Shown here in pieces: positions 1 through 41,058 of a stretch of 41,058 nt of DNA. The notes under the pieces are model-generated. The model saw nothing but the letters and a program-made list of their open reading frames with translations, was not told where the DNA came from and ran no database searches. The translations under genes were made by a program, and so were the position numbers. Origin of the DNA: Gallionella sp. (GTDB lineage Bacteria > Pseudomonadota > Gammaproteobacteria > Burkholderiales > Gallionellaceae); NCBI GenBank assembly GCA_030653355.1, contig JAURZN010000057.1, positions 1 through 41,058 of the forward strand, read 5' to 3'. The first letter of the stretch is position 1. Each line of letters begins with the position of its first letter.

Positions 1-2279
1 GGCAGACCGACACGCTGTGCGAACTGTCCTCCCGCGAATTACTCGACCGGGTTGGTCAGGTGTTTGGCGACAAGGAGGGGCTGGACCGTTCGCAGGAAGC
101 GCGCCAGCTTCGGGCCCACACCGCGCGCGAACTGGATGCGGTGCAAAACCAGCTCGAAGCGCTGGCCAACAGTCTGGAGCGGCACGAGCAAAAAGTGAAT
201 CGCTACCTCGAATGGCATAAGTTGAACGAGGAAAATACCTTGCTGGCCTCTGAAACACGCCCGCGTCTGGAGCATTATTTGCTGCAACAAGAGGCTGCGA
301 GTGCGGCGCACACGCTGCACAGCCTGCGTCGCGACTGGCGCGCAAAACGCGCCGAAAGGCACGCATGGGCACTGGATATACAGGTTGGGCAGCAAACCCT
401 GCAAGCCGCGCAACTGCGCAAACAGGCCGCGCATGAAAATGAACAGGCGCAACAACGCGCGTTGAATGCCCTGAACCGGGAGCTGGGCAACTGGGAAACC
501 GTCGTCAAACAGCATGAACAGTTGCTGCAACAGGCTGCCGACAGCGGCAAGGTGGCCGATGCCCGCGAGCTGGTGCAGCTGGAAAACGAGCGCGACCAGC
601 GGCGTTTACGTATCGCCGAACTGGAGCAGCAGCAGCGCACGCTGGACGAGACGCTGGAAAACCTCGCCGCAGGCCGACGTTCCGATCCCGCCGATGTCGC
701 CGCTTTCCGCCATGCTCTGAGCAGCGCCGGAATCGGACACGACATGCTCACCGATCTGGTGGAAATCATCGACCCTACCTGGCAGGCGGCGGTGGAAGCG
801 GTACTCTCGCCGTTTGCGCATATCGTGCTGCTGGGCAAAGACAAGGATGCAGAGGCCGCTATGGCGCTGGGCGAGAAGCTGCGCTACCGCCATTTCATCG
901 TGCCGGAGCGCACGCAACCCGGCCTGGCACCGCAAGGCTCATTGATGGAAGTGGTGCAGTTTACAAAACCCGTGCCGGAATGGTTGTTGCGCCTGCTGGA
1001 GCGCATACGCCGGGTCGAAGATGTGAATGCCGGGGCCAGATTGCCGCGCGGTGAAGACTGGATCACCCGTCAGGGCTATCTGCGCGAGCGTCGCGGCGGG
1101 CGTTTTGCCGCGCCGGAGCAGGCGCGTTTTGGCAAGGCCAGACTGGAATCCTTGCGACAGCAACGCGCCGACCTGGAAAAAGCCTTGGCTCCGCAACGTC
1201 TGCAACGCGACGAATTGACCACGCGCATCCGCAGTCTGCAGGCGCAACTGGCTGGCGTGAGCGCCAGCGCGCAACTGGCTACGCGCGCGGCGGAATTTGC
1301 CGAGGCACGACAAAATTACGATGTGCTGGTCATCAAACGTCGCGATAACGGCGTGTATCAGGCGCAACAGGACCGCGAACAGGCCGATGAGGCTGTCGTT
1401 GCGGCACAGGGCGCGCTGGAGAAAATCCGCCTGATGATGCAACGTCTGGATAAGGACATTGCGGACAAGGAAAATCGTCCCGCGCGCGAAGAACAGATAC
1501 GACGCCTGCAACGCCTGCGCCATGACAGACAAATGATGCCCGTGGCCTGGCGTGATGCGGCTGCGAATCAGCAAATCGCCGAACTATGGCGTGACAGCAC
1601 CAACATTGAGAGGCGCCAGCACGAAATCGAGACGCGCTTCGCCGATGAATCCTGGGAGACCGATGCCAGTGTAGTGGCCTTGCGCGACAAGATACGCGAC
1701 GACTATCAGCGTCAGGAAAGCGACCTCTCTCTTCGCCGCCGCGACAACGAAATGGCGCGCAGCCAGACCGATGCGGCGCGCGAACAATACATCGCCGTGC
1801 TGCGTTACACCGTCAACCGTTATGTGAAGAATCTCAAGTCGCTGGGCGAGATGGCCGGTATCCGGGTCGAGCACGAACCGGTGATGCTGGCTGGCGACGA
1901 TATTGCGCTGGCGCAGGCAGGCCTGGCGGTGCGTTTCGATTTCGACGAGAAGGGTTTCATGGGCATGAACGATGGCGATGCCTCCGGCGGTCAGCAGGTG
2001 ATGAAATCGCTGGTGTTGCTGGTCGGACTGATGATGGAGGAATCACGTCCCGGCGGCTTCGTGTTCATCGACGAACCGTTCGCGCATCTGGATATCGTCA
2101 ACATCGAACGCGTCGCGTCCTTCCTTAAATCCACCCGCGCGCAATACCTGCTCACCACGCCGGTCACGCACAATGTCAATGTTTATGACCCTTCCATGCT
2201 GACGCTGGTGACTTCCAAGAAACGTGCCGGTGCAATCTGGGCGCCGCGTATCGTGGTGATGGTGCGTGAACGCGACTGA
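1..2279 (+). CDS. SMC-like coiled-coil ATPase, 3' part (JetC/MksB-like)
   Basis: The reading frame is open from base 3, so the start codon and the N-terminal Walker A head lie upstream; the GTG at 60 is only an internal codon. About 760 residues are visible. They run as a charged heptad-rich coiled coil (to about 690), a globular hinge-like segment (about 690-1110), a returning coiled coil (about 1120-1760) and a C-terminal ABC-type head. The head shows an SMC signature loop in the unusual form DASGGQQ (1977-1997), a Walker B motif GGFVFIDEP with a following AHLD D-loop (about 2050-2095), and a TPVTHN switch region. These are SMC/Rad50/MukB-class features. The stop overlaps the next gene by 14 bases. 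That gene encodes a Toprim-fold protein, so a Wadjet (JetC) or MksB role in recognising and removing plasmid DNA is inferred. The architecture is clear; the system assignment is moderate because the kleisin and KITE partners would be upstream. Confidence 0.8.
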   Translation, partial: QTDTLCELSSRELLDRVGQVFGDKEGLDRSQEARQLRAHTARELDAVQNQLEALANSLERHEQKVNRYLEWHKLNEENTLLASETRPRLEHYLLQQEAASAAHTLHSLRRDWRAKRAERHAWALDIQVGQQTLQAAQLRKQAAHENEQAQQRALNALNRELGNWETVVKQHEQLLQQAADSGKVADARELVQLENERDQRRLRIAELEQQQRTLDETLENLAAGRRSDPADVAAFRHALSSAGIGHDMLTDLVEIIDPTWQAAVEAVLSPFAHIVLLGKDKDAEAAMALGEKLRYRHFIVPERTQPGLAPQGSLMEVVQFTKPVPEWLLRLLERIRRVEDVNAGARLPRGEDWITRQGYLRERRGGRFAAPEQARFGKARLESLRQQRADLEKALAPQRLQRDELTTRIRSLQAQLAGVSASAQLATRAAEFAEARQNYDVLVIKRRDNGVYQAQQDREQADEAVVAAQGALEKIRLMMQRLDKDIADKENRPAREEQIRRLQRLRHDRQMMPVAWRDAAANQQIAELWRDSTNIERRQHEIETRFADESWETDASVVALRDKIRDDYQRQESDLSLRRRDNEMARSQTDAAREQYIAVLRYTVNRYVKNLKSLGEMAGIRVEHEPVMLAGDDIALAQAGLAVRFDFDEKGFMGMNDGDASGGQQVMKSLVLLVGLMMEESRPGGFVFIDEPFAHLDIVNIERVASFLKSTRAQYLLTTPVTHNVNVYDPSMLTLVTSKKRAGAIWAPRIVVMVRERD

Positions 2280-3453
2280 TGCCATTCTGATCGAGCCGCT
2301 GGACGGGCGTGCGCTGTGCAAACGCCGCCGTCGCCACCGCGCCGAAACGGCCACGCAACTGGAATTGATCCCGTCCGAATGGCGCGAACTGCTGATACGC
2401 TGGGTGAAACGCGGCGGCAACAGCCGCTACGAAACCCTGCTCAAGGATGCCGGAAAAACCAATCTGGTCATGGCCTCCGCCCTGCTGGAGTGGCTGCTGA
2501 AACAAGGCTGGGCCATCGTTATCGAAGAGCGCAAACTGGGCGAATGGTGGCCGCAATCCGTCGAACTGCGCAATCTGCCGCAGCTGCGCGGCGCTTTGGG
2601 CATCAGCGACCGGGAACAGGAAGCGCTGCGCTGGCAAACTTTGCGCGCGGAGTTGCATGCTCAATGTGGCGACTCGCTCGCCCCTGCCCTGTTAGCCCTT
2701 GACGAACTGCCCGTGCATCGCGCCCTCGCCCGACTCGATCTCATCGCAGCGCTGCAACGCTGGCATGAGGCGCAACAAAGCGGCACCCGCCGTGACTTTG
2801 CGCTGGCGGCGCGCGACGACACCAAAGGCATCAGCGAATCGGAATGGAACTGGCTGGAGCAGACGCTGGATCTGGCGGAATTTCGTATCGAACGTCACAC
2901 GCCCCTGCTGCTGATTTCGGCCACGTTGACCCTGAATCTGCCGCAGGGAGAACTCGATCTGGTCGCTTGTGCCGATTTTGCCGCGTTGACCCCTGTCACG
3001 CTGAAAAGCATTACGGCTGTTTCAGGAACGCTCAGATGCTGGCAACTGGTCGAGAACCGCACCAGCTTCGAGCGTGTCGCCCGAAAACGTGCGCCCGATG
3101 TCGGTGTGATCTGGCTGCCCGGCTATCCGCCGGGCTGGTGGTGCAATGCCGTCAGACGATTGCTGCTGCTCGCCCCTGCCCCGGCGCATATCGCCTGCGA
3201 CCCCGATCCCGCCGGAATCGCCATCGCCCTTAAAGCCGCAGAACTCTGGCAGGAACGAAGACTCGACTGGCTGCCGTGGAAAATGTCGGCGGGTGATCTG
3301 GCTGACTTGCGGGTGCGCAAGCCGCTGAGCGAGGTCGACAGGCTGCAACTCGCCGCGTTGCAAAAAGAGCATGTCCTGCCCGCCCCGCTGGCCGAACTGG
3401 CGGCATGGATGCTGGAACATGGGGAAAAAGGAGAACAGGAAGGGTTTATATAA
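2266..3453 (+). CDS. Toprim-fold protein, JetD/MksG-like putative nuclease
   Basis: A 395-residue protein starting at GTG 2266, inside the end of the SMC gene, which implies translational coupling. The N-terminal half is basic and helical and was not recognised. The C-terminal third has the layout of a DUF2220/DUF2399-type Toprim domain: a glutamate in an ENRTSF motif (E263), a hydrophobic strand ending VIWLPGYPPG, then DPDPAGIAIA (D312, D314), which matches the Toprim DxD followed by a small-residue helix. In Wadjet systems JetD is the topoisomerase VI-like subunit that cleaves DNA after the SMC complex has extruded a loop. Position, overlap and motif agree with that role. The protein is similar in size to known JetD proteins. 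The N-terminus resembles no domain I can name, so this may be a divergent subtype. An alternative is a Toprim protein of the TIGR02679 kind. Confidence 0.6.
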   Translation: MNATDAILIEPLDGRALCKRRRRHRAETATQLELIPSEWRELLIRWVKRGGNSRYETLLKDAGKTNLVMASALLEWLLKQGWAIVIEERKLGEWWPQSVELRNLPQLRGALGISDREQEALRWQTLRAELHAQCGDSLAPALLALDELPVHRALARLDLIAALQRWHEAQQSGTRRDFALAARDDTKGISESEWNWLEQTLDLAEFRIERHTPLLLISATLTLNLPQGELDLVACADFAALTPVTLKSITAVSGTLRCWQLVENRTSFERVARKRAPDVGVIWLPGYPPGWWCNAVRRLLLLAPAPAHIACDPDPAGIAIALKAAELWQERRLDWLPWKMSAGDLADLRVRKPLSEVDRLQLAALQKEHVLPAPLAELAAWMLEHGEKGEQEGFI

Positions 3454-3611
3454 ATGAGATTAATATACATGGCTATAATTATGATTAATAACTAAATTTA
3501 TCTACTTGTCGTGGTGCAAACTTAACCTTTCGAATCGGCGAATTCTTCAGCAGTCAATTGAATCCAAATAATCCATTGCCGGAATATCCCCTCCCCCATG
3601 CAGTGGGATAA

Positions 3612-3635
3612 CCAGCGACTTAGCTGGCGTTTTTT
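3612..3635 (+). terminator. Rho-independent terminator
   Basis: A perfect 5-bp stem CCAGC/GCTGG with a six-base loop is followed by CG and six T residues. It lies about 160 bases downstream of the Toprim gene stop on the same strand and probably ends that transcript. The stem is short, so strength is uncertain. Confidence 0.55.
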
Positions 3636-3784
3636 GTCAGCTTAGTCGAATGGCTAGTAGTTTTATCAGGGCTAGAGTGGGGGTAGGGGCCACTTTATAC
3701 GAAGCATATTTACATCAGGTGCAGTATAATTGCGCTGATTTATTTAATTGATTGACGCTCCAGTTGGGGCTTAGGAATACGATC

Positions 3785-3827
3785 GTTAATTTGCAGGTCG
3801 TAGATTCGAAGCCTGCTCGGGGAGCCA
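3785..3827 (+). pseudogene. tRNA-Asn 3' half (probable att-site remnant)
   Basis: From the GTT anticodon onward the sequence follows a bacterial tRNA-Asn: GTTAAT anticodon loop, the variable loop AGGTC (3795-3799), a T-arm with loop TTCGAAG whose flanks pair 4 of 5 (G-C, T-G, A-T, G-C, then an A-C mismatch), the 3' acceptor strand TCGGGGA, discriminator G and encoded CCA (3825-3827). Upstream of the anticodon loop the match fails: the anticodon stem does not pair, position 33 is C instead of T, and no 5' acceptor strand complementary to TCGGGGA is found. The piece therefore cannot be a working tRNA. A half that begins at the anticodon loop is what tyrosine-recombinase integration at a tRNA gene leaves at the far end of an island. 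A native-looking tRNA terminator follows. Confidence 0.6.
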
Positions 3828-3844
3828 GGCATAGCAAGCAATCA

Positions 3845-3871
3845 GGCCATCCTTTTAGGTGGCCTTTTTTT
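3845..3871 (+). terminator. Rho-independent terminator after tRNA-Asn remnant
   Basis: A GGCCA/TGGCC stem extended by a T-G and a C-G pair, with a short loop, is followed by seven T residues. It sits 17 bases after the CCA of the tRNA-Asn half, as expected for the original tRNA transcript terminator. Confidence 0.7.
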
Positions 3872-4007
3872 CGAGCGGATCAGTCCTTGACCGATGAGTT
3901 CAAGAACGACTCGGGCGCAAGACATGATCGCTGCTAAGCTGCTTTGACAGTCCAGAAGTCCAGCAGTGATCCCAGTGGGTTTCAACTAATATCAAGGAGC
4001 AATACCA

Positions 4008-4544
4008 GTGACCAATGCACAACGCAAAGCACTCAGCCGCATGGCTGAAATTAATTCATCAAGTAATGAACGCAAGCCTGAACCAACGCACAGCAGCGCG
4101 TTCTGTCCGCATGATGCAGGCGCGTATTACCTTGCGACGGTGGGGACTGCCGGCAAGATCATCACGCTATTCGCCGGGGAAATCGAGCCGCCCGTTTACA
4201 CCTACGCCATCACCACCATTTATTTTGAACAGGATTCCGATTCCGGCAAATGGTTTTGGTTTGATGGTACGGACAAGCTATCCCCACGCAAAAACCAGGA
4301 TGGTTGGCGTCTTGGCAGCAAGAAGTTATATGACACACGCGAAGGCGCAGAGGCTGAGCTTCAACGTGTGATGGAGAAAAACGGTGACCGGGTGACCAAG
4401 GTACATGACCTGCCAGACTGTATGACTAAACTGAAAAAGATTCGTAGTGCCCACCATCCAGACCGCAATAACCCCGATTCCGACCATGATCTCTATCAGT
4501 CTGTTATCGAGAAAATTGACAGGATGCGTGCGGTGAGTGTGTGA
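4008..4544 (+). CDS. Hypothetical protein with C-terminal J-domain-like motif
   Basis: A 178-residue soluble protein with no signal peptide or membrane segment. It starts at GTG 4008, supported by AAGGAG eight bases upstream. The central part (about residues 45-120) is rich in aromatic residues and glycine and was not recognised. The last 40 residues read as a short helix, an HPDRN motif within KKIRSAHHPDRNNP, a spacer and a second helix, as in helices II and III of DnaJ J-domains, where HPD stimulates the Hsp70 ATPase. Helix I is not obvious, so the J-domain may be degenerate. The gene stands alone, converges on glgA and lies just outside the tRNA-Asn half, so it may belong to the old chromosome or to island flank DNA. 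Function unknown. Confidence 0.6.
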   Translation: MTNAQRKALSRMAEINSSSNERKPEPTHSSAFCPHDAGAYYLATVGTAGKIITLFAGEIEPPVYTYAITTIYFEQDSDSGKWFWFDGTDKLSPRKNQDGWRLGSKKLYDTREGAEAELQRVMEKNGDRVTKVHDLPDCMTKLKKIRSAHHPDRNNPDSDHDLYQSVIEKIDRMRAVSV

Positions 4545-4556
4545 ACCACTTTTTGT

Positions 4557-4576
4557 ATTCCAGTCAAAGCGGGAAT
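4557..4576. repeat. Degenerate dRS3-like inverted repeat
   Basis: Twenty bases with ATTCC and GGAAT arms around a ten-base centre lie between the convergent ends of the 4008 gene and glgA. It matches the ATTCCC-N8-GGGAAT form seen at 31446 except for one arm base. There is no T run on either strand side, so it does not look like a terminator. Confidence 0.35.
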
Positions 4577-4586
4577 GGCAAATGCC

Positions 4587-6047
4587 CTACTCTACCCGCC
4601 CCAGCACCTTCATATACACCTCACGATAGGACTTTGCGCTGGATTCCCAGCTGAAATCCTTGGTCATGCAGTTCTTGCGCAGCATTTTCCATTTGCGCTG
4701 ATCGCGGTACAGTGCGACGGCGCGTTGTATCGTGACGAACAGATTTTCGGTCGTCATGCCGCTGAATACGAAGCCGCTGGCCGTGCCATCTTTCAGGGTT
4801 TCCGGGGTGCAGTCCACCACCGAGTCAGCCAGGCCGCCGGTATTGTGCACGAGAGGCGGTGTGCCGTAACGCTGGCTATAAAACTGGTTCAGGCCGCAAG
4901 GCTCGAAACGCGACGGCATGATGAATATGTCGATACCGGCTTCGATTTGATGCGACAGTCCTTCGTCAAAACCAATCATGACCGCAACCTTGCCGGGATA
5001 GCGTTGTGCCAGATCGCGTGCAGACTGTTGCATCTCGGGTTCGCCGCTACCCAGTATGACTAATTGGACGGGCAATTCCATTAAACGCGGCACTATTTCC
5101 AGCAGCAGATCCAGCCCTTTCTGATGCGTCAGACGACTGACCACGCCCAGCAAGGGCACGTCGGGATTAACCTCCAGCCCCATGCGGTTTTGCAGCGCCT
5201 GCTTGCAGACGGCTTTGCCCGTCATGCGCGTCGGACTGAAATGGCCGGGCAGGTATTTGTCGGTTTCGGGATTCCATTCATCCGTGTCGATACCGTTGAG
5301 TATGCCGGTGATATCTTCGCTGCGCACGCGCAGCAGGCCTTGCAGACCGAAGCCCAGTTCGTCCCCCTGAATTTCGCGCGCGTAGTTCGGGCTGACCGTG
5401 GTGATGTGATAGGCGTAATACAGTCCGGCCTTGAGAAAAGACATCTTGCCATAAAGTTCGATGCCATTGACATTGAAACTGGCCGGTGGCAGATGTAACA
5501 GCGCGACCTTGGCCGGACGGAAATTACCCTGAAAAGCGAGGTTGTGTATGGTGATGACGTTAGGCACTGCACCTTCGGCGACGCTCAGATAGGCGCCCGT
5601 CAAGCCGGTTTGCCAGTCGTTTCCGTGTACCAGATCGGGCCTCCAACTCAGCGGCGATGCGCTGCTGCCCAGCAGCGCGGCGATCCTTGAGAGCAAGCCA
5701 AAACGCAGCGCGTTATCCACCCAGTCATGCCCATTGGCATCCGCATAAGGGCCGCCTTCGCGCTGATACAAATCGGGGCAATCCAGCACCAGCAACGGTA
5801 CACCGCTTGCCATAATGCTGAATATCAGTCTTGATGGCGGGAAGCCGGGCAGATCGGCAAAGTTCGCAACCACTTCATTCGGGCCCAGTTGCGCCATTAC
5901 CTTGGGATAACCCGGCAGCAGCACGCGCACATCTATGTTCAGGGCACGCAAAGCCGCCGGCAGCGCCCCGCTGACATCGGCCAGGCCACCTGTCTTGATT
6001 AACGGGGCGATTTCGGATGTGACAAACAATACTTTGATTTCAGACAT
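4587..6047 (-). CDS. glgA: Glycogen synthase (ADP-glucose, GT5)
   Basis: Transfers glucose from ADP-glucose to the non-reducing end of a growing alpha-1,4-glucan in the cytoplasm. The 486-residue length is typical of bacterial GlgA. The N-terminus has the starch-synthase catalytic motif KTGGLADVSGALP (about residues 18-30), which binds ADP-glucose. The C-terminal GT-B half carries VSRLTHQKGLDLL and the PSRFEPCGLNQ motif with the catalytic Glu, followed by GTPPLVHNTGGLADSV. It begins at ATG 6047 with a weak AGGGA ribosome-binding site. It lies 82 bases downstream of a phosphorylase gene on the same strand, across a 7-bp tandem repeat, so the two are probably co-transcribed. Its partners glgC and glgB are about 20 kb away in this window. 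Confidence 0.96.
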   Translation of the reverse strand: MSEIKVLFVTSEIAPLIKTGGLADVSGALPAALRALNIDVRVLLPGYPKVMAQLGPNEVVANFADLPGFPPSRLIFSIMASGVPLLVLDCPDLYQREGGPYADANGHDWVDNALRFGLLSRIAALLGSSASPLSWRPDLVHGNDWQTGLTGAYLSVAEGAVPNVITIHNLAFQGNFRPAKVALLHLPPASFNVNGIELYGKMSFLKAGLYYAYHITTVSPNYAREIQGDELGFGLQGLLRVRSEDITGILNGIDTDEWNPETDKYLPGHFSPTRMTGKAVCKQALQNRMGLEVNPDVPLLGVVSRLTHQKGLDLLLEIVPRLMELPVQLVILGSGEPEMQQSARDLAQRYPGKVAVMIGFDEGLSHQIEAGIDIFIMPSRFEPCGLNQFYSQRYGTPPLVHNTGGLADSVVDCTPETLKDGTASGFVFSGMTTENLFVTIQRAVALYRDQRKWKMLRKNCMTKDFSWESSAKSYREVYMKVLGRVE

Positions 6048-6090
6048 TTCTTTTCCCTGCGTTATTTTTTACGGAAAACCGGCGCTGCCC

Positions 6091-6118
6091 TCAGCCCTCA
6101 GTCCTCAGTCCTCAGTCC
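6091..6118. repeat. Four-copy 7-bp tandem repeat (TCAGYCC)
   Basis: One TCAGCCC unit is followed by three identical TCAGTCC units in the glgP-glgA spacer, 12 bases from the phosphorylase stop and 44 bases before the glgA start on the minus strand. Head-to-tail short repeats of this kind change copy number by strand slippage. Here that would change the length of the intercistronic leader, not a reading frame. Confidence 0.85.
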
Positions 6119-6129
6119 AATTTAGCTTG

Positions 6130-8691
6130 TTATAGCCAGCGCATCATGCCCAGCTCAAATGGATGCGTTAGTAATTCATGATAGGGGTAAACCCGGATGC
6201 GATATTCCAGATTACCGCATTGTTCCGGCTGCAATTCGGTAACAAAGCGGCTTTCGCCTCTATCGTTCGTCGTGCCGGTGGATTCAAAACGATAATGCCG
6301 TGCAGAAGTGAGGGGTTCTTTTTTGGTATTGAAACCCATCAACACTTCCACCACGACATCGTCAGGTGTGAGTCCGTTCAGATTGATTTCCACCTCGAAG
6401 TGCAAACAATCGCCGTAGTTGATTTCGGCGACCAGTTGATCGGTGCGGCGCAAGGCAACGCCGGGCCATGCGCTCTGCACGCGGGCTTTCCACACAGCCA
6501 GAAGGTGCGCATTCGCATATTCGTTTTTGGTATAGAGTGCATGTTGTCTGCTGGCGGGCAGGTAGCACTTGGCCAGATACTCGCCGACCATACGCTTGGA
6601 ATTGAAGCGCGGAATAATCGTCGCCATCGAACGCTTTGCCATTTTCACCCATTTGGGGGAAAAGCCCATCCTGTCATATTCGTAATACATCGGCACAACC
6701 TGATCTTGCAGCAATTCGTAGAGCGTGTTGGTTTCTTCGTGCGTACGCAACTCCTCGCTCAAGGATTCAGATACCGGTTTGATCGCCCAGCCATTCTTGC
6801 CGTCATAACTTTCCCCCCACCAGCCGTCCAGCACGGACAGATTGATGCTGCCGTTCATGCCCGCCTTCATGCCCGAAGTCCCGCTGGCTTCCAGCGGATA
6901 GAGCGGCGTATTCAGCCATACATCGACCCCGGAAACCAGCTTGCGCGACAAGGCGAGGTCATAGCCTTCCACGATCAATATTTTCCCGGTAAATTCCGGC
7001 ATCTTGGAAATATGAGTGATATGGCGTATCAGGTCTTGCCCGGGCACATCCGCCGGATGGGCCTTGCCGGCAAAAATAAACACCACCGGACGCTCCGGGT
7101 TATGCAATATTTCACGTAACCAGTCCAGATCGCCAAACAGCATGGTAGCGCGCTTATAGGTCGCAAAACGGCGCGCAAAGCCTATGGTGAGAATATTGGG
7201 GTTTTCCGGATTAACATATTTGAGCAGCCTGTCCAGGTGCGCTTCGGATCCACGATTACGAAAATGCTGGGCTGTGATGCGTTCACAAACGGCATTCAGC
7301 ATTCTGACCTTCAAGGTCTGATGCACGCTCCAGAACACATGGTCGGGGATGTCATACACGCCCTCCCATAGTTTCAAATCGTTCATGCGCGCATTCCATT
7401 CCGAACCCAGATAACGCTCCAGCACTTCAATCCACTCGGTCGCCAAAAAAGTGGGCGCATGTACCCCGTTGGTGACATAGGTCATCGGGTTTTCCTGATG
7501 CTCGATCTCCGGCCACATGTCGCTGCAAATTTGTGACGACACATCACCATGTATGCACGACACCCCGTTATGAAAACGCGAGCCACGCAGCGCCAGTGTG
7601 GTCATATTGAAATCGGGGCTGTTCGCGGTACGTCCCAGCGCCATGAATTGCCCGTGGTTGAGATTGAGCTCGGAGTAATAGTGTTCGAAATAGGCTTGCA
7701 TCATCCCTTCGCTGAAGTGATCGTGCCCGGCGGGTACGGGGGTGTGGGTGGTAAATACGGTATTCGCCGCCACCAGTTCGAGTGAGGTGGCAAAATCAAA
7801 TCCGTCACGAACCATCAATTCCCGGATACGCTCCAATATCATGAAGGCCGCATGGCCTTCGTTGATATGCCAGACGGTGGGTTTCAGTCCCAGCTCCTGC
7901 AAGGCACGCGCGCCGCCTATGCCCAGCACGGTTTCCTGTTCGATACGCATTACCGTGTCACCGCCGTATAGTCTGTGGGTAATGTCGCGGTCGTGAATAT
8001 TGTTGCTGACCATATCCGTGTCCAGCAGATAGAGCGTGATATGTCCGGCTTTGGCTTGCCATATCTTGATATTCACCTTGCGTCCGGGTAAATCTATCGA
8101 GGTATAGGCCTCGGATCCATCGAGATGCCGTGCGGGTGAAACGGGGAGATCATCAAAGCTGGAGTCCGTGTTGCTGGCAATCTGGTTGCCATTGCCGTCT
8201 ATGGTCTGATGGAAATAACCCTGACGGTATAACAGCCCGACCCCCACAAAGGGCAGGCGCAAATCACTCGCCGCCTTGCAGTGATCACCTGCCAGTATGC
8301 CCAGACCGCCGGAATAGATCGGGAAACTTTCATGGAAGCCGAATTCGGCACAGAAATAGGCAATCAGATCGCCGCTGCCTAACCAGTCGAAGCCTCCTGT
8401 AGGCTGGCTATAGTCGTGATAAGTGTCGTAATCGGCCAGTACGCGGTTGAAATTACCGATAAATACCTGATCTTCAGCCGCATCCAGCAACAGTTGCTCA
8501 TCCACCCGTTTTAAAAACGCTTTCGGGCTATGACCGGTGGCTTTCCATAGACCGGGATGCAAGCGCGCAAACAATCTGCGCGTGGGCCTGTCCCAGCTAT
8601 ACCAGAGATTGTTGGCCAGTTCCTCCAGCCGCGCCAGACGTTCCGGCACTTTGGGGCGGACTTGCAGCAAATAGGCAGTACTTTTATTCAC
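6130..8691 (-). CDS. glgP: Alpha-glucan phosphorylase, DUF3417 subfamily (GT35)
   Basis: Phosphorolysis of alpha-1,4-glucan to glucose-1-phosphate with pyridoxal phosphate. About 853 residues. It belongs to the second bacterial subfamily (TIGR02094): the N-terminus has the DUF3417-like segment with NLWYSWDRPTRRLF, and the catalytic core carries HINEGHAAF, TTHTPVPAGHD and the PLP-lysine region EASGTSGMKAGMNGSINL. It ends with an immunoglobulin-like C-terminal extension absent from E. coli-type enzymes. A TTG at 8697 would also open the frame, but GGGGG at 8698-8702 is spaced six bases from the GTG at 8691, so that start is preferred. A perfect TATAAT lies about 60 bases upstream. It is probably an operon with glgA. 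This is one of two different phosphorylases here; it may prefer different glucan chain lengths (inference). Confidence 0.93.
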   Translation of the reverse strand: MNKSTAYLLQVRPKVPERLARLEELANNLWYSWDRPTRRLFARLHPGLWKATGHSPKAFLKRVDEQLLLDAAEDQVFIGNFNRVLADYDTYHDYSQPTGGFDWLGSGDLIAYFCAEFGFHESFPIYSGGLGILAGDHCKAASDLRLPFVGVGLLYRQGYFHQTIDGNGNQIASNTDSSFDDLPVSPARHLDGSEAYTSIDLPGRKVNIKIWQAKAGHITLYLLDTDMVSNNIHDRDITHRLYGGDTVMRIEQETVLGIGGARALQELGLKPTVWHINEGHAAFMILERIRELMVRDGFDFATSLELVAANTVFTTHTPVPAGHDHFSEGMMQAYFEHYYSELNLNHGQFMALGRTANSPDFNMTTLALRGSRFHNGVSCIHGDVSSQICSDMWPEIEHQENPMTYVTNGVHAPTFLATEWIEVLERYLGSEWNARMNDLKLWEGVYDIPDHVFWSVHQTLKVRMLNAVCERITAQHFRNRGSEAHLDRLLKYVNPENPNILTIGFARRFATYKRATMLFGDLDWLREILHNPERPVVFIFAGKAHPADVPGQDLIRHITHISKMPEFTGKILIVEGYDLALSRKLVSGVDVWLNTPLYPLEASGTSGMKAGMNGSINLSVLDGWWGESYDGKNGWAIKPVSESLSEELRTHEETNTLYELLQDQVVPMYYEYDRMGFSPKWVKMAKRSMATIIPRFNSKRMVGEYLAKCYLPASRQHALYTKNEYANAHLLAVWKARVQSAWPGVALRRTDQLVAEINYGDCLHFEVEINLNGLTPDDVVVEVLMGFNTKKEPLTSARHYRFESTGTTNDRGESRFVTELQPEQCGNLEYRIRVYPYHELLTHPFELGMMRWL

Positions 8692-8750
8692 AATCAACCC
8701 CCAAAAAGTCAGTCAACCAGGAACTGCATGAAGCGTGCACAACGCGTCGA

Positions 8751-8756
8751 ATTATA
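8751..8756 (-). promoter_or_regulatory. -10 element for the glgP-glgA unit
   Basis: A perfect TATAAT on the minus strand, about 60 bases before the GTG of the DUF3417-type phosphorylase and downstream of the terminator of the preceding gene. The region 15-18 bases further upstream has only a poor -35, so this promoter may need an activator. Confidence 0.4.
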
Positions 8757-8805
8757 GCGCAGCCAGGCATTAGAAATCGCGTAATAATTTTTCAGCTCAA
8801 TGACC

Positions 8806-8840
8806 AAAAAAATAACCACCTGAATAATCAAGTGGTTATT
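8806..8840 (-). terminator. Rho-independent terminator of glgP
   Basis: On the minus strand a perfect nine-base stem AATAACCAC/GTGGTTATT with a 12-base loop is followed by a run of T residues. It starts 36 bases after the stop of the 824-residue phosphorylase gene and separates it from the next phosphorylase. Confidence 0.8.
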
Positions 8841-8875
8841 TGTTTTAATGCGATAGCTTAATAAATTTTACTGGT

Positions 8876-11350
8876 TTATTTCTGCTTCACGCTTTTTACG
8901 TCCCATACTTTTTCAGCATATTCCGTGATGGTTCGATCACTAGAAAATTTACCCATGTTCGCGACATTAAGGATAGCCCTGCGCGTCCATTCTTCCTTAT
9001 CCTGATAAAGCATGCTGACCATGTCCTGCGTGGCAATATAGCTGGCGTAATCCGCCAGCAGCAGATAGTGGTCGCCATGATGTGTCAGGTTGTCAAAAAT
9101 CTGACGGTAGCGATCGGGTTCTTCTACCGAGAAATAACCACTGACTATCATGTCCAGCACCTGTTTCAGTTCATCATTGCCGTGGTAATGATCCCAGGCA
9201 TTGTAACCATGCACGCGCAGCTCGGCGACCTGAGGGGTCGTCAGGCCGAAGATGAAAATATTGCTTTCGCCCACTTCTTCAAGGATTTCAACGTTGGCAC
9301 CGTCCAGCGTGCCTATCGTCAGCGCCCCGTTGAGCGCCATCTTCATATTGCCGGTACCGGATGCTTCCGTTCCTGCCGTGGATATCTGTTCGGACAGATC
9401 GCTGGCGGGGAACAGCTTTTCCGCCGATGAAACGTCGTAATTGGGCAGAAACACCACCTTGAGCATCCCATGTACTGCCGGGTCGTCATTGACGATGCTG
9501 GCCACGTCATTGATGAGACGGATGATCAGCTTGGCCAGCTTGTATCCCGGTGCCGCCTTGCCCGCGAAAATGATGGTACGGGGTGTGGCATTGTGCGCAT
9601 TGCCACTGCGTATGCGGTTGTACAGGGTGATTACATGCAGCACGTTCAGCAGTTGGCGCTTGTACTCGTGTATGCGCTTGATCTGTACGTCAAACATCGA
9701 ATTCGGATCAACAATAATGCCGACATTCTGCTCGATATACTGCGCGAGGCGCAGCTTGTTGGCCTGTTTGACCGCACGGAATTCCTTGCGGAATTCGGCA
9801 TCTTCGGCATGTTCAACCAGCTTCTTGAGCTGATCCAGATCACCCACAAAATCCGAGCCGATGCGCGCGGAAATAATCTTGGTCAAGCCGGGGTTGCATT
9901 GATTCAGCCAGCGTCGCGGGGTAATACCGTTGGTGACGTTGATGAATTTCTTCGGGTAGATTCGATGGAAATCGGCAAATAGCGTGGTCTTCAACAATTC
10001 ACTGTGTATCGCTGCCACGCCGTTCACGGTATGGCTGCCCACCACGGCCAGATGCGCCATGCGTACGCGCCGGCCATTATTTTCATCGATAATGGAAACA
10101 CGTCTGAGCAAGCCGGTGTCGCCCGGGAAATGATGATTCACTACGGCCAGGAAGCGCCGGTTGATTTCAAAAATAATTTCCAGATGACGCGGCAGTACCC
10201 GTTCGAACTTCTCCACGCCCCACGTTTCCAGTGCTTCCGGCATCAGGGTATGGTTGGTGTAAGCAAAAATCTGCGTGACCAGAGCCCAGGCATGATCCCA
10301 CTGCAATTGATGGACATCCATCAATTGATACATCATCTCTGCGACAGCGACGGCCGGATGGGTATCGTTGAGCTGGATTGCGACCTTCTCGGGCAGTTGA
10401 TTCCAGTCGCTGTGCTCGGCCAGGAAGCGGCGCAGAATATCCTGTATGGACGCTGAAACGAAGAAATATTCCTGTCTCAAACGAAGTTCCTTGCCTACGG
10501 CTGAACTATCATTCGGATACAGCACCTTGGACAGACTTTCGGAAACATTTTTGTCCTGTACGGCACTGAGATAATCGCCCGCATTGAATGATTCGAGATT
10601 GAATTCACGCGCTGCCTTGGCGGCCCACAGGCGCAAATTGTTGACGGTTCCTGTGTTGTAACCCGGTATAGGCAGGTCGTAGGCCATCGCCATCACCGTT
10701 TCACCATCCACCCAGTGATGTTCGACATTGCCATTCCCATCCGGGAACTGTACGACATGACCAAAGAATTTGACCGGGAATATGCATTCAGGACGCTGAA
10801 ATTCCCAGGGATTTCCAAAGCGCAGCCAATTGTCGGGCCGCTCGATTTGCTGTCCGTTCTCGATGCGCTGGTTGAACATGCCGTATTCGTAACGTATGCC
10901 ATACCCCTGACCCGGCAAGTCCAGTGTCGCCATAGAATCCAGGAAACAGGCCGCCAGCCGCCCCAGTCCGCCATTGCCCAATGCAGCATCAATTTCGGTT
11001 TCTTCGACCTGTTCCAGGTCTTGTCCCAGTGCTTTCAGACTTGCACGCAGCGAGGGCTCTATACCCAGATTGAGTGCGGCATTCGACAGCGTGCGACCAA
11101 TCAAAAATTCCAGCGAAAGGTAATAAAGCCGCTTCGGGTCTTGCCCGGCATTATCCTCAGCTGTTTTCAGCTGTTTTTCTATGAGTTGATCGCGCACGGC
11201 ATGCGCGGATGCTTCGAACCAGTCACGCTCACTGGCGGTTTTGACAGATTTTCCTTCGGTGTAGGTAAGATGGTTGGCCAGCGTGCGTTCAAATACGAGA
11301 GGATTGGAACGGTCAATTGGCTTGGAACTGGTTTTTTTTGAAGAGCTCAT
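8876..11350 (-). CDS. glgP: Glycogen phosphorylase, E. coli/maltodextrin type (GT35)
   Basis: Releases glucose-1-phosphate from glycogen or maltodextrins. At 824 residues it has the classic phosphorylase length. Visible motifs include AALGNGGLGRLAACFLDS and GYGIRYEYGMFNQ near the N-terminus, NDTHPAVAVAEM in the middle and the PLP-lysine signature EASGTGNMKMALNGALTIGT near residue 660, followed by TLDGANVEI. Start ATG 11350 has a poor ribosome-binding site. The gene has its own terminator and a 348-base upstream region containing a REP-like repeat, so it appears to be transcribed alone. It shares only the family fold with the neighbouring DUF3417-type enzyme. The two are separate subfamilies, not a recent duplication. 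Confidence 0.96.
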   Translation of the reverse strand: MSSSKKTSSKPIDRSNPLVFERTLANHLTYTEGKSVKTASERDWFEASAHAVRDQLIEKQLKTAEDNAGQDPKRLYYLSLEFLIGRTLSNAALNLGIEPSLRASLKALGQDLEQVEETEIDAALGNGGLGRLAACFLDSMATLDLPGQGYGIRYEYGMFNQRIENGQQIERPDNWLRFGNPWEFQRPECIFPVKFFGHVVQFPDGNGNVEHHWVDGETVMAMAYDLPIPGYNTGTVNNLRLWAAKAAREFNLESFNAGDYLSAVQDKNVSESLSKVLYPNDSSAVGKELRLRQEYFFVSASIQDILRRFLAEHSDWNQLPEKVAIQLNDTHPAVAVAEMMYQLMDVHQLQWDHAWALVTQIFAYTNHTLMPEALETWGVEKFERVLPRHLEIIFEINRRFLAVVNHHFPGDTGLLRRVSIIDENNGRRVRMAHLAVVGSHTVNGVAAIHSELLKTTLFADFHRIYPKKFINVTNGITPRRWLNQCNPGLTKIISARIGSDFVGDLDQLKKLVEHAEDAEFRKEFRAVKQANKLRLAQYIEQNVGIIVDPNSMFDVQIKRIHEYKRQLLNVLHVITLYNRIRSGNAHNATPRTIIFAGKAAPGYKLAKLIIRLINDVASIVNDDPAVHGMLKVVFLPNYDVSSAEKLFPASDLSEQISTAGTEASGTGNMKMALNGALTIGTLDGANVEILEEVGESNIFIFGLTTPQVAELRVHGYNAWDHYHGNDELKQVLDMIVSGYFSVEEPDRYRQIFDNLTHHGDHYLLLADYASYIATQDMVSMLYQDKEEWTRRAILNVANMGKFSSDRTITEYAEKVWDVKSVKQK

Positions 11351-11436
11351 GATGTTGCCTGTATTTTAAAATAATTCTATGGAGATACTGATTAAATCGA
11401 TTTTTCGAGTAACAGCCTTAAGCCGCGAGGCTCGCA

Positions 11437-11516
11437 GAACGTAGTGGGAGGTGGTAATCCAGAATTGCTTATCTATCAACATACGGGATTGCCACGCTAC
11501 GTTCACAATGACAATC
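11437..11516. repeat. REP-like imperfect inverted repeat
   Basis: The left arm (GAACGTAG...GGTAATCC, 11437-11460) is the imperfect reverse complement of the right arm (GGGATTGCCACGCTACGTTC, 11485-11504), which continues into ACAATGACAATCC. The right arm resembles the short dispersed palindromes of the form GGATTGCCACGCT... found in many proteobacteria. It occupies the 348-base gap between gnd and glgP, which otherwise holds no gene. The glgP promoter should lie at 11351-11436. Confidence 0.55.
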
Positions 11517-11686
11517 CGGGTGAATAAATCAGCATCTCACTATGTACGGAATTTGAATCAGGGCGGATTTTAACAACTAACCGCGCCAATGTCACATGAT
11601 AAACAGTGAGCTACCCGACATGCAGCTACTTCTGACCGGGCCTGACAGCCATGATCGAATAGCCGTATTTCCACTCGATTCGCTTC

Positions 11687-11711
11687 AAAAAACAGGAATC
11701 AGCCCTGTTTT
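11687..11711 (-). terminator. Rho-independent terminator overlapping gnd stop
   Basis: On the minus strand the stem AAAACAGG/CCTGTTTT with a seven-base loop, ending in a T run, begins inside the last codons of gnd and contains its TGA stop. It ends the zwf-glk-pgl-gnd operon. Confidence 0.75.
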
Positions 11712-12712
11712 TCGTTATGGCCGCCGAATTCAAAGCGCAACGCCGAGAGTAATTTATCCGCGTAATCCGCTTCGCCACGCGATGAAAAACGGTTAAACAA
11801 CGCCGCAGTCAATACCGGCGCGGGCGTGCCCGATTCGATAGCCGCAATGCTGGTCCAGCGCCCCTCGCCGGAATCGGATACCCGTCCGCTAAAATCGTTC
11901 AAATCGGCATCCCCTTGCAGCGCGTGCGCGGTCAAGTCCAGCAACCACGAACCTACCACGCTGCCACGTCGCCACAATTCAGCGACTTCCGCGACATCAA
12001 TGTCGAAGCGCAAGGTATCCGGTTCGCGCAACGGCGTAGTTTCAGCATCAGCCTGCCGTTCGACCGCGCCTACATTGGCGTGGCGCAGTAAGTTGAAGCC
12101 TTCGGCATAAGCGGCCATCAGTCCATATTCGATGCCGTTGTGTACCATTTTGACAAAGTGCCCGGCTCCGGCCACGCCGCAATGCAAATAGCCCATTTCC
12201 GCGCTGCCGGGCGTACCGCTACGGCCTTCCGTGCGCGCTGCTGTTTCTACGCCGGGCGCCAGAGATACAAAAATGGGTTGCAAACGGGATACGGCGCTTT
12301 GGTCGCCGCCTATCATCAGACAATAACCGCGCTCCAGCCCCCATACGCCGCCGCTTACACCGACATCGACATAGTGTATCGCACGGGCGGAAAGCATACG
12401 GGCACGCAAGATGTCGTCCTTGTAGTAGGAATTTCCGCCGTCTATCAACACGTCATCAGCTTCCAGCAACGGGGTCAACTCGGCTATGCTGGCATCCACA
12501 ACGGCAGCGGGCAGCATCAACCAGACGGCACGCGGTGTTTCCAACTTATCCATAAAATCCTGGATACTATCTGCCGCTACCGCGCCCTCCTTTGCCAGTG
12601 CCTGCACCGCATCGGTGCTGCGGTCAAATACGACGCACTGATGTCCGGCGCGTTGCAAGCGGCGCACCATGTTGGCGCCCATACGTCCCAATCCTATCAT
12701 TCCGATCTGCAT
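11699..12712 (-). CDS. gnd: 6-phosphogluconate dehydrogenase, short (NAD-type-like) form
   Basis: Oxidative decarboxylation of 6-phosphogluconate to ribulose-5-phosphate. At 337 residues it belongs to the short bacterial type, not the 470-residue E. coli type. The N-terminal Rossmann motif is GLGRMGANM. The second strand ends VVFDRS, with an Asp where NADP-dependent enzymes have Asn/Arg, which suggests NAD preference. Substrate-binding motifs are LIDGGNSYY, VGVSGGVWGLERGYCLMIGG and the catalytic HFVKMVHNGIEYG. It is last in an operon, 12 bases after pgl, and carries a terminator across its stop. With NADP-type Zwf upstream, the pathway could yield one NADPH and one NADH per glucose-6-phosphate (inference). 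Confidence 0.93.
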   Translation of the reverse strand: MQIGMIGLGRMGANMVRRLQRAGHQCVVFDRSTDAVQALAKEGAVAADSIQDFMDKLETPRAVWLMLPAAVVDASIAELTPLLEADDVLIDGGNSYYKDDILRARMLSARAIHYVDVGVSGGVWGLERGYCLMIGGDQSAVSRLQPIFVSLAPGVETAARTEGRSGTPGSAEMGYLHCGVAGAGHFVKMVHNGIEYGLMAAYAEGFNLLRHANVGAVERQADAETTPLREPDTLRFDIDVAEVAELWRRGSVVGSWLLDLTAHALQGDADLNDFSGRVSDSGEGRWTSIAAIESGTPAPVLTAALFNRFSSRGEADYADKLLSALRFEFGGHNEKQG

Positions 12713-12724
12713 TATTTATTCCCC

Positions 12725-13444
12725 TTAAGTTATATTCGTTATCGGTAGTGCCGCGCGGTCAAGATGCCACTCGGCCTTGCTAATTTGTGCGGCTGGCAAT
12801 GCCACGCCTCGCATTATCTGTTCCAATGCCTCGCGCTTGCCCGCGCCCGCCACCAGAAATAGCTTGTTGCGAGCCGCATTGAGCGTGCCCATGCTCAGCG
12901 ACACCCGCTCAGCAGGCGGCTTGGGCGCATTGAATACCGGCACGGCGGCTTCCATTATGGCATTGGCCGGATTGCCAGGAAAAAGACTGGCCGTATGTCC
13001 GTCCTCCCCCATCCCCAGCAATACCATATCCAGCTTGCCGGCAGACTCCAGTTCCAGCGCATAACTGGCTGCGGCTTCGATTGCGCCCAGCTCCGCCGGT
13101 ATGCAGTGAATATTAGCCTGCGGCGGGGTGACATGATTGAGCAAGGCTGCACGAGCCATGCTGTCATTGCGGCTTGCATCACCGTCAGGCAGACAGCGTT
13201 CATCGCCGAAATACAGATGTACGTGCTTCCAGTCCAGGGTGTGATGGCGCAGTTTTTCATAGCAACGACGTGGCGTTTCGCCTCCGGCCAGTGCCAGGTG
13301 AAAGACGCCGCGCGCGGCTATCGCCTCGGCCGCCAATGCTGCAATACGCCGTGCAACTGCCGTGCTTAAGACTTCCGCATCGTCGTGGATAAATACGGCC
13401 TGCGCATTCGGCAAATCAGTGCTGTTCAACTTGTTGCTCTTCAT
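12725..13444 (-). CDS. pgl: 6-phosphogluconolactonase
   Basis: Hydrolyses 6-phosphogluconolactone made by Zwf. The 239-residue protein has the DevB/Pgl layout: LALAGGETPRRCYEKL near residue 50, HLYFGDERCLPDGDASRND, and VLLGMGEDGHTASLFPGNP, all typical of the glucosamine-6-phosphate isomerase-like fold. Its ATG overlaps the glk stop by four bases, which implies translational coupling. It sits third in the zwf-glk-pgl-gnd order, matching the order of reactions. Confidence 0.94.
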   Translation of the reverse strand: MKSNKLNSTDLPNAQAVFIHDDAEVLSTAVARRIAALAAEAIAARGVFHLALAGGETPRRCYEKLRHHTLDWKHVHLYFGDERCLPDGDASRNDSMARAALLNHVTPPQANIHCIPAELGAIEAAASYALELESAGKLDMVLLGMGEDGHTASLFPGNPANAIMEAAVPVFNAPKPPAERVSLSMGTLNAARNKLFLVAGAGKREALEQIMRGVALPAAQISKAEWHLDRAALPITNIT

Positions 13445-14442
13445 AAGGCCTCGTCAGCGAGTTGTGCCGCGCGCAGTGCAGGGCCATAAAGTGCCGCGCG
13501 ATCATTCAGTATCACTGTGACCGGCATGGCTTCCAGCAAGGGGCGCATGCGGCCCTTGCCAAGGAAAGCCTCCATAAATGTCCCGTTTTGCAGCAAAGGC
13601 AGAATCTTCGGGGCAATACCACCGCCCAGATAAAGGCCGCCGCGACTCATCACCTTGAGCGCGAGGTTACCGGCTTCTGCGCCATACAGGCGTACAAACC
13701 AATCCAGCGTCGCTACGCAGATTTCATCGCGACCCGCCAATGCCGCATTGGCAATCGCAGCCGCCGCATCCCCGTTGCGCATTTCTGCGCTCAGCCAATC
13801 CGGCACAGCGATATTGCGATACTGACACAAGAATTCATGCAGACTGAGCAGACCCATACCGGAGACCACGCGTTCCCAGCTGACGTGCTGATGTTGTTGT
13901 TGCAGGTGGCGCAACAGGGCAAATTCCTGCGTGTTGGCCGGACTGAAACTGGCATGTCCTCCTTCGGTGGCGAAGGGCTGATAATTTCTGCCATCCCAGT
14001 ACAGACCGGCTTCGCCCAGCCCGGTACCGGCGGCGATCACGGCGGCATTACCGCAGGCATGCCCGGCGCCTGCCTGCAGAGTCAGCAAATCCGCCACACC
14101 CAGGGCGGGCACGCCGTAGGCGGTGGCTTCCAGATCGTTGAGCAAGGTGCAGCCAAAACCGAACTGATGCTGCAAAGCGTCGGCATCTATCCGCCAAGGT
14201 AAATTGGTGGTGTGCACCACCCTGCCCTGCACCGGCCCTGCGATGCCGAAGGCGGCAGAAGTGATGTGAAACTCACGCAGTGCCTGGCTGGCATGCAGAA
14301 AATCGTCCAGCAGAATGCCGAATTCGGCGTAATCCCGGCTCGGATAGCTGACTTCGCGCAGGACATGCACTTGTGTACCCGCAACGTCCACGATGGCCAG
14401 GCGCGTTTTCGTTCCGCCTATGTCGCCCGCAAGTATGCTCAT
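13441..14442 (-). CDS. glk: Glucokinase (Glk family)
   Basis: Phosphorylates glucose to glucose-6-phosphate with ATP, the substrate of the adjacent Zwf. It has 333 residues. The N-terminal phosphate loop is LAGDIGGTKTRLAI. FGIAGPV, a TNLPW segment, LNDLEATAYGV and IAAGTGLGEAGLYW are the conserved glucokinase motifs, and ATEGGHASF carries residues of the sugar site. No zinc-binding ROK cysteines are seen, so this is the proteobacterial Glk family. The stop of zwf and the start of glk are one base apart. In this locus it probably salvages free glucose released by MalQ or glucan hydrolysis. Confidence 0.95.
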   Translation of the reverse strand: MSILAGDIGGTKTRLAIVDVAGTQVHVLREVSYPSRDYAEFGILLDDFLHASQALREFHITSAAFGIAGPVQGRVVHTTNLPWRIDADALQHQFGFGCTLLNDLEATAYGVPALGVADLLTLQAGAGHACGNAAVIAAGTGLGEAGLYWDGRNYQPFATEGGHASFSPANTQEFALLRHLQQQHQHVSWERVVSGMGLLSLHEFLCQYRNIAVPDWLSAEMRNGDAAAAIANAALAGRDEICVATLDWFVRLYGAEAGNLALKVMSRGGLYLGGGIAPKILPLLQNGTFMEAFLGKGRMRPLLEAMPVTVILNDRAALYGPALRAAQLADEAL

Positions 14443-14443
14443 G

Positions 14444-15949
14444 TTAATAAGCCTTCAAATCTGCGCCGTCCAGATTCAGTGAATGACGCCAGAACTGGTC
14501 GTCGCGGTCGAATAGCCGGTATGTGCCGCGCGGCCCCCAGCTTCCCGCCGGGTAGCTGTTAATAAAATCGCGCTCCATGGACCAGACTTTGAGGATGGGG
14601 TCGATGACGCGCCATGCGGTCTCCACCTCGTCGATACGCAGAAACAGCGAGTGATCGCCTTGCATCACGTCCAGCAGCAAACCCTCATAGGCATCGAAAT
14701 CTTCTTCGCTGCCCTTGCGATAAGTGGCATCCAGACTGATGCTGCGGGTATGCAAATCCAGCCCCGGCACCTTGACCTGCATTTCCATTTTCAGACAGTC
14801 GTCGGGCTGAATGCCCAGCATGATCCAGTTCGGTTGTGACGGGCCGCTGCGCGTATGGCGCATCAAATCCTGTGGCGGTTTCTTGAAACGGATACAAATC
14901 GCCGAACTGTTCTCCGGCATGCGCTTGCCGGTGCGCAGATAAAACGGCACGCCTGCCCAGCGCCAGTTATCGACAAACAGCTTCAGTGCCGCATAGGTCT
15001 CGGTGGTGCTGTCGGGTGCCACGCCGGGTTCTTCCAGATAACCGGGGACCGTCTTGCCGTCTATACTGCCGCTGCCGTACTGGCCACGAAAGGCGTGGGC
15101 ATGTACGGCATTCTGCGTAATCGGGCGAATCGCCTTGAGCACTTTGACCTTCTCGTCGCGCAAATGCTCGGCCGCCATGGTCACCGGTGGCTCCATCGCC
15201 ACCAGGGCCAGCAACTGCAAAAGATGGCTCTGTATCATGTCGCGCAACGCGCCCGCACCTTCGTAATAATCAGCGCGCCCTTCTATTCCCAGCGTCTCCG
15301 AATGGGTGATTTGCACATGATCGATGTAGTGATTGTTCCACAACGGCTCCAGCAGCAGATTGGCGAAGCGGAACACCATCACGTTCTGAACCGTGCCTTT
15401 ACCCAGATAATGGTCGATGCGGAAAATTTGCGGCTCTTTCAGATGTTTGTACAAGCTGCCCTGCAAGGTCTGGGCACTCAGCAAGTCGTAACCGAAAGGC
15501 TTTTCGATCACCACGCGGCGCCAGCCGTTTTTCTCCTTGAGCAATCCCACATTGCCGAGCGCCTCGATGATGGCGGGGAATTCAGAGGGTCGCACTGCCA
15601 TGTAATACACCCTGTTGGGCGGAAACTCGGGATTATCATCCAGCGACTGCTGCAAGCGCGTATAGGCTGCATCATCGCCGGGCGGTATGGCCTGGTAATG
15701 CATACGCGCACAAAAACGCCCCAGTGCTTCCTGATCCAGACCCTGAGGAAAAGCCTGTTGCAACATATCGCAAACGGCTTCCACCCATGCTTCGCGTTCG
15801 CGCAGTTCAATACCGCAGCCCAGTATGATCAGACGTTCGGGCAGGCGTTTTGCAATCTCCAGACGAAACAGCGCAGGAATCAGTTTGCGGCGGCTCAGAT
15901 TTCCGGCTGCGCCGAATATAACCAGCGTACAGGGATCGATTACTTTCAT
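14444..15949 (-). CDS. zwf: Glucose-6-phosphate 1-dehydrogenase
   Basis: Oxidises glucose-6-phosphate to the lactone, the first step of the oxidative pentose phosphate route. It has 501 residues. The N-terminal nucleotide site reads FGAAGNLSRRKLIPALF; the usual GASGDL has Asn in place of Asp here. EKPFGYDL and the active-site RIDHYLGKGTVQN are intact, with the catalytic His in the second motif. It starts at ATG 15949 after AAAGAAG and is the first gene of the four-gene operon. The 72-base gap to rmuC should contain the promoter, but no strong consensus is visible. Confidence 0.96.
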   Translation of the reverse strand: MKVIDPCTLVIFGAAGNLSRRKLIPALFRLEIAKRLPERLIILGCGIELREREAWVEAVCDMLQQAFPQGLDQEALGRFCARMHYQAIPPGDDAAYTRLQQSLDDNPEFPPNRVYYMAVRPSEFPAIIEALGNVGLLKEKNGWRRVVIEKPFGYDLLSAQTLQGSLYKHLKEPQIFRIDHYLGKGTVQNVMVFRFANLLLEPLWNNHYIDHVQITHSETLGIEGRADYYEGAGALRDMIQSHLLQLLALVAMEPPVTMAAEHLRDEKVKVLKAIRPITQNAVHAHAFRGQYGSGSIDGKTVPGYLEEPGVAPDSTTETYAALKLFVDNWRWAGVPFYLRTGKRMPENSSAICIRFKKPPQDLMRHTRSGPSQPNWIMLGIQPDDCLKMEMQVKVPGLDLHTRSISLDATYRKGSEEDFDAYEGLLLDVMQGDHSLFLRIDEVETAWRVIDPILKVWSMERDFINSYPAGSWGPRGTYRLFDRDDQFWRHSLNLDGADLKAY

Positions 15950-16021
15950 TTCGCTTCTTTCATTTAAGTGGCTGCATTATGTACAGGCAGATAATAACCC
16001 GCTGTCTATCATGGGTTCGGT

Positions 16022-17527
16022 TTAATTTTTATCCGTTGCCACATGCACTAACGGGGGATTGTTATCTGCGATCATTTCATCCAGTACGGCATCTGTCAGT
16101 TTTTGTGGTAATTGTTTGCCGGGTTTTACGCCCAGCCCCTTGAGCATCTCGGCCTGACGGATGACGTTGCCACGACCGCTGGTAAATTTGCCATAGGCTT
16201 TATCATACACATCCCTGGCTTGATTCAAGCGCTCGCCCAGTTTATCGAGGTCTTCTACAAAGCCCACCAGCTTGTCATAAAGCTCCGCGCCACGAGTGGC
16301 AATTTCCTGCGCGTTGCGATTCTGTTGCTCCTGACGCCATAAGTGCGCGACGGTGCGCACCACAAACAACAAAGTGCTTGGACTGACCAGCAACACATTC
16401 TTCTTCCAGGCATCCTGCCATAGCTCGCTATCATGCGAGATGGCCAGCATGAAGGCGGGCTCTACCGGAATGAACATCAGCACGAAGTCGAGCGATTTCA
16501 GACCATACAGTTGCTGGTAGTTTTTCCCGGACAATTCCCTGATGTGGGCGCGCACTGAATCCAGATGGCGTTTCATCGCGGCATCGCGCTGATGATCGGT
16601 CTCGGCATTGGCATGCTCTTCATACGCGTTCAGCGATACCTTGGCATCCACGATCAGATGCTTGTCTTCCGGCAGATGCACCACCACATCCGGCTGCGCG
16701 CGTGTGCCATCCGCACGGGTATGGCTTTCCTGCACCTCATATTCATGGCCTTTGCGCAAACCGGATGCCTCCAGCACCTTTTCCAGTATAAGCTCACCCC
16801 AGTTGCCCTGTGTCTTGGCCTGTCCCTTGAGCGCGGAAGTTAAATTGTGCGCATCCTTTGACAGCTGATTATTCAACGACATCAGCTGCTTGACCTGCTC
16901 GGCCAAGGCGGACCTATCCTTGCCTTCCTGCACATAGACTTTTTGCACTTCGCCCTGAAACTCGCTGATCTTGACCTTGAGCGGTTCCAGCAACTGATTG
17001 ATGTTGGTCTGGTTCTGCTCGGTAAAGCGCTTGCTTTTATCTTCCAGCACTTCATTGGCCAGTACTTTGAACTGATTGCTCAGCTCTTCACGGGCGTTAT
17101 TCAGGACAGCAAGATTTTCCACGGCCTTGCTGCGCTCCGCATCGAGGCTGGCAGAGAGTTCAGCCACCTGATTGCTCAGCCGTTGCCGCTCTGCGGTGAG
17201 CTGATCGCGCAATGCGGCAAGTTCTTCCTTTTCGCGTTGAATTGCGTCCAGTTGAGCGCGCTGGCTGGCCACAGTGGACTCTGCCGCACCCGTTTTTTCG
17301 CGCAAGTCACCCATATCCTGTTCAAGTTTTTGCAGAGTGGATTCTGAGTCGGCACGCGCGGTAATCAGACGCCTGGCCTCTTCTTGCGCTGCGCTCAAGC
17401 GCTCATTAAGACGCGCCAGCTCGACCTGAGCATCGGCATTTACGCGCGCGAGTCGCTCGCGCAATACCAGCCAGACGACTGATGCACCTGTCAGAAAAGC
17501 GACGACAATATAAATAATCTGTTCCAT
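16022..17527 (-). CDS. rmuC: DNA recombination protein RmuC homologue
   Basis: A 501-residue membrane-anchored protein of the RmuC family, which limits rearrangements at inverted repeats and is thought to be a nuclease-like factor. Starting at ATG 17527, it opens with MEQIIYIVVAFLTGASVVWL, one transmembrane helix. A long coiled coil follows (about residues 30-200), then the conserved RmuC domain with LIVDAKVSLNAYE and DFVLMFIPVEPAF. A longer frame opens at 17578, but it would overlap the preceding gene and put 17 residues before the membrane helix, so the 17527 start is chosen. It follows mntA by 19 bases and may be read from the same transcript. Confidence 0.93.
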   Translation of the reverse strand: MEQIIYIVVAFLTGASVVWLVLRERLARVNADAQVELARLNERLSAAQEEARRLITARADSESTLQKLEQDMGDLREKTGAAESTVASQRAQLDAIQREKEELAALRDQLTAERQRLSNQVAELSASLDAERSKAVENLAVLNNAREELSNQFKVLANEVLEDKSKRFTEQNQTNINQLLEPLKVKISEFQGEVQKVYVQEGKDRSALAEQVKQLMSLNNQLSKDAHNLTSALKGQAKTQGNWGELILEKVLEASGLRKGHEYEVQESHTRADGTRAQPDVVVHLPEDKHLIVDAKVSLNAYEEHANAETDHQRDAAMKRHLDSVRAHIRELSGKNYQQLYGLKSLDFVLMFIPVEPAFMLAISHDSELWQDAWKKNVLLVSPSTLLFVVRTVAHLWRQEQQNRNAQEIATRGAELYDKLVGFVEDLDKLGERLNQARDVYDKAYGKFTSGRGNVIRQAEMLKGLGVKPGKQLPQKLTDAVLDEMIADNNPPLVHVATDKN

Positions 17528-17546
17528 GTGTATTGGTACCGGATAA

Positions 17547-17864
17547 CTACGCCTTGCTGTAAATTTCCACCCCGACACGATCGATATGCGCGATCAATTC
17601 TCTGTTAGCTATCTGACGATATTGTGACAAGTCCACGGTGTAAGGCAGCATCAAGTCATCGATTTGATCTTCGATTTGCATGAGTTCTGCAAACTGAATC
17701 TCATCTCCCTTGATGGTCAGGTCAATATCTGACCCAGCACGGTAGTTGCCTTTGGCACGCGAGCCGTAGATCAATACGGCGTGGATGACGTTATGCCGTG
17801 CAAAAACGCTCCTGAGTTTATCCAGCGTCGCCGCAGACAGGCCAAATGACGGCGTCGTGCTCAT
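17547..17864 (-). CDS. mntA: MNT nucleotidyltransferase antitoxin
   Basis: A 105-residue minimal nucleotidyltransferase. The catalytic motif is complete: YGSRAKGNYRAGSDIDL, i.e. GS, ten residues, then DxD (about residues 34-48). In characterised HepT/MntA pairs this protein AMPylates a tyrosine of the HEPN toxin and silences it. It overlaps the HEPN gene by four bases and is downstream of it, the usual order. Small size and pairing make this function likely, although some such pairs are unproven as toxin-antitoxin systems. Confidence 0.85.
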   Translation of the reverse strand: MSTTPSFGLSAATLDKLRSVFARHNVIHAVLIYGSRAKGNYRAGSDIDLTIKGDEIQFAELMQIEDQIDDLMLPYTVDLSQYRQIANRELIAHIDRVGVEIYSKA

Positions 17865-18274
17865 GAGAGGTATTCTTCCATTTCTGTTTGCAGTGCGACA
17901 AACAGCGGAAAGTAAGACCCGATGATGACACTCACCAATTGTTCTGCCGTGTGTTCATCATAGGTATGCGATGAGATATTCCGGCTTTGTATCATCGCCA
18001 TCCACTGTTCGCCGTCAGCAATGAGCTCTACCTTGAAGGCTTCTCGTGTGGCATCTTTTGATCCTCTGATGTTCTGGTTGCCCTGATCCTGCAAATAATC
18101 CTTCAACACATTCCATGCCAATTCATGTGTAAACTCAAAGGCTTGAATAACCCCCTGCTTTTCCAGATTTGAGAGTTTGCGCTGTTCGCTCAATTCAACG
18201 GCACTGCGCAATTGCAGCAGGGCTTTTTGAAAATTGGCAAATCGCTGTTGCCAGCGTATATCGCTATCGTTCAT
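17861..18274 (-). CDS. hepT: HEPN-domain toxin (HepT)
   Basis: A 137-residue all-helical protein of the HI0074/HEPN substrate-binding class. The ribonuclease motif R-x4-H-x-Y is intact as RNISSHTY (about residues 98-105), where the Tyr is the expected target of AMPylation by MntA. Other family landmarks are FEFTHELAWNVLKDYL and the helix-rich C-terminus ending EMEEYLS. It is the first gene of the pair; no clear promoter was seen in the 110 bases upstream, which also hold the typA terminator. Because the motif is complete, the toxin is expected to be active. Confidence 0.85.
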   Translation of the reverse strand: MNDSDIRWQQRFANFQKALLQLRSAVELSEQRKLSNLEKQGVIQAFEFTHELAWNVLKDYLQDQGNQNIRGSKDATREAFKVELIADGEQWMAMIQSRNISSHTYDEHTAEQLVSVIIGSYFPLFVALQTEMEEYLS

Positions 18275-18337
18275 CGCCAGTTACCTCATCGTTAATTTGC
18301 AAAGCACGCGGCAAGTTTACTGTATTTTGAAATGCGA

Positions 18338-18368
18338 AACGCCGCGCGGCCCGGAGACGCGCGGCGTT
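18338..18368 (-). terminator. Strong GC hairpin after typA
   Basis: A perfect 11-base stem AACGCCGCGCG/CGCGCGGCGTT with a nine-base loop starts about 20 bases after the typA stop. The following tract on the minus strand is only partly T (TTTCGCATTT), so termination is probable but not canonical. It separates typA from the hepT-mntA pair. Confidence 0.6.
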
Positions 18369-18388
18369 TATCTGGTATTCCTTGCGAA

Positions 18389-20203
18389 TTACAAGCCGCG
18401 TACGTTGCGCTTGCGTTCGTTTTCGGTCAGATAACGTTTACGGACGCGTATCGAAATCGGCGTAACTTCAACCAATTCATCATCGTCGATGAACTCGACA
18501 GCCGATTCCAGCGTCAGGCGCACGGGCGGCGTCAGCCGCACCGCTTCATCGGTACCGGATGAACGCACGTTGGTCAGCTGCTTGCCCTTGATCGGGTTAA
18601 CCACCAGATCGTTGTCACGACTATGGATGCCGATGATCATGCCTTCATACAGCTTGTCGCCGGGAACCACGATCATGCGACCGCGGTCTTCCAGCTTCCA
18701 GAGTGCGTAAGCCACGGCCTCGCCGGGTTCGGAAGAAATCAGCACACCATTGCGACGACCCGGCATGTCAGCCTTGACCGGAGCGTAGTCATCAAATACG
18801 TGCGCCATGATGCCGGTGCCGCGCGTCAGGGTCATAAACTCGGACTGGAAGCCGATCAGGCCCCGCGCCGGAATACGGTATTCCAGACGCACGCGACCAT
18901 GACCGTCAGGCTGCATGTCTTGCAGGTCGCCACGACGACGACCCAACTCTTCCATCACCGCGCCCTGATTGGTGTCTTCCACATCTACGGTGAGCATTTC
19001 AAACGGCTCACAACGTTCACCGTTGATATCACGGTAAACCACACGCGGCTTACCCACGCCCATTTCAAAGCCTTCACGGCGCATATTTTCCAGCAGAATG
19101 GTCAGGTGCAATTCGCCGCGACCCGACAGCAGGAACACGTCGGTGTTGTCGGTTTCCTCGACGCGCAAGGCTACGTTGACCAGTAATTCCTTGTTCAGAC
19201 GATCACGGATCTGGCGACTGGTAATCATCTTGCCTTCCTGACCGCACAAGGGTGAGGTGTTCACCATCAGATTCATGCTCAGTGTAGGCTCATCGACCTT
19301 GGGCAGCGGCAAGGCTTCCGGCTTGCTGACATCGGCAATCGTTACACCGATACCAATTTCCTCGATGCCGTTGATCAGCACAATGTCGCCGGCCATGGCT
19401 TCATCCAGCAATACGCGCTCGATGCCACGAAAACCCAGAACCTGGTTGACGCGTGCCTTCTTGGAAGACTTGTCGCCGTTCATGACCATGACTTCCTGCC
19501 CCGGACGAATCTTGCCGCGCGTCACACGACCCACGCCGATACGACCGACGAAGCTGGAATAATCCAGGGCGGAAATTTGCAACTGCAACGGCTCTTCAGT
19601 CGCGGCAACACTGGGTGCAGGAACATGATTCAACACCACATCCAGCAGCGGGAACATATTGTCTGTAACCGCTTCCAGTTCAGTCTTGGCGTAACCCATC
19701 AATGCGGACGCATAAACAACCGGAAAATCAAGCTGCTCGTCAGACGCACCCAGCTTGTCGAACAAATCGAAAGTCTGATCCACAACCCAGTCAGGACGCG
19801 CGCCCGGACGGTCAACCTTGTTGATCACCACGATAGGACGCAGACCCAGGGCCAGTGCCTTCTTGGTCACGAAACGGGTCTGCGGCATCGGGCCGTCTAC
19901 CGCGTCAACCAGCAGCAATACGCCGTCAACCATACCCAGCACGCGTTCCACTTCGCCGCCGAAATCGGCGTGGCCCGGTGTATCGACGATATTGATGTGC
20001 ACGCCCTTGAATTCAACCGCGCAGTTTTTCGCCAGAATGGTGATGCCGCGTTCCTTTTCCAGGTCATTGTTGTCCATGACGCGTTCGGCAACATGCTGAT
20101 GTGCGGAGAAAGAACCTGCCTGGGACAGCAGCTTGTCGACCAGGGTAGTCTTACCGTGGTCAACGTGGGCGATAATGGCAATATTGCGAAGTTGGCGTGA
20201 CAT
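18389..20203 (-). CDS. typA: Ribosome-associated GTPase TypA/BipA
   Basis: A translational GTPase of the EF-G/LepA group that helps 50S assembly and stress adaptation. With ATG 20203 the protein begins [20 protein letters not shown], the family N-terminus, and has 604 residues. The longer frame from 20245 adds 14 unconserved residues and is rejected. G motifs are HVDHGKTT (G1), RGITI (G2), [13 protein letters not shown] (G3), [13 protein letters not shown] (G4) and SALMG (G5). The EF-G-like domains and the BipA C-terminus ending in a basic [11 protein letters not shown] follow. It is downstream of acr3 by 66 bases and may share its transcript or have its own promoter. Confidence 0.97.
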
Positions 20204-20269
20204 GAGAACAGCCTTGCTAAATGTAAAGGGGGCGCATTCTACCACATGCGGGAAGACAAATCCTGAAAC

Positions 20270-21292
20270 CTAAATCCTGTTTTGATACCAGTCGCGCGAG
20301 CGGTTTGCTACGCTCACCACCGCCAGCATGAGCGGCACTTCTATCAGCACGCCAACCACGGTAGCCAGCGCAGCACCCGACTGGAAACCGAACAGGCTGA
20401 TCGCCGTGGCTACCGCCAGCTCAAAGAAATTACTCGCGGCGATCAATGCGGACGGCGCGGCAACGCAGTGCGCCACGCCCAGGCGTCGATTCAGCCAGTA
20501 GGCAAGGCCGGAGTTCAGTATGACTTGTATCATGATAGGCACGGCCAGTATGGCAATCACCAGCGGCTGTGCGACGATGGCCTCGCCCTGCAGGGCGAAC
20601 AGCAGCACCAGCGTCAGCAGCAGTGCGGCTATCGAGTACGGCCCTGTGCGCTTCAGACCGCGTGCAAACGCAGCCTCCCCTTTCCTCAGCATCCGGCGAC
20701 GCAGCCACTGTGCGATGACCACCGGAATCACGATATAGAACAGCACCGAGACGAGCAAGGTGGCCCACGGCACGGCAATACTGGCAATGCCGAGCAGCAA
20801 TCCGACCAGAGGCGCAAAGGCGAAGATCATGATGACATCATTGAGCGCCACCTGCGACAAAGTGAAATAGGGATCGCCCTTCACCAGATTGCTCCAGACA
20901 AAGACCATGGCGGTACAGGGGGCGGCAGCCAGCAGGATCAGGCCTGCGATATAACTGTCAAGTTGCTCAGGCGGAAGATAGTCGGCGAACACATGGCGGA
21001 TGAACAGCCAGGCCAGCAAGGCCATCGAGAAAGGCTTGATTGCCCAGTTGACAAACAGGGTGACGCCGATGCCGCGCACATGCTGCTTGACCTGATAAAG
21101 CGCGGTGTAGTCTATGCGCAACAGCATGGGAATAATCATCACCCATACCAGCACACCGACGGGAACATTGACTTCAGCAAGTTTCAGACCGGCGATACCC
21201 TGAAATAAGGCAGGAAAAAACTGCCCCAGCAGCACACCGGCAATGATGCACAGCAAGACCCAAAGCGTCAGATAGCGTTCAAACAGATTCAT
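20270..21292 (-). CDS. acr3: Arsenite efflux permease, ACR3 family
   Basis: Exports arsenite (and possibly antimonite) across the inner membrane using the proton motive force. Starting at ATG 21292 it has about 340 residues and ten predicted transmembrane helices. The conserved cysteine of TM4 is seen in [14 protein letters not shown], and the later [12 protein letters not shown] and [10 protein letters not shown] segments hold the conserved glutamates. The frame extends to 21325 but would overlap arsC by 29 bases, so the start four bases after the arsC stop is preferred. It is last in an arsR-arsC-acr3 operon. Confidence 0.93.
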
Positions 21293-21296
21293 CGCT

Positions 21297-21794
21297 TCAG
21301 TCCGGTATTTGCCCGATTTCGGCAAGCTTTTCTTTCAGTGTCAGCTTGTCCAATTTATCAATCGGCAGACTCATAAATAATTGAATACGCCGCGCCAATT
21401 GCGCATAGGCGGTGTTGAATGCGGCGCGACGCGCTTCTTCGCCCTCGACGTGCGCCGGATCGGGGATGCCCCAGTGCGCGGTAGCAGGCTTGCCCGGCCA
21501 GATCGGGCAGGTTTCACCGGCGGCGTTGTCGCACACGGTAAAGATGAAGTCGATTTCTGGCGCGCCGGGAGCGGCGAATTCGTCCCAGCTCTTGCTGCGT
21601 AATCCCGTAATGTCGTGCCCCTGTTGCTGCAACAATTCCAGAGCCGCCGGATTAACGCGTCCGACCGGTTTGCTGCCTGCGCTGTGGGCGATGAATTCAC
21701 CCTTGCCCAGCACGTTGAATAACACTTCGCCCAGAATGCTGCGCGCGGAATTGCCGGTACATAACACCAGCACGTTGTATGGCTTGATACTCAT
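21297..21794 (-). CDS. arsC: Arsenate reductase, low-molecular-weight phosphatase type
   Basis: Reduces arsenate to arsenite for export by the adjacent ACR3 pump. The 165-residue protein has the phosphatase-like P-loop VLCTGNSARSILGE near the N-terminus (Cx5R), and FTVCDNAAGETCPIWPG supplies the further redox cysteines used with thioredoxin or glutaredoxin. It matches the ArsC class found with ACR3 and ArsR in proteobacteria, not the glutaredoxin-dependent E. coli plasmid class. It starts 24 bases after arsR. Confidence 0.93.
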   Translation of the reverse strand: MSIKPYNVLVLCTGNSARSILGEVLFNVLGKGEFIAHSAGSKPVGRVNPAALELLQQQGHDITGLRSKSWDEFAAPGAPEIDFIFTVCDNAAGETCPIWPGKPATAHWGIPDPAHVEGEEARRAAFNTAYAQLARRIQLFMSLPIDKLDKLTLKEKLAEIGQIPD

Positions 21795-21818
21795 CTTGCG
21801 ACCTCTTGTATGGGTTGA

Positions 21819-22142
21819 TTAACATTTTTGGGATGGAATCGCGCAGTCTTGCGGATTTCCAGCGCAACAATTTTCCGTAAGGTAGGCCAGCATCCCATTC
21901 ATCACGGTGAAATTTGCCGCGTAATAGACAAACCGCCCCTCCTGTCTGCTGGTTATCAATCCGGCGTGACTCAGCGCCTTAAAGTGAAATGACATGTTCG
22001 CCGGTGATACTTTCATCCTTTCGGCCAGTTTCCCCGCCGCCATTCCCTCCGGCCCGCACGCCACCAGCAGACGGTATATCTCCAGTCGCGTGTGTTGCGC
22101 CAAAGCCGACAGTGCTTCCACTACCTGTGTCGATGTAAGCAT
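21819..22142 (-). CDS. arsR: ArsR/SmtB-family arsenic-responsive repressor
   Basis: A 107-residue winged-helix repressor, first in the ars operon. The helix-turn-helix is KVSPANMSFHFKALSHAGLI (about residues 44-63), followed by the wing SRQEGRFVYY. The usual ELCVC metal site of the plasmid type is absent; instead cysteines cluster at the C-terminus (C92, C93, C100, C107), close to the arrangement used by the Acidithiobacillus ferrooxidans ArsR. Autorepression and release by arsenite are expected from the family. The upstream gap to HU contains AT-rich candidate operator sequence. Confidence 0.9.
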   Translation of the reverse strand: MLTSTQVVEALSALAQHTRLEIYRLLVACGPEGMAAGKLAERMKVSPANMSFHFKALSHAGLITSRQEGRFVYYAANFTVMNGMLAYLTENCCAGNPQDCAIPSQKC

Positions 22143-22251
22143 TTTATAGTTCTATTATTAAACAATTATTAAAATGACGGGCGTATTAAAGCAGAAAATC
22201 ATCCGCTGATCAATAGCCCTGGCACGGCACACTGCCATACAAATACAGCGC

Positions 22252-22274
22252 AAAACGGCATTTTTAGCCGTTTT
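22252..22274. other. Hairpin in the arsR-HU intergenic region
   Basis: A perfect eight-base stem AAAACGGC/GCCGTTTT encloses a seven-base AT loop. Each strand runs into T residues, so it could end transcripts entering from either side or serve as an operator. It lies about 110 bases before the arsR start and 130 before the HU start. Confidence 0.4.
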
Positions 22275-22404
22275 GCCGTCATGCTTGAAAAATAGTTCGT
22301 CAGAAACGCGCCGAGTTGTTCAGTTTGCGGCAGGACAGTGTTAGACTTTGCCCGCTGTTACGCGCAGCCATCTATTTAATGAGCTTATTCACGGAGGAAT
22401 TTAT

Positions 22405-22680
22405 ATGAACAGAAAAGAACTGATTGATGCTTTGGCCGGAAAAACGGGAAGCACAAAAATTGCTGCTGAACATAATGTTACCGCACTGATCGAAATCATC
22501 GGCGAAACACTGGCAAAAGGCGACAGTCTGGCTCTGGTGGGTTTTGGAACATTCGAAGTACGTGAACGCGCTGCGCGCGTAGGCCGTAATCCAAAAACGG
22601 GAGCGGAATTGAAAATCGCAGCTTCCAAGGTTCCGGCATTCAAGCCCGGTGCTACGCTGAAGGCAACGGTAAACAAGTAG
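22405..22680 (+). CDS. hupB: HU-family DNA-binding protein
   Basis: A 91-residue nucleoid protein that bends DNA as a dimer. It starts at ATG 22405, fixed by GGAGG at 22393-22397; a longer frame from 22348 is not supported. MNRKELIDALAGKTG, the GFGTFEVRERAARVGRNPKTG arm segment (in two parts, about residues 46-66) and the closing KVPAFKPGATLK are the HU/IHF hallmarks. Sequence is closest to single-subunit HU rather than IHF. It is followed by a hairpin and is monocistronic. Whether it is the main HU of the cell cannot be told from this window. Confidence 0.95.
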   Translation: MNRKELIDALAGKTGSTKIAAEHNVTALIEIIGETLAKGDSLALVGFGTFEVRERAARVGRNPKTGAELKIAASKVPAFKPGATLKATVNK

Positions 22681-22685
22681 TAAAT

Positions 22686-22718
22686 ACTGCACCAGTCCTT
22701 TACGGGGGCTGGTGCAGT
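22686..22718. terminator. Hairpin between convergent HU and malQ
   Basis: A perfect ten-base stem ACTGCACCAG/CTGGTGCAGT, extended by inner T-G and C-G pairs, starts six bases after the HU stop. There is no T run on the plus side and only a short one on the minus side, so it may be a bidirectional but weak or Rho-assisted terminator. Confidence 0.55.
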
Positions 22719-22748
22719 GTATCCGCTTATTCGAAATACAGATTCACA

Positions 22749-24260
22749 CTACAGACCTTCATAAGGCAAACGGCTGCGACCCTGTTCTGCGGTGATCTTC
22801 GCCAATTTAATGGTTTGCCAGGGCTGCACCTGCTCCCATGTAAAACGCCATTCCCAATTCCCTTCAGTACTTCCCGGATAGTTCATGCGATGCTCCCCCG
22901 ACAGGCAAAGTACATCCTGCATAGGGAAAATGACCGTATTGGCTACCGAAGCAGACAATGAACTCATCATGTCCCAGGGCACATCTACGTCATCTTTGCC
23001 GAGGTAGTGCCGGACAAAACCCTTCTCATGTTCAGCGGAAGTATTCCACCACCCCAGCATCGTGTCGTTATCGTGCGTACCCGTATAGGCTATCGTGTTG
23101 GGGATGTAATTATGCGGTAAAAAATAATTGGAATGATCTTCGGCAAAGGCAAATTGCAGGATACGCATCCCCGGCAATTTAAACTTGTCGCGCAGCTCAA
23201 CCACGTCCTGGGTAATGACGCCCAGGTCTTCGGCTATGATAGGCAAATGCAGGAAGGCGTTCTCAAACGCTTCAAACAGGCTGGCGCCCGGGCCGGGCAT
23301 CCATCTGCCGTTCATTGCAGTCGTTTCGTGCGCAGGCACTTCCCAGTAACTGGCAAAACCCCGGAAATGATCGATACGCACCTGATCAAAACTGCGCAGC
23401 GCATGTTGCAGACGTCTTATCCACCAAATGTAGCCGGTTTGTTCATGCAAGTCCCAGCGGTAGAGCGGATTGCCCCAGAGCTGCCCGGTTTCACTGAAAT
23501 AATCCGGTGGCACTCCGGCAACGACTGTCGGCAAACCGGCATCATCAAGTTCAAAAAGCTCGCGATGCGCCCATACATCGGCGCTGTGATAGGCGACGAA
23601 GATAGGTACATCGCCGATCAGTTTGACGCCACGCTCATTGGCATAGTGCTTTAATTGCATCCATTGGCGGGAAAAACACCATTGGCAGAATTTCCAGAAG
23701 TCGATTTTCTCCGCGCTGATCGCCTCCAGAAAGCGCAAGGCTTGCGCATCCCTGTTAGCTAAGGCCTCAGGCCACAGATTCCAGTGCCGCCCGTCCTGCT
23801 GCTCGTCGATAGTCATGAAGTGTGCATAATCTTCCAGCCATTCACCTTCAGTCATGCAGAATTCAGTATAGGCGGCGTGGAGCGTTGCATCACCGGTGGC
23901 AAAGAAACGCTTGGCGGCACGGCGTAAACGCTCGATTCGGAAAGGCCCCTGCAATGCAAAATCCACTCTGTCATGACGGAACTCGGCGAGGGGTTGGACA
24001 TCCTCCTCCTCCAGCCAGCCGTGATGAAGCAATTCGTAAAGATCGATCAGCAGCACGTTACCCGCGAAGGCAGAAGTGCTCATATAAGGTGAATTTCCGG
24101 GTCCGATTTCACCCAATGGCAAGACCTGCCAATAGCTTTGTCCGGCACCGGCCAGCCAGTCCACAAACAGATAGGCGTTACTGCCCAGGTCACCGGCACC
24201 CAAAGGGCCGGGCAATGAGGTAGGGTGCAGCAGGATACCGCTGGTGCGATTGTTCATCAT
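22749..24260 (-). CDS. malQ: 4-alpha-glucanotransferase (GH77)
   Basis: Disproportionates maltodextrins by moving alpha-1,4-glucan segments and releasing glucose, which feeds the glk-zwf operon. From ATG 24260 the protein has about 503 residues, beginning MMNNRTSGILLHPTSLPG, the GH77 N-terminus. Conserved segments include VRIDHFRGFASYWEVPA (with the nucleophile Asp), PIIAEDLGVITQDV (acid/base Glu) and YTGTHDNDTMLGWW. A longer frame from 24377 is unconserved in its first 39 residues and overlaps the preceding gene, so the later start is taken, although no good ribosome-binding site is visible. It follows the GH57 gene by 46 bases, probably in one operon. Confidence 0.95.
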   Translation of the reverse strand: MMNNRTSGILLHPTSLPGPLGAGDLGSNAYLFVDWLAGAGQSYWQVLPLGEIGPGNSPYMSTSAFAGNVLLIDLYELLHHGWLEEEDVQPLAEFRHDRVDFALQGPFRIERLRRAAKRFFATGDATLHAAYTEFCMTEGEWLEDYAHFMTIDEQQDGRHWNLWPEALANRDAQALRFLEAISAEKIDFWKFCQWCFSRQWMQLKHYANERGVKLIGDVPIFVAYHSADVWAHRELFELDDAGLPTVVAGVPPDYFSETGQLWGNPLYRWDLHEQTGYIWWIRRLQHALRSFDQVRIDHFRGFASYWEVPAHETTAMNGRWMPGPGASLFEAFENAFLHLPIIAEDLGVITQDVVELRDKFKLPGMRILQFAFAEDHSNYFLPHNYIPNTIAYTGTHDNDTMLGWWNTSAEHEKGFVRHYLGKDDVDVPWDMMSSLSASVANTVIFPMQDVLCLSGEHRMNYPGSTEGNWEWRFTWEQVQPWQTIKLAKITAEQGRSRLPYEGL

Positions 24261-24306
24261 AAAGACAATTCTATTGCTATGGTGTGAGGATATAGGAGCA
24301 GGTGGA

Positions 24307-26022
24307 TTATTCGGTTGCGCGGCGCATCGCCCCATCCACTTCCGTTTCGCCCGAGCATCCCAGACTGACTGGGTCATTCAGACTTTGCGGTGCGGTTAAT
24401 TGCAGCAAACGATACAACTCGGTCAGATTGTGGCGGTACAGACGATCAAAACTGGCGACCGAATTGGAAGGATTGTAGTCGCCAAACCACCAGAACCAAT
24501 CCGAACTTTCGCAGGAACACAGCTGTCTTTCGGCAGCTTCGCGCTGTTCCGCGCTTAAACGACCGCTGGACATGACCATGTCATAGCTCAGTTTGGCCGC
24601 GCACAACAGGTCCCAGGCGCGATTTTTATCTTCACAGCCTATCCAGGTTGAAAAATTGCCGTACACCCAACTGCCGGCCGCAATCGTAGGCAGATTGGCT
24701 GTAGCGACAATATCAGTGCGTATCGGGCTTAATTTGACATAGTCAGCGTACGTGCTGGTATTGATTTTGGGGTGAGCTTCTATCTGTGCATACAACTCAT
24801 CCAGAAAATAAAATCCGTTGTAAGGATAATATTCCCAGGCATTTTCGCCATCCAGTATCACGCTCGCTACCGGCGTTTCGCCCTCCGGCGCCTGCTTGGC
24901 TATGTTTTCAAGCTGGTCGATAAAATGCAGGGCCGCATCCTTGCCGTGCCAGCGCGAATATTCAAAGCCTATCAGATCGGACAAATGATCATCCCGGAAA
25001 AAACACTGCAAACCGTCCGCCCCCTTGTCGATACGGTAGGGGCGATATAAATATTGACCGCGCTCGGGCACCGCCTGATGGGAACGACGCAGACTGTTGA
25101 CCAGTACGCCCTCACCGCTGGCGGCCCAATGACAACCCTCCTCGGCCATCACTTCCAGTGTTTCCACAGAAATTGAGCCCTCAGCAGGCCACATTCCCTT
25201 GGGTTCGCTGCCGAATCGCGCCTTGTGGCTTTGTTTTGCCAACTGTATGTGGCGGGTTACGCGCAACCGTCCCTTGGGATAATGCGGAGACTTGGGCATA
25301 GGCGCATCCGGCATCGCCTCCTTGGCACTGGCAAAATCGATCAGCAGCGGGGCCAGCGGATGATAGTGCGGTGTGGCCGATATTTCGATCTGACCGGATT
25401 CGGCCAGTTTGCGGTAACGCGGAATGATGCCGCTGGTCAACTCGCCCACCAGATCGAGCAGGCGTTTACGGTCTTCGTAATCAAAACCCTCTGCCTTGGT
25501 CATCAAACGCGCGACCAGTTCGCTCTCGCGGCGCACGCTTTCGCCACACCATGCCAGGTGATACCAGACCAGCAGATCTGCGACGTACTGCCCGGACAGA
25601 TAGGACAACGCCGTATCCCCCTCAGCCTGCAAACGCTGGAATAATTCCCACAAACGCATATAGGCCGGATAGGGCGCGATCATCTTGGTGTGGCTGCTGC
25701 GGAAACAGGCATCCAGCGCCAGTCGCCGTTCTTCCAGCGACAATTCACAGGAATTCTTATGTACCAGCAGGCGCAATAAAGGGTCGCGCAATTTCCCGGT
25801 CGCGAACTGGTCGGTGTAATCCTCCAGCTGGTCGAGCAGGATGGGCACGAAGTTCAATACCACGCGCACCTTGGGATGACGCTCAAGGTGATACGCCATA
25901 TCCGTGTAATCCTTGATGGCGTGCAAATAGACCCACGGCAGGACAAAATCGCCGCTGGCATAATCGCGATAATCCGGCTGGTGCATATGCCAGAGGAAGA
26001 CTAAATCGAGGGGTTTTTTCAT
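24307..26022 (-). CDS. Glycoside hydrolase family 57 (alpha-glucan acting)
   Basis: A 571-residue cytoplasmic GH57 enzyme. The family opens with VFLWHMHQPDYRD, and the catalytic centre is present: WPAEGSIS holds the nucleophile Glu, and the acid/base Asp is in VILDGENAWEYYP. The region SATPHYHPLAPLL is another GH57 landmark. GH57 includes alpha-amylases, 4-alpha-glucanotransferases, amylopullulanases and branching enzymes. From sequence alone the activity cannot be fixed, but the setting between malQ and glgC points to glycogen or maltodextrin trimming. No signal peptide. It starts 46 bases after glgC, with a small hairpin in the gap. Confidence 0.9.
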   Translation of the reverse strand: MKKPLDLVFLWHMHQPDYRDYASGDFVLPWVYLHAIKDYTDMAYHLERHPKVRVVLNFVPILLDQLEDYTDQFATGKLRDPLLRLLVHKNSCELSLEERRLALDACFRSSHTKMIAPYPAYMRLWELFQRLQAEGDTALSYLSGQYVADLLVWYHLAWCGESVRRESELVARLMTKAEGFDYEDRKRLLDLVGELTSGIIPRYRKLAESGQIEISATPHYHPLAPLLIDFASAKEAMPDAPMPKSPHYPKGRLRVTRHIQLAKQSHKARFGSEPKGMWPAEGSISVETLEVMAEEGCHWAASGEGVLVNSLRRSHQAVPERGQYLYRPYRIDKGADGLQCFFRDDHLSDLIGFEYSRWHGKDAALHFIDQLENIAKQAPEGETPVASVILDGENAWEYYPYNGFYFLDELYAQIEAHPKINTSTYADYVKLSPIRTDIVATANLPTIAAGSWVYGNFSTWIGCEDKNRAWDLLCAAKLSYDMVMSSGRLSAEQREAAERQLCSCESSDWFWWFGDYNPSNSVASFDRLYRHNLTELYRLLQLTAPQSLNDPVSLGCSGETEVDGAMRRATE

Positions 26023-26032
26023 AACATGAAGT

Positions 26033-26051
26033 CCCGCCGTTTAGCGACGGG
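26033..26051 (-). promoter_or_regulatory. Small hairpin ahead of the GH57 gene
   Basis: On the minus strand CCCGTCG and CGGCGGG flank a five-base loop with one mismatch, 10 bases before the GH57 start codon. It could partly mask the ribosome-binding region or mark an RNA-processing site between glgC and the GH57 gene. There is no T run, so it is not an obvious terminator. Confidence 0.25.
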
Positions 26052-26068
26052 GATAGGTGAGTTTAATC

Positions 26069-27394
26069 TTAGCGTGTACTGTGAAATTTCTGTCCCAGCA
26101 TTTCTGGGGTGATCAGCGTGACGCCATTTTCGCTGACATGGAAACGCTTGCGGTCTTCGTCGATATTGACGCCAATTTTCATACCGTCGGGAATCTTGCA
26201 ACTTTTATCGACAATCACGCGCTTCAATACCACATGCCGGCCAATATCCACGTCGGGCAAGATCACCGAATCTTCGATGGTTGAATAACTGTTCACGCGC
26301 ACATCGGAAAAAAGCAGCGAGCGTTTGACGATAGAACCACTGACTATGCAACCGCCGGATACCAGAGAATCAACCGCATAACCGCGACGCTCGTCCTCAT
26401 CAAAGACGAATTTGGCGGGGGGCAATTGTTCCTGATAGGTCCAGATCGGCCATTCCTGATCATACATATTCAGGTCGGGTATGACCTTAGTCATTTCCAT
26501 ACTGGCTTCCCAGTAGGAATCTATGGTGCCCACGTCACGCCAGTACGGCATCTTGTCATCTTCCATGCCTACGCAGCTTTGTTCGAAGCTTTGCGCAAAC
26601 ACACGGTAATTTTTAACCATGTGCGGGATCAGATCCTTGCCAAAATCATGGCTGGACTTGGGGTTGTCGGCATCGCGTATCAGCTGCTCAATCAGGAACT
26701 GTGTGTTGAACACATAAATACCCATGCTGGCCAGTGACTTTTCCGGATTATCCGGAATCGAGGGCGGATTTTCCGGTTTCTCGACGAATTCGACTACACG
26801 AGCCTCATCGTCCACGCCCATCACGCCAAAGGCATACGCCTCGGCAATCGGCACTTCGAGGCAAGCCACCGTCATGTCGGCCTTTTTTTCCACATGGAAA
26901 GCCAGCAACTTGCCGTAATCCATTTTATAGATATGGTCGCCGGCCAGCACCACGACAAAATCGCACTTCGATCCGCGTATGATATCCAGATTCTGAAATA
27001 CGGCGTCGGCCGTACCGCGATACCACTGGTCTTCACTGACGCGCTGTTGCGCAGGCAATAAATCGAGGTATTCGCCGAACTGGCCGTTCAGAAATGACCA
27101 GCCGCGCTGAATATGCTGAATCAGGCTGTGTGACTTATATTGCGTCGCCACGCCGATGCGGCGTATGCCGGAATTCACGCAGTTTGAAAGCACGAAATCG
27201 ATGATGCGAAACTTGCCGCCAAACGGAACGGCCGGCTTGGCACGCCAGTCAGTCAATTCGTGCAGCCTGCTTCCACGACCGCCGGCCAGCACCATCGCGT
27301 AAGTATTTTTGGTCAGGCGGCTCACAAAACGGGGTTCAGGATCACCAGCAGCCACATGGTATTTCTTTTTCAAATAACCTAATTCAACACTCAT
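26069..27394 (-). CDS. glgC: Glucose-1-phosphate adenylyltransferase
   Basis: Makes ADP-glucose from glucose-1-phosphate and ATP, the committed step of glycogen synthesis. At 441 residues it closely follows E. coli GlgC. It has the N-terminal pyrophosphorylase loop [14 protein letters not shown], the activator-site lysine in [45 protein letters not shown] and the C-terminal beta-helix with [16 protein letters not shown] 27394 is chosen because GGAGG lies five bases upstream; a TTG at 27409 would place the ribosome-binding site inside the gene. E. coli-type GlgC is activated by fructose-1,6-bisphosphate and inhibited by AMP, and that is expected here. It is divergent from glgB and heads the glgC-GH57-malQ unit. 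Confidence 0.97.
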
Positions 27395-27486
27395 CTCAGC
27401 CTCCCTCAAGTCATATTTACCTTAATTGCTATGGTCATTATCGTTTACAATTGCGGCTCGGCACAAGAAATAAAAAGGAAATTAAA
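27395..27486. promoter_or_regulatory. Divergent glgC/glgB control region
   Basis: Only 92 bases separate the two divergent start codons. The minus side carries GGGAGG for glgC and the plus side AAGGA (27475-27479), seven bases before the GTG used for glgB. The middle is AT-rich and must hold both promoters, so they overlap or share regulation. No textbook -35/-10 pair stood out. Confidence 0.5.
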
Positions 27487-29643
27487 GTGGACATGCAGAT
27501 TGAAACTTTGTTGCAAGCTCGCCTGCAAGATCCTTTCGCTTTGCTAGGCTCGCACCGTGAAGCCAGCGAATGGGTCATACGCTTTTATGAACCTCATGCC
27601 ACACAAATTACGCTGCTGGACAGCGGTGAACCCTTCAGAAAAATCCATCCCGGCGGCCTGTTCGAATGGCGCGGAACAAGCGAACCCGTACTACCCTACC
27701 GGTTGCGTATCAATCAAGGCACTGCATCCCGCGATGTGTACGACCCCTACCAGTTCCCCTCCCATATTTCCGAGCAGGATCTGTTTTTGTTCAGCGAGGG
27801 AAATCTGCGCCAGGGCTATCGTATGCTCGGTTCGCACGCGGTGGAAATCAACGGGGTCAAGGGTGTACGTTTCGCCGTCTGGGCGCCGAATGCCGAACGC
27901 GTCAGCGTGGTGGGCGAATTCAATAGCTGGGACGGTCGCCTCTACCCCATGCGCTTGCACGGATCGAGCGGGGTGTGGGAAATTTTCATCCCCGAAATCG
28001 CGCAACATGCCCTGTATCGTTATGAAATCCGCAATCGCGATTCCGGCAACGTGCTGACCAAGACCGACCCCTATGCGCAGGGCTATGAACTGCGCCCCGG
28101 CACGGCGGCGCTGGCTGCGCCCATCAATGGGCACCGCTGGCAGGACGATGACTGGATGCAGAAACGCAGTGAGTGGGACTGGCTGCATGGCGCAGTCAAT
28201 ATCTATGAAATTCATCCCGGTTCCTGGAAGCGCCATCCGGACGGCCGCTTCTACACTTACAGCGAATTGGCCAGAGACCTAGTGCCCTATGTCAAGGGTA
28301 TGGGCTATACACACGTTGAATTGATGCCGATTACCGAACATCCACTGGATGAATCGTGGGGTTATCAGTGCACGGGCTATTTTGCCCCCAGCAGCCGCTT
28401 CGGCTCGCCCGACGAATTGCGTCATCTGATCGACGCGTTCCATCAGGCCGATATCGGGGTCATTCTCGACTGGGTGCCCGCGCACTTTCCGCAGGATAGC
28501 TGGGCGCTGGCACGCTTCGACGGCACGGCACTGTACGAGCATGAAGATCCGCGTCTGGGCTTTCATCAGGACTGGGGCACGCACATCTTCAATTTTGGCC
28601 GCAACGAAGTCAAAACCTTTTTGTTGTCCAGCGCACATTACTGGCTCTCCGAATTCCATTTCGATGGCTTGCGCGTGGATGCCGTTGCCTCCATGCTGTA
28701 TCTGGACTACTCACGCAAAGCGGGCGAATGGATACCGAACAAATACGGTGGCCGTGAAAATCTCGACGCGGTGGAATTTTTGCGCGAGATGAACATCATG
28801 GTACACGACGAATTTCCGGGTGCGCTGACCATGGCGGAAGAATCAACCGCGTGGCCGGGCGTATCGCGCCCTGTTTACCTGGGTGGACTCGGCTTCTCGA
28901 TGAAGTGGAACATGGGCTGGATGAATGACACGCTGAGTTATTTTCAGAATGATCCGGTACACCGCCGCTATCACCATAGCCAGCTGACTTTCGGGCAGAT
29001 TTACGCCTACAGCGAAAATTTCGTGATGCCGTTCTCGCATGACGAAGTGGTGCACGGCAAGGGCTCGCTCTTGTCCAAGATGCCCGGCGATGCCTGGCAG
29101 AAATTTGCCAACCTGCGCCTGCTGCTGACTTATCAGATGACCAGTCCGGGGAAAAAGCTTAACTTCATGGGCAATGAGATTGCGCAGGGACGTGAATGGC
29201 AATCGAAGTGGGAACTGGAATGGTGGCAATTGGGTGAAGAACTGCATCGTGGCGTACAGAATTTGACGCATGACCTCAACAAACTGTATCGCACCCTGCC
29301 CGCTTTGCATGAGCTGGATTTCCAGTCGGATGGATTTTCCTGGATAGACTGCAACGATGCAGAAAAATCGGTGTTGTCCTACCAGCGGCGCGCGCGTGAC
29401 GGTTCCATGGCGATAGTCGCCCTGAATCTGACGCCTTTGCCGCGCAAGCGCTATCGCATCGGCCTTCCCGAAAACACCAGCTATCGCGAAGTGCTGAACA
29501 GCGATTCCAGCTATTACGCGGGAAGCAACCTCGGCAATGCGGGTCTGATTCAGGCGGAAGCCATACCCTGGATGGGCCTGCCCTGCTCTGCCGAAATCTC
29601 ATTGCCTCCTCTGGCAGGGGTGATTCTGGTACCGGGGGCGTAA
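27487..29643 (+). CDS. glgB: 1,4-alpha-glucan branching enzyme (GH13_9)
   Basis: Introduces alpha-1,6 branches into glycogen. About 719 residues in the E. coli-like layout: an N-terminal beta-sandwich module, a CBM48 module ([20 protein letters not shown]), the GH13 barrel and a C-terminal sheet. Catalytic residues are visible in [12 protein letters not shown] (nucleophile Asp), [11 protein letters not shown] (acid/base Glu) and [12 protein letters not shown] (transition-state Asp). The frame could open with TTG 27451, but AAGGA at 27475-27479 is spaced seven bases from GTG 27487, so this start is preferred, with ATG 27493 as alternative. It is divergent from glgC and is followed 130 bases later by pgi on the same strand. 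Confidence 0.96.
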
Positions 29644-29773
29644 AAAATTATCCGCGAGATACATGAAAGACACTAAATAATGTTCAAATTTAGCATATTG
29701 ACCTCCGCCCTGAATTTTTCGTGTATTTCGTGGACTGGCGTTTTTCAGGTTAAATTTGATTTGAGATAACTAC

Positions 29774-31420
29774 ATGTCAAAACTTACACAATCCGCTGCC
29801 TGGCATGCTCTGAAGACGCATTTTGCCGGCATCAAAGAGAACCACATGCGTCAGATGTTTCAGGATGATCCGGCGCGCTTTGAGAAATTCTCGGTGAAAT
29901 TCGGCAGCCTGCTGTTTGATTATTCCAAGAACCGCATCACCGCCGAGACCATGCGACTGCTGATCGCGCTGGCCGAAAGTGCCGAACTCCCCGCCTATAT
30001 CGAGCGCAAGTTTTCCGGCACCCGGATCAACACAACCGAACAGCGCGCCGTGCTGCATACGGCGCTGCGCAACCGCTCCAACCGTCCGGTTTTGTACAAT
30101 GGCAAGGATGTCATGCCCGAAGTGCAGAGGGTATTGGGCCTGATGCGGGAATTTTCCGAGGCGGTGCGCAACGGATCACACCTCGGACATAGTGGCCGCG
30201 CTTTTACCGACATCGTCAATATCGGCATCGGCGGTTCCGATCTCGGCCCGCTGATGGTATGTGAAGCCCTCAAACCTTATGCCAGTGCCAATCTGCGCGC
30301 CCATTTTGTTTCCAACGTGGACGCGACACAAATTACCGAGACACTGAAAAAACTGGATGCGGAAACCACGCTGTTCATTGTCAGCTCCAAGACCTTCACC
30401 ACCCAGGAAACGCTGACCAATGCACGTTCGGCGCGTGACTGGCTGATCGGCCAACTAGGCGACCCGACAGCGGTGGAAAAACACTTTGCCGCCGTCTCGA
30501 CCAATCTCAAGGCAACCGCCGAGTTCGGCATCAGTCCGGAGAACGTGTTCGAATTCTGGGACTGGGTCGGTGGGCGTTATTCGCTGTGGTCAGCCATAGG
30601 CTTGCCCATTGCGCTGTTTGTCGGCATGGACCGTTTCGAAGAACTGCTGGCGGGCGCGCATGAGATGGATGAACATTTCCGCACGACGCCGCTGGATCAG
30701 AATATTCCGGTGCTGATGGGCATGCTGGGCATCTGGTATGGTGATTTTTTCGGCGCGGGTTCCAATGCCGTGCTGCCCTATGACCAGTACCTGCATCGCT
30801 TCCCCGCCTATCTGCAACAACTGGATATGGAGAGCAACGGCAAGGGCGTGGATCGCGACGGGAATCAGGTCGATTACGATACCGGCATGGTGGTATGGGG
30901 CGAATCGGGCACCAACGGCCAGCACGCCTTTTACCAGCTGATCCATCAGGGCACCCGCATGATTCCGGCTGACTTTTTGGCACCGCTGCACAGCCAGAAT
31001 CCAGTTGGCGAACATCATGCCATCCTGCTCGCCAACTGTTTCGCGCAGACCGAAGCGCTGATGGTCGGCAAGACCGCGGACGAAGCACGCGCTGAACTGG
31101 AAGCACAAGGCATGCAGGGAGATGAACTGGAAGCCCTGCTGCCTCACAAGGTATTCCCGGGCAACAAACCCACCAACACCCTGCTGTTCGACCGCCTCGA
31201 CCCCCACTCGTTGGGCATGTTGGTTGCGCTCTATGAACAAAAGGTATTCGTGCAGGGCATCGTGTGGAACATCAACTCGTTCGACCAATGGGGCGTGGAA
31301 CTGGGCAAACAACTCGCCAGCAAAATACTGCCTGAATTGCTGGATGCCTCAGTCAAGTCCAATCACGATAAATCCACCCGCAGCCTGATCGAGTACTACC
31401 ATCAGGAAACGAAGGATTAA
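29774..31420 (+). CDS. pgi: Glucose-6-phosphate isomerase
   Basis: Interconverts glucose-6-phosphate and fructose-6-phosphate, linking gluconeogenic flux to glycogen synthesis and to the zwf route. At 548 residues it is typical of bacterial [17 protein letters not shown] forms the phosphate site, [16 protein letters not shown] is PGI signature 1 and [16 protein letters not shown] is signature 2. The active-site glutamate is in [15 protein letters not shown] and the histidine follows. ATG 29774 has a weak ribosome-binding site. It may be transcribed with glgB, although the 130-base gap allows a separate promoter. Confidence 0.97.
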
Positions 31421-31445
31421 CTCGCATTCCATTATTAGCAACGTC

Positions 31446-31465
31446 ATTCCCGCGAAGGCGGGAAT
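31446..31465. repeat. dRS3-like 20-bp inverted repeat
   Basis: ATTCCC, eight bases (GCGAAGGC), then GGGAAT. This has exactly the form of the neisserial dRS3 repeat ATTCCC-N8-GGGAAT, and related 'CATTCCCGCGAAGGCGGGAATCC' palindromes are scattered through other proteobacterial genomes. It lies between the convergent ends of pgi and mlaF and could also act as a weak transcription stop. Confidence 0.75.
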
Positions 31466-31531
31466 CCAGCGAAAACAGGTACCGCGTAGCGGACCAAACC
31501 GGGATTAATGAATAAGGTGCTCAGTCCTCAT

Positions 31532-32332
31532 TTATCCAATATCTTCCGCGTAGGGGCGGCTCGGATATTGGAAAGCGACCGGGCCGTCCGGCTCTGAATG
31601 AATGAACTGATGGACGAAGGGATCCTTCGACTCCAGCATGTCTGCGGCTTCTCCCTCCGCCACGACTACGCCGTCATGAATGAAATATACATAATCGGCA
31701 ATCTTGAGTGATTCGGACATGTCATAAGTGACCACGACCGAGGTGACGCCGAGGGCGTCGTTCAGCGTGCGGATCAGATTGGCGATGATGCTGAGTGAAA
31801 TCGGGTCGAGTCCGGCGAAGGGTTCGTCGTAGATAATCAGCGTGGGATCAAGCGCAATCGCCCTGGCCAGTGCCACCCGGCGCTCCATGCCGCCCGACAG
31901 ATCCTTGGGCATCAGGTCGCGTGCATTGCGCAGCCCCACGGCTTGCAGCTTCATCAGCACCAGATCGCGTATCATTTCTTCCGACAGGTCGGTATGCTCG
32001 CGCATCGGAAAGGCCAGATTGTCATACACGGACCAATCGCTGAACAGCCCGCTCACCTGAAACATCATGCCCATTTCCCGGCGCATGGCGGACAGTTCGG
32101 CGTTGCCCTGCTCATGTATCACCTGGCCCAACACCTTGACACTGCCGCGATCGGGTTTAAGCTGTCCGCCAAAATGATGCAGCAAGGTGCTCTTGCCGCA
32201 TCCGCTGACACCCAGAATCGCAACCACTTTCCCGCGCGGTATCGTGAGATTGATGCCCTTGAGGACTTTAGTTTTCCCGTAGGAAAAATGAAGGTCACTG
32301 ACCTCAACCAGATTTTCTGCAACGTGCTTCAA
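31532..32332 (-). CDS. mlaF: ABC transporter ATPase, MlaF type
   Basis: About 266 residues. It has Walker A GVSGCGKSTLL, Q-loop GMMFQVSGLFSDWSV, signature LSGGMERRVALARAIALDP and Walker B LIIYDEPFAGLDP, closest to the MlaF ATPase of the Mla phospholipid-transport complex. The switch histidine is replaced: VVVTYDMSES has Tyr (codon 31724-31726) where VTHD or VSHD is expected. A frame opens at GTG 32347, but AAGGAG at 32344-32339 is spaced six bases from TTG 32332, so that start is preferred. The usual downstream mlaE and mlaD genes are missing: the gene ends facing pgi. It may serve a permease encoded elsewhere, or be a decaying copy. Confidence 0.8.
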   Translation of the reverse strand: MKHVAENLVEVSDLHFSYGKTKVLKGINLTIPRGKVVAILGVSGCGKSTLLHHFGGQLKPDRGSVKVLGQVIHEQGNAELSAMRREMGMMFQVSGLFSDWSVYDNLAFPMREHTDLSEEMIRDLVLMKLQAVGLRNARDLMPKDLSGGMERRVALARAIALDPTLIIYDEPFAGLDPISLSIIANLIRTLNDALGVTSVVVTYDMSESLKIADYVYFIHDGVVVAEGEAADMLESKDPFVHQFIHSEPDGPVAFQYPSRPYAEDIG

Positions 32333-32413
32333 TATCTTCTCCTTCACAACGGGCGGATGGTATCATTTTTAACGTTACGCGACCCATCGCTCGCTGACTG
32401 AACGGCAGCCTCC

Positions 32414-33451
32414 ATGACGACACCCGCACAAAAAATTCTCCATGACGTTTTCGGCTACGCCACCTTTCGCGGCGAGCAGCAAGCCATCGTCGAACAAATA
32501 GCCGGTGGCGGCGACGCACTGGTTCTGATGCCGACCGGGGGCGGGAAATCGCTGTGCTACCAGATTCCTGCCCTGCTCAGGCCGGGCGTCGCCATCGTGG
32601 TCTCGCCGCTGATCGCACTGATGCAGGATCAGGTCGATGCTCTGCGTCAGCTCGGTGTGCGCGCCGCCTATCTGAATTCCAGCCTGTCCGCCGATGACGC
32701 CCGCGAGGTTCAGGGGCAGTTGCGGCGAGGCGAACTCGATTTACTGTACGTCGCGCCCGAACGTCTGCTCAACGCAAACTTCCTCGCCCTGCTTGATCAA
32801 TTACACGACACCCCCTCTCCCTTGCAGGGAGAGGGCTGGGGTGAGGGTAGAAATGCTGGCATCGCGCTGTTCGCCATTGACGAGGCGCATTGCGTCTCGC
32901 AATGGGGGCATGACTTCCGTCCGGAATACCGCGAACTGACGATATTGCAGCAGCGTTTCCCCGACGTGCCACGCATCGCACTCACTGCCACGGCGGACGC
33001 ACCGACGCGACGCGAGATCGTGGAACGGCTGTCACTGGAACAGGCGCGCCAGTTCGTATCCAGCTTCGACCGCCCGAACATCCGCTATCGCGTCACCTTA
33101 AAATCAAACGCAATCAGTCAATTGCAGGATTTTATTGATAAGGAACATCCAGATGATGCGGGCATCGTATATTGCCTGTCGCGCAAGCGCGTAGATGAAA
33201 CGGCGGCCAAACTGGTGGCGCTAGGCCGGGACGCGCTCCCCTACCATGCAGGTCTGGATGCCGCCACGCGCGCCCGTCATCAAAGCCGTTTTTTGCGCGA
33301 GGAAGGCGTGATCATGGTGGCGACTGTGGCGTTCGGCATGGGCATAGACAAGCCCAATGTGCGCTTCGTCGCTCACCTGGATTTACCCAAGAGCATGGAA
33401 GGCTATTATCAGGACAACTGCGAGTTACATAGCATGGACGCACACCATTAA
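32414..33451 (+). pseudogene. recQ: RecQ-type DNA helicase, truncated before motif VI
   Basis: 345 residues against about 600 for intact RecQ. The start is similar to RecQ (residues 1-20), Walker A is [14 protein letters not shown], the DEAH box is [18 protein letters not shown], and [20 protein letters not shown] and [20 protein letters not shown] (motif V) are all present. After GYYQ, where intact RecQ reads an ETGRAGRDG motif VI, the protein instead has 12 unrelated residues and stops. The RQC and HRDC domains are missing, and the other frames just downstream do not contain motif VI, so this is a sequence junction near 33412, not a frameshift. Without motif VI, ATP-driven unwinding should be lost. 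A palindromic repeat of about 48 bases is inserted in frame between motifs Ia and II. Confidence 0.9.
32811..32848. repeat. Palindromic repeat inserted in frame in recQ
   Basis: CCCTCTCCC and GGGAGAGGG form a perfect nine-base stem with a five-base loop, followed by CTGGGGTGAGGG. This is the form of a short repeat dispersed in many proteobacterial genomes. In the recQ frame it encodes [11 protein letters not shown] within about 16 extra residues that other RecQ proteins lack between the LLDQL helix and the [10 protein letters not shown] motif. Confidence 0.75.
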
Positions 33452-33778
33452 CTTTACAGTCTATGGACATCAATACTGTTTATACCCCTTGGATATATAG
33501 ATTCTCTGAAACATGAATGTTAAGAATTTAATCCGCCAAACAATAAATGACGAAGCAGATGCCCATTTCAGGTAATGAAAATTTTTGTGTAGTCTCAAAT
33601 TGAATAGCACGATTGCGGACGGTGGCGACCTCACACTATCGAGACAGTTCAGTCAGTCGCGATGAGCGGCTATCAGGCAGACAATTTACCGATGCACAGC
33701 AAATACCCTCACCAGGAGCATATTCAATTCCATGATGTTAAGTATTCGTTTAATCTGCTTCTTTCTTTTAGATTCCGA
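33452..33778. other. Non-coding junction after truncated recQ
   Basis: These 327 bases contain no convincing gene, and AT content is higher than in recQ or the pseudopilin genes. I see no transposase fragment and no clear inverted-repeat pair of an insertion sequence. It probably marks a deletion or replacement that removed the recQ 3' end. A 74-codon plus-strand frame (33662-33886) runs into the opposite-strand pseudopilin gene and is judged spurious. Confidence 0.6.
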
Positions 33779-34258
33779 TTAGCTGGGGTTTTTTGGCTGC
33801 ACCGGTCGATAAATAAATCGCCACTCCGAGTATTTCGTTTTGCCCGCAAGATACTGATCATTGTCATTAAAATTACCCGTCTTTAACGGCTTATCATCAG
33901 ACAGACTATAAACGCCCATAATTCCACCGCCTAGCGCTGGCACGACACCCCATTTATTAGTACGGGTCATGGGATCAATAAATACTTTACGCAAATAGCG
34001 GCGGGTCGCAAGCTGACGTTCGTCTTTTAAAAGGTCGTCGAGCGTCTCTGGATATTTTTTTAGTGAACCGGGCGAGTGCTCATAATATTGACCAATCGCA
34101 TCACGAAACTGTTTGCCAACCAGCAATAATTCGCGCTCCCGGTCACGCTGTTGTGAGGTACTCCACACCACACCCGTTGTCGCCAGAACGGCTCCCATTA
34201 TGGCAACCAGAAACAAGGCCGCCAGATAGGTAAATCCGGATTGCCGAACACGATTCAT
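33779..34258 (-). CDS. Pseudopilin with non-canonical N-terminus
   Basis: A 159-residue type II secretion/type IV pilus-like pseudopilin, last of three. After a short basic leader (MNRVRQSG) it reads FTYLAALFLVAIMGAVLATT: the usual Glu at position 5 of the mature protein is replaced by Ala, as in tip subunits of the GspK kind. The hydrophobic helix is followed by QQRDRERELLLVGKQFRDAI and the ending DPMTRTNKWGVV. The ATG overlaps the previous gene's TAA by one base. This protein class is common in betaproteobacterial operons with a secretin. It is probably a minor pseudopilin processed by a prepilin peptidase encoded elsewhere. Confidence 0.85.
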   Translation of the reverse strand: MNRVRQSGFTYLAALFLVAIMGAVLATTGVVWSTSQQRDRERELLLVGKQFRDAIGQYYEHSPGSLKKYPETLDDLLKDERQLATRRYLRKVFIDPMTRTNKWGVVPALGGGIMGVYSLSDDKPLKTGNFNDNDQYLAGKTKYSEWRFIYRPVQPKNPS

Positions 34259-34632
34259 TACCAGTCACCGTACGTTGTTCCGTCGCGTGCTTTTCCGTAC
34301 GCCCCGCTTTTTACATCAAATACCCCGCCTTTTTGCGTATCGTCAGGCGGAACGATTGTCCAGGTAGCCGCACTGTCAGTGACAGGATCAACGGGGACTT
34401 TACGTAAATATTTCAGCTTCACCAAGTCATCCAGACTGCCCGGATATTTGCCAGTATCGGAATAGTATTTGTCGATGGATTCGCGAAGAGTCGCCAGATT
34501 TTCATGTAGCACAGACTCTTTGGTTCTGTCGATACTACCGAAATAGCGCGGCACCGCTATCGTCAGCAGCAAAGCGATTATAGTCATCACCACCAGAAGT
34601 TCGATCAGCGTAAAGCCGCGTTTACCATTCAC
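34258..34632 (-). CDS. GspG-like pseudopilin
   Basis: A 124-residue protein starting at GTG 34632, giving MNGKRGFTLIELLVVMTIIA, a short basic leader and a standard prepilin cleavage site after Gly with Glu at mature position 5. An ATG at 34647 would overlap the previous gene by 26 bases and lengthen the leader by five residues. The rest has GspG features: TKESVLHENLATLRESIDKYYSDTG in two pieces and YLRKVPVDPVTDSAATW. It is likely the major pseudopilin of this set. The gene is translationally coupled to its neighbours. Confidence 0.88.
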   Translation of the reverse strand: MNGKRGFTLIELLVVMTIIALLLTIAVPRYFGSIDRTKESVLHENLATLRESIDKYYSDTGKYPGSLDDLVKLKYLRKVPVDPVTDSAATWTIVPPDDTQKGGVFDVKSGAYGKARDGTTYGDW

Positions 34633-35107
34633 GATAGGCAACCCCATTTAGCCCGGTACCGGCAGTCATTGAGTAAATATCGTAGACATCTTTCCCCGGT
34701 TTGGGGTCGGAGCCTGAAGACTCATAGCTACGCAATCCCCAGGTTTTCTCAGCAGGAATATCACGATCATTGCTGAACGGATCGCGGGGAATGCGTCGTA
34801 AAAAATAAAGCCGGGGTTTCGCGACAGCCGGGCTTTTTGCATCCTCTACGCCATCAGCCAGAATTTTAAGTGACGGGGGATAACCGGATTCTCCTGCCCT
34901 GTTCAGGATATGTCCATCATCCCAGGCACGTTTGTAGGCATCGACCGCTTCGCGAATCTGCCATAAGCTGCTACGTAACTCGCGCTCCTTGCTGCGCTGA
35001 TACGCCAGTTCCGCCATAGGAAACGCGATGGTGGACAGCAGGGCGATGATCGCTGCCGTTACAGCCATCTCGATCAACGTAAACCCTCTGACCCTCTGCG
35101 CCTTCAT
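34622..35107 (-). CDS. GspG/GspH-like pseudopilin
   Basis: A 161-residue pseudopilin. Leader MKAQRVRG is followed by FTLIEMAVTAAIIALLSTIA, with the conserved Glu at mature position 5 and a hydrophobic helix. The soluble part includes the ERELRSSLWQIREAVDAYKR amphipathic helix and an IPRDPFSND loop, similar to the other two pseudopilins. It starts 12 bases after the secretin stop. With the following two genes it forms a set of pseudopilins that probably assemble a short pseudopilus. Confidence 0.87.
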   Translation of the reverse strand: MKAQRVRGFTLIEMAVTAAIIALLSTIAFPMAELAYQRSKERELRSSLWQIREAVDAYKRAWDDGHILNRAGESGYPPSLKILADGVEDAKSPAVAKPRLYFLRRIPRDPFSNDRDIPAEKTWGLRSYESSGSDPKPGKDVYDIYSMTAGTGLNGVAYREW

Positions 35108-35119
35108 ATAAATTCGTGA

Positions 35120-37438
35120 CTAATCGCTGATCGACACGGAATATGCATCCGGCAACTCCGGGTTAGGCAGCTTATCCCCTAAACCGACCGGCGTCGCGGC
35201 AAGCAGTTTAACTTCAGATTTGGCTTGTGCCGTGAGCGCTTTAAAAGTAACAGTCGTCAGACTGTCTTCGCCTGCAGCCCCCACAGCACCCGGACGCACC
35301 ACACCGACAAATATTTTTCCGCCAGCGATATCCACATTACTGGTGAAGCTCGTTTGCGCGGCATTTTGTTTGAAGAATCCACCCTCGGCCACCTCCACAA
35401 CTTTCAAGGCTGCAGCATCGTAGGCTAACTGGAACGGCAAACTGCGCAAGCCGCCATCCGTTTTGAGTATTAATGTCACTTTAAATTGCTCGCCCGCTTT
35501 AACTTGTCTGGGTCCTTGCCAGGACAATCCAATGTGAGTCGGCGCAACTGATGCACTCACCTCAGCATCTTTACCCTCGTCTGATTTAACCTCATCCGTC
35601 GAAGGCTGCCCTGTCGCATTCGGTATTGACGATTTCGGTTTGTCGAAATCCTGTTCGTTTGACTTCGTTTTGTGCAGTAAAAGTGGTGTCGTTCTCAGTA
35701 TCGTTTCACTGCCGGACCAGAACTCGGAAGCCTGCGCATCCGGGCGCTTCAGGTTTCTGATCAAATGAGGCGTGATGGACAATACGATCTCTGTTTTTTG
35801 GTTGTCATCCCGGTGCGTGGAAAACAGTCTGCCGAGCACCGGCAAATCACCAAGTCCCGGCAATTTATTAGCCGTTTTCCGGTCTTCGTTGTTAATCAGA
35901 CCCGCCAGCACCTGAGTTTCACCATCTTTCAGGCGCAAGACGGTCGAAGCGGTTCGCGAACCGATCTGGTAAGTCAGTGTGCCGTTCTTGCTGGTGATCT
36001 GGTTCACGATGGAACTGACCTCCAGCGAAACCTTGATTGCCACGTCATCGTGCAGATAAATCGTCGGCTGCACATCCAGCTTGAGACCGACATCGACGTA
36101 CTGCACGCTGTCAGAGACGAATCCTGTTGCCGTCGAAGTCGTCGTAATCACCGGAACCCGGTCGCCGATCATGATCTTCGCCTGTTCGCGGTTACGCGTG
36201 CGAATGCGCGGGTTAGCCAGCAGGTTGATATCCGTATCATCCTTTTTTGCATTAATAACCGTATTGGTGACGCTGGCACTGATGCGGCTGGAATTGATGC
36301 TTTTAAGATCGCGCAAGGTCAGCGCACCGCCACCCGCCCCAGCGATAGGCGCCAGCGTCAGTTGTTCCGGATATTTAATACCCAGATCGAGCAAGCGTGA
36401 ACGCTTCACTTCCAGAACTTCCACTTCCAGCATGACTTCCGGCTCTGCCAGATCCTGCATGGCAATCAGTTTTTCGGCGAGCCGGATCGTCTCCGGCGTA
36501 TCGCGCATGACCATCATGTTGAGCTTTTCATCCACATAGATTTCGCGCGTTTTGAGCAACATTTTGACCATGCTCATGGTCTGCTTGACATCGGCATTTT
36601 CAATATAAAAGCTTTTGACCATCAGTTCCTGATATTCGCGAACCTTGTCCGGCGTATTCGGATAGATCAGCACGGTATTGGAATCCAGAACTTTTTTCTC
36701 AAGCTTGCTGGTGGTCAACATCAGATCGAGCACATTTTCCAGCGAACTCTTTTTTACAAAGATCGTTGTGGTCAGATCAGGACGCACATCCTTGTCGAGA
36801 ATGAAGTTGATGCCGCTGGTATGCGATAGCACTTCAAACACCATTTTCAGGTTGGCATCGCGAAACTCCAGCGTAATGGGTTTCTTGTACAGCGATTTGA
36901 GTGTCGGTACCGCCAGCCCCTCTCTGGACTGTTGCGCTTCGATTTCACGTTTGAGCGCCAGCACTTCGGTATTGGCGGGGTTTTCTATCAATGCAGGCTG
37001 CAATTTCGACAGCGCCTCATCGAATTCATTGGTTTTAAGCAGAACTCGGGCTTCTTCAAGTAAAGTCTGATGACGGCGGTCTTTGCTCAGTTCATCAATT
37101 CCGTTCTGAGCGCGCTTGTTTCCGGCTTCTATCGCAAGAACACGACGATAAAGCTTTTCGGCGGTATCCAGATGTCCGACCGCACGTTCTTCAGCGGCCT
37201 GATTCAACAAAAAATTGATGGACTCTTCGCGTTTTCTGATGGACTGTGCGCGGTAATGCAAATCGGAGGTATCTGACTTGGCGGCCTGATCCAGCTTGGC
37301 GACACCCTCCTCGAAATTACCCTGTTCGATCTGTTTCAACCCTTCCCGGTTCAGCCGTTCGGCTGCGCAACCGTACAGCATTGCGACCAGTAACATTCCA
37401 ATCGCCAAGTTGCGAACTATCTGTCCTGATTTGATCAT
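35120..37438 (-). CDS. GspD/PilQ-type secretin with C-terminal cohesin-like domain
   Basis: A 772-residue outer-membrane secretin. The N-terminus is a lipoprotein-like signal with Cys 24 after LYG. A TPR-type helical repeat region follows (about 25-170), then an STN-like segment (ITLEFRDANLKMVFEVLSH, about 190), N1-type repeats (about 265-340) and the secretin domain (about 345-560), which ends with the signature NKLPGLGDLPVLGRLFS. After a low-complexity linker (about 570-635) comes GEQFKVTLILKTDGG...FQLAYDAAALKVVEV...GGKIFVGVVR, which fits a cohesin-type beta-sandwich (about 640-772). The fusion of a cohesin-like domain to a secretin is known from betaproteobacteria but is uncharacterised to my knowledge. 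The start overlaps the stop of the PilP-like gene by four bases. The substrate is unknown. Confidence 0.9.
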   Translation of the reverse strand: MIKSGQIVRNLAIGMLLVAMLYGCAAERLNREGLKQIEQGNFEEGVAKLDQAAKSDTSDLHYRAQSIRKREESINFLLNQAAEERAVGHLDTAEKLYRRVLAIEAGNKRAQNGIDELSKDRRHQTLLEEARVLLKTNEFDEALSKLQPALIENPANTEVLALKREIEAQQSREGLAVPTLKSLYKKPITLEFRDANLKMVFEVLSHTSGINFILDKDVRPDLTTTIFVKKSSLENVLDLMLTTSKLEKKVLDSNTVLIYPNTPDKVREYQELMVKSFYIENADVKQTMSMVKMLLKTREIYVDEKLNMMVMRDTPETIRLAEKLIAMQDLAEPEVMLEVEVLEVKRSRLLDLGIKYPEQLTLAPIAGAGGGALTLRDLKSINSSRISASVTNTVINAKKDDTDINLLANPRIRTRNREQAKIMIGDRVPVITTTSTATGFVSDSVQYVDVGLKLDVQPTIYLHDDVAIKVSLEVSSIVNQITSKNGTLTYQIGSRTASTVLRLKDGETQVLAGLINNEDRKTANKLPGLGDLPVLGRLFSTHRDDNQKTEIVLSITPHLIRNLKRPDAQASEFWSGSETILRTTPLLLHKTKSNEQDFDKPKSSIPNATGQPSTDEVKSDEGKDAEVSASVAPTHIGLSWQGPRQVKAGEQFKVTLILKTDGGLRSLPFQLAYDAAALKVVEVAEGGFFKQNAAQTSFTSNVDIAGGKIFVGVVRPGAVGAAGEDSLTTVTFKALTAQAKSEVKLLAATPVGLGDKLPNPELPDAYSVSISD

Positions 37439-38025
37439 TGAGGGAAGTTTTCTGTACTCTGAATTAAAGGAATCAGGGGTGTTTGTTGCTGGGTGGGTAC
37501 GCTGTCCGCCATCATCTCCATGCCCGGAGATGAGGTGCTCAGTGCCTGTCTGATGTCCAGTGGCAGATAGGTCAGCGTCATCTGGCTTGTTGAAATATGA
37601 TCCACCCGGTAAAGGTTATCAATCGTATCGCCCTGACTGACCGTATAAGCGCGTACACCCTGTGATAGATACACCACCACCGGTTCGCCCTCTTCGTGTA
37701 TTTTCCCCATGTAGCGGAATGGCAACGGCGGCGCAGTCGGCTTGGGCGCTTCCTGCACCACCACTTTCTGCGGCGGCGGAGGGGGCGGCGGAATGTACCA
37801 GGATTTACCGGCAAACGGGTCCTGTTCGGGTTCGCCAGCTTCCGCCCGCGCCAATTTTGCAAGCTGCAGCACAGGCAATCGCGTCTCATTCGATTCACGA
37901 CGGGACGGCTTGCTTTCTGCCACAGGTGTGACCACACCAGCAGCAGAATCGTCGCCGACCAGTGCAGCTGCAGCCAGCGAGCCTGTCAGCATCAGCCCCA
38001 GAAAAATTGTGCTGCGTTTAAACAT
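37435..38025 (-). CDS. PilP/GspC-like periplasmic protein
   Basis: A 196-residue protein with an N-terminal signal/anchor segment (STIFLGLMLTGSLAAAALV), a disordered region, and a proline run (WYIPPPPPPP, about residues 76-85). These precede a small beta domain with LPFRYMGKIHEEGEPVVVYL and GVRAYTVSQGDTIDNLYRVD. This combination, next to a secretin and a PilO-like protein, matches PilP/GspC homology-region proteins that tie the inner-membrane assembly to the secretin. Assignment rests on domain layout and position; no family-wide motif is decisive. It is followed by the secretin with a four-base overlap. Confidence 0.75.
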   Translation of the reverse strand: MFKRSTIFLGLMLTGSLAAAALVGDDSAAGVVTPVAESKPSRRESNETRLPVLQLAKLARAEAGEPEQDPFAGKSWYIPPPPPPPQKVVVQEAPKPTAPPLPFRYMGKIHEEGEPVVVYLSQGVRAYTVSQGDTIDNLYRVDHISTSQMTLTYLPLDIRQALSTSSPGMEMMADSVPTQQQTPLIPLIQSTENFPQ

Positions 38026-38027
38026 GC

Positions 38028-38570
38028 CTATTCCTCAGCCAGAAACAGCGTCATTTTAACCTGTGCGTCGAGCACGGTGTCGCTGATCTTTTGCCGCTGA
38101 AATTCGACACTATCCAGTGATAGATAAGGCATGTCGGCCAGCGCCTGCGACAGAAATATACGCAGGTGCAGATAGTCGCTTTTGATCGGCAGCACGATTT
38201 CATAGCGCGCCAGCTTGTCGGCTCCGTTGCGCAGCAGATGGTATTCGCCCTGCGCAAACGTCACGCCTTGTGCGACGGCGGCTTCATGCAGCTTGTCCAG
38301 CGCATCGGATTTGTCTTGTAGTTTGGGGAAGATGCCGTAAAACTCGGTCAATTGTCGGTCAGGTGACAGTTGATCCGGTTGCTGACTGAGCGGCACTTTT
38401 GCCGCAGCAGCGCTTTTTAACGAGGCCATCTCATGGCCGGTCGGCACGATAGCGCCCAGATAAAATATCGCGCAGAACGCCAGCAACCCCAGGCCCACCA
38501 CGCCGGGCAGGCCGATCTGCTCCAGCGTTCGGCGGGAATACCAAGCAAGCTTTTGAGGGAGGAGCGTCAT
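38028..38570 (-). CDS. PilO/GspM-like inner-membrane protein
   Basis: A 180-residue protein with one transmembrane helix (about residues 20-42, GVVGLGLLAFCAIFYLGA), then a coiled coil and a ferredoxin-like domain containing YEIVLPIKSDYLHLRIFLSQ. This is the PilO/GspM layout: the protein links the cytoplasmic platform to PilP and the secretin. It is the first gene of the cluster here. The usual upstream PilM and PilN (or GspL) are absent, as are ATPase and platform genes in this window. No clear ribosome-binding site is visible before the ATG, so the operon front may have been lost or the missing genes may lie elsewhere. Confidence 0.75.
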   Translation of the reverse strand: MTLLPQKLAWYSRRTLEQIGLPGVVGLGLLAFCAIFYLGAIVPTGHEMASLKSAAAAKVPLSQQPDQLSPDRQLTEFYGIFPKLQDKSDALDKLHEAAVAQGVTFAQGEYHLLRNGADKLARYEIVLPIKSDYLHLRIFLSQALADMPYLSLDSVEFQRQKISDTVLDAQVKMTLFLAEE

Positions 38571-38787
38571 GATTGGGTTATATTAAAAGTTTTTTCGGCA
38601 GTGAGTATAAATTTATTGGGAGTTAAATGAATTCAACACGTTGATCTATAACAATATTCTATTAGTTTCATAAATGCGATATTGCAAGACCTGCCCCCGA
38701 GACCTGGGAATTAACATTCACGGAGTGAGGCGGGTGTTATTCACTCTATTATCTGGGACAGCAGTGAACCCGGCCCCATTGATCCCA

Positions 38788-39345
38788 TCAAAATGGCAAA
38801 AAACGTATTATTGCTTCACCTCTACTTTTACTCTTAAAGAACAATAGGTTAGTACTCTTCACACTATAAATTTTATGGACAACCAGTGCTCCTGTATTAT
38901 CTTTGGAAAACCTGAATGTGGATTTCATGTCATAGGTCGAGCCATCGCCATGTCCTCTTTCGCTGTATTCATAGACAAGAACTCCTGCAACACAGCCAAT
39001 GTTGATTGAAAAATCCGGGACTGGTTCAACGTCCTTTCCGTATACTTTAATCCGTAACGTACTATTCTCAACATTGTGAATAAGCTCGGTTTCCATTGGC
39101 TCACCTTTTATAAGAGGTTTTCCAAACATTACCCCAATTAATGAAACGCCATCAATCTCGCCACTTGTCTCGCCTACATATCGATATGTCCCACTGATTG
39201 AATGGCATAATTGCTCACTAACTTTTCTTGAATCCAAGTTCTGTGCGTTCACAGTCGCTGAATTCGCACAATTTGTGCCGACAAGCGTTAAACACCAAAA
39301 CACAATTTGCAACCATGTGTCATTACGATTCACAGGCAAACTCAT
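38788..39345 (-). CDS. Small exported protein downstream of RHS toxin (possible immunity)
   Basis: A 185-residue protein that I do not recognise. It has a hydrophobic N-terminal segment (WLQIVFWCLTLVGTN) and a probable signal peptide with cleavage near NSATVNA, so it is probably periplasmic or membrane-associated. The remainder is mostly beta-strand (SISGTYRYVGE, TLRIKVYGKD, STFRFSKDNTG) and lower in GC than the genes to its left. It starts eight bases after the stop of the RHS gene, in the position of an immunity gene. If so, the toxin acts in the cell envelope (inference). Alternatively it is an unrelated cargo gene. Confidence 0.5.
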   Translation of the reverse strand: MSLPVNRNDTWLQIVFWCLTLVGTNCANSATVNAQNLDSRKVSEQLCHSISGTYRYVGETSGEIDGVSLIGVMFGKPLIKGEPMETELIHNVENSTLRIKVYGKDVEPVPDFSINIGCVAGVLVYEYSERGHGDGSTYDMKSTFRFSKDNTGALVVHKIYSVKSTNLLFFKSKSRGEAIIRFLPF

Positions 39346-39353
39346 AGCGCTTC

Positions 39354-41058
39354 CTATCGCCTTCTAGCTGTTGAAATAACGTCCCGCCCATATGGTGTGG
39401 TTGTCACAAGTGCTGCCGTAGCAAGTGGAGCTGCCATGGGTATTAGCGCATAGTTCATCACTGTATCCATGCCCCCGCTCGCAGCGGAATTACCGAGGGC
39501 AGTATACGCACCGGTAGCATTTCTTAGCCAGTCATGAGGCCCGGAAAATGATTCACCTAAACTATCTCCAAGACTACCCTTGGAGTAATAGTATATATGC
39601 GCAAGATTAGGAGCATCATCAGCAGTTAACTTGCTGTATTTTCCTTGACAACCTCCCGCATCTGATGTGCAGGCTAACTTATCAAACATGTTTGTTATCT
39701 TGTTCCAAACATACGTAGCTCTTGCTCCAGCCAGTTTAAAGCCATCCCCAAAAAAGCCAGCACTTTCTCCATTTGCATTTTCTGGATTTAACATTGACTG
39801 CGCCTTCATTTCATTACGCATCGAAAAATTCAAATAGGTAAACCCTGACATTGCAAATGCAGCTTTAAAACCATCAGAAAACCTTCCGCCAGCCAAGGAA
39901 GATTTGACACCTCCTGCAACACTTTCGGCAAATACTCGCTGTGGATTCCATTCATTCCCAAAGTTCGCTTGCATACCCCCCGCAAGCGCTCCGCTGAATG
40001 CGCCAGACGATGCAGATTTCCACGACGCATCAAAATTGCCACCGGATGCCACAAAAGTCCCAACAAAACTACCTGCTGCACCACCGACCATGCCGCCAAC
40101 AATTCCGCCTGTCATTCCCCCTCCAGCCCAGGCAGATACAGCCGTCCCCACGGAATTACCAACTCCGGCAGTTAACCCGCCAATGATCGCCCCCTTGGCC
40201 ATGGCACCGATATCCCAGTTTGATTGAGCTCCTGAGACAAGCGCACCAATCAGCGCACCAATGCACCACGGACACTGCCCGCTCGCATCGGTAAGGGATA
40301 GCGGGTTGTTGCCCACATAGGCGTAGCGGTTGTAGTACTGCAAATCCGCCGCGTCCGGGATCAAGAAATCCGCACTGACGAACCTTCCCATAACCGGGTC
40401 ATACAACCGCCCATTCATATGGATCAGTCCCACATCGTCAACATGCTCGTGGCCGGTGTAACCGTGGTACATATCCGGGTTGTTGAGCAATCCGTTCGGG
40501 TCGGCTGTGCCGTTCGGGTATCTTCTCTTGCCCCACACGTCATACGACAAGCGTTGCGTAACGGCGCCGGTGCCGTCGGTGATGGCCACGATGCTGCCCA
40601 GATGATCCTTGCTGTAGTACTCGATTGAGGTGGTAGCAAGGGTGATGCCGTCGGTTGCGGTGACGGTGATGAACTTGCCGAACATCATCCCGCCTGCATA
40701 CAGGTAATGTTCGTATTCGACCGCACCGGTCAGTACGCCGTTGGCGGCGATGTATTTTTTCTCGAAATGCAGCCCGGTGTCATAGCGCGGACTCAAGGTA
40801 ATGACGATAGACTGATCGGCCTGCAATTCCTTGATGCGCTCGTGCTCCGGGTTGTACCAGAACGCGGCGGTCTTGGTGCCATTTGGGGTCTGATTCACCA
40901 CCTGAGTCGGAATATTAAAACTGCTCCAGGTGATGCTGCGCCCGGCGCCTGTCAGCAGATTACCGTTGGCATCATAGCTAAAGGTCGGATTTGTGACGCC
41001 GTTGACCGTGCCGGTGATCTGACTGACGGCATGCGGGCGGACGCTGTTCAGCCCGCTG
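39354..41058 (-). CDS. RHS-repeat polymorphic toxin, 3' part with variable tip
   Basis: Partial: the frame runs on past the window end, so the start lies beyond 41058; the GTG at 40901 is internal. About 568 residues are visible. The first part is RHS/YD-repeat sequence (FSYDANGNLLTGAGRS, YDTGLHFEKKYI, GYTGHEHVDDVGLIHMNGRL) and ends with the core signature RLYDPVMGRFVSADFLIPDA and YAYVGNNPLSLTDASG, just before about 40280. Such cores form shells that carry a C-terminal toxin. The tip (about 300 residues) is rich in Gly/Ala and hydrophobic stretches (GGMTGGIVGGMVGGAAG, and a final MNYALIPMAAPLATAAL), and has a SGPHDWLRN motif. I cannot name its toxin family. Composition shifts at the core-tip border, as expected for tip exchange. 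Confidence 0.85.
   Translation of the reverse strand, partial: SGLNSVRPHAVSQITGTVNGVTNPTFSYDANGNLLTGAGRSITWSSFNIPTQVVNQTPNGTKTAAFWYNPEHERIKELQADQSIVITLSPRYDTGLHFEKKYIAANGVLTGAVEYEHYLYAGGMMFGKFITVTATDGITLATTSIEYYSKDHLGSIVAITDGTGAVTQRLSYDVWGKRRYPNGTADPNGLLNNPDMYHGYTGHEHVDDVGLIHMNGRLYDPVMGRFVSADFLIPDAADLQYYNRYAYVGNNPLSLTDASGQCPWCIGALIGALVSGAQSNWDIGAMAKGAIIGGLTAGVGNSVGTAVSAWAGGGMTGGIVGGMVGGAAGSFVGTFVASGGNFDASWKSASSGAFSGALAGGMQANFGNEWNPQRVFAESVAGGVKSSLAGGRFSDGFKAAFAMSGFTYLNFSMRNEMKAQSMLNPENANGESAGFFGDGFKLAGARATYVWNKITNMFDKLACTSDAGGCQGKYSKLTADDAPNLAHIYYYSKGSLGDSLGESFSGPHDWLRNATGAYTALGNSAASGGMDTVMNYALIPMAAPLATAALVTTTPYGRDVISTARRR

Follow-up and report, generated by a model that had tools for sequence, protein, structure and literature searches.

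A Wadjet-related SMC operon ending in a predicted nuclease in a Gallionella-like genome, and relatives that may have lost the nuclease repeatedly

Is an SMC gene that overlaps a predicted nuclease gene at the very start of a contig the remainder of an anti-plasmid machine, or part of a chromosome organiser? This question is raised by the first two genes of the window, the whole stretch of 41,058 nucleotides analysed here, with which contig C114 of genome G000 begins (contig base 1 being window base 1). The host genome is an incomplete assembly of 2.6 Mb in 224 contigs (89% complete), and its Gallionella-like assignment comes from its named relatives. The first gene, hereafter C, is a JetC/MksB-like SMC ATPase gene at 3-2279 (+ strand, 758 codons), recognised by its frame, profile matches and homologues; because the contig starts inside the SMC frame, its 5′ part is lost with about 161 N-terminal residues, and what remains matches the 924-aa protein of a relative (locus L024) from its residue 162 on. 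The second gene, D, at 2266-3453 (+ strand), has a GTG start, encodes 395 aa and overlaps the C frame by 14 bases, as the preliminary description of this DNA had stated and as is also the case in L020 and L024. Further along the window, by reading only, we noted a small nucleotidyltransferase-like gene with a HEPN-like neighbour resembling an MNT/HEPN toxin-antitoxin pair (17547-18274), an arsenic-resistance-like cluster of a transporter, an arsenate-reductase-like and an ArsR-like gene (20270-22142), and an RHS-repeat-like frame that runs off the contig end (39354-41057).

The features for which C had been described as an SMC protein were all recovered. Its hinge (738-1040, + strand, residues 246-346) was matched by PF06470 with an E-value of 3.5e-4, slightly below threshold (21.4 bits against a cut-off of 22.5), as was SMC_N on the same fragment (E 5.7e-8, 32.9 bits against 40); in the full-length L024 protein SMC_N passed with 61.2 bits and the hinge narrowly missed with 22.1 bits. 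The ABC signature loop DASGGQQ (1977-1997, + strand) and an intact Walker B, VFIDEPFAHLD (2061-2093, + strand), were read from the sequence, and the Walker A motif, which falls in the lost part, was found in the relatives. C thus has the hinge and the intact ATPase motifs of a JetC-like SMC, with the hinge just below cut-off and the match partly SMC-generic. The signature loop had been called atypical, and rightly so: [DE]ASGGQQ occurs in all 77 C sequences labelled for the presence or absence of D, in contrast to KSGGEK, KSGGQK or LSGGQ in eight of eight Wadjet type I JetC references, and Walker B is identical across the same 77. Two other SMC families were tried and rejected, MukBEF (MukB N-terminal domain PF04310 on the L024 protein, 12.9 bits against a cut-off of 23) and Smc-ScpAB (Smc equivalog TIGR02168 on the truncated window C, 63.1 bits against 567).

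D is predicted to be a JetD/MksG-like nuclease with winged-helix, CAP and Toprim parts, from its PADLOC match (JetD1, 1.5e-10), alignment and structure comparison. The winged-helix-like region occupies residues 26-118 (2341-2619, + strand) and the Toprim region about residues 245-395 (2998-3450, + strand), the latter matched by DUF2399 over residues 259-395 below threshold (22.4 bits against 23.4) and resembling Top6A, Spo11, MksG and JetD, as the structure prediction of the Toprim part proposed earlier brought out. Wadjet type III, which we take to be the set TIGR02677-TIGR02680, was considered and rejected, since D has no TIGR02679 match and DUF2399 remains below cut-off; D has no NCBIfam match at all. 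The acidic triad of the preliminary description holds up well, E263 (3052-3054, + strand), D312 and D314 (the DxD at 3199-3207, + strand) being invariant in a 17-row alignment. Among 30 aligned D sequences, of which 28 are readable at these sites, the glutamate is present in 28 and the DxD in 27; the exception, L143 (genome G687), has H as the second residue of the DxD, and its nuclease is possibly inactivated. A C-terminal EQE motif, E390-E392 (3433-3441, + strand), resembles in alignments the LEQE of Wadjet type I JetD, and E349/E351 of MksG offer a comparison (PMC10123090).

The model of D has a mean pLDDT of 70.7; most of it can be aligned with C. glutamicum MksG and with P. aeruginosa JetD, at a large rmsd. 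The D N-terminus, which had been reported as unrecognised, is indeed unfamiliar, but on this model a new fold is not apparent. D has the CAP and Toprim parts, the acidic triad and the lack of a catalytic tyrosine expected of JetD, the structural part of this likeness coming from a model of that pLDDT and that rmsd. The D sequences share no invariant or nearly invariant tyrosine, which makes strand religation unlikely and sets D apart from the topoisomerase VI A subunit and Spo11; its operon partner is also an SMC gene and not a topoisomerase VI B subunit.

The JetA and JetB equivalents had been expected upstream, and in relatives genes of kleisin and KITE size do stand there. In the closest named relatives the order is A (~420 aa), B (~220 aa), C (~921 aa) and D (~395 aa), with frequent overlaps; order, sizes and, weakly, fold fit a kleisin, a KITE protein, an SMC protein and a JetD/MksG-type nuclease. 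This four-gene order is seen in relatives only, and the identities of A and B are weakly supported: none of 20 A members matched the JetA models (PF11855, PADLOC JetA), and our best comparison of A with JetA reached 3.2e-3, whereas B was matched by PF13835 in 5 of 20 members (best 5.1e-4) and in PADLOC by JetB3 in 3 of 20 (best 0.023) and by JetB1 in one. In the window's own genome the expectation fell short, as a whole-genome search of this incomplete assembly did not find A in the rest of it; the upstream genes are probably in unassembled sequence.

Profile searches bore out the claim of a divergent SMC-nuclease pair of the JetC-JetD/MksB-MksG kind in that the window's C and D score best in PADLOC against JetC1 and JetD1, and left it short of the NCBIfam and DUF2399 support that had been looked for. 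C and D are, as judged from their sequences, detectably related to Wadjet type I (JetABCD), with which the system shares its gene order as seen in relatives and the E, DxD and (L/G)EQE motifs of D. It differs from type I in that A has no JetA/DUF3375 match, B barely matches DUF4194/JetB, C is mostly about 920-955 aa long against 1115-1162 in eight reference JetC proteins, and D is absent from most A-B-C loci seen in the sampled order. Since A fails the JetA family test, we place the system beside the modelled Wadjet types, as a relative, and not within them. It also differs from C. glutamicum MksBEFG, which PF11855 matches whereas it does not match A, and whose MksG Y258, which matters there, has no conserved counterpart in D. 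That the two genes could instead belong to repair, as a pair of the Rad50/SbcC or RecN kind with no relation to condensins, the outcome that the preliminary description named as refuting its proposal, is very improbable: there are generic AAA_21 and SbcC_Walker_B matches, but the SMC-type hinge match, the conserved kleisin- and KITE-sized A and B of complete operons and the resemblance of D's fold to Top6A, MksG and JetD all speak against it.

We consider it probable that C and D close a four-gene A-B-C-D operon (kleisin, KITE, SMC, nuclease) that works like Wadjet/MksBEFG. The system would then be a machine that loops DNA and carries an enzyme to cut it, and only a distant relative of the anti-plasmid systems known from bacteria. 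Most likely it is a plasmid-restriction complex, its anti-plasmid activity being assigned by analogy. By that analogy, the A-B-C motor would extrude DNA loops with ATP and, once it had travelled fully round a small circular DNA, would stall; the stalled motor would switch on a D dimer, whose Toprim sites would cut the circle and so lead to loss of the plasmid.

New here are the occurrence of A across the sampled order, which we take to be Burkholderiales in GTDB, the repeated change of D, and the selection on A-B-C without D. In this order A was matched in 62 of 399 sampled genomes, and two matches did not hold up, leaving 60; B adjoins A in all 60 and C does so in 59. D adjoins C in 12 (in one as a part at a contig end) and is absent in 46, where at least 1.6 kb after C are without D; the two remaining loci are unreadable for D (L080 because of masked sequence, L132 because C is missing). 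Of 158 genomes of the Gallionella family, 18 gave A and 16 gave D, with both in 13, A alone in 5 (few genomes, some of them fragmentary) and D alone in 3, namely the window's genome, G033 and G075, all of which are cut at contig ends. At class level D was found in three genomes, one of them the window's own, out of 369 sampled, and the A profile matches 3 of 340, two of them marginally; the type I JetA profile (PF11855) matches 13 of 143 genomes, 12 above cut-off.

A whole-genome search recovered D in 15 of 15 genomes known to carry it, in none of 50 genomes that have A but showed no D next to C (48 of them clearly, 2 unreadable), and in none of 15 taken as lacking A. Within what was searched, intact D was found solely beside A-B-C, whole or cut short, and from this distribution D appears to depend on A-B-C and not the reverse. 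Shortened D frames of 203 and 219 aa with no C adjoining were seen in Methyloversatilis (L027:9944-10555) and on a Diaphorobacter plasmid (L029:1075-1734), and are probably remnants. In two large Variovorax plasmid records (L028:10471-18204 and L030:8976-16709) C is shortened at an IS1071 transposase and followed by D and xseA/xseB, and a genome outside the order (L174, G185:C71) holds broken A and D pieces, a decaying copy of the operon.

ScpA was present in 43 of 44 A-carrying genomes, counting the window's own through its C and D (where a separate ScpA lies at G000:C53), and in 35 of 36 taken as lacking A. As nearly all A-carrying genomes have ScpA, A-B-C is an additional SMC complex. P. 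aeruginosa MksBEF is an accessory condensin beside Smc-ScpAB and acts in chromosome segregation, according to a source that mentions several MksBEF families (PMC7485682). The D-less form resembles this nuclease-less complex, to one of whose families it may belong; it is unlike it in that the A profile matches just the three sampled class genomes given above.

This likeness bears on another reading, in which the complex would be mainly an MksBEF-like organiser of chromosomes or replicons, and D would be no defence effector but an accessory resembling topoisomerase VI, there to resolve or cut DNA that becomes entangled in segregation. Besides the segregation role of P. aeruginosa MksBEF, the chromosomal setting among core genes would suit it. 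Among the Gallionella-family loci tested, L020, L022, L026 and L094 have a release-factor gene (prfB-like) upstream of A, and L026, L033, L074 and L094 have a lysS-like gene (class II lysine-type tRNA synthetase) downstream; the downstream gene is glgA, by reading, in the window and L022. Without D, the A, B and C genes are moreover under purifying selection, with dN/dS of 0.011-0.206 in D-less pairs (9 of 10 pairs computable). The 49 labelled C sequences without D all keep Walker A and B intact (Walker A GPNGSGKTT in 41, GQNGSGKTT in 8). An organiser with D as its accessory is nevertheless doubtful, since D is missing in many loci, Smc-ScpAB is present anyway, strand religation is unlikely, and D evolves faster than C, its dN/dS (0.073-0.222 in 7 D-carrying pairs) being above that of C in 7 of 7 and of B in 5 of 7. 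The clear absence of D in the 46 order genomes, together with the conservation of A-B-C, indicates that the core probably has a D-independent job, and the unarmed complex is probably an accessory condensin beside Smc-ScpAB.

Directly before A in L033 (2955-4792), an ATPase and a 195-aa protein match HEC-01A and HEC-01B (PADLOC 1.6e-90 and 8.8e-42), a small hint of a defence setting and of a site that also collects defence genes. One single-contig genome, G154, has two A-B-C operons, L034 with D near a Mu-type transposase and L094 without D between the prfB- and lysS-like genes.

A tree of 79 C proteins (28 with D, 49 without, 2 unlabelled), built by a quick method that gave long-branch warnings, requires seven changes of D state, five of them forced by well-supported branches. 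A careful tree of 39 of these proteins also requires seven (6-8 in bootstraps, six forced), or six when L157 is left out. There are close pairs that share the downstream gene, with D next to it in one member and cleanly absent in the other; in one such pair, L036 and L094, C is 97% identical. The lineage most likely switches repeatedly between nuclease-armed and unarmed forms. Such state counts give no direction and cannot separate gain from loss, and D could have been gained several times by an ancestral unarmed condensin, which would be compatible with our main explanation. In L157-L159 and L161 D is much diverged and its branch in the D tree is very long; E, DxD and EQE are preserved, and this D was possibly acquired separately. 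Gain as the general course is nonetheless rather unlikely, as D overall tracks the phylogeny of C (identities correlate with r 0.96 over 27 loci and 351 pairs), which favours loss from an armed ancestor; also, in L074 and L094-L096, both the end of C and the synthetase-gene leader can be aligned with D-carrying relatives, and D is missing in between, where no more than about 115 bases stay unaligned. The fuller proposal, a lineage outside the modelled Wadjet types and centred on the order of the window that lost a plasmid-cutting nuclease repeatedly and kept its SMC motor under selection, we hold with even confidence.

PADLOC-type annotation would hardly see this system, because A escapes the JetA models altogether and B is barely caught by DUF4194/JetB, and the failure of PADLOC-DB to match A or, convincingly, B exposes a blind spot. 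Since close pairs exist with D present or cleanly absent, what the SMC complex does once the nuclease is gone becomes testable. If the fuller proposal is true, these operons would amount to a living series for the passage proposed from Wadjet to MksBEF, in which a machine of DNA immunity becomes a housekeeping condensin, with close pairs differing by one cleanly absent gene.
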